Made by a program: the position numbers and the translations under genes
Shown: positions 1-64,000 of the stretch, piece by piece
How positions within the stretch are numbered: position 1 is the stretch's first letter
Layout: the number at the start of each line of letters is the position of its first letter
The notes under the pieces: generated by a model
The model's database searches: none
The model's input: the letters and a program-made list of their open reading frames with translations, nothing else
What the model was told of the DNA's origin: nothing
DNA from: Rubrobacter xylanophilus
GTDB lineage: Bacteria > Actinomycetota > Rubrobacteria > Rubrobacterales > Rubrobacteraceae
Length of the DNA stretch: 64,000 nt
Direction of reading: 5' to 3'
Assembly (NCBI RefSeq): GCF_007164525.1
Contig: NZ_AP019791.1
Span: 917,501-981,500 of the forward strand

Positions 1-1057
1 GGGTGTCTTCGGGAAGGAGCACTTCATAAGGAGGGAGGCCGACTACATCCCCAAAGGGGCCGGGTGGATCCGGGAGCGGGTCGAAGGGTTCGAACCGGAG
101 CACAACCGGGTGATCACGGAGAGCGGCCGGAAGGTCGGCTACGACTTCCTGGTGGTTTGCCCGGGCCATCAGCTGGACTACGGCAGAATAGAGGGGCTCG
201 ACGGTAGCCTGGGGCGCGACGGGCTCCACAGCAACTACACGGCGGAGGGCGCCGAGAAGACCTGGGAGGGGATACGCGGCTTCCGGGGCGGCACCGCGCT
301 GTTCACGGAGCCCGCGGGTCAGATAAAGTGCGGCGGGGCACCGCAGAAGATCTGCTACATGGCCGACTCCCACTGGAGGCGTTCCGGGGTGAGAGACCGG
401 GTGCGTCAGGTCTTCGCGAGCGGCAAGCCGGCCCTCTTCTCCTCGCCGTATTACCGCGAAGCCCTCGAGAAGGTCATGGAGCGCAAGGGGATAGAGACCC
501 TCTTCAACCACGACCTCGTAGCCGTGGACCCCGAGAAAAAGGAGGCGACCTTCCGGGTCAAAGAGGAAAACGGAACCAGAGAGGTCAGGATGTCCTACGA
601 CTTCCTGCACCTCTGCCCGCCCCAGAGCGCCCCGGATTTCATCAAACAGAGCCCGCTGGCGAACGAGGCCGGCTACGTGGAGGTAGACAGGCACACCCTC
701 CAGCACGCGCGCTACCCGAACGTCTTCGCCCTCGGCGACGCGAGCAGCCTACCCACCTCCAAGACCGGGGCCGCCATCAGGAAGCAGGCCCCCGTGCTCG
801 TGTACAACCTGGTGCGGACCATGGAGGGTGTGGACCTCAAGGTGGATTCCCTTGACTACCACGGCTACACCTCCTGCCCGCTGGTCACCGACTACGGGAA
901 GATGATGCTCGCGGAGTTCGACTACACGCTCAAGCCCCGGCCCACCTTCCCGCCCTGGGACCACGACTCCCGGAAGGAGACCTACGCCAACTGGCTCCTG
1001 AAGACCCGGGTGCTGCCGGCCATGTACTGGGACGGCATGCTCAAGGGGATCGCCTGA
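1..1057 (+). CDS. sqr: Type II sulfide:quinone oxidoreductase, 5' end cut by window
   Basis: The reading frame is open from base 2, so the true start lies outside the window; 351 residues are visible. SQR is a membrane-associated FAD enzyme that oxidises sulfide and passes electrons to quinone. Two cysteines sit in contexts typical of type II (mitochondrial-like) enzymes: IKCGGAPQK (Cys codon 329-331) and SCPLVTDYGK (Cys codon 875-877). A C-terminal FAD-contact motif, NVFALGDASSLPTSKTG, precedes the second one. The N-terminal FAD-binding GxGxxG is missing because of the cut. The last 17 bases overlap the convergent neighbouring oxidoreductase. The adjacent persulfide dioxygenase and YeeE genes fit sulfide oxidation. 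The family call is strong; quinone as acceptor is inferred from the family. Confidence 0.9.
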   Translation, partial: GVFGKEHFIRREADYIPKGAGWIRERVEGFEPEHNRVITESGRKVGYDFLVVCPGHQLDYGRIEGLDGSLGRDGLHSNYTAEGAEKTWEGIRGFRGGTALFTEPAGQIKCGGAPQKICYMADSHWRRSGVRDRVRQVFASGKPALFSSPYYREALEKVMERKGIETLFNHDLVAVDPEKKEATFRVKEENGTREVRMSYDFLHLCPPQSAPDFIKQSPLANEAGYVEVDRHTLQHARYPNVFALGDASSLPTSKTGAAIRKQAPVLVYNLVRTMEGVDLKVDSLDYHGYTSCPLVTDYGKMMLAEFDYTLKPRPTFPPWDHDSRKETYANWLLKTRVLPAMYWDGMLKGIA

Positions 1058-2180
1058 GGCGCTCGGAGGTGGCCTCCTCGCGCAGGGCGCGCCAGCCGTG
1101 AAAGGCCTCTTCGAAACCGGCCGCGAGCGCCGTGGAGGGGCCCTCCACGTCGACCCGTGCCCGGCCCTGAGGCGGAAGACCTTCCGGATAGCGCAGCGAG
1201 ATGCGGCTGTAGCGCCCTCCGCCGTGCCCGAGGTAACACTCCGGCGCGGGGAGGTGTGTCGCGGCCTCCTCCAGCAATCCGAGCCTCCGCAGGACGTCCT
1301 CGGCGGCGGTGACTCCGGCCGCCGCGGCGGCGTCCGCGGCTCGGGGCAGGCCGGTGGCCGCCGCGTCCCCGACGACGTAGAGCCCCTCCTCGGCAGTCCC
1401 GAACCGGGACGAGACCTCCACCAGCGGCCCCTCCCCGGGAAGCTCCGCGAGAACGCGGGACCTCCCGTGCGGCGGCACCACCAGCGCGAGGTCGAAGCCG
1501 AGGGAGTCGCCGTCCCGGGAACGCAGGTCGCCGCCGGCGAGGGAGTCGAGCTCCGACCGGAAGCCGGTCAAAAGCTCCACCCCCTCCGCGGCGCACGAGC
1601 GGCGCAGGAAACCCGAGACTTCCTCTCCCAGGGCCTCGAGCGGCTCCTCCTCGGGGGTGGTGAGAAAGACGCGGACGTCGCGCTCCAGCGCGCGGTAGAG
1701 GCCGGCGAGCTGCATGGCGAGACCGTAAGGAGCCGGCGGACACCGGTAGGGCAGCGAGGATACGACCACCGCGACGACGCCCTCCCGCAGCTCCCGGACG
1801 GCGCGGGAGGCACGTCCGGCCCCGTCGGGATCCCAGAAGGCGAAGACACCCGGGGCCTCTGGCACCGCACCGACGTCCAGGGCGAGGCCCGGAGAAGCGA
1901 TGACCGCGTCGGCCCGCACGGTAGTGCCATCCTCGAGACGCACGCCCTTCCCGGAGACCTCCCGAACACCCGCGGGCACGACCTCCATCCCCTCCAGCGA
2001 GAGGCGGGCGCTCCACCTCTCCGCCGGCGTCTCTCCGAGCAGGGTGGGGATGGTCCCCGGAAGGTAGCGCGCCTCGCCCCGGCGCTCGACGAGCACCACC
2101 CGGGCGTGACCCCGCAGCCGCCGGGCCGCGGCCACGCCTCCCGGGCCGGCCCCCACGACGGCGACGCTAGCCATCGCCAT
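1041..2180 (-). CDS. FAD-dependent pyridine nucleotide-disulfide oxidoreductase, SQR/flavocytochrome c sulfide dehydrogenase-like
   Basis: 379 residues. The N-terminus holds a Rossmann FAD motif (VAVVGAGPGGVAAARRL, near residue 6) and the C-terminal half a second FAD-contact motif (GLYVVGDAAATGLPRA). The segment LPYRCPPAPYG near residue 145 resembles the conserved motif of SQR and FCSD-like NAD/FAD oxidoreductases. It lacks the two-cysteine pattern of the neighbouring type II SQR, so it belongs to another subgroup. Start ATG 2180, with ATG 2174 also possible. It overlaps the stop of the upstream YeeE-like gene by 14 bases, which indicates cotranscription with the transporter pair. Likely role: sulfide or polysulfide oxidation; substrate and acceptor cannot be read from the sequence. 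Confidence 0.75.
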   Translation of the reverse strand: MAMASVAVVGAGPGGVAAARRLRGHARVVLVERRGEARYLPGTIPTLLGETPAERWSARLSLEGMEVVPAGVREVSGKGVRLEDGTTVRADAVIASPGLALDVGAVPEAPGVFAFWDPDGAGRASRAVRELREGVVAVVVSSLPYRCPPAPYGLAMQLAGLYRALERDVRVFLTTPEEEPLEALGEEVSGFLRRSCAAEGVELLTGFRSELDSLAGGDLRSRDGDSLGFDLALVVPPHGRSRVLAELPGEGPLVEVSSRFGTAEEGLYVVGDAAATGLPRAADAAAAAGVTAAEDVLRRLGLLEEAATHLPAPECYLGHGGGRYSRISLRYPEGLPPQGRARVDVEGPSTALAAGFEEAFHGWRALREEATSERLRRSP

Positions 2181-2631
2181 GACCCTGCCCCCGTATAGCG
2201 GCCGGGCTTCCGGCGAGCCCCTCCCGCTCGAAGACGAGCGAGTGCAGAGCCATCCCGGCGAACATGGCGAGAACGAAGGCGATCACGGCACCCTTGCCGC
2301 TGACGAGCGCGGCCACGGCCGGCCCGGGACAGAAACCCCCGAGCCCCCACCCGACGCCGAAGACGGCGGACCCCACTACCAGACGCGCGTCCACCTTCCT
2401 CTTCGTGGGCAGGTCGAAGCGCGGGGCGAGCACCGGGCGCTCCCGGCGCAGCACGAGCTGGAAGGCGGGGAGGGCGACGAGCAGCGCCCCGCCCATGACG
2501 AAGGCGAGGGTGGGGTCCCAGTTCCCGGCGAGATCCAGAAAACCCAGCACCTTCTCGGGGTTGATCATGCCCGAGACGGCAAGCCCCGCACCAAAGAGAA
2601 CCCCACAGAAGAGAGCGGCGATCCTGAACAT
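2167..2631 (-). CDS. YeeE/YedE-family (DUF6691) membrane protein, second half of a split sulfur transporter
   Basis: 154 residues, starting at ATG 2631 behind a G-rich ribosome site. An upstream open frame to 2763 exists but lies over the neighbouring gene and looks non-coding. About four hydrophobic helices. Marker segments are LAVSGMINPEKVLGFLD near the start and GWGLGGFCPGPAVAAL near residue 110. The cysteine in GFCPGP matches the Cys that YeeE/YedE thiosulfate transporters use to relay sulfur. With the next upstream gene it forms two half-size proteins that together equal one YeeE. The same pair (called PmpA/PmpB in some bacteria) often sits beside persulfide dioxygenase-rhodanese fusions, as here. 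Thiosulfate or another reduced sulfur species is the likely substrate. Confidence 0.85.
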   Translation of the reverse strand: MFRIAALFCGVLFGAGLAVSGMINPEKVLGFLDLAGNWDPTLAFVMGGALLVALPAFQLVLRRERPVLAPRFDLPTKRKVDARLVVGSAVFGVGWGLGGFCPGPAVAALVSGKGAVIAFVLAMFAGMALHSLVFEREGLAGSPAAIRGQGHGDG

Positions 2632-2642
2632 CGTGATCCCCC

Positions 2643-3062
2643 CTACAGTACGTGGCGGACGATGAAGACCGTGGCGAAAGCGGTCCCCATGAACACGGCC
2701 GTCGCGACGACGGAGCGCACCGAGAGCCGCGCCAGACCACACACACCGTGCCCGCTGGTGCACCCCGAACCGAGCCGGGCTCCGAAGCCCACCAGAAGCC
2801 CCGCAACGACCATCACCGGTACGGACGCCGGAACCTCGACGGGAACCCCGCCTGCGAGAACCCCATACCCCAGAGCTCCTATCAACAGTCCGAGAGCGAA
2901 GGCCGCCTGCCAGCCCCCAACCCCTCCCCTGAAGCCTCCCAGAACCCCCGCGACGATGCCGCTGATCCCGGCGATCCTCCCGTTCAAGAGCAGCAGGAGC
3001 GCAACGGCAACCCCTATGAGAAGACCGCCCACAAGCCCACTCACCGGCGTGAAACCTTCCAT
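2643..3062 (-). CDS. YeeE/YedE-family membrane protein, first half of a split sulfur transporter
   Basis: 139 residues, mostly hydrophobic, with about four membrane helices. The signature GARLGSGCTSGHGVCGLARLS (cut here to its key residues: Cys of GSGC and Cys of GVCGL, near residues 100-110) is the classic Sulf_transp/YeeE motif that binds and relays sulfur species. Start ATG 3062 has a good ribosome site (GAGGAGG) eight bases upstream. The stop lies 11 bases before the partner half-transporter. It is first in a three-gene minus-strand unit ending with the FAD oxidoreductase. Divergent from the persulfide dioxygenase gene across an AT-rich palindrome. Confidence 0.87.
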   Translation of the reverse strand: MEGFTPVSGLVGGLLIGVAVALLLLLNGRIAGISGIVAGVLGGFRGGVGGWQAAFALGLLIGALGYGVLAGGVPVEVPASVPVMVVAGLLVGFGARLGSGCTSGHGVCGLARLSVRSVVATAVFMGTAFATVFIVRHVL

Positions 3063-3266
3063 CGTCCGTCCTCCTCGATGTCCTCTGTCATGCTATGTAG
3101 TGTATTGTTATACAGCAATCTTACGTGTTCAAGCGCCCGGGCGTGCCCCGCTATGGAGATGTTTTCAGAAACCCGCCGGGCCCGGCGTCGGCAGGCTTGA
3201 TTTCTACTGAATAATAATATAGTGTTTTAGAAAGCTTGAGTGTACGGTGAGAAGAGGAGGCAGCAA
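3063..3266. promoter_or_regulatory. Divergent control region with AT-rich palindrome between sulfur genes
   Basis: This 204-base gap is markedly more AT-rich than its surroundings. A palindrome TGTAT-TGTT-ATACA lies at 3101-3114, flanked by a TGCT/AGCA dyad. On the minus strand it sits between a -35-like TTGCTG and a -10-like TAGCAT, 17 bases apart, in front of the YeeE gene. On the plus strand TTGATT (3197-3202) and TATAGT (3218-3223) form a weaker candidate for the dioxygenase gene. ArsR-family persulfide sensors such as BigR/SqrR bind AT-rich dyads in comparable clusters, but no such regulator is encoded in view, so the regulator is inference. Confidence 0.5.
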
Positions 3267-4661
3267 GTGTTACTCGAGCGGGTGTATGACGAGGATCTGG
3301 CCCAGGCCAGCTACTTCATCGGTTGTCAGGCCACGGGGGAGGCCGTGGTGGTGGATCCGCGACGGGACGTGCGGGTATATCTGGAGATGGCCCGCAGGAA
3401 CGGCATGCGCATTGCCGCTGTCACCGAGACGCACATCCACGCGGACTACCTTTCGGGGTCCCGGGAGCTCGCCGCGGCAAGCGGAGCGAGGCTCTACCTC
3501 TCGGACGCGGGGGAGGAGCCCTGGAAGTACGGCTTCGAGGGCGAGAGGCTGCGCGACGGCGACGAGATAAAGGTGGGCAACGTCTCAGTACAGGCTGTAC
3601 ACACGCCGGGGCATACGCCGGAGCACCTCTCCTTTCTCATCACCGACGGGGCGGCCTCCGACGAGCCGGGGTACATCCTCACCGGAGACTTCGTGTTCGT
3701 GGGGGATCTGGGTCGTCCGGACCTGCTGGAGGAGGCCGCGGGCATGGCCGGCACGCGCGAGGAAGGCGCACGGCGGATGTTTTGGAGCCTCCGGGAGAGG
3801 TTTCTCGCCCTTCCGGACTACGTGCAGGTCTATCCCGGGCACGGCTCCGGGAGCGCCTGCGGCCGGGCGCTCGGGGCCGTTCCGAGCAGCACCGTCGGCT
3901 ACGAGCGGCGCTTCGCGTGGTGGAGCAGGTACGTCGGGTCGGGGGACGAGGAGGGCTTCGTCGAGGCTCTGCTCGAGGGTCAGCCCGACGCCCCGGCTTA
4001 CTTCGGCCGGATGAAGCGGCAGAACAGGGAGGGCCCCGCCCTGCTGGGCGAGCTGCCCGAGCTCAGGCGCTACGAGAGTGAGGAGCTTGCGCGTCTGCTC
4101 CGGGACGGCGAGGCGCTACTCATAGACACCCGCAGCCTCGACGAGTACTACCGGGGGGCGATACCCGGCGCGATCGTCATCCCGGGCGGGGAGCATCTCG
4201 CCACCTCGGCGGCGTGGGTCATAGACCCCGAGGAAGATCAAAGGGACATAGTGCTCCTCGCGCGCGACGCGGAGGATGCCGGGCGGATGCGCGACCACCT
4301 CGTCCGGGTCGGCATAGACAACGTCCGGGGGTACGTCACCGACACCGAGGGGCTGCCCAAGCACCCCGTAGAGCTCGTCCGGCCCGAGGAGCTCGCGGCG
4401 GGAAACGGCAACTTCGTGCTCGACGTACGGGCGAAGGGCGAGTACCGGGCCGGTCACATCCCGGGTGCCAGGCAGCTGCACGTCGGACGCGTGCGGTGGC
4501 ACCTGGAAGAGCTGCCGGAGGACCGCCCGATAGTCGTCCACTGCCAGAGCGGCCGGCGCGCGGCGATCGCGGCGAGCGCGCTGCGGCTCGAGGGCCTCGG
4601 GAGGGTGCTGGAGCTGGAGGGCAGCTACGAGGGGTGGACCAGGGCGCACAGGAAGGCGTAG
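3267..4661 (+). CDS. Persulfide dioxygenase-rhodanese fusion (Blh/CstB type)
   Basis: 464 residues. Start GTG 3267 is chosen because GAGGAGG ends six bases upstream; an in-frame GTG at 3240 lacks such a site. An N-terminal metallo-beta-lactamase fold of the ETHE1 type carries THIHADYLSG, HTPGHTPEH, LTGDFVFVGDLGRPD and YPGHGSG, giving the 2-His-1-Asp mononuclear iron site of persulfide dioxygenases. Two rhodanese-like domains follow. The first (DTRSLDEYYRGAIPGA) has no cysteine at the active-loop position, so it is probably structural. The second has the catalytic loop VVHCQSGRRAA. Function by family: oxidation of glutathione or other low-molecular-weight persulfide to sulfite, with sulfur transfer by the rhodanese. 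It completes the SQR pathway encoded next to it. Confidence 0.9.
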   Translation: MLLERVYDEDLAQASYFIGCQATGEAVVVDPRRDVRVYLEMARRNGMRIAAVTETHIHADYLSGSRELAAASGARLYLSDAGEEPWKYGFEGERLRDGDEIKVGNVSVQAVHTPGHTPEHLSFLITDGAASDEPGYILTGDFVFVGDLGRPDLLEEAAGMAGTREEGARRMFWSLRERFLALPDYVQVYPGHGSGSACGRALGAVPSSTVGYERRFAWWSRYVGSGDEEGFVEALLEGQPDAPAYFGRMKRQNREGPALLGELPELRRYESEELARLLRDGEALLIDTRSLDEYYRGAIPGAIVIPGGEHLATSAAWVIDPEEDQRDIVLLARDAEDAGRMRDHLVRVGIDNVRGYVTDTEGLPKHPVELVRPEELAAGNGNFVLDVRAKGEYRAGHIPGARQLHVGRVRWHLEELPEDRPIVVHCQSGRRAAIAASALRLEGLGRVLELEGSYEGWTRAHRKA

Positions 4662-4673
4662 CAGGGAGATCTA

Positions 4674-5774
4674 CTACCGCCGCGCCGCCTGCGCCCGGCC
4701 TTTCAGGTAGGCGTAGATAAAGCGGTCCAGGTCGCCGTCCAGAACCCGGTCCACGTCCCCGGTCTCCACCCCGGTGCGCAGATCCTTCACCATCCGGTAG
4801 GGGTGCAGGACGTACGACCGGATCTGCGAGCCCCACCCGATCTCCGCCTTCTCCCCGCTCTGGGCGGCGATCTCCCGCTCCCGCTTCTCCCTCTCCAGCT
4901 GCAGGAGGCGCGCCCTGAGGACCTTGAGCGCCGTCTCCCGGTTCTGGTGCTGGCTCCGCTCGTTCTGGCACTGCACCACGATCCCGGTGGGCAGGTGCGT
5001 TATGCGCACCGCCGAGTCCGTCTTGTTCACGTGCTGCCCCCCGGCCCCCGACGCCCGGTAGGTGTCGATCTTCAGGTCCTTCTCCTCTATCTCCACCTCC
5101 ACCGCGTCGTCCACGGCCGGCGCCACGGCGACGGAGGCGAAACTCGTGTGCCGCCGCGAGGAGGCGTCGAACGGGCTGATGCGCACCAGCCGGTGCACGC
5201 CGCGCTCGGCGGAGAGCAGCCCGAAGGCGTAGGGGCCCGAGACCGAGAAGGTGGCGCTCTTGATCCCCGCCTCCTCGCCCTCGGTCCACTCGATGACCTC
5301 CAGCTCGAAGCCGCGCCGCTCGGCCCAGCGCCGGTACATCCGGGCCAGCATCTCAGCCCAGTCCTGAGAATCCACCCCTCCGGCGCCGGAGTTTATCGTC
5401 AGGATCGCATCACCCTCGTCGTACTCCCCGGTGAACAAGCGGGCGATCTCCTGCTCCTCGATTCGCTCCTCGATCCCCTCGATCTCCCGCTCGACCTCCG
5501 AGAGCAGCTCCCGGTCCTCCTCGGCGAGCTCCAGGAGTTCGCCCGAGTCCTCCAGCCGGCCCCGCAGCTCCTCCAGGAGCCTCAGCCGGTCTTCCGTGCG
5601 GGAGAACTCGGCGGCTATCCCCTTGGCCCGCTCCGGATCGTCCCAGAAGCCGGGGCGGCTCATCTCCTCCGAGAGCCTCGCCGCCCGCTCACGCAGCCGC
5701 CCAACGTCGAAGAACGCCTCCAGCTCGTCGAGGCGTCGGGTCAGGTCCGAGATCTTCTCCCTCAGCTCCGGCAC
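4674..5774 (-). CDS. prfB: Peptide chain release factor 2
   Basis: 366 residues, starting at GTG 5774, six bases after the secA stop. Class I release factor that reads UGA and UAA. The peptidyl-hydrolysis motif GGQ appears in SGAGGQHVNKTD, and the stop-codon tripeptide SPF appears in LVRISPFDASSRRHTSF, which separates RF2 from RF1. The N-terminal domain aligns with E. coli RF2 from LDELEAFF onward without any in-frame stop, so the programmed +1 frameshift that autoregulates many prfB genes is absent. Cotranscribed with secA. The RF1 gene lies elsewhere in the window. Confidence 0.96.
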   Translation of the reverse strand: MPELREKISDLTRRLDELEAFFDVGRLRERAARLSEEMSRPGFWDDPERAKGIAAEFSRTEDRLRLLEELRGRLEDSGELLELAEEDRELLSEVEREIEGIEERIEEQEIARLFTGEYDEGDAILTINSGAGGVDSQDWAEMLARMYRRWAERRGFELEVIEWTEGEEAGIKSATFSVSGPYAFGLLSAERGVHRLVRISPFDASSRRHTSFASVAVAPAVDDAVEVEIEEKDLKIDTYRASGAGGQHVNKTDSAVRITHLPTGIVVQCQNERSQHQNRETALKVLRARLLQLEREKREREIAAQSGEKAEIGWGSQIRSYVLHPYRMVKDLRTGVETGDVDRVLDGDLDRFIYAYLKGRAQAARR

Positions 5775-5780
5775 CGCTCG

Positions 5781-8486
5781 CTACTGGGACTGCGAGGTGG
5801 GCAGCGGCGGCGCCCCCACCCGGCCGTGGCACTTCTTGAACTTCTTGCCGGAACCGCACGGGCAGGGCGCGTTCGGTCCGATCTTCTTCTCGCTCTTCCG
5901 GGGGCTCTTCGGCCGCTGGTTCGGCTCCTCCCCCCCGCCGCTGTAGGAGAGCCGCTCCAGGTCCGTCTCCGAGAGCTTGAGGTTCTCGATCCGGTAGATG
6001 TAGGTGACGTAGTCCTCCCGGATGCCCCGCTCCATCTCCACGAAGAGGTCGTAACCCTCGCGCTTGTACTCCACCAGCGGGTCGCGCTGTCCCAGACCCC
6101 GCCAGCCGATCCCCTCGCGCAGGTACTCCATCTCGTAGAGGTGCTCCCTCCAGCGGGAGTCCACCACCGAGAGCAGCGTCCTGCGCTCGGCCTCCTCGAA
6201 GGAGTCGAGCCCGTCGGCCCGGGCAAGCCCCCGCCGCTCCAGCTCGGCGGTCCGCTCCTCCCACTCGGCCCGGCGCTCCTCCAGCCGCTCCCGGGCGTCC
6301 TCCAGGACCATCTCCCTGATCTGATCGCTGGTCACGCTCTCGATGTCCAGCGAGGAGAAATCCACCCGGCAGGGGTAGAAGCGATTCAGCTCCGCCGCGA
6401 GCCCCTCGAGATCCCACTCCTCCGGGTAGACGTCCTCCGAGGCGTAGCGCGAGATCACGTCCGTGAGCACGTCCTCCACGTAGCTCATCGTGTCGACCTT
6501 CTCGCCCATCAGGATCTCGCGCCGGATCGCGTAGATCACCTCGCGCTGCTTGTTGAGCACGTCGTCGTACTCCAGGATGCGCTTGCGCATCTGGAAGTTG
6601 CGGCTCTCCACCTGCTCCTGGGCCCGCCGGACGGAGCTGGAGACCATCCCGGCCTCTATGGCCTCGTCCTCCTCGAGCCCGATGCGCTCCATGAGGCTCT
6701 GCATCCGCTGCCCGCCGAAGAGCCGCAGCAGATCATCCTCGAAGGAGAGGTAGAACCGGCTCTCGCCGGGGTCGCCCTGCCGCCCGGAGCGTCCCCGCAG
6801 CTGGTTGTCTATCCGGCGCGCCTCGTGCCGCTCGGTGCCGAGCACGTACAGCCCCCCGAGGTTGACCACCTCGAGCGACTCCAGCGAGCGCCCCTCCAGC
6901 ATGTCCCGGGTGATCGTGGGGTACTTCTCCATGATCTCGCGGGCCAGCCGCTCGTGCTCCTCGGTCCACTCCTCCCCGCCGCCGGACTCGTCCGAGCCGC
7001 CGAGCTTGATGTCCGTGCCGCGTCCGGCCATGTTGGTGGCGATGGTCACCGCACCCTTCTTGCCGGCCTCGGCGATGATCTCTGCCTCCCGCTCGTGGTG
7101 CTTGGCGTTGAGCACGTTGTGCCTTATCCCCCGCCGCTTGAGCAGCGCCGAGAGGTGCTCGGAGACCTCCACCGAGACGGTGCCCACCAGGACCGGCTGC
7201 CCCTTCCTGTGCCGCTCCACGATGTCGTCGATCACCGCCGCGTACTTGGCCTTCTTGGTCCTGTAGACCAGGTCGTCGCGGTCGACGCGGATCATGGGCC
7301 GGTGCGTCGGGATGGAGACGACCTCCATCTTGTAGGTGTGCATGAACTCGTCGGCCTCGGTGGCCGCCGTGCCCGTCATCCCCGCGAGCTTCTCGTACTG
7401 CCGGAAGTAGTTCTGGATGGTGATGGTGGCGACGGTCTGGTTCTCCTCCTTTATCTCCACCCCCTCCTTGGCCTCGATGGCCTGGTGGAGCCCCTCCGAG
7501 TAGCGCCGCCCCTCGAGCACCCGCCCCGTGAACTCGTCCACGATGAACACCTGCCCGTCGCGCACGATGTACTCCCGGTCCCTGCGGAAGAGGGTGTGGG
7601 CCCGCAGAGCCTGGATGAGGTGGTTGACCAGGTTGGTGTTCACCCCGTCGTAGAGGTTGGGGATGCCGAGCGCCTTCTCCACCTTGGCCACCCCCTGCTC
7701 GGTCGGGGCGACCTGGCGCTTCTTCTCGTCCACCTCGTAGTCCTCGCCCTCCCTGAGGCGCGGCACGATCGACGCGAAGCGGTAGTAGAGATCGGCCGCG
7801 CTCTCCGGCAGCCCGCTTATGATGAGCGGGGTCCGGGCCTCGTCGATGAGGATGGAGTCCACCTCGTCCACGATGGCGTAGTTGAGCTCCCGCTGTACGA
7901 GCTGGTCCGGCGAGGTGGCGATGTTGTCCCTGAGGTAGTCGAAGCCGAACTGGGCGTTGGTCCCGTAGGTGATGTCCGCCGCGTAGGCCTCCTTGCGCTC
8001 CTCGAAGCCCATGCTCTCCTGGATGACCCCCACCTCGAGCCCCAGGAACTCGTAGATCGGGCCCATCCACTCGGCGTCGCGGCGGGCCAGGTAGTCGTTG
8101 ACGGTGACCACGTGCACCCCCCGCCCGGTGAGGGCGTTGAGGTAGACGGGCATGGTGGCCACCAAGGTCTTCCCCTCCCCGGTCTTCATCTCGGCGATCT
8201 TCCCCTGGTGCAGCACCACGCCGCCCATCACCTGCACGTCGAAGGGCCTGAGCCCGAGCGTCCTCCGGGCCGCCTCCCGCACCACCGCGAAGGCCTCCGG
8301 AAGCAGCTCATCGAGCGTCTCGCCCTTCTGCAGCCGCTCCCTGAACTCCTCGGTCCTGGCACGCAGGGCCTCGTCCGGAAGCTCCCGGACCTCCGGCTCG
8401 TGGGCGGAGACCTCCTCCACCGTCCGCTGGAGGGCCTTGAGCTTCCGACCCTCGCCCATGCGCAATATCTTCGTCAGAAGGTTCAA
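5781..8486 (-). CDS. secA: Protein translocase ATPase SecA
   Basis: 901 residues. Motor ATPase that drives unfolded preproteins through SecYEG. Walker A is KTGEGKT at residues 101-107; the Walker B/DEAD-like segment [17 protein letters not shown] follows near residue 205. The IRA/helicase domains include [13 protein letters not shown] and [12 protein letters not shown]. The C-terminus keeps the zinc-binding SEC-C motif, [13 protein letters not shown], that contacts SecB or ribosomes. Start TTG 8486 gives the canonical N-terminus LLTKIL; the nearest ribosome site, GAGG, is about 12 bases upstream. It sits between hpf and prfB, with a 26-base gap to hpf. Confidence 0.97.
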
Positions 8487-8512
8487 AGCTCGGGATTACC
8501 TCGTAACCTAGC

Positions 8513-9079
8513 CTACCTTGCCGGCTCTATGAGCCCGTAGTTGCCGTCGCGACGACGGTATACCACATTTATGTCGCCCGTATCGGCGTTGGTGAACACG
8601 AAGAAGTCGTGGTCGAGCAGCTCCATCTGGAGCACCGCCTCCTCGGCGCTCATGGGCTTCATCTGGAACTGCTTGGTGCGCACTATCCGGGGCTCGACTT
8701 CCTCCTCTTCGGCGACGAAGGTGTGCGGCTCGGCCTTGGCGTTCTCGTGGTTCTTGAGCCGCCCGTGCCAGCGGTCCAGCTGCCGCCCCCGGTAGCGCTT
8801 GACCTGCCGCTCGAGCTTGTCGCTCATCCGGTCTATGGAGGCGTACATGTCCTCGGAGGCCTCGCGCGCCTTGAGGACCGCCCCGTTGATGAACAGCGTG
8901 GTCTCGGCCACCTCCGAGTCGGCGATGGCGGGGTTCCTCTCGTGGATGAGCTCGACCTCGGCCCGGGCCACGCTCCTGTCGTCGTCGAAGAACTTGCGGA
9001 CCCGCTCCACCTTCTCGATGGCGTAGCTCTGCAGGGAATCGGTGACCGGGATGTTGCGCCCCTTGACCACGATCTCCAT
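8513..9079 (-). CDS. hpf: Ribosome hibernation promoting factor, long form
   Basis: 188 residues. Start ATG 9079 is set by AGGAGG nine bases upstream and by the family N-terminus MEIVVKGRNIPVTDSL; the frame is open further upstream but that part lies over comF. The N-terminal S30AE domain (about residues 1-105) binds the decoding centre. The C-terminal dimerisation domain (KQFQMKPMSAEEAVLQM to the end) makes it the long form, which joins two ribosomes into 100S dimers in stationary phase. hpf-secA-prfB order is common in Gram-positive bacteria. Confidence 0.95.
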   Translation of the reverse strand: MEIVVKGRNIPVTDSLQSYAIEKVERVRKFFDDDRSVARAEVELIHERNPAIADSEVAETTLFINGAVLKAREASEDMYASIDRMSDKLERQVKRYRGRQLDRWHGRLKNHENAKAEPHTFVAEEEEVEPRIVRTKQFQMKPMSAEEAVLQMELLDHDFFVFTNADTGDINVVYRRRDGNYGLIEPAR

Positions 9080-9105
9080 ACCCAGAGGCCTCCTTTCCCC
9101 GAACA

Positions 9106-9789
9106 TCAGCGGGCCCGGCACAGGCCCACGGCATACACCGCGGACGCCCCGGCCTCGAGCAGCACCCGGGCGCACTCGCTCATGGTGGCCCCGGTGGTGA
9201 GCACGTCGTCCACGAGCAGCACCCGACCCCCGACCCGGCCGCGAGACTCGAACGCACCCCGGACGTTCTCCCGCCGACCGGCGGCCGTGAGCTCGACCTG
9301 GTCCCGCGTCCTCCGCACGGCCTTTAGTTTATCCGAAAAGGGAACCCCGATCCTCCCGGCGAGCGCCCGGGCAAGCAGCGCCGCCTGGTTGTAGCCCCGG
9401 CGGCGTTGCCGGGAGGGATGCAGCGGCACGGGCACCACGAGATCGAACCTCCCCTCCGACAGTACGCTCGCCATGAGCGGAGCGCAGAGCGCCCTCGCAA
9501 GCCGGGTGTATCCCTGGTACTTGAGGGCGTGCACGACCTCCCTGCCGACCCCCTCGTACCGGAGCGGGGCCCTGAAACCCTCGAAGTGCAGCTCGACCCC
9601 CCGGCACCCGGAGCAGGCCGGGGTGTCGGCGGGTGCGGGCAGCCCGCAGCGGGAGCAGAGCGGAGGCTCTATGAGCGGCAGGCTCCCCGCGCAGCTCCGG
9701 CAGAGCACGTCGCTGGCCCGTGAGCCGCACCCCGCGCAGCGCTGCGGGTAGAGGAGATCCAGGAGCGCCGCGAGGTACGGGCTCCCCAA
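9106..9789 (-). CDS. comF: ComF family phosphoribosyltransferase-like protein
   Basis: 227 residues if TTG 9789 is used. That start has AGGAG eight bases upstream and gives LGSPYLAALLDLLYPQRC, the usual ComF beginning; a longer frame to 9888 overlaps the preceding gene without support. Paired cysteines (CAGCG, CRSC, CSRCG, CSGC) form likely zinc ribbons in the first 80 residues. The PRPP-binding loop VLLVDDVLTTGATMSE is near the end. ComF takes part in handling of single-stranded DNA during natural transformation in competent bacteria; in others its role is unclear. Confidence 0.88.
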   Translation of the reverse strand: MGSPYLAALLDLLYPQRCAGCGSRASDVLCRSCAGSLPLIEPPLCSRCGLPAPADTPACSGCRGVELHFEGFRAPLRYEGVGREVVHALKYQGYTRLARALCAPLMASVLSEGRFDLVVPVPLHPSRQRRRGYNQAALLARALAGRIGVPFSDKLKAVRRTRDQVELTAAGRRENVRGAFESRGRVGGRVLLVDDVLTTGATMSECARVLLEAGASAVYAVGLCRAR

Positions 9790-9800
9790 GACGAGGGCTC

Positions 9801-10904
9801 CTAGAAGCTCACGCTCCGGGGCTGGAGCACCACGCCGGGGTTTATCCGGACGCCCTGGTCCAGTACGTTCCCCTCCCCGACCACGCACCGGGCCCCGAGC
9901 ACCGAGAGGCCACGCACGATCGCGTTCTCGCCTATCCTGGCGCCGGGCCCCACTATGGAGCCGCGCACAACCGCCCCGGCCTCCACCACGGCGCCGTCGA
10001 GCAGGATGCTCCCTTCGACCACGGCGCCCTCGCCGACCCGGCAGCCACGTCCCAGCGAGGACCGCCCCCCCACCGTGGCCCCGGTGGCGATCTCACACCC
10101 CTCGGCGATCGAGACCGGAGGGAGGATCCTGACGTTCTTCCCTATCGCGGTGGAGCCGTGAACGTCCATGTAGTCGAAGTTCTCCCCGGCCCCCACAGCA
10201 CCCGAGAGCACGTCGTGGGAGGCGGCCAGGTAGCTACGCGGGGTCCCTATGTCCTTCCAGTAGGAGCTCGAGACGTGGGCGTAGAGCTGCCCCCGCTCCT
10301 GCAGCCGCGGGAAGATCTCCCGCTCTATCGAGACCTCCCGGCCGGAGGGGATCATCTCCAGCACCTCGGGTTCGAGGACGTACACACCGGCGTTTATGAG
10401 GTTCGTGGTGACCTCGTCTGGAGAGGGCTTCTCGATGAACCGCCGGACCATCATGTCGTGGTCCACCTCCACGAGCCCGTAGGCCGTGGGATCCTCGACG
10501 CTGGTGAGGGTGATGGTGGCCAGCGCCCCGGTGGACCGGTGCAGCTCGACGGCCTTGCGGAGGTCCATCCCGGTGAGTACGTCCCCGTTGAGGACCACGA
10601 CGGGACCGCCCTCGAGATACCGGGCGGCGTTCTTTATGCCCCCCGCGGTACCCAGGGGTCGCTCCTCGACCGCGTACTCCACCGAGAAACCGTCCAGGTC
10701 GTCCCGCTCGTCTATGTAGCGCTGGATCGGGTCCGGCAGGTACCCGAGCGAGAGCACCACCCCCTCTACCCCGCCGCCCCGCAGGAAGTCCAGCGTGTAG
10801 CCCATGAAGGGCTTGTTGCGCAGCGGAACGAGGGCCTTCGGTATGTCGTAGGTTATGGGCCTGAGCCGCGTGCCCAGGCCGCCGACCAGTACTACGGCCT
10901 GCAT
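9801..10904 (-). CDS. Sugar-1-phosphate nucleotidyltransferase, probable mannose-1-phosphate guanylyltransferase
   Basis: 367 residues. The N-terminal nucleotidyltransferase domain opens with VVLVGGLGTRLRPIT and contains PKALVPLRNKP, GTAGGIKNA and LNGDVLTG (Mg-binding Asp). The C-terminal third is a left-handed beta helix of hexapeptide repeats (GKNVRI, GARIGENAIVRG and similar), typical of GDP-mannose or glucose-1-phosphate transferases. Start ATG 10904. Lies 12 bases after nuoN and 11 before comF. R. xylanophilus is known to accumulate mannosylglycerate, whose synthesis needs GDP-mannose; that makes a mannose substrate attractive but it is not proved by the sequence. Confidence 0.8.
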   Translation of the reverse strand: MQAVVLVGGLGTRLRPITYDIPKALVPLRNKPFMGYTLDFLRGGGVEGVVLSLGYLPDPIQRYIDERDDLDGFSVEYAVEERPLGTAGGIKNAARYLEGGPVVVLNGDVLTGMDLRKAVELHRSTGALATITLTSVEDPTAYGLVEVDHDMMVRRFIEKPSPDEVTTNLINAGVYVLEPEVLEMIPSGREVSIEREIFPRLQERGQLYAHVSSSYWKDIGTPRSYLAASHDVLSGAVGAGENFDYMDVHGSTAIGKNVRILPPVSIAEGCEIATGATVGGRSSLGRGCRVGEGAVVEGSILLDGAVVEAGAVVRGSIVGPGARIGENAIVRGLSVLGARCVVGEGNVLDQGVRINPGVVLQPRSVSF

Positions 10905-10916
10905 AGCGCCGTTACC

Positions 10917-12356
10917 CTACAACAGCCCCGATCCGGAGGCAAGCGCCGCCAGCGGCCCGACGCCGAGGAAGAAGAGCGTGGTGAGGACCGCCATGGCGTA
11001 GACGGTGAAGGCCACGCCACCATCCCCCTTGCCCGGTCCCCCCTCGGAGACCGGCTCCTCCTGGAACATGTTGCGGATGATCCCGAAGTAGTACGGCACG
11101 GAGAGCACGCTGTTCACGACCAGCGACGCCACCGCCGCGTAAACCAGCACCGAGCCCGAACCCACACCGGCGTAGATCACCCACGCCTTGCCGAAGAAAC
11201 CGGAGAGGGGCGGGATGCCCACGAGAGCCGCCATGAAGACGGCCATGGCCACCGCCAGCGCCGGGCGGGTGGCGAAGAGCCCGTTGAAGCTCTTGGCCTC
11301 CTCCCCCACCAGGTCTATGGTGAGGAAGGCCCCCAGGTTCATCACCGCGTAGGCCGCGCTGTAGATCATGACAGCCTGCACCCCGGCGGGAACCGCCTCC
11401 CCCTGCAGCGCGGCGAAGGCGGCGAGGATGTAGCCGGAGTGCGCCACCGAGCTGTAGGCCAGCATCCGCCGCACGTTGCTCTGCCGCAGCGCGAGCAGGT
11501 TCCCGACGAACATCGTCACGATCGCGATGACCGCCATGAGCGCCGTCCAGGTCGGAGCGGCCTGCGGCATCCCGTCGAGCAGGATGCGCAGCAGGACGGC
11601 GAAGATGGCCGCCTTCGGGGCCACCGAGAGAAAGGCCGCCGCGCTGGTCGGGGCGCCCTGGTAGGCGTCGGGGGTCCAGAAGTGGAAGGGTGCGGCGGAG
11701 ACCTTGAAGGCGAAGCCGCTCAGCATCAGCACCAGCCCCACGATCGCCACCGGGCTCAGGCTCTCCCCGAAAGCCTCCGCCACCCGCGAGAGGTTCGCCG
11801 AACCGGAGACCCCGTAGATCAGGACGATCCCGTAGAGCAGGAAGGAGGAGGCGATGACCCCCGTGATCAGGTACTTCATCCCCCCCTCGGCGCTCTCCCG
11901 GCGCCGCCGGTCGAAGGCGACCATCGCGTAAGAAGGGATGGTCGCCAGCTCGACCGCCAGAAAGACCCCGAAGAGGTCGCGCATGGAGACCAGCAACATC
12001 CCGCCGAGCGCGACCGCGATCACGAGCGTCATGTACTCCGGGGCGTCCCCCGTCCTCCCCGCCCACCGCGAAGCCGCTATCACGGTGAAGAAGGCGGTCG
12101 CGGTTATGATGAGCTTGAAGTAGAGCGCGAAGCCGTCGACCGCGTACCCGCCGCCGAAGAAGGTCCCGGAGAAGCCGGCCGCGAGCATCCCGGCCGCCGC
12201 CGCGAAGGCCGCCAGCGTCCCCAGCGCCGCGAGCCCGCTCACCAGCGCCTCGTTGCGGGGTCCGGCGAAGACCCCGCCAAGGAGCACCACCAGCAGAGAG
12301 CCGGTCGCGACCAGCTCAGGCAAGATCCCCAGGAAATCCTCTCCGGTCACAGGCAC
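10917..12356 (-). CDS. nuoN: NADH-quinone oxidoreductase subunit N
   Basis: 479 residues, start GTG 12356 with AGGAGG eight bases upstream, one base after the nuoM stop. Antiporter-like proton-pumping membrane subunit of complex I with about 14 helices. The conserved segment RRRESAEGGMKYLITGVIASSF carries the family's glutamate and lysine, followed by KVSAAPFHFWTPDAYQGAPT, the Mrp/Nuo proton-channel signature. Last gene of the nuo run. Confidence 0.95.
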   Translation of the reverse strand: MPVTGEDFLGILPELVATGSLLVVLLGGVFAGPRNEALVSGLAALGTLAAFAAAAGMLAAGFSGTFFGGGYAVDGFALYFKLIITATAFFTVIAASRWAGRTGDAPEYMTLVIAVALGGMLLVSMRDLFGVFLAVELATIPSYAMVAFDRRRRESAEGGMKYLITGVIASSFLLYGIVLIYGVSGSANLSRVAEAFGESLSPVAIVGLVLMLSGFAFKVSAAPFHFWTPDAYQGAPTSAAAFLSVAPKAAIFAVLLRILLDGMPQAAPTWTALMAVIAIVTMFVGNLLALRQSNVRRMLAYSSVAHSGYILAAFAALQGEAVPAGVQAVMIYSAAYAVMNLGAFLTIDLVGEEAKSFNGLFATRPALAVAMAVFMAALVGIPPLSGFFGKAWVIYAGVGSGSVLVYAAVASLVVNSVLSVPYYFGIIRNMFQEEPVSEGGPGKGDGGVAFTVYAMAVLTTLFFLGVGPLAALASGSGLL

Positions 12357-12357
12357 C

Positions 12358-13815
12358 CTAGCTACCTCCTATCGCGGCCAGCACGGCCTCCACCGCCGGG
12401 CGCTGGACGCTGATGAGCAGCGCCGGGAAGAAGCCGAGCACCAGCAACAGCGCCGCCAGCGGGACCACCGCGGCCATCTCCACCGCTCCGGCGTCACCGA
12501 CCCTCTCGTACGCCGGCTCCCGGAGAGGACCGAAGATGACCCGCGCCAGCATGTACAGCATGTACATCGCCGAGAGGATGATCCCGAGCGCGGCCAGAAC
12601 CCCCTGCACCGGGTAGGCCGTGTACCCGCCCATGATGCTCATGAACTCCGAGACGAACACCGCGAGTCCCGGAAGCCCCATCGCCGCCAGGGCTCCGAGA
12701 GCCAGCAGCCCTCCTGCCCACGGCATCCGGGCGGCGAGCCCGCCCAGCTCCGAGATCCGGCGGGTCCCGGTCCGCGCGGCGATGATCCCGACCAGCAGGA
12801 ACAGCAGCGCCGAGTAGAGCCCGTGGGCGACCTGCTGGAAGACCGCCCCATTGTAGCCCACCGCGTTCACCGAGGCCGCCCCGAGCAAGATGAAGCCCAA
12901 AGTCCCTATGGACGAGTAGGCCACGAGCGCCTTCAGGTCGGGCTGCAAAAAGGCCACGAAGGCCCCGTAGATCACGTTCACCACCCCGAGCACCGCCAGG
13001 TAGGGTAGAAACGGCTCCACCCCCTCCGGAAGCAGGGGGATGGCGATCTTCAGGATCCCGAAGGTCCCGAGCTTCGGCAGGACACCCGAGAGCACCACGT
13101 TCGTCGAGATGGGGCTGGAGACGTACACGTCGAGCAGCCATCCGTGCAGCGGCACGGCTGGCACCTTGATCAAAAGCCCGAAGAGCACCGGCACAGCGAT
13201 GGCTATCTGGGCCGCCCGCGAGAGCCCCCCGGCCTCCTCCCCCAGCTCGGGGATGGAGAAAGTCCCGGAGAGCACCCCGAGCGCCAGGAAGCCCGCCAGC
13301 ATCGCCGTCGAGCCCAGGAAGGTGTAGATGAAGAACTTTATCGCCGCCGCCCGGCGGTTCTCGTCGCCCCACATGCCCACCATCAGGTACATGGGGATGA
13401 GCGTGATCTCGAAGAAGACGTAGAAGAGCACGAGGTCGCGGGAGGCGAAGACCCCGAGCATCCCGACCTCGGCCAGGAACAGCAGCGCGAAGTAGAAGCC
13501 CAGGTTCTCCCGGATGTCCCACGAGGCGACCACCGCGATGAGCGCGAGCAGCGCCGAGAGGAAGAACATCCCGAAGCCGATGCCGTCGAGCCCGACCCGG
13601 TAGCCGATGTTGAGCGACTCTATCCAGACGAGCTCCTGGCTGAGCGCCGGAGCGTCCAGGTTGTCCCCGAATGCGAGGTAGATGTAGAGCGCGAGCAGCA
13701 GCGGCACCGCCGCGACCCCCAGCGCCGCGTAGCGCACGAGCCGCTCGTCCCCCCGCAGCAGCAACACGAGGATCGCCCCCAGAAGCGGTATAAAGATAGT
13801 GGCCGTAGTTATCAC
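12358..13815 (-). CDS. nuoM: NADH-quinone oxidoreductase subunit M
   Basis: 485 residues. Start GTG 13815 overlaps the nuoL stop (GTGA) and follows a G-rich ribosome site. Antiporter-like pumping subunit. FYVFFEITLIPMYLMVGMWG contains the conserved helix-5 glutamate, and KVPAVPLHGWLLDVYVSSP the broken-helix signature. The frame remains open upstream through nuoL for hundreds of codons, but that part has no membrane-protein character and is antisense-like noise. Confidence 0.95.
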   Translation of the reverse strand: MITTATIFIPLLGAILVLLLRGDERLVRYAALGVAAVPLLLALYIYLAFGDNLDAPALSQELVWIESLNIGYRVGLDGIGFGMFFLSALLALIAVVASWDIRENLGFYFALLFLAEVGMLGVFASRDLVLFYVFFEITLIPMYLMVGMWGDENRRAAAIKFFIYTFLGSTAMLAGFLALGVLSGTFSIPELGEEAGGLSRAAQIAIAVPVLFGLLIKVPAVPLHGWLLDVYVSSPISTNVVLSGVLPKLGTFGILKIAIPLLPEGVEPFLPYLAVLGVVNVIYGAFVAFLQPDLKALVAYSSIGTLGFILLGAASVNAVGYNGAVFQQVAHGLYSALLFLLVGIIAARTGTRRISELGGLAARMPWAGGLLALGALAAMGLPGLAVFVSEFMSIMGGYTAYPVQGVLAALGIILSAMYMLYMLARVIFGPLREPAYERVGDAGAVEMAAVVPLAALLLVLGFFPALLISVQRPAVEAVLAAIGGS

Positions 13816-15782
13816 AGTCGCGCCCCCACCGCCAGAGTCGCCAGCGTAACCAGAGCTATCAGCGCCACCACGATGATCGCGTACTGGGCGCCGGCCACTA
13901 TGGCCAGCACCAGAGCGCTCACCACGATGAACAGCGCGTAGTTCTGTACCCGGCCGGTCTGCACCCTCCTCAAGGCCTCGCCGAGGCCACGGGCTCCGCC
14001 GCCGACACCTCCGGCCAGCCAGCCGAGCAACCTGCCGTCGAAGCCCCGCACGGCGCGGCCCACCGCGAAGGCGGCCCGCACGAAGGTGGCCCCGTACAGA
14101 GCGTCGAAGTACCAGCCCTTGTCCAGGAAGGCGTGCAACCCGGAGAGCCGCCGGGCCATGGCCGGGGCCAGGGCGGGCCGGGCCACGTACATCGCGTAGG
14201 CCAGCCCGATCCCGGCGAGCCCCAGCAGAACCGAGACGGCCGCGAGCAGGAAGCTGAACCCGTGCGGCTCGGCCTCCAGCGTCTCCCGGGCGAAGTCGCT
14301 CGGGGCGACGAAGCCCCCGAAGTAGTCGCGCACCGGGAGGCCGAAGCCCTCCGGGATGCCCACCCAGCCGCTCGCCACGGAGAGCGCCGCCAGGATGACC
14401 ATCGGCACCGTCATAACGCCGGGCGACTCGGTGGCCCGGGAGGCGGCCTCCGTCCGGGGCTCGCCGGTGAAGGCCAGAAAGATCGCCCGGAAGATGTAGA
14501 ACGCGGTCATGAACACCGTCGCGACGGCCAGCACGTACAGCACGTAGTAGTGCTCCTCGAAGGCCGAAGCGACGATCGCGTCCTTGGACCAGAAGCCGGC
14601 GAACGGGAAGATGCCCGCCAGAGAGAGCCCGGCTATCACCATCGTCCAGAACGTCACCGGCATCCTCCTCCTCAGCCCTCCCATGTCGAAGAGGTTGTAG
14701 GAGTCCATGGCGTGGATGATGCTGCCCGCGCACAGGAAGAGCAGCGCCTTGAAGAAAGCGTGGTTGTAGAGGTGGAACATCCCGGCGGAGAACGCCCCGA
14801 TCCCGAGGCCCAGCATCATGTACCCCAGCTGGGAGACCGTGGAGTAGGCGATCACCCGCTTTATATCCTTCTTGACCAGCGCCATCGTGGCCGCCATGAA
14901 GGCGGTGAACGCCCCAATGTAGGCCACGATCAGCATCGCCGCCGGGCTCTGGACGAAGATGTCGTAGGTACGCGCCACCAGGTAGACACCGGCGGCGACC
15001 ATGGTGGCCGCGTGGATCAGGGCGCTGACCGGCGTCGGGCCCTCCATCGCGTCCGGCAACCACACGTGCAGCGGGAACTGGGCGCTCTTGCCTATCGCGC
15101 CCACGAACACCAGCACCACGGCCGCCGTGAGCAGCGAACCCCCTATGAAGCCAGCCTGCGCGGCCTCGGCGATGCCCTCGAACGCCGTGGTCCCGGTGGC
15201 CCGCCAGAACATGATGATCCCCACGAAGAGCGCCGCATCCCCGATGCGGGTGACGATGAAGGCCTTGAGCGCCGCATCACGGGCAGCGGGCTTCTCGAAC
15301 CAGTGCCCGATGAGCAGGTAAGAGCAAAGGCCCACCAGCTCCCAGCAGATGTACAGCTCGATGAAGTTCGGGGCCACCACCAGACCCAACATCGAGGCGG
15401 TGAACAGGTTCAACACCGCGTAGTACCAGGCGAAGCGCCGGTCCCCCGCCATGAAACCGCCGGAGTAGAGCTGGATCATGAGGCTCACGAAGCTCACCAC
15501 CACCAGCATCACCGCGGCGAGCTCGTCTATGTACACCCCGATCGGAAAGCCTCCGCCCTCCCCGAGGTCGATCCAGTAGACCGAGAACTCTATCGGCCGG
15601 CCGTCCCGGATGACCAGGTAGAGCGCGAAGAAGGAGAAGACCACCGAGAAGACCATCCCGAAGATGGCCACGTACTGGGCGTTCTCGCGCAGCACGCGCC
15701 CGAAGAGCGCCAGCACGAAGAACACCACCAGCGGTATCACCGGTATGGCCGCGATAACCAGCTGTTGGCCCAGGCTCTGCAT
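13812..15782 (-). CDS. nuoL: NADH-quinone oxidoreductase subunit L
   Basis: 656 residues, start ATG 15782. Largest antiporter-like subunit, with a C-terminal lateral helix joining the pumps. Key segments: FIELYICWELVGLCSYLLIG (helix-5 Glu), KSAQFPLHVWLPDAMEGPTP, and ALVKKDIKRVIAYSTVSQLG with the conserved lysines. Starts 17 bases after the nuoK stop. Confidence 0.96.
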   Translation of the reverse strand: MQSLGQQLVIAAIPVIPLVVFFVLALFGRVLRENAQYVAIFGMVFSVVFSFFALYLVIRDGRPIEFSVYWIDLGEGGGFPIGVYIDELAAVMLVVVSFVSLMIQLYSGGFMAGDRRFAWYYAVLNLFTASMLGLVVAPNFIELYICWELVGLCSYLLIGHWFEKPAARDAALKAFIVTRIGDAALFVGIIMFWRATGTTAFEGIAEAAQAGFIGGSLLTAAVVLVFVGAIGKSAQFPLHVWLPDAMEGPTPVSALIHAATMVAAGVYLVARTYDIFVQSPAAMLIVAYIGAFTAFMAATMALVKKDIKRVIAYSTVSQLGYMMLGLGIGAFSAGMFHLYNHAFFKALLFLCAGSIIHAMDSYNLFDMGGLRRRMPVTFWTMVIAGLSLAGIFPFAGFWSKDAIVASAFEEHYYVLYVLAVATVFMTAFYIFRAIFLAFTGEPRTEAASRATESPGVMTVPMVILAALSVASGWVGIPEGFGLPVRDYFGGFVAPSDFARETLEAEPHGFSFLLAAVSVLLGLAGIGLAYAMYVARPALAPAMARRLSGLHAFLDKGWYFDALYGATFVRAAFAVGRAVRGFDGRLLGWLAGGVGGGARGLGEALRRVQTGRVQNYALFIVVSALVLAIVAGAQYAIIVVALIALVTLATLAVGARL

Positions 15783-15799
15783 CTACACGGCCACCCTTT

Positions 15800-16141
15800 C
15801 TAGCCCCTCAGGGAGTCGACCTCGTCTATGTTCACCGTCCTGCGTGTGCGGAAGATGGCGAGCACTATGGCGAGCCCCACCGCGACCTCGGCGGCGGCTA
15901 TGGCGATGACGAGCACCGCGTAGCTCGCCCCCGCCCCACCGGCCCCGGGCAGGAAGTCCGCAAAGGCCACCAACGTGAGGTTGACGGCGTTGATCATCAG
16001 CTCCACGCACATGAAGACGACCACCGCGTTGCGCCTTATGAGCGCGCCCCACGCCCCGATGGCGAACATGATCGCCGCCACCACCAGGTACCCCTCGAGG
16101 GGGACCTGGGCGTTGAGCTGGTCGAGAAACTGCTGCATCAC
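15800..16141 (-). CDS. nuoK: NADH-quinone oxidoreductase subunit K
   Basis: 113 residues with three membrane helices. FMCVELMINAVNLTL carries the membrane glutamate essential for pumping, and AAAEVAVGLAIVLAIFR the second. GTG 16141 and ATG 16138 are both possible starts; the first overlaps the nuoJ stop in a GTGATG run, which suggests translational coupling. Confidence 0.95.
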   Translation of the reverse strand: MMQQFLDQLNAQVPLEGYLVVAAIMFAIGAWGALIRRNAVVVFMCVELMINAVNLTLVAFADFLPGAGGAGASYAVLVIAIAAAEVAVGLAIVLAIFRTRRTVNIDEVDSLRG

Positions 16142-16662
16142 CGGCTCGCCTCCTCCTCGTCCTTGCGCCGGCTGATGGCTATGGCCGCGACCAGCGCCAC
16201 CAGCAGCAGCACCGAGGCCGCCTCGAAGAGCAGCGAGAAGATCTCCACCCCCTCGCCCGCCCCGAGCAGGCTCCTGCCCAGCACGGCGACCGACCGCGCC
16301 CCGTTGCCCGGCTCAGCACCCTCCCAGCTCTCACCGACCAGGATGTAGCACAGGAAGGCCCCCACCCCGGCGGCGGCGAAGAAGCCGGGCCAGATCTGGC
16401 GGTTTATGATCGTCCGGAAACGCCTGACCTGCGGCCGCTGGGTGAACATGATCCCGAAGAGGATCACCACGGTCACCGCCCCGACGTAGATGAGCACCTG
16501 GAACGCCGCCAGCGCCGGAGCGTTGAGCATCACGAAGAACCCGGCGATTCCCAGGAAGGCCCCGGACATGAACAGCGCCGAATGGACCACGCTCCGGCTC
16601 AGGACCACGCCCAGAGCCGACACGAGGGTCATCCCGGTCAGAAACGCGAAAGCTACCGTCAA
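16138..16662 (-). CDS. nuoJ: NADH-quinone oxidoreductase subunit J
   Basis: 174 residues, five hydrophobic helices. FQVLIYVGAVTVVILFGIMF matches the conserved NuoJ helix whose pi-bulge couples quinone reduction to pumping. Start TTG 16662 with AGGAGG about 11 bases upstream. Follows nuoH by 15 bases. In standard operons nuoI lies in this gap; here it does not. Confidence 0.94.
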   Translation of the reverse strand: MTVAFAFLTGMTLVSALGVVLSRSVVHSALFMSGAFLGIAGFFVMLNAPALAAFQVLIYVGAVTVVILFGIMFTQRPQVRRFRTIINRQIWPGFFAAAGVGAFLCYILVGESWEGAEPGNGARSVAVLGRSLLGAGEGVEIFSLLFEAASVLLLVALVAAIAISRRKDEEEASR

Positions 16663-16677
16663 GCCGTCCCTTCCCTC

Positions 16678-17685
16678 CTAGATCACCAGCATCGCCCCGG
16701 CCGTGACGAACAGCCAGGCGATGGTCACCGGCACCAGTATCTTCCACCCCAGATCCATGAGCTGGTCCATCCTGAGCCGGGGCAGGGTCCAGCGGATCCA
16801 CTGGAAGACGAAGATCAGCAGGGTGGTCTTGATCCCCAGCCACAGCCAGTTGAAGACGCCGAGGTCAAGGAAGGGCAACGGCGGCTGCCAGCCACCCAAG
16901 AAGAGGGTCGAGGCCACCGCGCTCATGACCGCCATGGAGGCAAACTCGGAAGCCTGTATTAGCGCCCAGGTCATCCCGGAGTACTCGATCATGAACCCGC
17001 CGACGATCTCGCTCTCCCCCTCGGGCAGGTCGAAGGGGATCCTCTTGACCTCGGCGAGCCCCGAGACGAAGAAGGCCACGAACATCGGCAGCTGCGGCCA
17101 GATGATCCAGTTCCAAAAACCCCCGGCCTGGTACTCGACGATGTCCACCATCGAGAGGCTTCCGGTGAGCATGGCGACCCCGAGCAGGCTGAGGATGAGC
17201 GGCACCTCGTAGGAGATCATCTGCCCCGCCCCCCGCAGAGCCCCGAGCAGCGAGAAGTTGGACCGGCTCCCGTAGCCGGCCATGATCACCCCGAGCGCCC
17301 CGATGGAGGTTATGGCGAAGAAATACACGAGCCCGACGTTGAGGTCGGCCACCACCATCCCGGGACCGAACGGGATGACGAGCCACACGGCGGCCGCCGG
17401 CAGGAACATGGCTATGGGAGCCGCGAGGAAGACCCAGCGGTCCGCCCGACCGGGCGAGACGTTCTCCTTGGTAAAGAGCTTGATGACGTCGGCGGCGGGC
17501 TGCAGTATCCCACGCGGCCCGACCCTGTTGGGACCGTACCTGAGCTGGATGTAGGCCGAAACCTTACGCTCGGCGAGCGTGAGCACCGCCGCGATGTTCA
17601 AGACCAGGAAGATGACGGTCACCGAGGAGATCAGAAACCGCCACGGCTCCTGCTCCAGATACTCCAGCCCCACTACTTGTCCCAC
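16678..17685 (-). CDS. nuoH: NADH-quinone oxidoreductase subunit H
   Basis: 335 residues from GTG 17685. A GTG at 17673 (just over the nuoD stop) has a better spaced G-rich ribosome site and may be the real start. NuoH forms the membrane part of the quinone chamber. Signature segments: [25 protein letters not shown]-like [20 protein letters not shown], and [17 protein letters not shown] with conserved acidic loop residues. Overlaps nuoD by 13 bases. Confidence 0.95.
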
Positions 17686-18863
17686 CCCCCGGAGACGGGA
17701 TCGACGAGGCCCATTATGGGCATGATGTCGGGCAGGTAATGGCCAGGCACCTTCTCCTGCAAAAGCTGCATGTTCACGAAGCTGGCGTCCCGGTAGTGGA
17801 CCCGGTAGGGGGTGTCGGAACCGTCGGAGACGATGTGGACCGCGAACTCGCCGCGCGGCCCCTCGACCCGCCCGAAGCCCTCACCCTCGGGCGGCCGGAC
17901 CCTCCGGCCCACGTCGGCCATGACCTCTCCCTCGGGCATCTTCTCCAGGCACTGCCGGATGATCTTGATGCTCTCGTAGCACTCCTTTATCCGCACCCGG
18001 TAGGAGGCCTCGACATCCCCCGCCGTGTCGGTGACGACGTCGAAGTCGAGCTCGGGGTAGACGCTGTAGGGGTAGTCCCGCCGCACGTCGAAGTCCACCC
18101 CCGTGCACCGGAGCGGCGGGCCGGTGAGCCCGAGCTCGATGGCCTCCTCCTGCGTGAGCCGGGAGATGCCCCGGGTGCGCTCGACGAAGATCTCGTTCCC
18201 CTCGATGAGCTCGATGAAGTCCGGCTCGAGGCGCTTCTCGAGCCCGTCGACGTACTCCCAGATCTTCTCCGGGATGTCGGGCGGCAGGTCCGCCTTGACC
18301 CCGCCGATGCGGATGTAGTGGAACATCATCCGAGCACCCGTCACGGCCTCGAAGAAGTTCTGGATCCTCTCCCGCTCCCGGAAGGCGTACAGGATGGGGG
18401 TGAACGCCCCCAGCTCGAGCAGCAGGAACCCTATGGAGGGCAGGTGACTGGCGATGCGCATCAGCTCGCACATGAGCACCCGGATGTACTCGGCCCGCGG
18501 CGGGATCTCCACCCCGAGCAGATCCTCCACCGCCAGGCAGTAGCCGTGCTCGTTGTGCATGTTGGCGAAGTAGTCGAGCCGGTCGGTGAGCGGGATGACC
18601 GCCGGATACGTCCGGTTCTCGGCGATCTTCTCCTGGCACCGGTGCAGATATCCCATCACGGGGTCGCAGCGGACGATGGTCTCCCCGTCGAGCTCCAGGA
18701 TGAGCCGCAGCAGGCCGTGCATCGCCGGATGCTGCGGCCCCATGTTCATGTCCATGGTCTCGAGGCCGAACTCGTCCCGGATGTCGGGATCCACCAGCCG
18801 GCCGGTCGCCGGACGGATGAGGGTGATGGCTTCCTCTGCAGCCCTGCGCTCTTCCCTAAGCAT
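17673..18863 (-). CDS. nuoD: NADH-quinone oxidoreductase subunit D
   Basis: 396 residues. 49-kDa type subunit lining the quinone pocket. [34 protein letters not shown] and [16 protein letters not shown] are recognisable; wording is closer to NdhH of cyanobacterial/11-subunit complexes than to E. coli NuoD. nuoC and nuoD are separate genes, not fused. The C-terminus reads DPVSGGWDK in place of the more usual GEVDR ending. Two bases separate it from nuoC. Confidence 0.95.
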
Positions 18864-18865
18864 CT

Positions 18866-19357
18866 CTACCTCAACCCCTCGAAGGTTCGCTTGGTGCTGA
18901 TCTCAAAGCTCTTCAGGAGCGGATGGTGGTCGAAGTGGTCCTGCCACATGTAGACCCTCCGCAGGTCGGGATGACCCCGGAAGGCCACGCCGAACATGTC
19001 GTAGGCCTCACGCTCGTGCCAGTTGGCCGTGGGATATATCCCGGTGACGGTGTCTATGACGGGCTCCTCCCCCTCCAGCACGGTCTTCACCCGGACCCTG
19101 GCCCCCCGCAGGTCGAGCAGCTCGTAGGTGAGCTCGAAGGAACCCTGCCGGTCCACGACGGTGATGAAGGAAAGGTGCAGGATGCCGAGCGACTGCCGGG
19201 CGGTGGCGAGCACCGCAGGTACGCCGCCGGGGTCCACCGCGAGCACCACGGTGTTCCCCTCGACCCGGGCCTCCTCCAGACCATGCCGGCTGCGGAAGCC
19301 CTCGAGGTAGCGCTCCAGACGCTCCTCCAGGCTCCCCTCCGGAAGGGTGACGGCCAT
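18866..19357 (-). CDS. nuoC: NADH-quinone oxidoreductase subunit C
   Basis: 163 residues. 30-kDa subunit of the hydrophilic arm. The signature [25 protein letters not shown] is complete (key residues [19 protein letters not shown] near residue 110). One base separates it from nuoB. Confidence 0.95.
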
Positions 19358-19358
19358 C

Positions 19359-20099
19359 CTAGGCTTCCTCCTTCCCCTCGGCTGCCCCGCGGGCCTTCTT
19401 CTGCGCCTCGAGCTTCTCCCGGGTCTCCGGCGGGATCCAACCGACGTCCGTCATGGACTCGGGCGGGAGCCCCTTGCGCTGGAAGACGTAGGTGCGCGGC
19501 AGACGCTTTATGCCTTTGAAGCGGGGCGCCTTGCCCTCGCTTATCCGCGTGTACTCCCGCTCCGGCAGATACTCCCGGATGTTGCCTTCCTCGTCCACCA
19601 GCGCGGGGCGCGGCCGCTCGTAGCCGACCTGCTGGTCGCGCTCGATCTTCTTCTGCAGCGTCATGATCCCGAAGATGAGCGCCTCGGGCCGCGGCGGACA
19701 CCCGGGAACGTACACGTCGACCGGAATGACCCTGTCCGCCCCCATCAAAACCGAGTAGCCGTCGAGGAACGGCCCACCCGAGATGGCGCAGGCCCCCATC
19801 GCGATGACCCACTTGGGCTCGGGCATCTGCTCGTAGAGCCGCGTCATCCGCTCGGCCATCTTGGTGGAGACGGTCCCCGAAACGATCATCACGTCCGCCT
19901 GACGAGGAGAGCCGGCGAAGAAGCCGGCCCCGAAACGCTCCAGATCGTTGTGCGCCATCCCCGTGGACATCATCTCTATCGCACAGCAGGCAAGCCCGAA
20001 CTGTAGCGGCCACAGAGAATTCTTGCGCGCCCAGTTGAAGAGCTTGTCCGTGCTGGTGGTGATGATGTTCGGCTCGTCAAACCTCTGCATCAAACCCAT
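19359..20099 (-). CDS. nuoB: NADH-quinone oxidoreductase subunit B
   Basis: 246 residues. Holds the terminal N2 iron-sulfur cluster that reduces quinone. All four ligands are visible: tandem Cys in [11 protein letters not shown], Cys in MGACAISGG and Cys in VPGCPPRPE. The C-terminus extends about 75 residues beyond the core as a charged tail ending in GKEEA, longer than in E. coli. Its start overlaps nuoA by 10 bases. Confidence 0.96.
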
Positions 20100-20482
20100 C
20101 TCAGGGCCCCCTTCTTCCAGGCGTACGCCAGCCCCGCACCGAGTATGAGAACGAAGACGATCATCTCCACGAAACCGTAAACGCCCAGCTCACGATAAAC
20201 GACCGCCCACGGATAGAGAAAGGCGGCCTCGACGTCGAAGATCAGAAACAACAGCGCAAATACGTAGTACCTGACGGGGAAGGGACGCCACGGATCAGTG
20301 ACGCTGGTCTCCGCCGTCTCATATACCCTCCGCTTGGTCTCGGAGGGACGGCTGGGCGAGATCAGCCGGGCCAGCACCAGAACACTCGCCACGAAACCGA
20401 CCACGAGCAGGATGAACGCTCCCACATACAGGTATAGAACCCCGTAGCCTATCTCCTGCTGCAAAAGCCCCAGCGTCGTCAA
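20090..20482 (-). CDS. nuoA: NADH-quinone oxidoreductase subunit A
   Basis: 130 residues, three helices. [24 protein letters not shown] is the conserved loop (the Cys of most NuoA is replaced by Thr in this context), and [17 protein letters not shown] the family helix with its acidic pair. Start TTG 20482. First gene of the nuo operon, 28 bases below the predicted transcription start. Confidence 0.93.
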
Positions 20483-20516
20483 TTACAGCCTTTCTTCCCG
20501 CGAAAGTCCTGCTCGC

Positions 20517-20545
20517 AATATACATATGTCGCCCGAAACTTTCAA
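20517..20545 (-). promoter_or_regulatory. Promoter of the nuo operon
   Basis: On the minus strand TTGAAA (20545-20540) and TATATT (20522-20517) are separated by exactly 17 bases, a near-consensus housekeeping promoter. Predicted start near 20510, giving a leader of roughly 28 bases to the nuoA TTG. Confidence 0.75.
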
Positions 20546-20548
20546 GGA

Positions 20549-20563
20549 GCTACTTTCAGTAGC
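20549..20563 (-). repeat. Short perfect hairpin GCTACT-TTC-AGTAGC between M20 peptidase and nuoA
   Basis: Six-base-pair arms with a three-base loop, placed just above the nuo -35 box and 10 bases past the M20 peptidase stop. It may be a weak terminator for the upstream unit or an operator for nuo; there is no clear T-run directly after it. Confidence 0.4.
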
Positions 20564-20572
20564 AAACAGTGA

Positions 20573-21706
20573 TTAATTCTTTTTAACGAGCCGTTTGGCG
20601 TTACGACCGACGATATGGACGAACTGTACGAGCATCTGGCGGTAGGCCTCCAGCGACTCGCAGACGACGTACTCGTTCGGGCCGTGGTGTCCACCCCCGA
20701 TGGGACCGAACTCGACGCCGGGGACGCCCACTCGCTGGAAGTAGACAATATCCGAGGCCCCGTGCCGTCCGACGCCGACGGGGTTTCCGTGGTAGTGGCG
20801 GGCGGCCACCTCCCGGAGGGCCTTGACGTAGGGATTGTCGTGAGAGACGTAGGTGGGTTCACAGGAGTAGAGCACCTCCACCTCGGCGGGCAGGTCGATG
20901 GAGCGGATCTGGCGGGTGATCTCGCGGGGGTCCTGGCCCGGCAGGTAACGGATGTCCATGTCGTAGGTCGCCCGGTCCGGAACCCGGTTTATTACGTCAC
21001 CGCCGATGATCCGGGCGAAGTTTATGCTCGGGTAGGGGAAGAGCTCGCTCCGTTCGTGGGCGAAGGGCAGCTCGAGCACGCGCCGGTAGTGCTCGTAGGC
21101 CATGAGCACGGCGTTCTTCCCGAGCCACGGCCGGGAACCGTGCGCGCTCTTGCCGCGCAGGTTGACCCGCAGATGCAGCACGCCCTTGGCCTGGGTGCCC
21201 ACGTGGAAGTCGGTGGGCTCCCCGGTGATCAGGAAGTCCCCCACGTGCCCGTGCCGGATGAGAACTTCGGCGCCCTTCGGCCCCCCGTACTCCCGCTCCT
21301 CGTCGGGGACCACCAAAAGCTCGACCGTGGCCTCGCAGCCGAGCAGGTGCAGATCCTCCATAGCGTACATCATGGCCGCGAGGGCCCCCTTCATGTCGTA
21401 GACGCCACGCCCGTGGAGCTCCCCGTCCTCCTCGCGGGGATCGAACTGCCACTCCTCCCCGGGGACGACGTCCACGTGACCGTGAAAGAGTATCTTTGGT
21501 TCCCCCGAGCCGACACGCACCACGAGCGAGGCGAGCTCGCCGCCGGGACCGGCCCCCTCGTAGGTGAGCGTCTCAAGGCCCCGCGCCTCGAACCAGCCCC
21601 GGATAAACTCTACGGCGGCCTGCGTGGTACCGGGGGTGTAGGACCGGTAGCCGACGAGCCGCCGGGTGAGCGCGAGCACCTCGTTTTCGAGTTTCGTCTT
21701 CTGCAG
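20573..21706 (-). CDS. M20 family metallopeptidase (ArgE/DapE-like)
   Basis: 377 residues from a proposed CTG start at 21706, which has GGGAGGAG eight bases upstream and gives the full family N-terminus (QKTKLENEVLALTRRLVGYRS region). The GTG at 21679 has no ribosome site. Zinc-dependent amidohydrolase: HGHVDVVPG gives the first metal His, GVYDMKGALAAMM the bridging Asp, PDEEREYGGPKGAE the catalytic Glu pair, and GGGHHGPNEY the last His. The dimerisation domain includes RGKSAHGSRP. Substrate unknown; acetylornithine, succinyl-diaminopimelate or a dipeptide are possible. Follows murA by 79 bases. Confidence 0.85.
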   Translation of the reverse strand: MQKTKLENEVLALTRRLVGYRSYTPGTTQAAVEFIRGWFEARGLETLTYEGAGPGGELASLVVRVGSGEPKILFHGHVDVVPGEEWQFDPREEDGELHGRGVYDMKGALAAMMYAMEDLHLLGCEATVELLVVPDEEREYGGPKGAEVLIRHGHVGDFLITGEPTDFHVGTQAKGVLHLRVNLRGKSAHGSRPWLGKNAVLMAYEHYRRVLELPFAHERSELFPYPSINFARIIGGDVINRVPDRATYDMDIRYLPGQDPREITRQIRSIDLPAEVEVLYSCEPTYVSHDNPYVKALREVAARHYHGNPVGVGRHGASDIVYFQRVGVPGVEFGPIGGGHHGPNEYVVCESLEAYRQMLVQFVHIVGRNAKRLVKKN

Positions 21707-21785
21707 CCTGGTGTCTCCTCCCTAGGCGTGGACCACGCTTCCACCGGCGGTCACAATGGTAGCCCAACTACGGCCCGGCCGCTGC

Positions 21786-23066
21786 TCAGCGGGATACGGA
21801 GGCCCCGCTCTCGAAGGCCACCGCGGCGCCGAGGGCGGAGAGCTTCTCCTCGAAACGCTCGTATCCCCGCAGGATGTGCCGGGCGTCGTCCACGACCGTC
21901 GTGCCCTCGGCCACCAGCCCAGCCATCACCAGCGCGGCTCCACCCCGCAGATCCGGGGCCTGCACCGTGGTGCCGGAGAGCCGCCGCGGTCCCCTTACCA
22001 GCGCCCGGTGCCCGCCGAAGAGGTCTATGCCCGCTCCCATCCGGTTCAGCTCCTCGGCCACCTGCAGGCGGTTCTCGTAGACGTTCTCGGTTATGATCCC
22101 GCAGCCCGAGACCTGGGTGAGCAGGACCATCATCTGGGCTTGGAGGTCGGTGGCGAAGCCCGGAAAGGGCAGGGTGGCGACGTCCACCCCGCGCAACTCG
22201 GCGGGATCCTTCTCCCTGAGGAAGATGCCTTCCTTTCCGATCTCCAGCTCCACCCCCATATCGTGGAGCTTCTCCAGCTCCATCTTCAGGTGCTCCGGTC
22301 GGGCCCTCCGCACCAGCACCTCGCCCCCGGTGGCCGCCGCCGCCATCAGGAAGGTGCCGGCCTCGATCCGGTCCGGGATCACCGTCCACTCCACCGGCTC
22401 CAGCTCCTCCACGCCCTGCACCACGATCCGACCGGTTCCGGCCCCCATCACGCTGGCCCCCATCCCGTTCAGGAAGTCGGCCAGTGCCACGATCTCCGGC
22501 TCCCGGGCCGCGTTCTCTATGATGGTGATCCCCCGGGCCCGGACGGCGGCCATCATAACGTTCTCCGTGGCCCCGACGCTCGGGTACTCGAAGTACACCT
22601 CGGCTCCCCGCAGGCCCTCGGGCGCCCGCGCCTTTATGAAACCGTGGTCCACCTCCACCTCGGCCCCGAGCGCTCGCAGCCCGTCGAGGTGGAAGTTGAA
22701 CTTGCGCAATCCGAGGTTACACCCGCCGGGGGCCGAGACCTCCGCGCGACCGAAGCGGGCCACGAGCGGGCCGAGCACGATGATGGAGGCCCGCATCTGA
22801 CGCACCAGCTCGTAGGGCGCGGTGTAGGAGTCGATGTGGGTTGCATCGATCTCCAGCGTGCCGCCCTCGAAGCTCGCCTCGGCCCCCAGCGCGTCGAGCA
22901 GCTCCAGCATCGTCTGCATGTCCCGGATGCGGGGCACGTTGTGCAGCACGGTCCGCCCCGGCGCGAGCAACGCCGCGGCGGCCAGCTTCAGCGCCGAGTT
23001 CTTGGCGCCCGAGACCTCGACCTCACCGCGGAGCCGGGCTCCGCCCTGGATGACAAAGCGCTCCAC
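21786..23066 (-). CDS. murA: UDP-N-acetylglucosamine 1-carboxyvinyltransferase
   Basis: 426 residues. Start GTG 23066 is chosen for its upstream GGAGG and for the typical beginning MERFVIQGGARLRGEV; the frame extends to 23096 without support. First committed step of peptidoglycan synthesis, transferring enolpyruvate from PEP. The catalytic loop APGGCNLGLR keeps the active-site cysteine that fosfomycin alkylates. KNSALKLAAAALL contains the conserved Lys-Asn pair. Located after atpC, as in many Firmicutes. Confidence 0.95.
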   Translation of the reverse strand: MERFVIQGGARLRGEVEVSGAKNSALKLAAAALLAPGRTVLHNVPRIRDMQTMLELLDALGAEASFEGGTLEIDATHIDSYTAPYELVRQMRASIIVLGPLVARFGRAEVSAPGGCNLGLRKFNFHLDGLRALGAEVEVDHGFIKARAPEGLRGAEVYFEYPSVGATENVMMAAVRARGITIIENAAREPEIVALADFLNGMGASVMGAGTGRIVVQGVEELEPVEWTVIPDRIEAGTFLMAAAATGGEVLVRRARPEHLKMELEKLHDMGVELEIGKEGIFLREKDPAELRGVDVATLPFPGFATDLQAQMMVLLTQVSGCGIITENVYENRLQVAEELNRMGAGIDLFGGHRALVRGPRRLSGTTVQAPDLRGGAALVMAGLVAEGTTVVDDARHILRGYERFEEKLSALGAAVAFESGASVSR

Positions 23067-23110
23067 TGCTCTGCTTCCCCCTCCCTGAAAGCTCAAAGCG
23101 AATCGGCCCG

Positions 23111-23147
23111 GCGGGGGTCAGGGGTCTTCCGGCCCGCTAACCCCCGC
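23111..23147 (-). repeat. Inverted repeat at the end of the atp operon
   Basis: Perfect eight-base arms GCGGGGGT / ACCCCCGC (23111-23118 and 23140-23147) with a 21-base loop. The far arm includes the last glycine codons and stop of atpC. It could reduce read-through into murA. No T-run follows, so a simple intrinsic terminator is doubtful. Confidence 0.35.
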
Positions 23148-23576
23148 CGTACTTGCGCGCCACCCGGACGAGGTTCTCTCCGAGCCTGACCCGGCGCGAT
23201 ATCTCCTCCCGTGCCCGGCGGGACTCCTCGTCCTCCTCTTCCGGAAGTTCGGAGAGCTCCCGCTCGGCCTGTTCGATCCGGTGCTCGGCCTCCTCCACGT
23301 TTATCTCGGCGGCGGGGATCGCCTCCTCGACCAGGATCTGGACTAGGTTGTCGGCGACCTTGAAGAAGCCGTCGGAGGTGGCGTAGATGCGGCGCTCGTC
23401 ACCCCGGGTGATCCTGACGTCCCAGAAGTCCACGGTCGAGATCACCGGGTAGTGGTCCACCATCACCCCGATCTCGCCGTCGGCGATCTTGGCGACCACC
23501 AGGTCCGCCTCGCCGTCGTAGACGACGCGCTCGGGCGTGATCAGGCGGCAGAAGAGCTGACGCCCCCCCTCGGCCA

Positions 23577-23577
<1 letters not shown>
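23137..23577 (-). CDS. atpC: ATP synthase F1 subunit epsilon
   Basis: 146 residues. N-terminal beta sandwich (LITPERVVYDGEADLVVAKIADGEIGVM) followed by an acidic helical C-terminal hairpin that can inhibit hydrolysis. The helical part is unusually rich in Glu/Arg (ELSELPEEEDEESRRARE). The ATG shares one base with the atpD stop, so the two are translationally coupled. Confidence 0.95.
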
Positions 23578-25121
<1,544 letters not shown>

Positions 25122-25988
25122 TTATCCCGCGGCCAGGGCCTCCGCGCCCGCCGCGATCTCGCTTATCTCACGGGTGATCTGGGCCTGCCGCGCCTTGTTC
25201 ATCTGCAGCGTCAGGGTATCCACCAGCTCGTTGGCGTTGTCGGTGGCGTTCTTCATCGCGGTCATCCGGGCCCCGTGCTCGCCGGCCGCGCTCTCGAGCA
25301 GCGCCTGCCAGACGAGCGTCTCCACGTACTGCGGGATGAGCCGCCGGAGGATGGCGTCCGCGTCGGGGACGAAGTCGAAGGGCGCGCCGGAGACGGTCTC
25401 CACCTCTTCCCCGTCCTCGGGCGCCGCCGGCAGCAGGCGCACCACCACCGGCCGCTGCACCGCCGGGTTCACGAAGCGGTTGTAGACGAGGTAGACCTCG
25501 TCGGCCTCCTCCCGCTCGAAGAGCCGGGTAAGTCCCCGGCCTATCCGCTGGGCGTCCTCGTAGCTCGGGTCGTCGGTGAACCCGCTGTAGCTCTCGGCGA
25601 GGGCTATCCTGCGGAACCGGAAGAAGGCAATCCCCTTGCGGCCGCTGGCCACCTGCACCGTCTGCGCACCCTGCCGCTCGCGGAAACGCACGGTGCTCCT
25701 GAGCACCTGCGCGTTGAACGAGCCGCACAGCCCGCGGTCGGAGGTGAGGGTGGCGACCGCCACCCGCCGCACCTCCTCCCGGCCGACGAGCATCGGGTTG
25801 CGGGTGGAGGCCTTGGAGGCGATGGCCCGCATGACCTCCTCCATGTTCTCCGCGTAGGGGCGGGCCCGCTTCACCCGGGCCTCGGCCTTGCGGAACTTGA
25901 CCGCCGAGACCGCCTGCAGGGCGTCGGTGACCTTGGCGATGTTCTTGACGGACTGTATCTGCCGCTTGAGGTCCCTGAGAGAGGCCAT
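25122..25988 (-). CDS. atpG: ATP synthase F1 subunit gamma
   Basis: 288 residues. Central rotor stalk. The N-terminal coiled coil begins LRDLKRQIQSVKNIAKVTDALQAVS, and the C-terminal helix ATDNANELVDTLTLQMNKARQAQIT carries the family signature. Starts three bases after the atpA stop. Confidence 0.95.
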   Translation of the reverse strand: MASLRDLKRQIQSVKNIAKVTDALQAVSAVKFRKAEARVKRARPYAENMEEVMRAIASKASTRNPMLVGREEVRRVAVATLTSDRGLCGSFNAQVLRSTVRFRERQGAQTVQVASGRKGIAFFRFRRIALAESYSGFTDDPSYEDAQRIGRGLTRLFEREEADEVYLVYNRFVNPAVQRPVVVRLLPAAPEDGEEVETVSGAPFDFVPDADAILRRLIPQYVETLVWQALLESAAGEHGARMTAMKNATDNANELVDTLTLQMNKARQAQITREISEIAAGAEALAAG

Positions 25989-25991
25989 CCC

Positions 25992-27568
<1,577 letters not shown>

Positions 27569-27569
<1 letters not shown>

Positions 27570-28108
27570 TACACAACACCCCTCTCGAGCATCGCCTCCC
27601 GGAGGCCCTCGAGCCGCCCCCGGATACTGCCGTCAACCAACCGGTCTTTGAACCTGAAGATGGCGCCGCCCACTATCCCGGGGTCGACGCTGGTCCTGAG
27701 TATAACCTCCCGGCCCTGCAGGATGCGGGCGATCCGTTCCCGGATCCGCTCCCGCATCTCCTCGGAGAGCTCGGTGGCCGTGACGACCTCGACCTCGACC
27801 CGCCCCAGGTGTTCCTCGACCATCTCCCCGTAGCGCCGGACGACGTCCTCGAAGATCTCCTCGCGCCGGTTGTCGCACAGCACCTTGAGGAAGTTGGTGG
27901 TGAGGGAGCTCATCCCCTCGGTCAGGGCCTCGATCGCCCGGCGCTTCTCGCGCTCGGAGATCTGCTCCCCGTAGAAGAAGAGCTCGAGCTCCTCGCTCTC
28001 CCGTAGCGCCTCCGAGAACTCCCTGAGATCCCCGAGCACCCGCTCGAGCTCGTCCTTCTCCCGGGCGGCCCCGAAGAGGGCCTCGGCGTAGGTGGAGACG
28101 GCGCTCAA
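27569..28108 (-). CDS. atpH: ATP synthase F1 subunit delta
   Basis: 179 residues. Connects F1 to the peripheral stalk. [22 protein letters not shown] at the N-terminus and [31 protein letters not shown] near the C-terminus (the delta/OSCP signature) are clear. TTG start overlaps the atpF stop by four bases. Confidence 0.94.
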
Positions 28109-28629
28109 GCGGTCCTGCCTCCCGCGACCTCGGCCTCCAGGCTGTCGAGCGCCTCGTTTATGAGCCGCTCGTGCTCCGCGGCGTCGAGCTCGCGCCCGAT
28201 GACCCGGCTGGAGGCCATGATGACCATGTCAGCGACCTCCCGGCGCACCTCCCGCAGGGCGGCGTCGCGCTCGCGGGAGATCTCCTCCCGGGCCCGCTGG
28301 ATGATCCTGTCGCCCTCCTCCCGGGCCTCCTCCCGGGCCCGCTCCCGCTGGGCCTTGGCCTGCCGACGCGCCTCGTCGAGGATCTGCCGGGCCTCCCCCC
28401 GGGCCGACTCGATCTGGCGCCGGTACTCCTCCAGAAGCTCGCGGGCCTCGGCCCGGGTCCTCTCGGCCTCCTCAATGGCCTGCTCAATCTGGGCCTGGCG
28501 CTTCTGGATCTGATCCCGGATGATCGGGTAGACGTAGCGGTAGAGCAGGGCCAGCAGGATCAGGAAGGTTACGACCTCCCAGAAGATGAGGCTGGTGTTG
28601 GGAAGGTCGAATATGCCTGTCGGATCCAT
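28105..28629 (-). CDS. atpF: ATP synthase F0 subunit b
   Basis: 174 residues. One N-terminal membrane helix (LIFWEVVTFLILLALLYRYV) then a long charged coiled coil rich in Arg and Glu that forms the peripheral stalk. Only one b gene is present, so the stalk is probably a homodimer. Confidence 0.94.
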   Translation of the reverse strand: MDPTGIFDLPNTSLIFWEVVTFLILLALLYRYVYPIIRDQIQKRQAQIEQAIEEAERTRAEARELLEEYRRQIESARGEARQILDEARRQAKAQRERAREEAREEGDRIIQRAREEISRERDAALREVRREVADMVIMASSRVIGRELDAAEHERLINEALDSLEAEVAGGRTA

Positions 28630-28671
28630 GACTCTCCCTCTCCTAGATCCTCCTAGAGCTCCCCTCCGCCG

Positions 28672-28923
28672 CTAGAGAACGAAGGCGATGAGCAGCGCGA
28701 AGACCAGCGCATACAGCGCGAAGGCCTCTACCAGCCCGATCCCCAGGAACATGAGCCCCCGCGTCTGCTCGAAGGCCTCCGGCTGCCGGTGAATGCTCGC
28801 GATGGTCTGTCCTATGAGGTAGCCCATCCCGGCCCCCGCGCCGATGACGCCGGCCCCGGCCGCTATGCCGGTCCCGATGAGCTTGGCCCCCTCAACGCTC
28901 TGCAGAAGCGCCAGCATCTCCAT
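28672..28923 (-). CDS. atpE: ATP synthase F0 subunit c
   Basis: 83 residues, two helices. Helix 1 is glycine-rich (GVIGAGAGMGYLIGQTIASI), the loop RQPEAFEQ follows, and helix 2 has the ion-carrying Glu in GIGLVEAFALYALVF. The Gln/Ser pattern of sodium-binding rings is absent, so protons are the likely ion. ATG 28917 has a better spaced ribosome site than ATG 28923. Confidence 0.95.
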   Translation of the reverse strand: MEMLALLQSVEGAKLIGTGIAAGAGVIGAGAGMGYLIGQTIASIHRQPEAFEQTRGLMFLGIGLVEAFALYALVFALLIAFVL

Positions 28924-28982
28924 CTCTCCCTACATCTCCTCTCTTTTTGCCTACATCTGCCTCCGGAGGAAGAACCCCGCTG

Positions 28983-29780
28983 CTAGTGGGCCTCCTCCGC
29001 AAACATCGCCAGCTCTATATAGACCTGCGTGAGTATAGCGAATATATATGCCTGGATTACCGCGACGAATATCTCGAAGGCGTAGAACACCACCGCGAAG
29101 GGCACCGAGACGAACGCCGTGGGCAGCCCGAAGTAGAGGATCAGGCTCAAGAACACGAAGATGATGAGGTGCCCGGCGAGGATGTTGGCGTAGAGTCGCA
29201 GGGCGAGCGTGAGCGGCTTGGTGAACTCCTGTATGAGGTGCAGAAACCACATGATGGGGTACATCAGCGGCTTCGCCGGAAGGTCGGCCGGCGCCCAGCT
29301 CTTGAGGTAGGTGCCGAGCCCGTTGCGCCTCACCCCCTCGTACTGGGTGAGCACGAAGGTGAAGAGCGCCAGCGTGGCGGTGAACGAGATGTTGCTGGTC
29401 ACCGGGTAGCTGTTGGGGAACAGCCCGATGATGTTGAGCACGAGCAGGAAGATGAACAGCGTGAGGCTGTAGGGGAACCACTTCCTGCCCTCCTCGTTTA
29501 TCTGGCCGCCGAACATGTCCCGCCCAAACCGGAAGAGCTCCTCGACGAGCACCTGGTACGCCCCGGGCCGGTCCCGGAGCGTGCGGGCCCCTATGTACAT
29601 GAAGAGGAAGGTTATGGCGGCCCCCAGCCACAGAAACCACACGGGCTTGTTTATGGACAGGTTGACCCCGGCGATCTCCAGGTGGATGACCCACGCCTCG
29701 CGGGCCGCCTCCCAGGTGTGCAGGATCTCGTGCCGCAGCTCCTCCTGGGTCACCTCTAAAAGCGCGAGAGACGTCGTCAA
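28983..29780 (-). CDS. atpB: ATP synthase F0 subunit a
   Basis: 265 residues. Half-channel subunit. KPLTLALRLYANILAGHLI contains the essential stator arginine; IFVAVIQAYIFAILTQVYI near the end is the second family helix. Start TTG 29780 with GGAGGG seven bases upstream, overlapping the atpI-like stop by four bases. Confidence 0.95.
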   Translation of the reverse strand: MTTSLALLEVTQEELRHEILHTWEAAREAWVIHLEIAGVNLSINKPVWFLWLGAAITFLFMYIGARTLRDRPGAYQVLVEELFRFGRDMFGGQINEEGRKWFPYSLTLFIFLLVLNIIGLFPNSYPVTSNISFTATLALFTFVLTQYEGVRRNGLGTYLKSWAPADLPAKPLMYPIMWFLHLIQEFTKPLTLALRLYANILAGHLIIFVFLSLILYFGLPTAFVSVPFAVVFYAFEIFVAVIQAYIFAILTQVYIELAMFAEEAH

Positions 29781-30202
29781 GCAGCAACCCTCCGTTCTAG
29801 CACGCCCTTCCTCCTACCCCGCCGCCCGCCGGCCAACATGAGCCCGGGAACGAGCACCAGGTTCTCTACCAGATATACCCCGGAGACACCGGCGGCCATC
29901 GGCAACACCGGCCAGACCTCCAGATACGCCGGCAGCCCGAGCGCCGCCGCCACGCACAGGTAACGCGCCGGGAAGGACCCGACGCCCAGCGCCCGGGCCC
30001 GCAGGCTCCTGCCGGCCAGCAGCGACACCGTACCCGCGACCGATACCAGGCTCAGCACCCCGACCCCCGCACCGTAGCCGAAAGCCCCGGCATGCGCTGC
30101 TCCGAAAAGCCCCCACACCACAGCCCCGACCACCGCCGCCCCGAGGGACGCCAGAGCACCACACCCGATCGCCAGCCGCCAGTGTTCCGCCACTCTTCTC
30201 AC
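29777..30202 (-). CDS. atpI: ATP synthase subunit I-like membrane protein
   Basis: 141 residues, four hydrophobic helices separated by short Arg-rich loops and a basic C-terminus (GGRRGRRKGVLERR). Position between atpZ and atpB, with four-base overlaps on both sides, identifies it as the AtpI equivalent; sequence similarity I can recognise is weak. AtpI proteins aid c-ring assembly or magnesium uptake in other bacteria. Confidence 0.7.
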   Translation of the reverse strand: MRRVAEHWRLAIGCGALASLGAAVVGAVVWGLFGAAHAGAFGYGAGVGVLSLVSVAGTVSLLAGRSLRARALGVGSFPARYLCVAAALGLPAYLEVWPVLPMAAGVSGVYLVENLVLVPGLMLAGGRRGRRKGVLERRVAA

Positions 30203-30417
30203 ATCCGCTTCAGAGCCAGATAAACGTAGTAGAGCCCGCCCGCAAAACCGAGCCCGAGCCCTACGAGCAGAAACAGCGGGACAGTCCCCGCCGCCCTGTC
30301 CAGCAGGTATCCCCCGCCGGCCAGCAGGCCGACCGTGGAGATGAAGGTGAACCCAACCCCGAAAAAACGGGCAGCGTTACCGCCCGCGCCGTCTCTTCGG
30401 GAGTCGGGATCAGCCAT
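30199..30417 (-). CDS. atpZ: AtpZ/AtpI family small membrane protein
   Basis: 72 residues with two helices: FFGVGFTFISTVGLLAGGGYLLD and PLFLLVGLGLGFAGGLYYVYLAL. This matches the AtpZ family that accompanies atpI in Bacillus and is linked to Mg/Ca transport and c-ring stability. First gene of the atp operon. The ATG lies only eight bases below the -10 box, so its message is probably leaderless. Confidence 0.8.
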   Translation of the reverse strand: MADPDSRRDGAGGNAARFFGVGFTFISTVGLLAGGGYLLDRAAGTVPLFLLVGLGLGFAGGLYYVYLALKRM

Positions 30418-30425
30418 CGCCCGGA

Positions 30426-30454
30426 ATCATACCCCACCGACCAATCTGTTGCAA
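30426..30454 (-). promoter_or_regulatory. Promoter of the ATP synthase operon, predicted leaderless start
   Basis: Minus strand TTGCAA (30454-30449), 17-base spacer, TATGAT (30431-30426). The atpZ ATG begins at 30417, eight bases past the -10 box and at or next to the expected transcription start. No ribosome site fits in that space. Confidence 0.75.
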
Positions 30455-30471
30455 ATAGTTTCAATCTCCCA

Positions 30472-30945
30472 TCATTCCGGGGGCGGCCACTCCAGTCGGA
30501 CCATCCGCAGCCCGCCCTCGGCGGCGAGCTCGGTGGCGAGCGGGTCGGGGTAACCGCCGGCGTAGTAGACCTCCCTTATACCGGCGTTGAGGATCATCTT
30601 CACGCACAGCAGGCACGGCTGGTGGGTGCAGTACATGGTGGCGTTGCGCACCGAGACGCCGTGGTAGGCGGCCTGTATCAGGGCGTTCTGCTCGGCGTGC
30701 AGCGTCCGCTGGCAGCTCTCCCGGCCATCCACGACGCGGATGAGGCAACCGACCTCGTCACAGTGTGGCATCCCGGAGGGGCTGCCGTTGTATCCGGTGG
30801 TCAGGATACGCCTGTCGCGCACGACGACCGCGCCCACGGCGAGGCGCGGGCAGGTCGATCGGGTCGCGACCTCGTGGGCGATGCGCATGAAGTACTCGTC
30901 CCAGGAGGGGCGGACGCGGCGGCGCGCCTCCCTAGAGGGTTCCAT
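30472..30945 (-). CDS. dCMP deaminase (ComEB-like)
   Basis: 157 residues. Zinc cytidine-deaminase fold: HAEQNALIQAA supplies the first zinc ligand and catalytic Glu, and CTHQPCLLCVKMIL the two cysteines. An additional His/Cys cluster (MPHCDEVGCL) typical of dCMP deaminases is present. Makes dUMP for thymidylate synthesis. Overlaps the upp 3' end by 14 bases, so pyrimidine salvage genes are cotranscribed. Confidence 0.92.
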   Translation of the reverse strand: MEPSREARRRVRPSWDEYFMRIAHEVATRSTCPRLAVGAVVVRDRRILTTGYNGSPSGMPHCDEVGCLIRVVDGRESCQRTLHAEQNALIQAAYHGVSVRNATMYCTHQPCLLCVKMILNAGIREVYYAGGYPDPLATELAAEGGLRMVRLEWPPPE

Positions 30946-31570
30946 AGAGCCTGTCCCCCGCGTCGCCGAGCCCCGGGACGATGAAGGCGTCCTCGTTGAG
31001 CTCCGGGTCGAGGGCCGCCGCGTAGAAGCGCACGTCGGGGTATTCCCGGGAGACCCGCTCCACCCCCGGCACCGCCGCCACCGCGTGGATGCAGGAGATC
31101 CAGCGAGCCCCCTCCTCTCTGAGCTTCCCGAGCGTGGCCGAGAGGCTGCCGCCGGTGGCGAGCATGGGGTCCAGCACGAGCACCAGATACTCCGCGAGGT
31201 CGCGCGGCAGGTTCACGTAGTACTCGACCGGCTTTGCCGTGGCCTCGTCCCGGAAGAGCCCCATGAAGCCCACCGTGGCCGTGGGCAGGAGCGCCAGGGC
31301 CCCGTCGAGCATCCCGATCCCGGCCCGCAGAACCGGCACCAGGCAGACGGGCGCGGAGATCTCCTGCACCTCCGTCTCCGCCAGCGGGGTCCTTATGGTC
31401 GCCTTCCGGGTGGGCATTTCGCGGGTGGCCTCGGCGACCATGATGAGCGCCAGCTCCCGCATCGCCTGGCGGAAGATCGGGGTCGGGGTCCGCTCATCGC
31501 GCAGGATGGCGAGCTTGTGCCGGGTGAGCGGCCCGTCGACGAGGTGGAAGTTCTCCGGGACCTCAGGCAT
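30932..31570 (-). CDS. upp: Uracil phosphoribosyltransferase
   Basis: 212 residues. Salvages uracil to UMP using PRPP. The PRPP loop [15 protein letters not shown] and the uracil-binding tail [22 protein letters not shown] are intact. Start ATG 31570 overlaps glyA by eight bases. The glyA-upp-atp order is shared with Bacillus. Confidence 0.96.
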
Positions 31571-32786
31571 ACAGCGGGAACGCCTCGGTCAGAGCAAGGA
31601 CCCGCTCCCGCAGACCACCGGTCTCGCCGCGAGCCGCCCGGACGATGATGTCGGCGATCTCGCGCATCTCGTCGGGTCCCATGCCCCGGGTGGTCATGGC
31701 CGGGGTGCCGAGCCGGATCCCGCTGGTGACGGTGGGAGGCTCGGGGTCGCCGGGGACCATGTTCTTGTTGCAGGTCACCCCGATGGACTCCAGCCGCTCC
31801 TCCAGCTCCCGGCCGGTTATGCCGCTGCCCCGCAAATCCACGAGCATCATGTGGTTGTCGGTGCCGCCGGAGACGAGCTTCAGACCGCCCTCCATGAGCC
31901 CCTCGGCGAGCGCCCGGGCGTTCTCCACGATCCTGCGGGCGTAGTCCCTGAACTCCGGCCGGAGCGCCTCGCCGAGCGCGACGGCCTTGCCCGCGATGGC
32001 GTGCATGAGCGGACCCCCCTGCAGGCCGGGGAACACGCGGCTGCTCAGGCGGTTGGCGAACTCCTCCCGGCAGAGCACCATCCCCCCGCGGGCCCCACGC
32101 AGCGTCTTGTGGGTGGTGGTGGTGACGACCTCGCAGTGGGGCACCGGCGAGGGATGCACCCCTCCGGCCACCAGCCCGGCGACGTGGGCCATGTCCGCCA
32201 TGAAGTAGGCACCGACCTCGTCGGCGATCTGACGGAAGCGGTCGAAGTGCAGCGTGCGCGGGTAAGCGCTGGCCCCGGCGAGGATCAGGCGGGGCCTCTC
32301 GCGCAGCGCGATCTCCCGCACCTGGTCGTAGTCTATAAAGCCGTCTTTCCCGACCCCGTAGTGGACGAACTCGTAGGTGCGGCCGCTGAAGTTGATCTTC
32401 ATCCCGTGGGTGAGGTGCCCGCCGTGCGCGAGATCCATGCTGAGCACCTTGTCACCGGGCTCGATGAGCGTGGCGTAGGCCGCCTCGTTGGCCTGGCTCC
32501 CCGAGTGCGGCTGGACGTTGACGTGCTCGGCCCCGAAGAGCTCCCGGGCCCGGTCTATGGCCAGCTGCTCCACCCTGTCCATGAACTCGCAGCCGCCATA
32601 GTAGCGCTTGCCGGGATATCCCTCGGCGTACTTGTTGGTCATCACAGAACCCTGGGCGGCCAGCACCGCAGGAGAGGCGAAGTTCTCGCTGGCGATCAGC
32701 TCTATCGTGGTCCGCTGGCGCTCAAGCTCCCCGTCGAGAGCCTCCTGGACCTCGGCGTCCACCACCTCGGTGTAGGGTCCCATCAT
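31563..32786 (-). CDS. glyA: Serine hydroxymethyltransferase
   Basis: 407 residues. Start ATG 32786 (or 32783) has GGAGG about ten bases upstream; the open frame to 32912 is promoter and leader DNA. PLP enzyme converting serine to glycine and methylene-THF. [34 protein letters not shown] and the PLP lysine in [14 protein letters not shown] are all present. Confidence 0.97.
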
Positions 32787-32864
32787 TCTCCGTCTACCTC
32801 CACTCCACGGGATCGTGTGGGCAAACGCCCCTCCCCGAACAAACCGGATACGCGACCTCCGCGG

Positions 32865-32894
32865 AGTATAAACGTTGCCCATGGCGCCCTCAAA
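32865..32894 (-). promoter_or_regulatory. Promoter upstream of glyA
   Basis: Minus strand TTTGAG (32894-32889), 18-base spacer, TATACT (32870-32865). Predicted leader about 72 bases. The 134-base gap 32787-32920 holds no gene. Confidence 0.55.
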
Positions 32895-32920
32895 TTCCCC
32901 CGCGACCCACAAAACGTCGG

Positions 32921-33505
32921 CTAGCCGGCGGTCCCCTCGCCCCCGCCCTCCGCCAGCCGCGCCAGCCGCTCCTCGGTGAGATGCCCGGCCGAACGCAGAA
33001 GCCGCACCCGTCCGCCGCTCAGATCCACCACCGCGGAAGCCTGTCCCCCTCCCGGTTCACCCTCTACCACAACGTCAACTTTCTCCTTCACCCGCGAGTC
33101 GACCTCATCCAGAGACCTAGGGTCGCGCTCGCCGGAGATGTTGGCGCTGGTGGCGTAGAGGGGACCTCCGTAGGCCTCGAGAACGTCCCGCACCCGGCCG
33201 CGGGGGACGCGCAGCCCGATGGTGCCTCCACCGGGCCGGTCGAGGACGAGGGTGAGCGGACCGGGCCAGAAGCGTTCGGCGAGGGTCCGGGCGAGGGGCG
33301 GGACACCGGCTGCGAGCGAGAAGGCCTCCTCGGCGGAGCGGCAGAGGAGGGCTATGGGCTTGCCGCGCTCGCGGACCTTGATCTCGTAGATCCTCTCGAG
33401 CCCGGCCTCCGAGGCGACGAGGCCCACCACCGTCTCGGTGGGGACGAGGGCGACCGCGCCCTCCCGGATCGCCTCTGCGGCCTCGCTGGGGGTGGCGACC
33501 CTCAC
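32921..33505 (-). CDS. L-threonylcarbamoyladenylate synthase (Sua5/YwlC/TsaC family)
   Basis: 194 residues. Start GTG 33505 overlaps the prmC stop in GTGA and has GGGAGG seven bases upstream; a GTG at 33520 is less well placed. First step of the t6A tRNA modification. [36 protein letters not shown] and [13 protein letters not shown] are diagnostic. Short TsaC-type protein without the extra Sua5 domain. Confidence 0.93.
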
Positions 33506-34371
33506 CGGGCTCCCTCCCACCTCAGGAGCACCGCCCGGATGTCACCCGCGAGGTCCCTGCGGGTACCGAGCGGTCTGAAGCCCCGGGCCTCGCCCAGCTC
33601 CATCACCCGTTCCCACTGTCCATCTCCAACTTCCAGCACCACGTCCGCTCCCTCCTTCAGCAGTGGCGGGGTCTCGTCGAAGATCCTGCGGAAGAAAGCG
33701 TACTCGTCCTCTCCGCTGTAGAGAGCTACCGGGGGGTCCCACTCCCGGACTTCGGGAGCGAGCCGCCGTTCGGCGCCCCGGAGGTCCACATATGGGGGGT
33801 TCGAGACCAGGAGGTCCACCTTGCCGGGGAGATGCAGCCCGGCGGCGAGGTCGGCGAGGTGGAAGGAGACCGCGGTCCCATTCAGGGCCGCGTTGCGGCG
33901 GGCGGCGTCGAGGGCCCTCTGCGAGATGTCCGTGGCGTGGACCTCGCAGGCGGGACGCTCCTGAGCGACGGCTATGGCGATGGCGCCGGAGCCCGTCCCG
34001 ACGTCCAGCACCCGGCAGGGATGGCCGCGGGCGTCGATCCGCTCCAGGGCGGCCTCCACCACGCTCTCGGTGTCGGGGCGCGGGATCAGGGTGTCCTCGT
34101 TCAGGTAGAGCTTGAGGTTGCGGAAGTAGGCGTAGCCCAGGATGCGCTGCACCGGCTCGCGCCTCAGGCGGCGCGAAATCCAGGCCTCATACCGCCCGGC
34201 GGCCTCCGGGGAGAGCGGCTCCTCCCTGACGAGGACCTCGCCTCTGGGCACCCCCAGAAGCTCGGCCATCAGGATCTGGGAGGAAGCCTCCGGCTCAGGC
34301 ACCCCCGCCTCCCTCAGCCGACGGGCGGCGTCGCGCACCGCCTCGCGCACGCTTGTGGCCCTGGTGCGCAC
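33502..34371 (-). CDS. prmC: Release factor glutamine methyltransferase
   Basis: 289 residues. Methylates the GGQ glutamine of RF1 and RF2, using SAM. An N-terminal helical recognition domain precedes VLDVGTGSGAIAIAVA (SAM site) and the catalytic VSNPPYVDL. GTG 34371 start, six bases after the prfA stop, placing enzyme next to substrate. Confidence 0.95.
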   Translation of the reverse strand: MRTRATSVREAVRDAARRLREAGVPEPEASSQILMAELLGVPRGEVLVREEPLSPEAAGRYEAWISRRLRREPVQRILGYAYFRNLKLYLNEDTLIPRPDTESVVEAALERIDARGHPCRVLDVGTGSGAIAIAVAQERPACEVHATDISQRALDAARRNAALNGTAVSFHLADLAAGLHLPGKVDLLVSNPPYVDLRGAERRLAPEVREWDPPVALYSGEDEYAFFRRIFDETPPLLKEGADVVLEVGDGQWERVMELGEARGFRPLGTRRDLAGDIRAVLLRWEGAR

Positions 34372-34377
34372 GGTCGC

Positions 34378-35472
34378 TCAGCCCGGGCTGCCGGCCGCGG
34401 AAGCCGCCAGCCGGTCCGCCCGCTCCTTCGCAGCCAGCGCCTTCGTGAACTCCTCCAGCTCGCCGCCGAGGACCGCCTCCAGGTTGTGGACGGTGAGGCC
34501 GACACGATGGTCCGTGATCCGTCCCTGCGGGAAGTTGTAGGTGCGGATCTTGGCCGACCTGTCGCCCGAGCCGAACTGCGCCAGCCGCATCTGGCCCTCG
34601 CGCTCCCGGCGTTCGCGCATCTCGCGCTCCAGCAGGCGGGAGCGGAGGATCCTCAGGGCCTGCTCCTTGTTCTGCAGCTGGCTCTTCTCGTTCTGGCAGG
34701 TCACCACCAGCCCGGTTGGTTTGTGGGTGATCCGGACCGCCGAGTCGGTGGTGTTCACGCTCTGGCCGCCGGGGCCGCTGGAGCGGTAGACGTCGATCTC
34801 CAGGTCGTTCGGGTTTATCTCCACCTCCACCTCCTCGGCCTCCGGCAGCACGGCCACCGTGGCGGTGGAGGTGTGGATCCGGCCCTGGCTCTCGGTCTTG
34901 GGCACCCGCTGCACCCGGTGGGTGCCGCCCTCGTGCTTGAAGACCGAGTAGGCGCCGTCGCCCTCGATCTCCACGATGATCTCCTTGTACCCCCCGACCT
35001 CCGCCGGGCTGGAGTCCAACACCCGGTGCCGGAAGCCCAGCCGGTCGGCGTAGCGGGCGTACATCTCGTAGAGATCCCCGGCGAACAGCGCCGCCTCGTC
35101 GCCGCCGGCGCCGGCCCGGATCTCCAGGATCACGTCCTTGTCGTCGTTCGGGTCGCGGTCGATGAGCTCCGAACGGATCTCCTCGGCCAGCTCCCCGGCG
35201 CGCCGTCCGGCCTCCCGGGCCTCCTCGGCGAAGAACTCCCGCTCCTCGGCGCTCTCGGCGGTCGGGATGAGCTCCCGGGCCTCCCGTTCCTCGCGCAGCG
35301 CCTCCAGAAAGCGCTCGCTCAGCTCGGCCCCGCGCCGCATCCGGGCGTGCTCCCGGGCCACCTCGGCGTAGCGGCGCTGGTCGTTGAAGATGGCCGGATC
35401 AGAAAGCTCCTCCGTGAGCTCCCTGTAGCGCGCCACCGTCTCCCTGGCCAGCTTGACGACCTGTTCGTCCAC
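34378..35472 (-). CDS. prfA: Peptide chain release factor 1
   Basis: 364 residues from GTG 35472, two bases after the upstream stop; the ribosome site is poor (GAG touching the start), so translation may be coupled to the upstream gene. Recognises UAA and UAG. The reading tripeptide is PKT in RVPKTESQGRIHTS, and the hydrolysis motif is in SSGPGGQSVNTTDS. The frame remains open upstream over the DUF1385 gene without meaning. Confidence 0.96.
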   Translation of the reverse strand: MDEQVVKLARETVARYRELTEELSDPAIFNDQRRYAEVAREHARMRRGAELSERFLEALREEREARELIPTAESAEEREFFAEEAREAGRRAGELAEEIRSELIDRDPNDDKDVILEIRAGAGGDEAALFAGDLYEMYARYADRLGFRHRVLDSSPAEVGGYKEIIVEIEGDGAYSVFKHEGGTHRVQRVPKTESQGRIHTSTATVAVLPEAEEVEVEINPNDLEIDVYRSSGPGGQSVNTTDSAVRITHKPTGLVVTCQNEKSQLQNKEQALRILRSRLLEREMRERREREGQMRLAQFGSGDRSAKIRTYNFPQGRITDHRVGLTVHNLEAVLGGELEEFTKALAAKERADRLAASAAGSPG

Positions 35473-35474
35473 CT

Positions 35475-36383
35475 CTATATCACCAGCTTGTTCGTCTCGT
35501 CCGGCCTTATCCTGGCCTCCTCCTCCATCGCGAGAACCTTCTTCAGCGAGGCCATCGCAACCTCCACCATCTCGTCGGTCGGCTCGCGGGTGGTCAGCCT
35601 CTGCAGCTGCAGCCCGGGCCACACCAGCGCCCGGACCAGCGCGTTGTCCTGGTGCCGGGCGCTCCACATGATGAACTCGAAGGCCAGCCCGGCCACCAGC
35701 GGGATCACCACCACCCGGCTGGCCACCATGTACAGCCAGCCCTCGACCCCCAGCAGCGAGAACACCAGGATGGAGAGCACCAGCACGTACAGGATGAAGC
35801 TGGTCCCGCACCGCACGTGGCTGGTGTCCAGCTTGCGGGCGTTCTCGGGGACGAGCTCCTCACCCCGCTCGTAGACCTTTATCGCCTTGTGCTCGGCCCC
35901 GTGGTAGGCGAAAAAGCGCTTTATGTCGCGGCTCGCGGCGGTGATGATCAGCAGGTAGGCGATAAAGATGGCCACCCGGATCACACCCTCCACCAAATTG
36001 AAGAGCACCGGGTGCTCTATACCGCCCGCCAGAGCGCCTATCCCCTTGGTACCGAGCACCGGGGCCACCAGGAACAGCGCCACCCCCAGCCCCAGCGCGA
36101 GGAGCAGGGTGGCGGCTATCTCCTTTCGGGAGAGCTCCTCTTCCTCGCCGAGCGCTATGTTGGTGGAGATGGTGAGCGCCCGCATACCGAGCCAGAGGGT
36201 CTCGGCGAGCGAGAGAAAGCCCCGGATGACCGGCAGCCGGAAGAGCCTGCTCCTGCGGGTCACCGAGCGGAAGCGCTCGGCCCGCAGGTCCAGCTCCCCC
36301 TCCGGCGTCCTGACCGCCATCCCCCAGAAGTTGGGGGAGCGCATCAGAACCCCCTCCATAACCGCCTGCCCGCCGACCCTCAT
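35475..36383 (-). CDS. DUF1385 (YqhQ-like) membrane protein
   Basis: 302 residues. GGQAVMEGVLMRSP at the start, FFAYHGAEHKAIKVYE and HVRCGTSFILYVLVLS are the family's His/Glu/Cys motifs, suggesting a metal site at the membrane face. Four to five helices. Biochemical role not established. The place between rpmE and prfA is conserved in many Gram-positives. Confidence 0.9.
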   Translation of the reverse strand: MRVGGQAVMEGVLMRSPNFWGMAVRTPEGELDLRAERFRSVTRRSRLFRLPVIRGFLSLAETLWLGMRALTISTNIALGEEEELSRKEIAATLLLALGLGVALFLVAPVLGTKGIGALAGGIEHPVLFNLVEGVIRVAIFIAYLLIITAASRDIKRFFAYHGAEHKAIKVYERGEELVPENARKLDTSHVRCGTSFILYVLVLSILVFSLLGVEGWLYMVASRVVVIPLVAGLAFEFIMWSARHQDNALVRALVWPGLQLQRLTTREPTDEMVEVAMASLKKVLAMEEEARIRPDETNKLVI

Positions 36384-36398
36384 GGCGCCGGAGAGATC

Positions 36399-36668
36399 CT
36401 AGCCCTGACCGCCGCTCTGCTGCTGCCGCCTCCTGCGGCGGCTCTCGAACCTCTGGACCCGGCCGCCGGTGTCCACGATCCGCTGCCGCCCGGTGTAGAA
36501 CGGGTGGCTCGCGCTGGAGATGTCCAGCTCCACCAGCGGGTAGGTGTTGCCGTCCTCCCACTCTATGGTCTTGTTCGTCTCCACCGTCGAGCGGGTGAGG
36601 AAGGCGAAGTCGGCGCCGGCGTCCCGGAAGACCACCGGCCGGTACTCCGGATGTATGCCCTTCTTCAT
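36399..36668 (-). CDS. rpmE: Ribosomal protein L31, type B (cysteine-free)
   Basis: 89 residues. [15 protein letters not shown] and [21 protein letters not shown] define L31. No Cys occurs, so this is the zinc-independent form, which usually replaces the zinc form under Zn limitation; here it occupies the normal rho-rpmE housekeeping locus. The C-terminus ends with a run of Arg and Gln. Confidence 0.95.
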
Positions 36669-36736
36669 GGTGTATATAAGACCTCCGTCCTAGTCGAACA
36701 AACCCGCCATCGGCACGAGATAGAGTTTACCCTGAA

Positions 36737-36767
36737 AGAGGCCCGGCCGTGGACCGGCCGGGCCTCT
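36737..36767 (-). terminator. Hairpin after rho
   Basis: Perfect 12-base arms AGAGGCCCGGCC / GGCCGGGCCTCT (36737-36748, 36756-36767) with a seven-base loop, 17 bases past the rho stop. On the minus strand only a short T stretch follows, so it may be a partial terminator or mRNA end stabiliser before rpmE. Confidence 0.65.
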
Positions 36768-36784
36768 CCCGAAGCTGTTGCCTT

Positions 36785-38263
36785 CTAGCCGCGGACCCGC
36801 TGCAGCTGCCGCAGGAACTCCGCGTTGGTGCGGGTCTCCTTCAGCTTCTGGATGAGCAGCTCTATCTTCGCCGCCGTGTCCAGGGCGTTCAGGATGTTGC
36901 GCACCTGCCAGACCCTCTGGGCCTCGGCCGGCTCCATCAGCAGCTCCTCCTTGCGGGTACCGGAGTCCTCGATGTTGATGGCCGGGTAGATCCGGCGGTT
37001 CGCCAGCTTGCGGTCCAGGTGGATCTCCATGTTGCCCGTGCCCTTGAACTCCTCGTAGATCACCTCGTCCATCCGGCTGCCGGTGTCGATGAGCGCGCTG
37101 GCCAGGATGGTGAGCGACCCGCCGTTCTCGATGTTCCTCGCGGCCCCGAAGAACTTCTTGGGCGGGTAGAGGGCGGCCGAGTCGACACCGCCGGAGAGAA
37201 TGCGACCCGAGGCCGGCGCCGCCAGGTTGTAGGCCCGGGCCAGCCGGGTGATGGAGTCGAGGAGTACCACCACGTCCTCCCCCTCCTCGACCAGCCGCTT
37301 GACCCGCTCCAGCACCAGCTCGGCCACCGCGATGTGGTTCTCGGCGGGCTGATCGAAGGTGGAGGCGACCACCTCCGCCTCCCTAACGCTGCGCTCCCAG
37401 TCGGTGACCTCCTCCGGCCGCTCGTCGGCCAGGAGAACGAACAGGCGCACCTCCGGGTAGTTGGCCGCGATGGACTGGGCGATCTGCTTGAGGATGGTGG
37501 TCTTGCCCGCCTTGGGCGGGGAGACGATGAGCCCGCGCTGGCCCTTGCCGATGGGCGCCACCAGGTCTATGACCCGCGGGGCGATGTCGTTGGGCTTCCA
37601 CTCCAGCCTGAGCCGCTCCATCGGGTAGAGCGGCGTCAGGTCGTCGAAGTTCGGCCGCCACCGGCCCTTCTGGGCCTCCCGGCCGTTGATGGTCTCTATC
37701 CGGACCATCGCCGGGTACTTCTCCCCGTTGCGGGCCGGCCGGATCTGCCCGACGATGTAGTCGCCGCGCCGGAGGTTGAAGCGCTTTATCTGGCTGGTGG
37801 AGATGTAGACGTCGTTCTTGCTCTGGCTGTACCCGCTGGTCCGCAGAAACCCGAAGCCGTCGGGCAGGACGTCGAGCACACCGCTCTGGACGAGCGACTC
37901 GTCCCTCTCCCTGCCCTCCTGCTCGGCAGGAGGCTGCTCGCGCCGCTGCCGCTCCTGACGCCGCCTCTCGACCTCCTCGGGCCGCTCCACAACGGCCGTG
38001 TCCGCCTCGCCGAAGGCGTCGGTCGGCGCCTGGGACTCGGGCACGGCCTGCTCCGCACCGCCGTTCGCGGCAGGGGCCTCGGCACGGCCTGGATTCTCCT
38101 CGCCGGAGCGCTGCTGCTCGGCGGCCTGCTGGGTGGCGACCTTGTAGATGAGCTCGGCCAGCTCGGCCTTGCGGTACTTGCGGTACTGCTCTATGCCGAG
38201 CTGGGAGGCGATCTGGTGCAGATCGCTGAGCCTCTTCCGTTCCAGGGTAGCCAGTTCGGTCAT
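36785..38263 (-). CDS. rho: Transcription termination factor Rho
   Basis: 492 residues. Hexameric RNA helicase. An N-terminal helical domain ([23 protein letters not shown]) is followed by a low-complexity Glu/Arg/Gln/Ala insertion at about residues 48-120, then the RNA-binding cold-shock-like part ([18 protein letters not shown]), Walker [12 protein letters not shown] and [13 protein letters not shown]. Such acidic/basic insertions are typical of high-GC actinobacterial Rho. Start ATG 38263 with a good ribosome site. Confidence 0.97.
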
Positions 38264-38344
38264 CGCTGCTTCACCTCTCCCACTGCTTTGCTACGCGCGG
38301 CGTTTTAACGAAACACCGACCGGTCGCGTACTTTCGGGCACGCA

Positions 38345-39349
38345 TCAACGCTGGAATCCTTGCAGACCCGCATCGGGTTCGAGGGCGTGGATGGTGTCTA
38401 TAAATCTTATCATACGGGGCCGGGTGGACATGACTACGGTGTGGGTCCGCCCCCCGCCCCTGAAATACCGCACCCCCTCGAGGGTCTCCCCGGAGGTGAG
38501 CCCGGTGGCCGCGAACACGACGTCCTCTCCGCGGATGAGGTCGTCGGTGGTGAGCTTGCGCTCCGGATCCCCGAGCCCGTACTCCCGCAGCCGCTGGACC
38601 TGTGCCCGGTTCACCGGCCACATCCGGGCCTGTATCTCTCCCCCAAGACACTTCACGACGGCGGCGGCGAGAACCCCCTCCGGGGCACCGCCGATGCCGA
38701 TCACGGCGTGCACGTCGGAGTCCCTGAGACCCACGGCTATGGAGGGGGTGAGGTCGCCCTCGGGGCGCATGTGGATCCTGGCGCCGGTGCGCCGGATCTC
38801 CTCGATCAGCTCCCGGTGCCGGTCGCGGTCGAGCACGACGACGGTTATCTCGGACGCCCTGCGGCCGAGCGCGGCGGCTATGGCCTCCACGTTCTCCGCC
38901 GCCGGCGCGTCGATGTCTATGTGGCCCCGGGCTCGCGGACCGACGATGAGCTTGCTCATGTACATGTCCGGCATCCTGAGCATTGTCCCCTCGGGGGCGG
39001 CGGCCACGGCGGAGATGGCCCCCTGCTGCCCCTTGACGAGCAGCGAGAGCCCCTCCACGGGCTCGACCGCGAGATCCACCCGAGCCTCGCCGTTCCCGAC
39101 CACGTCCCCGGGCCGCAGCAAACCGGAGCCGTCCTCGCTCCTGAGCGGCCGGGTCCGCCCCCGCTCGTCCATGTGCCGCTCGCGCAGCAGGGCCACCCGC
39201 CCGGCGACCGGCATCCCGGACAGCTCCTCCCGGAAGGTCTCGGTAGCCAGGGTGTAGGCCCTCGCCGCGTTCCCCGACCCCTCCAGCCGGGCGACGCGCA
39301 GCGCCACCCGCTCGGTCACCGCAGCGTACTCGAGGGCCCGGGATCCCAC
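38345..39349 (-). CDS. GlpX-family protein (class II fructose-1,6-bisphosphatase fold) with degenerate metal site
   Basis: 334 residues, GTG start. Fold markers are clear: LEYAAVTERVAL, MYMSKLIVGPRARGHIDI, GIGGAPEGVLAAAVVKCLGG and VVFAATGLTSGETLEG. By position and sequence it is GlpX, next to rho as in Bacillus. By my manual alignment, however, E. coli metal-site Asp33 corresponds to Arg30, Glu57 (GEGE motif) to Arg56 within LLRERH, and Asp85 (VDPIEG) to Glu96 (VEPVEG); only Glu88 (Glu99) and the later GGAPEG glutamate remain. FBPase activity is therefore doubtful. It may act on another substrate, bind without catalysis, or be a regulator. Confidence 0.85.
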   Translation of the reverse strand: MGSRALEYAAVTERVALRVARLEGSGNAARAYTLATETFREELSGMPVAGRVALLRERHMDERGRTRPLRSEDGSGLLRPGDVVGNGEARVDLAVEPVEGLSLLVKGQQGAISAVAAAPEGTMLRMPDMYMSKLIVGPRARGHIDIDAPAAENVEAIAAALGRRASEITVVVLDRDRHRELIEEIRRTGARIHMRPEGDLTPSIAVGLRDSDVHAVIGIGGAPEGVLAAAVVKCLGGEIQARMWPVNRAQVQRLREYGLGDPERKLTTDDLIRGEDVVFAATGLTSGETLEGVRYFRGGGRTHTVVMSTRPRMIRFIDTIHALEPDAGLQGFQR

Positions 39350-39401
39350 GCTCCCCGCGCGCGAATCAGAAGATCCGATGGACGATCACCCAACCTCCCA
39401 T

Positions 39402-39495
39402 CCCTGCAAGTGCCCGCAGGTCATATGCGGTTTGCCAGCAGGGCTTTAGCCGGAATAAAAGCGGATCAGCATCGTTCGGACTGCGGAGGATTATA
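39402..39495 (-). promoter_or_regulatory. Promoter plus candidate structured 5' leader of the glpX-like gene
   Basis: On the minus strand a perfect TATAAT (39495-39490) overlaps the stop of the upstream gene; its -35 (TGGTCC) is weak. The predicted transcript has a leader of about 134 bases. It can form a hairpin GCTTT/AAAGC (39462-39443) and then a helix CCCTGC/GCAGGG (39443-39438 with 39407-39402) that encloses an inner helix CCGCA/TGCGG (39430-39426 with 39418-39414). Asymmetric internal-loop sequences TGGCAAA and GCACTT lie between the two helices. This is riboswitch-like, but I cannot match it to a known class. Confidence 0.4.
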
Positions 39496-40831
39496 CACCA
39501 CGGCCCCCGACGGGACCACCGTCGGTCTCCCGCAGAGCTTCCCGGGCCAGCTTCAGCAGGGCTTCGTCCAGCCCCCCGGCGACGGGGTCGTTGTCGCAGT
39601 AGACGATCCGCCGCCCCTCCGCAGCTCCTCGCCGGGTCACGACGTCCACGGCGGCGGCCTTTATCTCGGTGAGATAGGCGTCGACCTCGGGCATCCCCTC
39701 GAGATCCTCCGCGAGCCTCTTGCGGTCGGAGAGGTTTCCCGAAGCGGCGACGACCTCGCATCCGGAGCTCTCCTCCAGGTACCCCGCGAGCCGCTCCAGC
39801 ACCACGGCGGGGGCGGTGGAGACGTAGGCCACCCGCAGACCCCGCACGTCTTCCGCGGGCCGCGGCCGGAAGACGGCCGGGATCACGGGGAGTTCCGGCC
39901 GGACCTCCTCTACCCGCCGCAGGATCTCTTCCACCCTCCCAGGCGTGGCCATCGGCTCCTCGGCCATCGTCAGGACCAGAAGGTCGGAGATCAGGAGCCT
40001 ATAGGCACCGAGAAAGCCCGCCACGTATTCCGGATCCTGATGCGCTCCGGCTACCAGGACCCGCCGGTCCACGGCGACCGGCGGGACCGCCGCCCCCGAG
40101 CCGTCGAAGATCGTGATCCCGGCGTCGAGACCGGCGGCGATCCTGGCCCCCTCCAGAACGTTGGAGACGAAGGGCTTCCCGGCGAGCCCCCCACCGCACC
40201 GGCGGCACCCCACCGTGGTGACCCGGCTGAGGGCGGCCGTCTCGTAGTAGTCGCTCGCCGCGTGTCCCCCCCGCTCGAGCGCCCGGAGCAGGTAGTCGCT
40301 GCCCACCTCCAGCCGGTCTCCCTCCAGCACCTCCGGCTCCGGCGGCCCTCCGCGCCCCATGGAGACCACCGCGGGCCGGAAACCCTCCCGGTCAAGAAGC
40401 CGGGCCAGATAACCGGTGACGGCGGTCTTCCCCACCCGCTTGCCCGTGCCGATCACGGCGAGGGAGGGTTTTCCGGGCACCCGGTGCACCTCGGGCGGGC
40501 GCAGCTCGAAGTCGCTGCCGACGTAGCGGGCGCCGGCGGCGAGCGCGAGCGAGGCGATCCGCATCCTCTCCCGGTAGCCCACGACCGGCTCGTCGGAGAG
40601 GTCCACGACCGCCTCCACCCGGTACCGTCTCAAGGCCTCGCGCACCGCCGCGACGGGATCCTCCGCCGCGACGAGCGGCAGCCCGTAGTCCGTGCCCTCC
40701 CCGATCTTCTCCGTACCGCCGAGAAAGGCCGCCGCCACCCCCCGGGCGCCGAGTTCCTCCTCCACCCGGCGCATCGCGTCCAGCACCACCGGCGGGTAGT
40801 GCTCGCCGTCTATCAGGAAGAGCGCGCGCAA
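39491..40831 (-). CDS. Cyclic 2,3-diphosphoglycerate synthase homologue
   Basis: 446 residues, TTG start 40831 without a clear ribosome site; it begins 16 bases after the metallophosphoesterase stop on the same strand only if read from upstream, so coupling is uncertain. ALFLIDGEHYPPV at the N-terminus and the P-loop VIGTGKRVGKTAVTGYLARLL near residue 125 match cDPG synthases, which close 2,3-bisphosphoglycerate to the cyclic form at the expense of ATP. A Cys pair (VGCRRCGGG) near residue 205 may bind metal. cDPG is known as a thermoprotectant in methanogenic archaea; its presence in this bacterium is inference. Confidence 0.7.
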   Translation of the reverse strand: MRALFLIDGEHYPPVVLDAMRRVEEELGARGVAAAFLGGTEKIGEGTDYGLPLVAAEDPVAAVREALRRYRVEAVVDLSDEPVVGYRERMRIASLALAAGARYVGSDFELRPPEVHRVPGKPSLAVIGTGKRVGKTAVTGYLARLLDREGFRPAVVSMGRGGPPEPEVLEGDRLEVGSDYLLRALERGGHAASDYYETAALSRVTTVGCRRCGGGLAGKPFVSNVLEGARIAAGLDAGITIFDGSGAAVPPVAVDRRVLVAGAHQDPEYVAGFLGAYRLLISDLLVLTMAEEPMATPGRVEEILRRVEEVRPELPVIPAVFRPRPAEDVRGLRVAYVSTAPAVVLERLAGYLEESSGCEVVAASGNLSDRKRLAEDLEGMPEVDAYLTEIKAAAVDVVTRRGAAEGRRIVYCDNDPVAGGLDEALLKLAREALRETDGGPVGGRGV

Positions 40832-40847
40832 GGGTTCGAAAACGGGG

Positions 40848-41672
40848 TCAGGTGATCAGGCGCCGCTGCCGGCGGTCGCCGGGGCGACCGTCGCCCTGGA
40901 TCTCCTCGTAGTGGTGGTACTCGTGGGTCTCGGCGTTGAAGTCCACCACCAGCTCCCGCTCCCGGAAAGGATACTTCCGGAACACCCGGACCCGATCGTT
41001 CTCCACCTCGATGATGTTGTAGCAGGGGCGGGTGTTGCCGCGCAGGCGGGTGGTGGAGGCGGTGCCGGCGTTGACGATGAACATGTTCTCCAAACGCCAC
41101 GAATAGGGCACGTGCTTGTGGCCGGAGAGGACCAGATCCACCTCGGTGTCGGCCAGAAGCTCCAGCACGTCCCCGGCGTCGAAGACGATGTTGCGCTCCC
41201 GACCCGTGCCCGGGATGGGGATCAGGTGGTGGTGGACCACGAAGATCTTCAGCTTGTCCCCGGCCGCGGCGAAGCTCTCGTGGATGAAACCGTAGTGCTC
41301 CCGGCCCACTCGCCCGTCGTTGAGGTCCGGCTCGGAGGAGTCGACCCCGACCATGATGGCGTCCTCGAAGTCGATGACGGAGTAGCGCTCGCCGAAGAGC
41401 CGCTCGAAGTGCACATATCCCACGTTGCGCGAGTCGTGGTTGCCGGGGATCACCATGAGGTGCTCGCACCGGAAGCGCCGGATGTACTCGGCCGCCTGCT
41501 CGTACTCCTGCCGGTAGCCGGCGTTGGTGAGATCCCCGGAGACGACGACCGCCGTGGGGTCGAGGTCGTTTATCTCCAGTATGGAGCGCTCCAGAAGGTC
41601 CGGTATGAAGTAGGGGCTCCCGCAGTGGATGTCCGAGATCTGGCAGATGGTGAGACGTGCTTCGGTGCTCAT
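40848..41672 (-). CDS. Calcineurin-like metallophosphoesterase
   Basis: 274 residues, ATG start with GGGGAGAAG. Dinuclear metal motifs in order: ISDIHCG, VVSGDLTNAG, VIPGNHDSRN, VVHHHLIP and SGHKHVPYSW. It belongs to the cytosolic phosphodiesterase branch (Icc/CpdA-like). Substrate not predictable; a cyclic nucleotide or, given the neighbour, a cyclic phosphoester are possibilities. Lies between argS and the cDPG synthase homologue. Confidence 0.88.
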   Translation of the reverse strand: MSTEARLTICQISDIHCGSPYFIPDLLERSILEINDLDPTAVVVSGDLTNAGYRQEYEQAAEYIRRFRCEHLMVIPGNHDSRNVGYVHFERLFGERYSVIDFEDAIMVGVDSSEPDLNDGRVGREHYGFIHESFAAAGDKLKIFVVHHHLIPIPGTGRERNIVFDAGDVLELLADTEVDLVLSGHKHVPYSWRLENMFIVNAGTASTTRLRGNTRPCYNIIEVENDRVRVFRKYPFRERELVVDFNAETHEYHHYEEIQGDGRPGDRRQRRLIT

Positions 41673-41694
41673 CTTCTCCCCGGGAAAAGAGGTG

Positions 41695-41711
41695 ACTCCG
41701 GTCCTCGGAGT
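41695..41711 (-). terminator. Weak hairpin after argS
   Basis: ACTCCG/CGGAGT arms with a five-base loop, followed on the minus strand by CACCTCTTTT. Small stem and delayed T-run make this a tentative terminator; a TATACT hexamer overlaps its edge and could be a promoter for the phosphoesterase gene. Confidence 0.35.
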
Positions 41712-41726
41712 ATATCAGAGGCCGTC

Positions 41727-43367
41727 CTACATCCGCTCGGGTGCCCGCACGCCGAGCAGCCCCAGCCCGGCGGCGAGGATGTTCCGGGTCGCGGCGCACA
41801 GCGCGAGCCTCCGGGCCCGCACCTCCGGATCGTCCACCAGAACCCGGTGGACGGTGTAGAACTGATGGAAGCGGGTGGCGAGCGTCTCCAGGTAGGCGGG
41901 CACGGGGTGCACCTCCCGGCGGTCGGCGGCGCCCCGCACCACGCGCGGGAAGTCTATGAGCTCCAGCGCGAGCAGGCGCTCCTCAGGGGCCAGCTCACCG
42001 GGCGGCACCGCCTCCGGCACCTCCTCCCCGCCCCGGCGGAAGATGGAACAGATCCTGGCGTGGGCGTACTGGACGTAGTAGACGGGGTTCTCCTCTGACT
42101 GCTGGATGGCCAGGTCCAGATCGAAGTTCATCTCGTTGCGGTGGGAGGAGCGCACGTAGAAGTAGCGAGCCACGTCCACCCCCACCTCGTCGAGCAGCTC
42201 GTCCAGGGTGACGATGTTCCCCGCCCGCTTGCTGAACTTCACCTGCTGCCCCTCGCGCACGAGCTTCACCAGCCGCACCAGCTCAACGTCCAGAAAGTCC
42301 TCGGGCAGCCCGAGTGCCACGAGCCCGGCCCGCAGCCGCATCCCGTAGCCGGCGTGGTCTGCGCCGAGGATGTTGATCGCCCGCCGGAACCCGCGCGACC
42401 ACTTGTCCAGGTGGTAGGCGATGTCCGGGGCGACGTAGGTGTAGGAGCCGTCGCTCTTGACGAGCACCCGGTCCTTGTCGTCCCCGAAGCGCGAGGAGGC
42501 GAGCCAAAGGGCCCCGTCCTTCTCGTAGGCGCACCCGGCCTTTTTGAGCCTCTGTACGGTCTCTCCGACCGCCCCGGACTCGTAGAGGCTCTTCTCGTTG
42601 AAGTAGGTGTCGAACCGCACCCGGACCCTCTTGAGGGTCCGCTTTATGTCCTCCATGCACCAGCGGGCGGCGAAGTCGGCGATGACGCCCAGCGCCTCCT
42701 CGTGCTCCATCCGCAGGAGGGCGTCGCCGTGCTCCCGGGAGAGATCCCGGGCTATCTCCTCGGTGTAGTCGCCCTTGTAGAGGGTCTCCGGATCGGAGAC
42801 CGGCCAGGTGCGTCCGTGGAGCCGGGCGTACCGGTCGGCGACCGACTCGCCGAAGAGCCGGATCTGGTTGCCCCCGTCGTTGAAGTAGTACTCCCGGGAG
42901 ACCCGCCGGCCCGCCGCCTCCAGGATGCGGGCCAGCGCATCACCGTAGGCCGCGTGGCGCCCGTGGGCGACGTGCAGGGGACCTGTGGGGTTGGCGCTCA
43001 CGAACTCCACGTTTATCGGGTCCCCGGAGGGCGACACCCGCCCGTAGCGGGTCCCCTCCCGGACTATGACCCCTATCTCCTCCCACACGGCCTCGGGGGC
43101 GAGCCGGAAATTGATGAACCCCGGCCCCGCCACCTCGACCTCGCGGACGAAGGGGGCCCGGAGCCTGCCGGCCAGCGCCTCGGCCACCTCCCGCGGGTTG
43201 CGCCGGAAGACCCGGGCGTTGGCCAGGGCGACGTTGGTCGCGAAGTCCCCGTGCCGCGGGTCGTTGGGCCGCTCGACGTGCACCCCGTCGAGCTTTAGCC
43301 CGTAGGCCTCCCGTACGGCCTCGCGCACCGCCTCCGCGATCCGCCCCTCAAAGCTCATCTTCTTCAC
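41727..43367 (-). CDS. argS: Arginyl-tRNA synthetase
   Basis: 546 residues. Class I synthetase. An N-terminal Add-1 domain recognises tRNA; the HIGH equivalent is HVAHGRH in VSANPTGPLHVAHGRH, KMSKS equivalent KFSKRAGN, and the C-terminal anticodon domain ends LGVRAPERM. GTG 43367 or ATG 43358 may start it; both lie inside the end of the DUF3006 gene. Confidence 0.97.
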   Translation of the reverse strand: MKKMSFEGRIAEAVREAVREAYGLKLDGVHVERPNDPRHGDFATNVALANARVFRRNPREVAEALAGRLRAPFVREVEVAGPGFINFRLAPEAVWEEIGVIVREGTRYGRVSPSGDPINVEFVSANPTGPLHVAHGRHAAYGDALARILEAAGRRVSREYYFNDGGNQIRLFGESVADRYARLHGRTWPVSDPETLYKGDYTEEIARDLSREHGDALLRMEHEEALGVIADFAARWCMEDIKRTLKRVRVRFDTYFNEKSLYESGAVGETVQRLKKAGCAYEKDGALWLASSRFGDDKDRVLVKSDGSYTYVAPDIAYHLDKWSRGFRRAINILGADHAGYGMRLRAGLVALGLPEDFLDVELVRLVKLVREGQQVKFSKRAGNIVTLDELLDEVGVDVARYFYVRSSHRNEMNFDLDLAIQQSEENPVYYVQYAHARICSIFRRGGEEVPEAVPPGELAPEERLLALELIDFPRVVRGAADRREVHPVPAYLETLATRFHQFYTVHRVLVDDPEVRARRLALCAATRNILAAGLGLLGVRAPERM

Positions 43368-43581
43368 CGCTCCGTCCCAAAAGCTCCTCCAGAAGCCGCC
43401 GGTTCTGTGCGGCGCACCGCGCGGTCTCCGCGGCGTCGCGCTCGAAGCGCACCCCGAACACCTCCCCGGGCGCAGCCCCCTCGGGGAGTATCTCCCGCGG
43501 GACGCTGAAGGACCTCCGGCCCTCCGGGTACAGCAGGAGCACCGCCCAGCCGTCCTCGAACCTGTCGAGCTGCACCCTCAC
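43348..43581 (-). CDS. DUF3006 family small protein
   Basis: 77 residues: VQLDRFEDGWAVLLL and a beta-rich core (SVPREILPEGAAPGEVFGVRF) match DUF3006, a small beta-barrel-like family of unknown role. Overlaps argS by up to 20 bases. GTG start, with no clear ribosome site. Confidence 0.8.
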   Translation of the reverse strand: MRVQLDRFEDGWAVLLLYPEGRRSFSVPREILPEGAAPGEVFGVRFERDAAETARCAAQNRRLLEELLGRSGEEDEL

Positions 43582-43606
43582 GGGGATATATTAACAAGGG
43601 CATCCT

Positions 43607-44083
43607 CTACCAGTGGTACTTCTCGCCGCGCGAGATCTTGACCGCCCGGTAGAGCTGCTCCAGCAGCACGACCCGCGCGAGGGCGTGGGGCAGCGTGACC
43701 GGGCCGAAGGACCAGCGCTCGTCGGCCCGCCGCAGCACCTCCGGGGAGAGCCCCAGGGGCCCGCCTATGACGAACGCGACGTGGCCGCGCCCGGAGACGG
43801 CGAGCGGCTCCAGCCTGCGGCGCGCCAGCTCCTCGGAGGTGTACGGGTTCCCGGACTCCCGGTCCAGCGCCACCACGTGGGCATCCCCGGGCAACCGCCG
43901 CAGCAGGCGCCCGGCCTCCTCCCGCAGCGCCTCCTCGCGGCCGAGACGGTTCATGTCCGCCTCGGGAACCTCGACGATCTCCACCGGGAAGTAACGCCTG
44001 AGTCGCCGGAGATAGTCCTCACAACCTTCGGCCGCCCAGCCCCTCAGCCGGCCGACCGCCACTATGGTGGTCCGGCGGATCAT
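43607..44083 (-). CDS. rlmH: 23S rRNA pseudouridine-1915 N3-methyltransferase
   Basis: 158 residues. SPOUT methyltransferase that acts on assembled 70S ribosomes. LDRESGNPYTSEELARR, FVIGGPLGLSPEVL and the C-terminal EQLYRAVKISRGEKYHW tail are diagnostic. ATG 44083 overlaps the walJ stop in ATGA. The walJ-rlmH pairing also occurs in Bacillus. Confidence 0.96.
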   Translation of the reverse strand: MIRRTTIVAVGRLRGWAAEGCEDYLRRLRRYFPVEIVEVPEADMNRLGREEALREEAGRLLRRLPGDAHVVALDRESGNPYTSEELARRRLEPLAVSGRGHVAFVIGGPLGLSPEVLRRADERWSFGPVTLPHALARVVLLEQLYRAVKISRGEKYHW

Positions 44084-44898
44084 TCGACACCGAAGAGCTG
44101 CCCGGCCTCCCGCCGGTAGCCGGCTACAGGAGCACCCACCTCGATCCAGGGGGTCGGCCTCCCGGGGAGCGAGGCGCGGACGCGCACGCCGGGGTGGCCC
44201 GCGGCTCGCAGCGCACGGCTCACCGTCCCGCAGGCCCGCGCCGGGGAGTTGTTGGTCTCGGAGAGGTGGGCGAGCACGAGATCCTTGAGGCCGTGCGGGG
44301 CCAGCGCCGCGGCGGCCTCGGCGGCCTGCAGGTTCGAGAGGTGGCCGCTGGAGGAGGAGATCCTGCGCTTCAGCCGGGCCGGGTAGGGCCCGCGCCGGAG
44401 CCACTCGGCATCGTGGTTGGCCTCGAGCACCACGGCGTCGGCGCCCCGCATCCACAGGAGCGTCTCCTCCACCACCTCCCCGAGGTCCGTGGCCACCGCG
44501 GCGCACAGCTCCCCGGCTCTGAGCCGCAGGCCGTAGGTCGCGGCGTCGTGCGGAACGGAGAAGAAGGTGGCCTCGAAGCCGCACACCTCGAAGGGAACGC
44601 CCTCGGGGACGACCTCGGAGCGGGGACCGCCCCCCACGCCGGGGGCGGCGACGACCCGCAGCCCGTCGCCGCACTCCCGCACCAGCGAGGCCACCCCGGC
44701 GGTGTGGTCGGCGTGGCCGTGGGTGAGCAGGACGGCCTGCACCCGGTCGAGGGTGCGGCCCACGAGGGCGAGGAGCGCCCGGATCCTGCGGCAGGAGAGC
44801 CCGGCGTCCACCAGGACGCCCCGCCCCTCGGCCTCCACGTATGTGGCGTTCCCCGAGCTCCCGCTCGACAGCACGCTCAAGAGCAACGGCCGCTCCAC
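44080..44898 (-). CDS. WalJ/YycJ-like metallo-beta-lactamase fold hydrolase
   Basis: 272 residues. SVLSSGSSGNATYV at the start and THGHADHTAGV (HxHxDH dinuclear site) identify the YycJ group; ATDLGEVVEE and LEANHDAEWL give later ligands. Family members are 5'-exonuclease-like and linked to DNA metabolism and wall homeostasis. GTG 44898 directly abuts AGGAGG, so TTG 44886 is an alternative start. Confidence 0.88.
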   Translation of the reverse strand: MERPLLLSVLSSGSSGNATYVEAEGRGVLVDAGLSCRRIRALLALVGRTLDRVQAVLLTHGHADHTAGVASLVRECGDGLRVVAAPGVGGGPRSEVVPEGVPFEVCGFEATFFSVPHDAATYGLRLRAGELCAAVATDLGEVVEETLLWMRGADAVVLEANHDAEWLRRGPYPARLKRRISSSSGHLSNLQAAEAAAALAPHGLKDLVLAHLSETNNSPARACGTVSRALRAAGHPGVRVRASLPGRPTPWIEVGAPVAGYRREAGQLFGVE

Positions 44899-44959
44899 CC
44901 TCCTGCGTCAGATGACCTCGGACCCGGGTCTTAACGGAAGGAGATCTTAGCACGCCCCC

Positions 44960-45772
44960 TCAGGGACGCTCCGAGCGCACCAGCTCGCCCTGCACGATGA
45001 TCCTCCGGGAGTAGTCCGGGAGGGTGCAGGTCTGGAGGGAGACGACGGACTTCCCCTGGACGGGGTTCATCACCTCCACGTTCTCCGGCCCTACGGTGAG
45101 CTCCCTGAAAACCCGGTACACGTAGCGGCCCCCCGCGGAGTCCTCGAGGAGGATCTCGTCGCCCGGACCGAGCTTGGGCAGGTCGTAGAAGACCAGGTAG
45201 GAGCCGGTCCCCGCGTAGCCCAGCCGGTGCCCGGCGATGAAGACGTTGGCTCCCTCCTGCCAGGGGAAACCGGTAGCGGGGACGTGCACCGCCGAGCGGG
45301 TGAGATCCTCCTCCGAGGTGGAGTCGTAGACCGGTACCCGGGAGAGCCCAATGGCCGGTACCGTGAGGTAGAGCGTCTTGTCCTCCGGCCCCCCGGGGTC
45401 GCGCCCGAAGTTGAAGGGTTTGACGGCGGGTATCGCCCCGGCGGAGGACCGTCCGGCCCCCGGGACGGACCGGACCTCCTCTCCGGCGGGCCTGTACCAG
45501 TCCCGGTACCCCGGCGCCTCCCGCTCGAGCTCCTTCTCCGAGAGCACGTCCTCCGGCAGGAGCGCCTCGACCCTCCGGCCGCCGGGAGCGGAGGACGCCG
45601 TATCCTCCCCGGAAGCGACCTCCGTCCGCTCTGGAGAGGGCCGGTCGGTCGAGCCGTCGTCCCCGCCGGGGCTCCGCTCCACCCCTCCGCAACCGGCGAG
45701 GAGCAGACAGAAGAAGACGAGGAGCGGGGCGATCGCCCTGCTCCTCGCCGCCACCGAACGGATCCCGGACAA
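44960..45772 (-). CDS. Sortase (class E-like) with lipoprotein signal
   Basis: 270 residues. The TTG start lies in the shadow of the upstream stop and has GAGGGG just before it. The N-terminus has basic residues, a hydrophobic core and a lipobox LLAGC, so it should be lipidated. A low-complexity Ser/Gly/Glu linker follows to about residue 110. The catalytic domain has FIAGHRLGY (His), SLQTCTLPDYSRRIIV (Cys and Arg) in the right order. Sortases join surface proteins to the wall or to each other. Most are held by a membrane helix, so a lipid anchor is unusual. Downstream of two exported ferritin-like genes. Confidence 0.85.
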   Translation of the reverse strand: MSGIRSVAARSRAIAPLLVFFCLLLAGCGGVERSPGGDDGSTDRPSPERTEVASGEDTASSAPGGRRVEALLPEDVLSEKELEREAPGYRDWYRPAGEEVRSVPGAGRSSAGAIPAVKPFNFGRDPGGPEDKTLYLTVPAIGLSRVPVYDSTSEEDLTRSAVHVPATGFPWQEGANVFIAGHRLGYAGTGSYLVFYDLPKLGPGDEILLEDSAGGRYVYRVFRELTVGPENVEVMNPVQGKSVVSLQTCTLPDYSRRIIVQGELVRSERP

Positions 45773-45777
45773 ACCCC

Positions 45778-46461
45778 TCAGAGCGCCCGGTGGTTGCCCT
45801 TCTCGACCCGGATGGGGCCGCCGGTGTCCATCATCGCCCCCATGCCGAGGAACGGGGCGACCGCGGCCAGCACCTCGTCCTGGCTCAGGGCCTGCGGGAA
45901 CGCCTCGTTCGCCGCCGGCAGGAGCCCCAGGACGTTCCTTATGGTCACCACGTGCTCGCCCTCGACCCCCGCGATGCTCCCGGCCGCGGCCAGGATGTCG
46001 GGGCTCTGGATCAGGGGCGCCGCCCCGAGATAGGCCCCCACGCCCACCGGCTCGAAGGTGTTGGCCAGGTTCAATATGGAATCCTGGCTCGAGAAGGCGT
46101 CCTGCGGGAAGGTGAACTGCGGCTTCTCAACCGGCTGAGCCCCGGCCTGCTCCAGCAGGCCCACGATGGCGTCCACGTGCTGCTGCTCGTGGTCGGCGAG
46201 GTTCTGCACTATCCCGACGACGTCGCCGGAGAGAACCCCGGAGTCGACCGCCCGCGCGTAGAACTCGGCCTCCAGGTACTCCAGCGTGAGGGCGAAGTTG
46301 GCTATGTCCACGTCGCCGCTCTGAGCGGAGGCCCGGTCGGCGAAGACCGCCGTCCCCGCCGCCGCGCCCGCCCCGGCGAGGGCCAGGGTCCGGAAGAACT
46401 CCCGGCGAGTGCGCGGCCGCGCGAAGCCCGCAACGTCCGGTACGTCTATGGTGTGCCTCAT
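45778..46461 (-). CDS. Tat-exported ferritin-like protein (PCC13-62/Ferritin_2 family), copy 1
   Basis: 227 residues. Start ATG 46461 has AGGAGG upstream; a longer frame exists but is not needed. Twin-arginine signal TRREFFRTLALAGAG, probable cleavage after ASA. The four-helix domain has EYLEAEFY, DHEQQHVDA and EGEHVVTIR, giving Glu and ExxH pairs of a di-metal ferritin-like centre. The family is known from plant desiccation-related proteins and many bacteria; iron binding or oxidative protection is inferred. Close paralogue of the next gene upstream. Confidence 0.87.
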   Translation of the reverse strand: MRHTIDVPDVAGFARPRTRREFFRTLALAGAGAAAGTAVFADRASAQSGDVDIANFALTLEYLEAEFYARAVDSGVLSGDVVGIVQNLADHEQQHVDAIVGLLEQAGAQPVEKPQFTFPQDAFSSQDSILNLANTFEPVGVGAYLGAAPLIQSPDILAAAGSIAGVEGEHVVTIRNVLGLLPAANEAFPQALSQDEVLAAVAPFLGMGAMMDTGGPIRVEKGNHRAL

Positions 46462-46471
46462 CGTCCTCCTC

Positions 46472-47143
46472 CTAGCCCGTGATCCCGAACGGCCTGACCG
46501 CCTCCTGCACCCGCGGCAGGGGCAGGGCCTCCTCAAAGGCCACGTTGTTCGGCGGCTGCACGCCCCGCAGGATCTTTATGGCGTTCCAGTGCTGGCACTC
46601 GGAGTTGTGGATCGAGATCGCCGAGGCCAGAATGTCCTTGCTGTCCAGCACGGGCGCGGCCCCCTGGTAGGCCCCGATGCCGACCGGCTCGAAGGTGTTG
46701 GCGAGCTCCAGAAAGGCGTTGCGGTCGCCGAAGGCGTCCTGAGGGTAGGTGAAGTTCGGCGCCGCCGGCACCTCCGCCCCGAGCTGCCCGAGAACCCCGG
46801 CGATGGCGTCGGCGTGGGCCATCTCGTGGTCCCGAATGGCGGTTATCTGGGTGAGTTCGGCGCCGGAGAACAGCCCGGACTGCACGCCCTGGTCGTAGAA
46901 GGTGCCCTCCAGCAGCTCCAGCAGGTAGGCGAACTGCAGTATCTGGGCGTCGGTGAGATCCTCGTAGGTCGTGTAGGCCTGCTGCTCCTGCCCGCGCGCG
47001 TACCGGACGGCGACACCGAAGCCTCCGATCCCCGCCGCTGAGAGGGCCGCTGCGGCCCACGCGGCGGTCTTGAGGAAGCCGCGGCGCGTGAGCCCCCGAT
47101 CGAGCGCCGCCGCGCCGCCTCCCGGCAGGTCTGTTCTTTGCAT
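46472..47143 (-). CDS. Tat-exported ferritin-like protein, copy 2
   Basis: 223 residues. Start ATG 47143 lies six bases after GGGAGGG. Clear Tat signal LTRRGFLKTAAWAAAALSAAG. The domain repeats the pattern of copy 1: LLELLEGTFY, DHEMAHADAIAG and SECQHWNAIK, plus the shared NTFEPVGIGAYQGAAP. The two copies are ten bases apart, indicating tandem duplication followed by divergence. First gene of the ferritin-ferritin-sortase unit. Confidence 0.87.
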   Translation of the reverse strand: MQRTDLPGGGAAALDRGLTRRGFLKTAAWAAAALSAAGIGGFGVAVRYARGQEQQAYTTYEDLTDAQILQFAYLLELLEGTFYDQGVQSGLFSGAELTQITAIRDHEMAHADAIAGVLGQLGAEVPAAPNFTYPQDAFGDRNAFLELANTFEPVGIGAYQGAAPVLDSKDILASAISIHNSECQHWNAIKILRGVQPPNNVAFEEALPLPRVQEAVRPFGITG

Positions 47144-47233
47144 GCGCTTCCCTCCCATCCGTCTTTTCTCGACTCCGGTCCGGCGCTCCGCCGGCCTTCT
47201 CATCTGCCCGCTCCTACGGAGCAGTCGCCCCGA

Positions 47234-47261
47234 CGGATCACAGCCCGTGCGAGGTGATCCG
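47234..47261. repeat. Perfect inverted repeat CGGATCAC-N12-GTGATCCG in a divergent promoter region
   Basis: Eight-base perfect arms (47234-47241, 47254-47261) with a 12-base spacer, in the 147-base gap between the ferritin-like unit and the ECF sigma gene, overlapping the expected -35 of the sigma promoter. Arm spacing suits a dimeric regulator on adjacent helical turns. A smaller hairpin, GCTCC-TAC-GGAGC, lies at 47210-47222. Confidence 0.6.
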
Positions 47262-47278
47262 GAAACCCCCAGGCATCG

Positions 47279-47290
47279 TATGATCGTGGT
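47279..47290 (+). promoter_or_regulatory. -10 box of a probable leaderless promoter for the ECF sigma gene
   Basis: TATGAT at 47279-47284 ends six bases before the GTG at 47291, where transcription would be expected to begin. No ribosome site precedes the GTG. The -35 is not clear. Confidence 0.45.
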
Positions 47291-47878
47291 GTGGGCGATA
47301 TCGGGCGGAGATACCTCCTTCTGGCGGACGAGGATCTGCTCTCCCTCGTCGAACGCCGCGATCCGGACGCCTTCGCCGCCCTCTACGACCGGCACAGCCG
47401 GGCCGCCTACTCCCTCGCCTACCGGATGATGGGCGAGCGCCAGGCGGCCGAAGATCTGGTACAGGACGCCTTTCTGAAGGTGTGGCGCTCGGCCGGCAGC
47501 TACCGGGCCGAGCGCGGCAGCGTGAGGACCTGGATCCTCTCGATCCTGCACAACCGCGGCATAGATCAGCTCCGTTCGCAGGCCAGCCGCCTGCGCGCCC
47601 GGGAGCGCCTGGAGGCCTCCACAGAGAAGGTACAGCCGAGCGAGGCCTTCTCGGAGACGCTGCGCAGCTCGCAGCGGGAGCAGGTCCGGGAGGCCATGCG
47701 CACCCTGCCCCCCGAGCAGCTCAAGATCCTCGAGCTGGCATACTTCTCGGGATACACGCACACCGAGATAGCCGAGCTCCTGGGGCTGCCGCTCGGTACG
47801 GTCAAGGGCAGGATGAGGCTCGGGCTGAAGAAGATAAAGGAGTACTTCGAGTCGAGAGATCTGGCGGTGCCCAGATGA
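47291..47878 (+). CDS. ECF-type RNA polymerase sigma factor (SigK-like)
   Basis: 195 residues. Region 2: DAFAALYDRHSRAAYSLAYRMMG, AEDLVQDAFLKVWRSAGSY, GSVRTWILSILHNRGID. Region 4: LPPEQLKILELAYFSGYTHTEIAELLGLPLGTVKGRMRLGLKKI helix-turn-helix. GTG start probably leaderless. The stop overlaps the start of the anti-sigma gene (ATGA), so the pair is coupled. Divergent from the exported ferritin-like genes, which are plausible targets. Confidence 0.93.
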   Translation: MGDIGRRYLLLADEDLLSLVERRDPDAFAALYDRHSRAAYSLAYRMMGERQAAEDLVQDAFLKVWRSAGSYRAERGSVRTWILSILHNRGIDQLRSQASRLRARERLEASTEKVQPSEAFSETLRSSQREQVREAMRTLPPEQLKILELAYFSGYTHTEIAELLGLPLGTVKGRMRLGLKKIKEYFESRDLAVPR

Positions 47879-48612
47879 ACGAGATGGACCGGCAGAGATA
47901 CGAGGACCTGAAGGAAGCCTACGCCCTGAACGCGCTCTCCGAGGAGGAGCGCCGGTGGTTCGAGGCCTACCTGGCGCGCCACCCGGAGCTGCGGCGGGAG
48001 GTCGAAGAGCTGTGCAGCCTCTCGGCCCTGCTCTCGCTCGCCCCAGAGGAACAAGAACCCCCGGAAGATCTGCGCCGGAGGGTACTCGCGGCGGTCGCGG
48101 CGGAGGCGCCTCATCCGGGGGAAGAACGCCCTCCAGCCTCAGAGCGGCTGCGGGCGATGCTCGGCGGCCGCGCACCGCTCCTGGCGGCCGCCGTGCTCCT
48201 CGTCGGGCTCCTCTCCTGGAACGTATTCCTGCAGGCGGAGCTCGGCGAGCTGCGGCAGGACAACCAGGCCCTCCGGGAGCAGGCCGCCCGGGAGGAAGGC
48301 CCGCGCGAGATCTCGCTGCGCGCCACGGACGGGATGCGGGGGGTGGAGGCGAAGGTGGTCTACCTGGAGGATGACCGCGCGGTGCTCGTAGCGGAGAACA
48401 TGCCACCCGCCCCCGAGGGGAAGACGATGCAGATCTGGGTCATGAAGAACGGCGAGCCCCTGCCCGCCGGGCTCTTCAGGCCGGAGGGGGGATCGGCCGC
48501 CGCCATGATAGAACGCCCGCTCGAAGGGGCGGAGGCGGTCGCGATCACCGTGGAGCCCGCGGGGGGCTCCCCGCACCCGACGAGCGACCCGGTGATGACC
48601 GCGCGGGTGTAG
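47875..48612 (+). CDS. Membrane anti-sigma factor, RskA family
   Basis: 245 residues. The cytosolic N-terminal sigma-binding part (YALNALSEEERRWFEAYLARHPEL) lacks the HxxxCxxC zinc motif. One helix near residues 100-118 (PLLAAAVLLVGLLSWNVFL) crosses the membrane; a short coiled coil follows, then the extracytoplasmic RskA-type domain (KTMQIWVMKNGEPLPAG, AVAITVEPAGGS). Holds the sigma factor until an outside signal triggers proteolysis, by family knowledge. Confidence 0.9.
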   Translation: MNEMDRQRYEDLKEAYALNALSEEERRWFEAYLARHPELRREVEELCSLSALLSLAPEEQEPPEDLRRRVLAAVAAEAPHPGEERPPASERLRAMLGGRAPLLAAAVLLVGLLSWNVFLQAELGELRQDNQALREQAAREEGPREISLRATDGMRGVEAKVVYLEDDRAVLVAENMPPAPEGKTMQIWVMKNGEPLPAGLFRPEGGSAAAMIERPLEGAEAVAITVEPAGGSPHPTSDPVMTARV

Positions 48613-48685
48613 AGAAGGTTTCGCTCCCACCTTCCGGGGGTAAATCCTCTCCGGGAAAGGGACCCCGGCATGGAAGGAGGGACGG

Positions 48686-48898
48686 ATGTCCTCAGTAGCC
48701 CGCGTCACGGAGATCAGCGCGATCTCCCCGGAGAGCTTCGAGGATGCGGTGAAGATCGGCATCCAGCGCGCCACGAAGACGCTTCGGGGCGTTACGAGCG
48801 CCTGGGTGAAAGACTTCAACGTGGAGATCGAGAACGGTAACATAACGGGCTATCGGGTAAACATGGAGGTGACCTTCGTTCTGGAAGACGGCGAGTAG
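48686..48898 (+). CDS. Dodecin
   Basis: 70 residues, right size for this flavin-storing dodecamer. RVTEISAISPESFEDAVKIGIQRATKTLRGVTSAWVKD contains the flavin-stacking Trp and the conserved Gln region; GYRVNMEVTFVLED ends the sheet. Very good ribosome site (GGAAGGAGG). It may shield flavins under stress. Followed by an intrinsic terminator. Confidence 0.95.
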   Translation: MSSVARVTEISAISPESFEDAVKIGIQRATKTLRGVTSAWVKDFNVEIENGNITGYRVNMEVTFVLEDGE

Positions 48899-48920
48899 AG
48901 CCCGCGAAAGACACCCCTTG

Positions 48921-48949
48921 CGTCCCCGGCCGCGTGTCGGGGACGTTTT
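48921..48949 (+). terminator. Intrinsic terminator after dodecin
   Basis: CGTCCCCG (48921-48928), nine-base loop, CGGGGACG (48938-48945), then TTTT. The best classical terminator in the window. Confidence 0.85.
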
Positions 48950-48970
48950 CGATGTCCGGAGGCCGCCGCG

Positions 48971-50005
48971 GTGAGCCCCGCCGCGGCGGTCTCTTTGTGT
49001 GCGGCCGGAGCGGTGGGGGCGGCGGCCGCCAGGCGCCTGCATCTCCCCGCCGGTGGGTTCATCGGGGCGATGGTGGGGGTCGGGCTCACGCTGGGTCTGA
49101 TGGGCTTCCCGGACTTCGGGACCCCGCCGCTGCTCGGCGGGGCCCTGCAGTGCCTGGTGGGGGTGCTGGTCGGGTTCCGGATGGAGAGGGAGGCGGTGCG
49201 TTCCGGGGCGCGGGCGCTGATTCCGGCCGCGGTCCTGGCGGGGCTCTTCCTCGCCTCCGGGCTGCTCGCCGCCGGCGCGGCCACCGCCCTCACCGGCATC
49301 CACCTCAAGACGGCGCTCTTCGCCGCGGCCACGGGAGGGCTCACCGAGATGGCGACCATCGGCGCCTCGCAGGGGGCCAACGGCCCGATGGTGGCGGCGG
49401 TGCACCTGGTGCGGCTGCTGCTGGTGATCTTCGCGGCCAGCCTCCTCGTGGGCAGGCTGCGCGGCAAGGCCCCGGAGGCTCCGACACCGCCCCGCGCCGC
49501 CGGAGCGGAAGACCGGGTGCGGCTCGCCGCCATCGTGGCGGCCGGCGTCGCCGGCGGGATCCTGGGGCTCATGGCGGTCCCGCTCCCCGCGGGCGGGGTG
49601 GTCGGCAGCATGGCCGGGGCCGGCGCGGCCCGGCTGTTCCTCCCCGGCGCGGTGCCCGAGCGCGGCTTTCAGTTCGCGGTCCAGAGCTTCGCGGGGGGCG
49701 TGGTGGGACTGGGCCTCTCCGAGGAGTTCTTCCGGACGCTCCACCAGCTCGCCGGGGCGGCGCTCCTCATCAACGCCGTTCAGATGGCCGCCTGGCTTTT
49801 GGCCTTCTACCTCCTGGTGAGAGCCTTCGGGCTCGACCCGGCGACCGCCGGGTTCGCCTCGGCTCCGGGGGGGATGGGGACCACTCTCTCGATCGTCGGG
49901 GAGACGCAGGCGGACCTGGTTGCCGTAGCCTTCACCCACCTGTTCCGGGTGAGCACCACGGTCGTGGCGGTCCCCCTGATCGCGGCAGCCCTCGCCGGAG
50001 CATGA
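48971..50005 (+). CDS. AbrB-family integral membrane protein (ammonia monooxygenase-like)
   Basis: 344 residues, about ten hydrophobic segments. Two internal repeats begin with similar words, LPAGGFIGAMVGVG near residue 25 and LPAGGVVGSMAGAG near residue 205, showing the duplicated half of the family. TGGLTEMATIG and SAPGGMGTTLSIV are further paired motifs. Transport or regulatory role unknown. GTG start with GGAGG eight bases upstream. Confidence 0.85.
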   Translation: MSPAAAVSLCAAGAVGAAAARRLHLPAGGFIGAMVGVGLTLGLMGFPDFGTPPLLGGALQCLVGVLVGFRMEREAVRSGARALIPAAVLAGLFLASGLLAAGAATALTGIHLKTALFAAATGGLTEMATIGASQGANGPMVAAVHLVRLLLVIFAASLLVGRLRGKAPEAPTPPRAAGAEDRVRLAAIVAAGVAGGILGLMAVPLPAGGVVGSMAGAGAARLFLPGAVPERGFQFAVQSFAGGVVGLGLSEEFFRTLHQLAGAALLINAVQMAAWLLAFYLLVRAFGLDPATAGFASAPGGMGTTLSIVGETQADLVAVAFTHLFRVSTTVVAVPLIAAALAGA

Positions 50006-50081
50006 GACCGGGTCCGCGCACACGCCAGCCCCGAAGCAAAAACGGCGACTCGCTCTCGACGCTCGCGAGAGGGAAGGAGAG

Positions 50082-50516
50082 ATGATGCACAAGAACCCCC
50101 CGAGGGAGGAGATCCACTCGCTCCTCCTGAACGCCCGCAACATCGCCGTGGTCGGCCTCTCGGACGACCCCGGACGTCCCAGCCACGGGGTCGCCCGTGC
50201 CATGCAGCGCTACGGGTTCAGGATCTTCCCCGTCAACCCGAACCTCCGGAACCCGGTGCTCGGGGAGCGGCCCTACTCCTCGGTCCGGGAGATACCGGAG
50301 CCGGTGGACATCGTGGATGTCTTCCGTCGCAGCGAGGCGGCCCTGGAGGCCGCGGAGGACGCCGTGGCCGCCGGGGCGCGGGCGCTCTGGATGCAGCTCG
50401 GGGTGATCAACGAGGAGGCCGCTGGCTTCGCGGCGGCGAAGGGGCTCATCGTGGTGATGGACCGCTGCATAAAGGTGGACTACGCGACCCTGGTCACGAA
50501 CCCCCGCAGCCACTAG
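50082..50516 (+). CDS. CoA-binding domain protein (YccU-like)
   Basis: 144 residues. A single Rossmann CoA-binding domain: NIAVVGLSDDPGRPSHGVARAM, IFPVNPN, VDIVDVFRRSEAA, WMQLGVINEEAA and the final MDRCIKVDYA. Small stand-alone members bind CoA; precise role unknown. Strong ribosome site before ATG ATG. Confidence 0.92.
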   Translation: MMHKNPPREEIHSLLLNARNIAVVGLSDDPGRPSHGVARAMQRYGFRIFPVNPNLRNPVLGERPYSSVREIPEPVDIVDVFRRSEAALEAAEDAVAAGARALWMQLGVINEEAAGFAAAKGLIVVMDRCIKVDYATLVTNPRSH

Positions 50517-50549
50517 GATACCCCCGAACCCGGAGGAAAGGAGCGAGGC

Positions 50550-51221
50550 ATGCCCCAGGCCATAGGGCTCGACGTCTACGGAACGCTCGTGAACCCCCTG
50601 AAGATGGAGGACCACCTCGAACCCCTGGCAGGCGAGCGGGCCGGGGAGCTGGCCGCGCTGTGGCGCCAGAAGCAGCTCGAGTACGCCTTCCGCCGCGGGT
50701 TGATGCGCCGCTACGAGGATTTCGGGATCTGCACCAAGCAGGCCCTGGAGTTCGCGGCGCGCTCGCTCGGCATAGGGCTTCCGGAACCCGAGCGCCGGCG
50801 GCTCCTCGAAGCCTACGGATCCCTCCCCCCCTTCCCCGACGTCCCCGAGGCCCTCTCCACCCTCGGGGAGCGCGGCCACCGGCTCTGGGCCTTCTCCAAC
50901 GGGCTCGAGTCCGCCGCCCGCGGGCTGCTGGAACGCGCCGGGCTGCTGGAATATCTGGAGGGCGTGATCAGCGTGGACGACCTGCGGACCTTCAAGCCCG
51001 CCCCGGAGGTCTACCTGTACCTGGCCCGCCGGCTGGAGCGGAAACCGGAGGAGGTGTGGCTGGTCTCCGGCAACCCGTTCGACGTCATCGGGGCGAAGGC
51101 CGCCGGCCTCCGGGCGGCGTGGGTCCGGCGCGACCCGGAGGCCGTCTTCGACCCCTGGGGCATCGAGCCGGACCTCACGGTGGCGGACCTGCAAGACCTC
51201 GCCGAGAAGTTACCGGATTGA
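50550..51221 (+). CDS. HAD hydrolase, haloacid dehalogenase type II-like
   Basis: 223 residues. Motif I LDVYGTLVNP (nucleophile Asp), motif II FSNGL, motif III KPAPEVY, motif IV VSGNPFDVIGAKAAGL. The asparagine-containing motif II and N-P-F-D end match the L-2-haloacid dehalogenase branch. Actual substrate uncertain. Confidence 0.88.
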   Translation: MPQAIGLDVYGTLVNPLKMEDHLEPLAGERAGELAALWRQKQLEYAFRRGLMRRYEDFGICTKQALEFAARSLGIGLPEPERRRLLEAYGSLPPFPDVPEALSTLGERGHRLWAFSNGLESAARGLLERAGLLEYLEGVISVDDLRTFKPAPEVYLYLARRLERKPEEVWLVSGNPFDVIGAKAAGLRAAWVRRDPEAVFDPWGIEPDLTVADLQDLAEKLPD

Positions 51222-51234
51222 GCCAGCAGCTCCC

Positions 51235-51699
51235 ATGCCCGACGTCTACCTCTTCCTCTACGGGACGCTCAAGCGCGGTCAGCCGAGCCACGAGGCCTTC
51301 TGCCAAGGATACCTGAGCGTCGCGGAGGCCGCGGTGCGGGGCGAAATCTTCACGCTCCCCGACGGATACCCGGCGCTCGTGGTGCCGGAGGAGGACATGC
51401 TCGCCACGGGCACGGCCGATCCCCTCGCCGACGCCGCCCTGCAGGAGAGGGCGGAACACCGCGAACTGCCCGAACCCCAAAGACCGCTGGTGCGGGGGGA
51501 GCTCTACCTCTTCGGAGACCCGGAGGCCCGCCTGCCGGCGCTGGATGCCTTCGAGGGGTTTCGCCCGGGGGGCGAGAGCCTCTACCTCCGGGTGCTCGTC
51601 CCGGCGCTCGCCGCGGGGACGGTGGTTCCGGCCTGGACCTACACGATGCCCGGGGAACCGGAGGGCACCCCGCTGCCCGGCGGCGTCTGGCCGCCCTGA
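51235..51699 (+). CDS. Gamma-glutamylcyclotransferase/AIG2-like protein
   Basis: 154 residues. LFLYGTLKRGQPSHEAF is the substrate loop, and DAFEGFRPGGESLYLR carries the catalytic Glu region followed by the beta strand of the family. Such proteins cleave gamma-glutamyl amines or peptides. No clear ribosome site before ATG 51235, 13 bases after the HAD stop, so probably coupled. Confidence 0.87.
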   Translation: MPDVYLFLYGTLKRGQPSHEAFCQGYLSVAEAAVRGEIFTLPDGYPALVVPEEDMLATGTADPLADAALQERAEHRELPEPQRPLVRGELYLFGDPEARLPALDAFEGFRPGGESLYLRVLVPALAAGTVVPAWTYTMPGEPEGTPLPGGVWPP

Positions 51700-51709
51700 G
51701 AACTGCTGC

Positions 51710-51721
51710 TAAACTGCCCCC
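51710..51721 (+). promoter_or_regulatory. -10-like box just before the kinase start
   Basis: TAAACT at 51710-51715 ends six bases before ATG 51722. No ribosome site exists there, so a leaderless transcript is plausible; the -35 is poor. Confidence 0.35.
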
Positions 51722-53203
51722 ATGCCCGACCGGAACACCTCACCCGGGGCCGTCCTCGCCGTGGATGTGGGCTCCTCCTCCGTGCGGGCCGAACTCTACG
51801 ACCTCTCCGGCTCCCCGGTGGAGGGGAGCGGGGTAAACCTGGAGCTGAAGCTGAGCTACACCCCGGACGGCGGGGCCACCGTCGACGCCGATGTCCTGGT
51901 GGAGCTCGCGGCCCGCGCGATAGACGCCGCCCTCTCCCGCTCCGGTGGACGGCGGGTGCGGGCGGTGGCCCTGTGCACCTTCTGGCACTCGCTGCTGGGG
52001 CTCGACGGCTCCGGCAGGCCCGTCACCCCGGTCCTCACCTGGGCCGACCGCCGGGCGGCGGGGGCGGCCTCCCGGCTGCGCGAGCGCCTCGACGAGCGCG
52101 CCGTCCACCGGCGCACCGGCTGCGTGCTGCACTCCAGCTACTGGCCGGCGAAGCTGCTGTGGATGAGAGAGGAGCGGCCGAAGGACTTCGAGAGGAGCCG
52201 CCGTTGGGTCTCCCCCGGGGAGTACCTCTACCTGCGCCTCTTCGGCGAGCTCCGGGTCGGCACCTCCATGGCCTCCGCGACCGGGCTCTTCCTCCAGAAC
52301 GAGCAGGAGTGGGACCGGGAGCTGATCGGGGCGCTCCCGGTGGAAGCCGGCCAGCTCTCACCAATCTCCGATGAGCCCTTCTGCAGGCTGCGCGGTGAGT
52401 GGGCCCGGCGGTGGCCGGACTTGCGGGAGGTTCCCTGGTTCCCGGCGGCCGGGGACGGGGCCTGCTCCAACGTGGGCTGCGGGGCGACCGCCCCCTCCCG
52501 CCCGGCGCTCATGGTGGGGACCAGCGGGGCGATGCGCATCCTGTGGCGGGCCGAGGCGACGAGCATCCCGCCCGGGCTGTGGTGCTACCGGGCCGACGGC
52601 AGGCGCTTCGTGATGGGCGGCGCGCTCTCAAACGGCGGCAACCTGGTGGAGTGGCTGCGCGGGACCCTGCGGCTGCCCGGGCCGGAGGAGACCGAGCGCC
52701 TGCTCGGGGAGATGGAGCCCGACGGGCACGGGCTGACCTTCCTGCCGCTGCTCGCCGGCGAGCGCGGCCCCGGCTGGTCGGACAGGGCCAACGGCGTCGT
52801 GGCGGGCCTCTCCATGGCCAGCACGCCGGTGGACATACTGCGGGCGGCGATGGAGGCCGTGGCCTACCGGTTCGCCGCCATCGCGGATCTTTTGGAGGAG
52901 ACCTTCCCGGGAAGAGAGGAGGTCATCGCAACCGGCGGCGGCCTGCTGGGCTCGCGGACGTGGGCCGGGATCATGGCCGACGTGCTGGGGACGGAGCTCA
53001 CCCTCTCCGGCGTCCGGGAGGCCTCGAGCCGCGGCGCCGCCCTGCTGGCCCTGGAGACTCTCGGCGAGCTGGAGATCGAAGAAGCGGAGGTCCCGCGGCG
53101 GCAGACGCTCACCCCCGACGCCGCCCGGCACGAGGTCTACCGGCGGGCCATGGAACGGCAGGGCAGGCTCTACGAGCTCCTCGTCACAAATCCGCTCTCC
53201 TGA
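51722..53203 (+). CDS. FGGY-family carbohydrate kinase, gluconokinase-like
   Basis: 493 residues. Two-domain FGGY kinase. Phosphate-1 motif AVDVGSSSVRAELYD, substrate region TFWHSLLGLDGSGRPVTPVLTWADRRA (WAD motif with catalytic Asp typical of gluconokinases), adenosine motif VIATGGGLLGSRTWAGIMADVLG. Gluconate is the best guess; xylulose or another polyol cannot be ruled out. Last plus gene before a shared terminator. Confidence 0.82.
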   Translation: MPDRNTSPGAVLAVDVGSSSVRAELYDLSGSPVEGSGVNLELKLSYTPDGGATVDADVLVELAARAIDAALSRSGGRRVRAVALCTFWHSLLGLDGSGRPVTPVLTWADRRAAGAASRLRERLDERAVHRRTGCVLHSSYWPAKLLWMREERPKDFERSRRWVSPGEYLYLRLFGELRVGTSMASATGLFLQNEQEWDRELIGALPVEAGQLSPISDEPFCRLRGEWARRWPDLREVPWFPAAGDGACSNVGCGATAPSRPALMVGTSGAMRILWRAEATSIPPGLWCYRADGRRFVMGGALSNGGNLVEWLRGTLRLPGPEETERLLGEMEPDGHGLTFLPLLAGERGPGWSDRANGVVAGLSMASTPVDILRAAMEAVAYRFAAIADLLEETFPGREEVIATGGGLLGSRTWAGIMADVLGTELTLSGVREASSRGAALLALETLGELEIEEAEVPRRQTLTPDAARHEVYRRAMERQGRLYELLVTNPLS

Positions 53204-53217
53204 AGCGGGAAAACGCG

Positions 53218-53244
53218 GGGGCCGCCGGGATTCCCGGCGGCCCC
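53218..53244. terminator. Bidirectional terminator between kinase and citrate synthase
   Basis: Perfect 12-base arms GGGGCCGCCGGG / CCCGGCGGCCCC with a three-base loop, in the 58-base gap between convergent genes. No long T-run, but stem strength and position suit both strands. Confidence 0.75.
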
Positions 53245-53261
53245 GGCTCTCCCTGCGTTCC

Positions 53262-54599
<1,338 letters not shown>

Positions 54600-54650
54600 C
54601 TTTCTCCCCTTTCAGAGATCGCCTTTAGTCTCCGGCATATGTGCATCTTC

Positions 54651-54687
54651 ATTATATATGCTCTCCGTACCATCACAGAAACGTTTC
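54651..54687 (-). promoter_or_regulatory. gltA promoter with GAAACGTTTC palindrome
   Basis: On the minus strand TATAAT (54656-54651) lies about 46 bases above the gltA start after allowing for transcription onset. The -35 is weak, but a 10-base perfect palindrome GAAACGTTTC (54678-54687) sits at that place and may bind a regulator. The rest of the gap 54600-54748 has no gene. Confidence 0.55.
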
Positions 54688-54748
54688 CTGAAACCCCGGG
54701 TCTTTCACCTCGTATCGCTGGTATTGTAGACGAACGCGGGAGAGGCGC

Positions 54749-55162
54749 ATGATGGAGCACGATTCGGCGAACTACGGGCTGCAGCGGGAGGCGGTGAGGT
54801 ACGCACGGCCCGTCGGGCGTGAGGTGAGCCGGGACGAGCGGGCGTGGGCGGCGCTCGCGCACCTGAGCGTGTTTCTGAACCTGATCACGGGCTTTCTCGG
54901 GCCGGTGGCGGCGCTGGGGATCTGGCTCGCCCACAGGGGGCGGTCGCCGGTGGTGGTGCGGCATGCCCTGCGTTCGGCGGCATATCAGGCGGTGTGGCTC
55001 GCGGCGCTCGCGGCGGGCTGGGCCGTCACCGGGATCCTGATGGTGGTGCTCGTCGGCTTCCTGCTGGTCCCCGTGATGGTCCTCGCCAGCCTCGGCCTCT
55101 TCGTGCACGCCGGGATAAACGCCTACCGGGCCTACCGCGGCGAGGGCTTGGACTGGCCGTAG
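54749..55162 (+). CDS. DUF4870-type small membrane protein
   Basis: 137 residues. SRDERAWAALAHLSVFLNLITGFLGPVAALGIWL and VVRHALRSAAYQ, then two more helices, match the DUF4870 pattern (AxxxHLS, FxxxHA). Function unknown. ATG start with GGGAG. The last 31 bases overlap the convergent aldolase gene. Confidence 0.82.
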   Translation: MMEHDSANYGLQREAVRYARPVGREVSRDERAWAALAHLSVFLNLITGFLGPVAALGIWLAHRGRSPVVVRHALRSAAYQAVWLAALAAGWAVTGILMVVLVGFLLVPVMVLASLGLFVHAGINAYRAYRGEGLDWP

Positions 55163-55800
55163 TCGTGGATCTTGGCGGAGACCTCCGCCAGCTGCTCCGG
55201 GCGCAGGAGCACCGGTTCGCCGGCCAGGCGGGCGCGGTAGTAGACCTCGGCCATCTCCTCCAGCAGCTCCGTGCGGGCGTAGGCCTCCTTCGGGGAGACG
55301 CCGACCGCTATGGTCCCGTGGTTGCGCAGCAGGCAGGCCCGGTGGGTGGAGCCCAGGGCCTCGACCGCGTTCGCCGCCAGCTCGGCGGTGCCGTAGGTGG
55401 CGTAGCGGGCCAGCGGGATCCGACCCTCGTCGGAGAGCACCGCCAGCATGTAGTGGACCGGGGGTATCTCCCAACCGAGGCAGGCCAGCGTGGTGCAGAA
55501 CCGGGCGTGGGTGTGGACGATCCCCGCGACGTCCGGGCGGGAGCGGTAGATCCCGGCGTGCATCGGGGTCTCCACCGAGGGGAGGAGATCCCCCTCCAGC
55601 ACCTGCCCTTCCGGGTCCACGAGCACCACGTCCCCGGGCTCCAGCACCGCGTAGTCCAGGCCGCTCGGGGTGATGAGGAGGTTGCCGTCCTCCGTGCGGG
55701 CGCTCACGTTCCCCGACGTTCCCACGACCAGCCCCGACCCGCTCATCCGGCGGCAGACCTCGGCGATCTCCTCCCTCAGCTTCCCATCGGCAGCTCCCAA
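55132..55800 (-). CDS. Class II aldolase (L-fuculose-phosphate aldolase-like)
   Basis: 222 residues, TTG start with GGGAG seven bases upstream. Zinc aldolase: TSGNVSAR (phosphate site), SVETPMHAGIY (catalytic Glu), HTHARFCTTLA (two His), RNHGTIAVG (third His). Cleaves a ketose 1-phosphate to DHAP and an aldehyde. Redundant with the aldolase half of the neighbouring bifunctional enzyme; may serve fuculose or ribulose phosphates. Last gene of the rhamnose unit. Confidence 0.87.
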   Translation of the reverse strand: MGAADGKLREEIAEVCRRMSGSGLVVGTSGNVSARTEDGNLLITPSGLDYAVLEPGDVVLVDPEGQVLEGDLLPSVETPMHAGIYRSRPDVAGIVHTHARFCTTLACLGWEIPPVHYMLAVLSDEGRIPLARYATYGTAELAANAVEALGSTHRACLLRNHGTIAVGVSPKEAYARTELLEEMAEVYYRARLAGEPVLLRPEQLAEVSAKIHDYGQSKPSPR

Positions 55801-55816
55801 AACAACGCTCCCTTCT

Positions 55817-57907
55817 CTATCTCGGGTAGGCTTCCCTGACCCCGCCGTCGACGTTCAGGACGTTTCCGGTGCTCTTCCCCGAACGGCGCTCCGAGGCGAA
55901 GTGCAGAACGGCCTCGGCCACGTCCTCGGGATAGACGTTCACCTTGAGCGTCGTGCGCTCCCGGTAGTATTCCTCCAGCTCGTCGGGCGAGATGCCGTAG
56001 GCGCGGGCCCGCTCCTCCCTCCAGGCCGAATCCCAGATGCGCGAGCCCTGCAGCACCGCGTCCGGGTTCACCGTGTTCACCCGGATGCCGCGGGGTCCGC
56101 CCTCCTCCGCCAGGCAGCGGGCCAGGTGCAGCTCCGCCGCCTTGGCCGACGAGTAGGCCGCGGCGTTCTTCCCCGCGGCGAGGGCGTTCTTGGATCCCAC
56201 GAAGACGAGGCTCCCGCCCGTCCCCTGCCTCCCCAGCACCCTGAAGGCCTCCCGCGCGACAAGGAAGTATCCCTCGGAGAGCACCGCGTGGTTGCGCCTC
56301 CAGAGCTCCAGCGAGGTCTTCTCCACGGGCGCGCTGGAGGCCAGCCCTGCGTTGGAGACCACGATGTCCACGCCGCCGTAGGCCAGCGTGGCGGTGCGGA
56401 AGGCACGGGCGACCTCAGCCTCGCTGGTCACGTCGGCACGCACGGCGAGCCCCTCCGGGCCCAGGGGAGAGGCCACCTCCGCGGCCCCCTCGCCGTCCAG
56501 ATCCGCCACCACCACACAGGCCCCGGCCTCGTGCAGCCTCCTTGCGACCGCGCCCCCGATGCCTCCGGCACCGCCCGTGACCAGCGCCACCCGGCCGGCG
56601 AGCTCCTTCGGCGGCGGGGCCAGGGTGAGCTTGTACAGCTCCAGGGGCCAGTACTCGACGGCGTAGCTCTCCTCCTCGCTCAGGGAGACGAACCGGTCGA
56701 CGGAGGAGGCACCCCGGATAACGGCCATCGCCCGGTGGTAGAGATCCCGGGATAGAGAGGCGGACTTCAGGTCCTTGCCGGCGGCGACCAGCCCCACACC
56801 GGAGATCAGGATCACCCGCGGGTTGGGATCGTGCATCTGCTCGTCGCCCTGCCCCACGCGGGCCCGGTTGCGCCGGAAGTACTCCTCGTACTCCTCCCGG
56901 TAGCGCCGGACCCCTTCGCGCAGGCGCTCCTCGAGCTCGGCCGGACCTTCGCCGGAGGGGTCGAAGTCCACCCACAGGGGCCGCACCTTGGTGTTCACCA
57001 GGTGGTCCGGGCAGGCCGCCCCGACCTGGGAGAGTTCCGCCGAGTCTCTTCCGCAGACGAAGTCCGTCACCCCCTGGGAGGTGTCCACCCGGAGGATCTT
57101 CGGCCCGCCCCGAGAGGAGAGCTCGCCGCGCAGGGCGGGCAGCACCTCCGCCAGAAGCTCCCGCCGCCGCTCCTCCGGCGGGGGGTCGAGCCTCCGGCCG
57201 CCGAAGGGTCCGCCTCCCGAGGCCCGCCGGGAGACGAACTCTGCGGCGCGGTTGACGGCCTCGACCGTCCGGGCGTAGGACTCCTCCCCGGTCTCACCCC
57301 AGGTCACGAGCCCGTGCTTGGCCAGCAGGACGAAGCGGGCCCGCGGGTTGTTCCGTACCGCCCCGGCGACCCTCTTGGAGAGGGCGAACCCCGGCCGCAA
57401 ATAGGGGATCCAGAGCGCCTCCTCGCCGAAGCACTCCCGGGCCAGCTCCTCCCCGTTCGCGGCGCAGCAGAGCATGTTGACGGCGTCCGGGTGGGTGTGG
57501 TCCACGTGGGGGTGGGGGATGAAAGCGTGCAGGAGCGTCTCGATGGAGGAGCGAGGCATCTCCGGGGCCAGCTGGCAGCGGGCCAGGTAGGAGACCATCT
57601 CCTCGTCGCTCATGGAGTCGCGCTCGGCGAGCGGCAGGATCTCGGCGAGCCTCAGCCCCGTGAAGTGCCCGGGCTCTATGGTGGCCAGGTCGCTCCCGGA
57701 TCCCTTCACCCAGAGCACGTCCACCTCCCTCCCGGCGTGGTCCTTCTGACGGACCTTCACCGAGGTGTTGCCTCCCCCGTAGTTGGCCACCGAGCGGTCG
57801 CGCCCCAGGAGGTTCGAGCGGTAGGCCAGCTCCTCCAGCGGGGAGAGGCCCTCCGTCCTGGAGGGATCCCAGAGGTTCTCCGTAGCCCCGAAGATCTTCA
57901 GGTCCAT
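55817..57907 (-). CDS. Bifunctional L-rhamnulose-1-phosphate aldolase / lactaldehyde dehydrogenase (class II aldolase-SDR fusion)
   Basis: 696 residues from ATG 57907 (AAGGAG nine bases upstream). N-terminal class II aldolase: NYGGGNTSVKV, HPHVDHTHPDAVN (zinc His), LLAKHGLVTWG. C-terminal short-chain dehydrogenase: ALVTGGAGGIGGAVA (NAD site), VSNAGLASSAPV, SLVFVGSKNALA and YSSAKAAE (YxxxK). By family it splits rhamnulose-1-phosphate into DHAP and lactaldehyde and oxidises or reduces the latter. Cotranscribed with the isomerase. Confidence 0.93.
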   Translation of the reverse strand: MDLKIFGATENLWDPSRTEGLSPLEELAYRSNLLGRDRSVANYGGGNTSVKVRQKDHAGREVDVLWVKGSGSDLATIEPGHFTGLRLAEILPLAERDSMSDEEMVSYLARCQLAPEMPRSSIETLLHAFIPHPHVDHTHPDAVNMLCCAANGEELARECFGEEALWIPYLRPGFALSKRVAGAVRNNPRARFVLLAKHGLVTWGETGEESYARTVEAVNRAAEFVSRRASGGGPFGGRRLDPPPEERRRELLAEVLPALRGELSSRGGPKILRVDTSQGVTDFVCGRDSAELSQVGAACPDHLVNTKVRPLWVDFDPSGEGPAELEERLREGVRRYREEYEEYFRRNRARVGQGDEQMHDPNPRVILISGVGLVAAGKDLKSASLSRDLYHRAMAVIRGASSVDRFVSLSEEESYAVEYWPLELYKLTLAPPPKELAGRVALVTGGAGGIGGAVARRLHEAGACVVVADLDGEGAAEVASPLGPEGLAVRADVTSEAEVARAFRTATLAYGGVDIVVSNAGLASSAPVEKTSLELWRRNHAVLSEGYFLVAREAFRVLGRQGTGGSLVFVGSKNALAAGKNAAAYSSAKAAELHLARCLAEEGGPRGIRVNTVNPDAVLQGSRIWDSAWREERARAYGISPDELEEYYRERTTLKVNVYPEDVAEAVLHFASERRSGKSTGNVLNVDGGVREAYPR

Positions 57908-57941
57908 CGTGCAGAGCTCCTTCCTAGCGTAACGGGTCCGG

Positions 57942-59159
57942 CTATCCCCATCCGGCGGGTCTCCCCTCCCGGCGTTCCTCCGCAACCCGCTCCAGGTAAC
58001 CGCTCGCCCGGAAGGCCGCGACCGGGTCGGCCGAGCCCCCCAGATCCTCGCGCAGTTTCGCGCACAGCGGCCTCACGTCGGCCGAGTAGGCGTCGAGCAG
58101 GACGCGGTGCGCCGAGAGGACGTCGCCCGAGCGACGCGCCTCCCGCAGCGCCTCCCGGTCCACCAAGAGCGCCTTCGCGTAAGCCTCCTGCAAGTTCATC
58201 ACCGAGAGGATCATGGCCTCTATCTTCGGCTCGATGTTGTGCGCCTGGTCGATCATGTACTCTATCCGGACGCCGGGGTTCTCCTCGGCCTCCAGGAGCT
58301 CCACGTAGATCAGGAAGAGCTCGAAGGGGTTTACGGAGCCCACGATGAGGTCGTCGTCGGCGTACTTGCGGTTGTTGAAGTGGAAGCCTCCCAGGCGCCC
58401 CTCGTCCAGCAGCAGCGAGACGATGTGCTCCACGTTCACCCCCTGGGCGTGGTGGCCGAGGTCGACCAGCACCAGCGCCCGCTCGCCGAGCTTCTGGCAC
58501 ATGGTGAGGGCCGTCCCCCAGTCGCAGAGGTCGGTGTGGTAGAAGGCCGGCTCGAAGAGCTTGTACTCTAGCAGCAGCCGCATGTCCTCCGGCATCCGGC
58601 CGTAGACCTCCGAGAGGCACTCCAGCATCCTTCCCCGCCGCTCCACGAAGGAGTCCTGCCCCGGGTAGTTCGTACCGTCGGCGAGCCACAGGGAGAGCAC
58701 CCTGGATTTCACCTCCCCGGCTATCTCCACGCACTCGAGGAGATGGTCGGTCGCCCTGCGCCGGACGGCCGGGTCGGGGTTGCAGACGCTGCCCAGCCGG
58801 TACTCCTCATCCTGGAAGAGGTTCGGGTTGATCGCCCCCAGCCGCAACCCCAGAGAGGCCGCGTAGTCCGCGAGCTCCCGGTAGTCCTCGACCCTGTCCC
58901 AGGGGATGTGCAGCGCCACGGAAGGGCAGATCCCCGTGTGGGCGTGCACCTGGGCGGCGTCCTGGAGCTTCTCGAAGGGGTTGCGCGGGACGCCGGGCTG
59001 CGGGAAGACCGCAAAGCGGGTGCCCGAGTTACCATAGCCCCAGGAGGGCGTCTCCACCCGCTGCGCGCGCAGGCGCTCCTCTACGGCTCCGAGATCCACC
59101 CCGCGCTCCGCCTGCGTCTCCCCAAACGCCTCGTATGCCTGCCGCAAAGCAGCCTCCAT
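57942..59159 (-). CDS. rhaI: L-rhamnose isomerase (RhaI type)
   Basis: 405 residues from ATG 59159, with GGGAGGG upstream. TIM-barrel isomerase. Metal-site segments: [33 protein letters not shown] and [16 protein letters not shown]. It converts L-rhamnose to L-rhamnulose. This is the form common in alphaproteobacterial and actinobacterial catabolic operons. The frame upstream of 59159 runs over a hairpin and is not coding. Confidence 0.9.
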
Positions 59160-59199
59160 GCCGTCTCCCTCCCTGGTCCTTCCGACAAAAGCGCGGGCA

Positions 59200-59240
59200 G
59201 AGGACGCGGCGGGGCCCCACGATAGCCCCGCCGCGTCCTC
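59200..59240 (-). terminator. Strong hairpin directly after the rhamnose-binding protein gene
   Basis: Perfect 15-base arms GAGGACGCGGCGGGG / CCCCGCCGCGTCCTC with an 11-base loop, 11 bases past the binding-protein stop. On the minus strand a TTTT appears only about ten bases later. This location is typical of an mRNA-stabilising, partly terminating hairpin that raises binding-protein expression over the genes below. Confidence 0.75.
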
Positions 59241-59251
59241 CATGCGCCGCC

Positions 59252-60286
59252 CTAGAAATCGTACTCGTCGATGTTCTCCCGGGTGAAGACCAGCGGCGGC
59301 CCCAGGAGCACCTCGTCGGGGGCGAGCATCTTCACCTCGCCAAGCCGCCCGGCCTCGAAGGTACCGGACTCGGGCAGGTTCCCCTCGATCTGGGCGTTCG
59401 CCACGTAGACCGCCAGATAGCCGAGGTCCACCGGGTTCCACAGGACGAACTTCTCGACCACACCAGATCTGACGTAGGGCTTCATGTCGTTCGGGGTCGA
59501 GAGGCCGGTCACGGCCACCTCCCCCTCGAGGCCCATCTGCTGCACCGCCTCCGCCGCCCCCGGCAGCGCGACGGAGGTGATCCCGAAGACCCCGGCGGTG
59601 TCGGGGTTGGCCCGGAGGTAGTCCTTGGTGATGTCTATGCCCTTCTGCAGGTCCTCCTCACCCGGCTGGACGGAGGCGATCTCCATCTGGGGGTACTTCT
59701 GCCGCATCCGCTCCCGCATCTCCTTCAGCCAGGCGTTCTGGTTGGGGGCGGTGAGCGACCCGGTGACGACCAGGAACTTACCCTTTCCGCCGGTCTGCTC
59801 GGCCATGACGTCCACCAGCTCGTAGCCGATTGCCTGGAAGGTGGCCTGGTTTACGAAGACGTCGCGGGCGTCCTCGGCCACGTCGGCATCCCAGGCGCCG
59901 GTGGCTATCCCGGCCTCCCGGGCCTTCTTCATCGCGGGAGCCAGGGCGTCGGGGTCGTTGGCCGCCACGGTGATGGCGTCGCACTGCTGCTGGATGAACT
60001 GCTCGATGAACTCCACCTGGTCGGCGGCGAGCGCCTCGGTGGGCCCGTCGTAGACCAGGTCCACGTCGAGCTCCCTGGCGGCCTCCCGCGCCCCCTTCTC
60101 GGCAGCGTTGAAGTACGGGATGCCGACGAGCTTGGGCATCATGCAGATCTTGTTGGGCCCCTCGCCGCCCCCCTGCTCCCCGCCCTGCTGCGGCTGCTGG
60201 CCCACCCCGCAGGCGGCGAGCAGCCCGAGGACCGCGAGCAGCAGGAGCGCCCGCGCGGCCCCTCTCTTGCCGGAGAAACCGTTCAT
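59252..60286 (-). CDS. rhaS: Rhamnose ABC transporter, substrate-binding lipoprotein
   Basis: 344 residues. Lipoprotein signal LLAACG, a Gln/Gly linker, then a type I periplasmic-binding fold: [63 protein letters not shown]. This is the RhaS/LsrB branch. GGAGG before ATG. Rhamnose specificity rests on the operon. Confidence 0.9.
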
Positions 60287-60311
60287 CTTCCGCTACCTCC
60301 CTCTGTCGGGT

Positions 60312-61280
60312 TCAAGACTCCTCCCTTCTGAAGAACTCGTTCACGAACACGGCGGCGAGCAGCAGCACGCCGAGCAGGAAGAGCTGCCAGGTACTCGGCA
60401 CCCCGGCCAGCAGCAGGCCGTTGCGCAGGGTTGCGATGATCAGGACGCCCAGAACGGTGCCGGCCACGGTGCCGGTGCCGCCGTAGATGCTGGCCCCGCC
60501 CAGGACGACCGCCGAGATCACGTCCAGCTCCAGCCCGAGCCCGGAGTCGCCCCGGGCGGTGGAGACCCGGGAGGTGTAGATGATCGCCGCCAGAGCCACG
60601 AGGAACCCCGTACCGGCGTACAGGGCCACCTTCACCCGCTCGACGGGCACCCCGGAGAAGCGGGCGGCCTCCTCGTTGTTCCCGATGGCGTAGACGTAGC
60701 GGCCGAAGGCGGTGCGCGAGAGGAAGAGCCACACGACCACCACCGCGGCGACGAAGACCAGCAGCTGGCCCGGCACCGGCCCGAGGTAGGCCTGCCCGAA
60801 GTAGGCGAACCAGGCCGGAAAATTGGAGACCGCGTCGGCGTCGGAGAGCCCGTAGGCGAGCCCCCGGAACAGGGCGAAGGTGCCAAGGGTGACCACCAGC
60901 GGGTGCAGGCCGAGCAGGGTCGAGAAGAGCCCGTTGAAGAGCCCGGCGAGGAGCCCGACCAGCAACCCGAGAACTATCGCCGCGCCCAGCGGGAGCCCCC
61001 ACACGTAGGAGAAGCCCACCACCACCGAGACCAGCGCCAAATTGGAGCCCACCGAGAGGTCGATGCCGCCGGTTATGATGATCAGGGTCATCCCCAGCGC
61101 GATGAGGCCGACCTCCACGAAGAAGCGGGAGAGGTTGAGGAGGTTCCCCACGGTGAGGAAGACCGGCGAGAGCTGGCTCATGATCGCGAGCTCGGCCAAG
61201 AGAACCCCGAGGAGCACCAGCTCCCTGGAGAACCTGATGCCGGAGAGCCTCCCCCGCAGGACCTGTCGGGTTGCGCTCAT
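60312..61280 (-). CDS. rhaQ: Rhamnose ABC transporter permease (second)
   Basis: 322 residues, ATG overlapping the previous stop (ATGA). BPD_transp_2 permease, eight to ten helices. LIIITGGIDLSVGSNLAL and GRYVYAIGNNEEAARFSGVPVERVK (EAA-like loop) are characteristic of RbsC-type permeases. Confidence 0.9.
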   Translation of the reverse strand: MSATRQVLRGRLSGIRFSRELVLLGVLLAELAIMSQLSPVFLTVGNLLNLSRFFVEVGLIALGMTLIIITGGIDLSVGSNLALVSVVVGFSYVWGLPLGAAIVLGLLVGLLAGLFNGLFSTLLGLHPLVVTLGTFALFRGLAYGLSDADAVSNFPAWFAYFGQAYLGPVPGQLLVFVAAVVVVWLFLSRTAFGRYVYAIGNNEEAARFSGVPVERVKVALYAGTGFLVALAAIIYTSRVSTARGDSGLGLELDVISAVVLGGASIYGGTGTVAGTVLGVLIIATLRNGLLLAGVPSTWQLFLLGVLLLAAVFVNEFFRREES

Positions 61281-62266
61281 ACCTTCTCTCCTATCAGCCT
61301 GCGGCGCAGGACGTCGGTTGCAACGGCGAGCAGGATCAGGGAGCCGAGGACGGCGTCCTGCCAGACCCCCGGCACGTCGAGCAGCACGAGCCCGTTGAGG
61401 ATCACGCCTATGAGCACCGCCCCGGTGAGGGCGGCGAGCGGCGAGCCGCGACCACCGGCTATGCTGGTCCCACCGACGACCACGGCGGCGATGACCCGGA
61501 GCTCGAGACCGGCGCCGGTGTTGGTCTGGACGGAGCCGGCCCGGCCGATGTAGATGACGGAGGCTATCCCCACCGCAACACCCACCAGCACGAACGCCCA
61601 GAAGCGGACCCTGTCCACCGGGATGCCGGCGAGCCGGGCGGCGCTGCGGTTTCCGCCGACGGCGAGCACGTCCCGTCCCCAGCCGGAGTGCCGGTGGACG
61701 AGCTCCATGAGCACGTAGCAGGCGAAGAGCACGAGCACCGGCGCCCCGACGCCGAGGAGGCTCCCGAGGCCGAGCACCCGGGCCTCCCGGGGCACCCCGG
61801 TGATCCAGTCTCCCCCCGTGATGAGCAGGATGACCCCCCGCAGGGCGTAGAGCATTCCCAGCGTGACGATGATGGCCGGGATGCGCCCGAGGGTGACGAG
61901 GAGGCCGTTGACCGCCCCGGCGGCGGCCCCGACGGCGACCCCGGCGAGCAGGGTCGGCAAGAGGCTCCCGGTGGCCACGGCGACGGTCCCGGCCACGATG
62001 GCGCAAAGCCCGAGCATCGAGCCCATGGAGATGTCTATCTCCCCGGCCAGGATGACCTGGTTGACGGCGAGGGCTATGACCCCCATGACGGCCACCTGGG
62101 CCAGGATGCCCTCCAGGTTGGAGGCCCGCAGGAAGCCGTCGGCGACGACGGAGAAGACGCCGACCAGCACGCAGAGGAAGATGAGGGCCGGCGCCTCGGG
62201 TCGGGCGAGAAAGCGCCGCAGGAGCCCGCCGCGCCCCTCGCGCACGGCCGCGGCCGCGCCGCTCAC
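61277..62266 (-). CDS. rhaP: Rhamnose ABC transporter permease (first)
   Basis: 329 residues, GTG start overlapping the ATPase stop by four bases. Same fold as its neighbour: VILAGEIDISMGSMLGL and DVLAVGGNRSAARLAGIPVDRVR. Two different permeases form the heterodimeric channel. Confidence 0.9.
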   Translation of the reverse strand: MSGAAAAVREGRGGLLRRFLARPEAPALIFLCVLVGVFSVVADGFLRASNLEGILAQVAVMGVIALAVNQVILAGEIDISMGSMLGLCAIVAGTVAVATGSLLPTLLAGVAVGAAAGAVNGLLVTLGRIPAIIVTLGMLYALRGVILLITGGDWITGVPREARVLGLGSLLGVGAPVLVLFACYVLMELVHRHSGWGRDVLAVGGNRSAARLAGIPVDRVRFWAFVLVGVAVGIASVIYIGRAGSVQTNTGAGLELRVIAAVVVGGTSIAGGRGSPLAALTGAVLIGVILNGLVLLDVPGVWQDAVLGSLILLAVATDVLRRRLIGEKV

Positions 62267-63822
62267 CGCCCGGCCTCCTCTTCGGCGACCGCCGCCGAGG
62301 TCCCACGGATCCCGGTCGCCGCGGCCATGATGTTCTCCTGGGTGGCCTCCTCCCGGCCGAACTCCCCGCTGATGCGCCCCTCGCGCATCACGATCACGCG
62401 GTCGGACATCGAGAGGATCTCCTCGAGCTCCGAGGAGATCAGGAGTATCGCCTTCCCCTCCCCGGCGAGCCGGTCGATGAGCCGGTAGATCTCGGACTTG
62501 GCCCCGACGTCGATGCCGCGGGTCGGCTCGTCGAGGAGCAGGATGGCGGGCTCGCGGGCGAGCGACTTGGCCAGGACCACCTTCTGCTGGTTGCCGCCGG
62601 AGAGCCGGCTTACGGGGTCGGAGATTCCCCCTCCCCGCACGGAGAGCGCGCCGGCGAGCCGCCCGGCGAGCTCCCGCTCCGGCCCCCGCGCGACGAAGCC
62701 GAAGCGGGTGAACCGCCCGAGCACGCTGAGGGTGATGTTGTCCTTGACGGTGAAGGGGGCGATGAGCCCCTGCGACTTGCGCTCCTCGGGAACGTAGAAG
62801 ACGCCCCGCTCCATGGCCTCCCTGGGGGAGCCGGGGGGCAGCACCTCGCCGAAGACCCTCACCTCACCGCGGTCGGGCGTCCGGATGCCGAAGATGGTCT
62901 GCGCGAGCTCGGTGCGGCCCGCCCCGATGAGCCCGGAGAGCCCGACGACCTCTCCGCGCCTGAGGGTGAGGTCGATTCCTTCGAATTCTCCCTCCCGCCC
63001 CAGCCCCCGCACCTCCAGCACGACCTCGCCCGGCTCGTGGGGGTGGCGGGAGAAGAGCTCGCTCAGCGGGCGTCCGACCATGAGGCGGACGAGCTCGTCC
63101 GGGTCCAGCGCGGAGGCAGGGGCCGTCTTTATGAGGTGCCCGTCGCGCAGCACGGTGATGCGATCGGCGATCCGGAAGATCTCCTCCAGCCGGTGCGAGA
63201 TGTACACCACCCCCACCCCCCGGCGCTTGAGGCCGGAGATGATACCGAAGAGCCGCTCGGCCTCCCGGCCGGTGAGCGCGGCGGTGGGCTCGTCCATCAC
63301 CACGGCCCGGGCCTCCCGGAGCAGCGCCCGGGCGATGGCGACGAGCTGCTGGCTCGCGGTGGAGAGCTGCTTGACGGGCGTCGAGACGTCGAGTTCGACC
63401 CCGAGCGAGGCGAGCTTCTCCTCGGCCTCCCGCCGCATCCGGCCCCAGTCTATCCCGCCCCAGCGGGTCCGGGGCCTGCGACGCCCGACGTAGAGGTTCT
63501 CGGCGACGGTGAGCTCGGGGAAGAGGTCCAGCTCCTGCGGGATCATGGCTATCCCCGCCGCCTCGGAGTCCCGCGGCGAGGAGAACGCCGCGGGCTCTCC
63601 GCCCACCTCCAGCGAGCCCTCGTCTGGCGCGTGCAGCCCGCCCACGATCTTCATGAGGGTGCTCTTCCCGGCCCCGTTCTCGCCGACGAGGGCGTGCACC
63701 TCACCCCCGAGAAGCTCGAAGTCCACGCCCTCGACGGCAACCACACCCCCGAAGCGCTTCGTGACGCCCCGGAGCCGGAAGACCGGCGCTTCCCGACCGC
63801 CGGGAGCCGTGCGCTGCTCCAT
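62263..63822 (-). CDS. rhaT: Rhamnose ABC transporter ATP-binding protein, two ABC domains
   Basis: 519 residues. First domain: Walker A GENGAGKSTLMK near residue 50, signature LSTASQQLVAIARAL and Walker B VVMDEPTAAL. Second domain: degenerate Walker A GLIGAGRTELAQ, proper signature LSGGNQQKVVLAKSL and LLLDEPTRGID. The pattern (one altered Walker A) is normal for sugar ABC ATPases of the RbsA class. ATG 63822 directly abuts the kinase stop. Confidence 0.93.
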   Translation of the reverse strand: MEQRTAPGGREAPVFRLRGVTKRFGGVVAVEGVDFELLGGEVHALVGENGAGKSTLMKIVGGLHAPDEGSLEVGGEPAAFSSPRDSEAAGIAMIPQELDLFPELTVAENLYVGRRRPRTRWGGIDWGRMRREAEEKLASLGVELDVSTPVKQLSTASQQLVAIARALLREARAVVMDEPTAALTGREAERLFGIISGLKRRGVGVVYISHRLEEIFRIADRITVLRDGHLIKTAPASALDPDELVRLMVGRPLSELFSRHPHEPGEVVLEVRGLGREGEFEGIDLTLRRGEVVGLSGLIGAGRTELAQTIFGIRTPDRGEVRVFGEVLPPGSPREAMERGVFYVPEERKSQGLIAPFTVKDNITLSVLGRFTRFGFVARGPERELAGRLAGALSVRGGGISDPVSRLSGGNQQKVVLAKSLAREPAILLLDEPTRGIDVGAKSEIYRLIDRLAGEGKAILLISSELEEILSMSDRVIVMREGRISGEFGREEATQENIMAAATGIRGTSAAVAEEEAGR

Positions 63823-64000
63823 CTATACCAAGCCTCCTTCCGCGAGCTCGCCGGACGCGACCCCGACGAGCTCCGAGAGCCTCCCGTAGGCCTCATCCCA
63901 CCCCTCCTCTGCCTCCTCCGGCTCGTAGACCCGCACCGGGATCGAAGCCCGGACGACCTCCCGGAGCTCCTCGAGCGACCCGACCATCCCGGCCGCGTAC
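63823..64000 (-). CDS. rhaB: FGGY carbohydrate kinase C-terminus, probable rhamnulokinase, 5' end outside window
   Basis: The last 59 codons are visible, ending in TAG at 63823. The translated tail (AAGMVGSLEELREVVRAS, PVRVYEPEEAEEGWDEAYGRL) matches the C-terminal helix pair of FGGY kinases, where a small-residue AAG is followed by a helix and a xVxxYEP strand. Rhamnulokinase is the missing step of the operon, so the specific name is inferred from context. Confidence 0.65.
   Translation of the reverse strand, partial: YAAGMVGSLEELREVVRASIPVRVYEPEEAEEGWDEAYGRLSELVGVASGELAEGGLV

What the first reader, a model, noticed from the sequence alone, without database searches (positions are those of the whole stretch)
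38345..39349. GlpX at its ancestral locus but with its metal-binding residues replaced
The GlpX fold is obvious and the gene sits next to rho as in Bacillus. By manual alignment, acidic ligands known from E. coli GlpX have changed: Asp33 to Arg30, Glu57 to Arg56, Asp85 to Glu96. Glu88 (Glu99) and the GGAPEG motif survive. Replacing acids by arginines suggests loss of Mg/Mn-dependent FBPase chemistry while the rest of the protein stays well conserved, so it may have a new substrate or a sensory role.
Basis: partly seen in the sequence, partly recalled or inferred. Interest (0 to 1): 0.75.

Follow-up and report, generated by a model that had tools for sequence, protein, structure and literature searches.

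The report
Inactivated FBPase in a cDPG operon
This gene encodes a relative of the sugar-making enzyme fructose-1,6-bisphosphatase that has lost its catalytic residues but kept its sugar-phosphate pocket, and it sits in a conserved gene cluster for making cyclic 2,3-diphosphoglycerate, a compound so far reported only from heat-loving methanogens, so it is probably a sensor or a repurposed protein rather than the annotated enzyme.

Summary
The gene (38345-39349, minus strand) is real and is the only GlpX in a complete Rubrobacter-type genome. Asp33 to Arg30 was a misalignment. The sugar-phosphate pocket (Arg175, Arg177, EGD197-199, GGAPEG) is kept under purifying selection (dN/dS 0.14-0.24). 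All Rubrobacterales cluster copies examined share this; four genomes have lost the gene cleanly. The copies belong to a wider actinobacterial clade with eroded sites, always found in a cluster of metallophosphoesterase, cyclic 2,3-diphosphoglycerate synthetase (cDPGS), 2-phosphoglycerate kinase (elsewhere in this genome), this protein and usually rho. Outside Rubrobacterales, 16 of 16 members carry a CxC + CxxC motif absent from 32 canonical GlpX. The genome has no class I, III or V FBPase; its single PFK has the pyrophosphate-type GGDD/PKT motif, so FBPase may be dispensable. Most likely this is a ligand-binding pseudo-FBPase regulating cDPG or phosphoglycerate metabolism; a repurposed enzyme is the main rival. 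No activity or binding was measured.

The parts
38345..39349 (-). Pseudo-FBPase (GlpX-like, 334 aa, GTG start)
   Evidence: PF03320 347 bits; below the TIGR00330 equivalog cut-off, 247.7 vs 259.3; AF2 pLDDT 90.2, pTM 0.90; Foldseek TM 0.85-0.94 to E. coli and M. tuberculosis GlpX
39254..39256 (-). Tyr32 at the position of E. coli Asp33
39182..39184 (-). Arg56 at the position of metal-ordering Glu57 (one-residue alignment ambiguity)
   Evidence: hhalign; broad MAFFT; contrary pairwise alignment
39062..39064 (-). Glu96 at the position of M1 metal ligand Asp85
   Evidence: M1 site from PMC10289334
39053..39055 (-). Glu99, retained Glu88
39047..39049 (-). Leu101 at the position of the proposed nucleophile Thr90 (Thr89 in F. 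tularensis, Thr84 in M. tuberculosis)
   Evidence: invariant Leu in 28 Rubrobacterales copies (numbered L99 there); Thr to Ala abolishes activity (PMC10289334)
38819..38827 (-). Arg175-Asp-Arg177, retained 6-phosphate pocket
   Evidence: both Arg invariant across 25 operon copies
38753..38761 (-). Glu197-Gly-Asp199, modified DGD furanose-binding motif
   Evidence: Gly and Asp invariant; Asp to Glu in Rubrobacterales
38675..38692 (-). GGAPEG motif with retained Glu213 equivalent (Glu224)
39491..40831 (-). Cyclic 2,3-diphosphoglycerate synthetase (cDPGS)
   Evidence: phmmer 1.8e-121 to PDB 8oru/8ork; in all 22 Rubrobacterales genomes of good quality
40848..41672 (-). Calcineurin-like metallophosphoesterase of the cluster
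   Evidence: PF00149; present in the cluster in 24/24 Rubrobacteraceae loci and 43/54 other loci with enough upstream flank
36785..38263 (-). rho, downstream neighbour
   Evidence: TIGR00767 632 bits

Best explanation
The protein is a class II FBPase pseudoenzyme. Shown: it keeps the predicted fold and the residues of the distal sugar/6-phosphate pocket, has lost most of the M1 metal site and the nucleophile, is under purifying selection, and belongs to an actinobacterial clade confined, in every copy examined, to a cDPG gene cluster. Inferred: it binds fructose 1,6-bisphosphate or another bisphosphate of this node (2,3-DPG, cDPG) without hydrolysing it, with Arg56 perhaps standing in for the metal's positive charge, and uses this binding to regulate or scaffold the cDPG enzymes. 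Also inferred: the FBPase step is covered by reversal of the pyrophosphate-type PFK, which let the catalytic site erode.
For: Active-site table and profile alignment. Of positions at least 95% conserved in canonical GlpX, 58% on average are kept in the catalytic N half against 88% in the sugar-binding C half. dN/dS 0.14-0.24, like neighbouring cDPGS. Intact predicted fold. One clade with 96/92 support on full length. Same-strand cDPGS-GlpX-rho in 29/29 Rubrobacterales loci; MPE-cDPGS-2PGK-GlpX-rho, or the same without MPE, in 10 other actinobacteria; f43 members keep the cDPG genes without rho. Erosion is graded: L151 retains Asp33, Glu57, Asp85 and Thr90, others retain few or none. f43 genomes carry a normal GlpX as well. 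No class I, III or V FBPase; the single PFK has GGDDT/PKTIDND, and GGDD is the PPi signature described in PMC12203962.
Against: No binding or activity data. Three or four carboxylates of the superfamily site survive (Glu96, Glu99, Glu224 and possibly Glu57), so some metal binding is possible. At least four Rubrobacterales genomes lack the gene but keep cDPGS, so it is not essential to that pathway. The clade is only weakly supported when the N half is left out (73/67). Three inositol-phosphatase-family proteins, any of which might act as an FBPase, were not examined; PfkB-type PFKs were not searched.
Confidence: 0.5

Rival explanations
1. Repurposed enzyme: still a phosphatase or phosphoryl-transfer enzyme, using Glu96, Glu99 and Glu224 and a different nucleophile, acting on 2,3-DPG, cDPG or another cluster metabolite.
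For: Cluster with cDPGS and 2PGK; conserved carboxylates and distal pocket; purifying selection.
Against: The nucleophile and metal residues are replaced differently in each sublineage, which fits loss of one chemistry better than gain of a new one; f43 copies also lose Glu213 (to Gln); a metallophosphoesterase already in the cluster is a better hydrolase candidate.
Confidence: 0.25
2. Still an ordinary FBPase with an alternative site: Glu57 and Asp61 in place by a one-residue shift, Glu96 replacing Asp85.
For: Pairwise HMMER alignments put Glu57 and Asp61 in place; no other class I, III or V FBPase found.
Against: The nucleophile position is Leu, and Thr to Ala is inactive in two homologues (PMC10289334); profile alignment gives Arg at 57; Asp33 and Lys29 are lost; the gene has been deleted in several relatives.
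Confidence: 0.08
3. Decaying relic of the ancestral glpX next to rho, with no function left.
For: Clean losses in G005, G010, G031 and G037; graded erosion across the clade.
Against: dN/dS 0.14-0.24, 81% mean column identity across the order, invariant pocket, a confident fold and a gained four-cysteine motif in sister lineages.
Confidence: 0.07
4. Partner of Rho in transcription, by analogy with SuhB, an inositol-phosphatase homologue with a role in antitermination.
For: Adjacent to rho in Rubrobacterales and Thermoleophilia-type lineages; weak Foldseek similarity to SuhB in the rrn antitermination complex (6tqn, E 0.0096, TM 0.34).
Against: f43 members are not next to rho but keep the cDPG genes; rho persists where the gene is lost; the structural similarity is only that of the wider superfamily.
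Confidence: 0.05

Closest known systems
Class II fructose-1,6-bisphosphatase (GlpX; E. coli 3d1r, M. tuberculosis 7txb, F. tularensis 7txg)
   Same: Fold, Pfam family, 6-phosphate Arg-x-Arg pocket, GGAPEG motif
   Different: Asp33, Asp85 and the nucleophile Thr90 replaced, Glu57 probably replaced, DGD changed to EGD, insertion after the GEGE region, cDPG gene cluster
Cyanobacterial FBP/SBPase class 2 (3roj, 5a5l)
   Same: Best sequence and structure hits
   Different: Described as dual-function enzymes, with intact GEGE and DPxEGT motifs in the aligned sequences
cDPG pathway of Methanothermus fervidus (2PGK and cDPGS)
   Same: Close cDPGS homologue next door and a 2PGK elsewhere in the genome
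   Different: cDPG is not reported from bacteria in the papers read; extra conserved cluster genes (metallophosphoesterase, pseudo-FBPase)
SuhB
   Same: Inositol-phosphatase superfamily member with a non-catalytic role (own knowledge)
   Different: Only distant structural similarity; no evidence here for a role in transcription

Membership tests
Class II FBPase (GlpX) | PF03320 homology over full length | tested here: met
   347.5 bits, positions 4-307 of 307
Class II FBPase (GlpX) | GlpX fold | tested here: met
   pLDDT 90.2; TM about 0.9 to 3bih/2r8t/7txb
Class II FBPase (GlpX) | TIGR00330 equivalog score | tested here: not met
   247.7 vs 259.3; some degenerate relatives pass
Class II FBPase (GlpX) | M1 metal site: Asp of DPxEGT plus Glu57 | tested here: not met
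   Asp to Glu96; Glu57 to Arg56 by profile alignment, one-residue ambiguity
Class II FBPase (GlpX) | Thr/Ser nucleophile | tested here: not met
   Leu101; invariant Leu in Rubrobacterales
Class II FBPase (GlpX) | Arg/Lys-x-Arg 6-phosphate pocket | tested here: met
   Arg175 and Arg177 invariant
Class II FBPase (GlpX) | Strictly conserved IxDGD motif | tested here: not met
   PEGD; DGD kept in most non-Rubrobacterales relatives
Class II FBPase (GlpX) | FBPase activity | not testable with these tools
   needs purified protein
cDPG gene cluster | Adjacent cDPGS on the same strand | tested here: met
   window 39491-40831; 29/29 Rubrobacterales loci
cDPG gene cluster | Adjacent 2-phosphoglycerate kinase | tested here: not met
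   In this genome 2PGK lies at C1:54336-55238, far from the window; adjacent in the other actinobacterial lineages
Pseudoenzyme clade with four cysteines | CxC near the N-terminus and CxxC near the C-terminus | tested here: not met
   0/23 Rubrobacterales, 16/16 other operon copies, 0/32 canonical

The most novel reading that the evidence does not exclude
A previously undescribed family of FBPase pseudoenzymes senses F1,6BP or phosphoglycerate bisphosphates and controls a bacterial cDPG pathway; sister lineages added a four-cysteine metal, Fe-S or redox site. The Rubrobacter host would then run both glycolysis and gluconeogenesis through a pyrophosphate-dependent PFK with no working FBPase, an arrangement that PMC12203962 says remains to be determined for any organism.
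Probability: 0.3. Interest if true: 0.85.

Novelty: new variant of a known kind. Interest (0 to 1): 0.7.

Why it matters
If true, database entries calling these proteins FBPases are wrong: several degenerate members pass the NCBI equivalog cut-off. It would show a sugar-phosphatase turned into a sensor or scaffold, extend the cDPG pathway from methanogens to bacteria, and supply a concrete organism for the open question whether a PPi-dependent PFK can serve as the main enzyme of both glycolysis and gluconeogenesis.

Tried and rejected
Second FBPase: classes I, III and V searched, none found in the Rubrobacterales genomes searched. Random decay: rejected by dN/dS and pocket conservation. Rubrobacter-only oddity: rejected, the clade is wider. 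Rho partnership: disfavoured by f43 loci and by losses that keep rho. Strict dependence of cDPGS on this protein: rejected, cDPGS persists without it. The first cDPGS alignment (A2) contained one wrong-strand row and was discarded for A3. Literature searches found no paper on a GlpX pseudoenzyme or on bacterial cDPG, within an open-access library only.

Full report
Observation. The ORF at 38345-39349 (minus) encodes 334 aa and matches Pfam FBPase_glpX with 347 bits, but falls below the NCBI equivalog cut-off for glpX (247.7 vs 259.3). It is the only GlpX in the complete 3.02 Mb genome. Alignment with E. coli GlpX and a profile-profile comparison with 18 canonical GlpX give: Lys29 to Ala28, Asp33 to Tyr32, Glu57 to Arg56, Asp85 to Glu96, Glu88 = Glu99, Thr90 to Leu101, DGD to EGD, Glu213 = Glu224. 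For Glu57, pairwise HMMER alignments shift by one residue and keep Glu; lineages related to this one also show Arg or Lys at that column, which favours Arg, but superposition was not possible.

What the lost residues do. In class II FBPases the DPxEGT aspartate holds the single high-affinity metal, Glu57 orders it, and the threonine after it is the proposed nucleophile; Thr to Ala is completely inactive in the F. tularensis and M. tuberculosis enzymes, while Arg-x-Arg and IxDGD bind the 6-phosphate and the furanose hydroxyls (PMC10289334). The window protein therefore lacks the nucleophile and most of the metal site, but keeps the 6-phosphate pocket (Arg175, Arg177) and most of the sugar site. 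The model is confident (pLDDT 90.2, pTM 0.90) and matches GlpX structures at TM about 0.9.

Conservation in the order. Of 40 Rubrobacterales genomes, 35 have a GlpX match; all 29 copies read in full other than G005's share the degenerate site, and G011 and G012 do too. G005 instead carries a canonical-looking copy on another contig. G010, G037, G005 and G031 have cDPGS and rho side by side with only about 250-420 bp between them, so the gene is missing there. Where present it is under purifying selection: dN/dS 0.14-0.24, similar to neighbouring cDPGS.

Neighbourhood. The upstream gene is a cyclic 2,3-diphosphoglycerate synthetase (1.8e-121 to the M. fervidus structure), preceded by a calcineurin-like metallophosphoesterase. 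A 2-phosphoglycerate kinase above the curated cut-off lies elsewhere in the genome (C1:54336). A phylum search and gene calling found degenerate GlpX in the same cluster in two other actinobacterial families, f27 and f43, with 2PGK between cDPGS and GlpX. A scan of named genomes with cDPGS gave these orders: MPE-cDPGS-GlpX-rho in 20 Rubrobacteraceae loci; MPE-cDPGS-2PGK-GlpX-rho in 9 and the same without MPE in 1 other actinobacterium (Thermoleophilia, Gaiellales and related metagenome bins); MPE-cDPGS-2PGK-transaldolase-rho in 23 (Coriobacteriia, Aquicultor and others). The slot never holds both GlpX and transaldolase. The papers read describe cDPG as found exclusively in hyperthermophilic methanogens (PMC10690619), and a study of R. 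xylanophilus solutes reports trehalose, mannosylglycerate and di-myo-inositol phosphate without mention of cDPG (PMC3505630).

Family. Cluster-associated GlpX form one clade (96/92) apart from canonical actinobacterial GlpX; support falls to 73/67 when only the C half is used, so a single origin is favoured, not proven. Erosion is graded: L151 keeps Asp33, Glu57, Asp85, Glu88 and Thr90; others keep some or none; f43 copies also lose Glu213, and f43 genomes hold an intact GlpX elsewhere. Of positions conserved in canonical GlpX, 58% are kept in the N half and 88% in the C half. All 16 non-Rubrobacterales operon copies have CxC near the N-terminus and CxxC near the C-terminus; none of 32 canonical and none of 23 Rubrobacterales copies do. 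In f43 the next gene is a PF01883 Fe-S assembly protein, and PHO4 phosphate transporter and DUF47 genes lie upstream.

Metabolic setting. No class I, III or V FBPase was found in the genome or in the Rubrobacterales relatives searched. Three inositol-phosphatase-family proteins remain possible FBPases. The single PFK carries GGDDT and PKTIDND; [quoted passage not shown] NCBIfam places the protein only in a mixed PFK group, so donor specificity is inferred.

Conclusion. The best reading is a pseudo-FBPase that binds but does not hydrolyse a sugar or glycerate bisphosphate and serves the cDPG cluster as regulator or scaffold (0.5). A repurposed enzyme (0.25), a still active FBPase (0.08), a relic (0.07) and a Rho partner (0.05) are the rivals. 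Predicted fold, residue losses, conservation, clade and gene order are shown; inactivity, ligand and role are inferred.

Noticed in passing
L175:10450-11481, L140:10419-11393, L088:5200-6207 and others: Operon GlpX outside Rubrobacterales carry CxC near the N-terminus and CxxC near the C-terminus (16/16), absent from canonical GlpX: a possible Zn, Fe-S or redox site.
   Followed up: partly
window 39491-41672; L096; loci L097-L176: A predicted cDPG pathway (2PGK, cDPGS, metallophosphoesterase) is widespread in deep-branching Actinobacteriota, though the papers read give cDPG as exclusive to hyperthermophilic methanogens.
   Followed up: partly
L035 (own genome C1:1332207-1333103): The only PFK-family (PF00365) protein found has the PPi-type GGDD/PKT motif; PfkB-type enzymes were not searched.
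   Followed up: partly
L122-L176, between 2PGK and rho: The slot between 2PGK and rho holds either degenerate GlpX or a TalC/FSA-type transaldolase, never both.
   Followed up: partly
L080, L081, L082, L083: Four Rubrobacterales genomes lack the gene, leaving cDPGS next to rho.
   Followed up: yes
L002 / L085 (G005:C346): G005 carries a canonical-looking GlpX on a separate contig with a very long branch; foreign or contaminant origin not resolved.
   Followed up: no
L088, L090 (f43): The f43 cluster lies beside PHO4 and DUF47 phosphate-transport genes and a PF01883 Fe-S assembly gene.
   Followed up: no
L086, L088, L153, L158: Degenerate GlpX proteins exceed the TIGR00330 equivalog cut-off and would be annotated as active FBPases.
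   Followed up: yes
window 40848-41672: The cluster's metallophosphoesterase is a candidate cDPG-hydrolysing enzyme.
   Followed up: no
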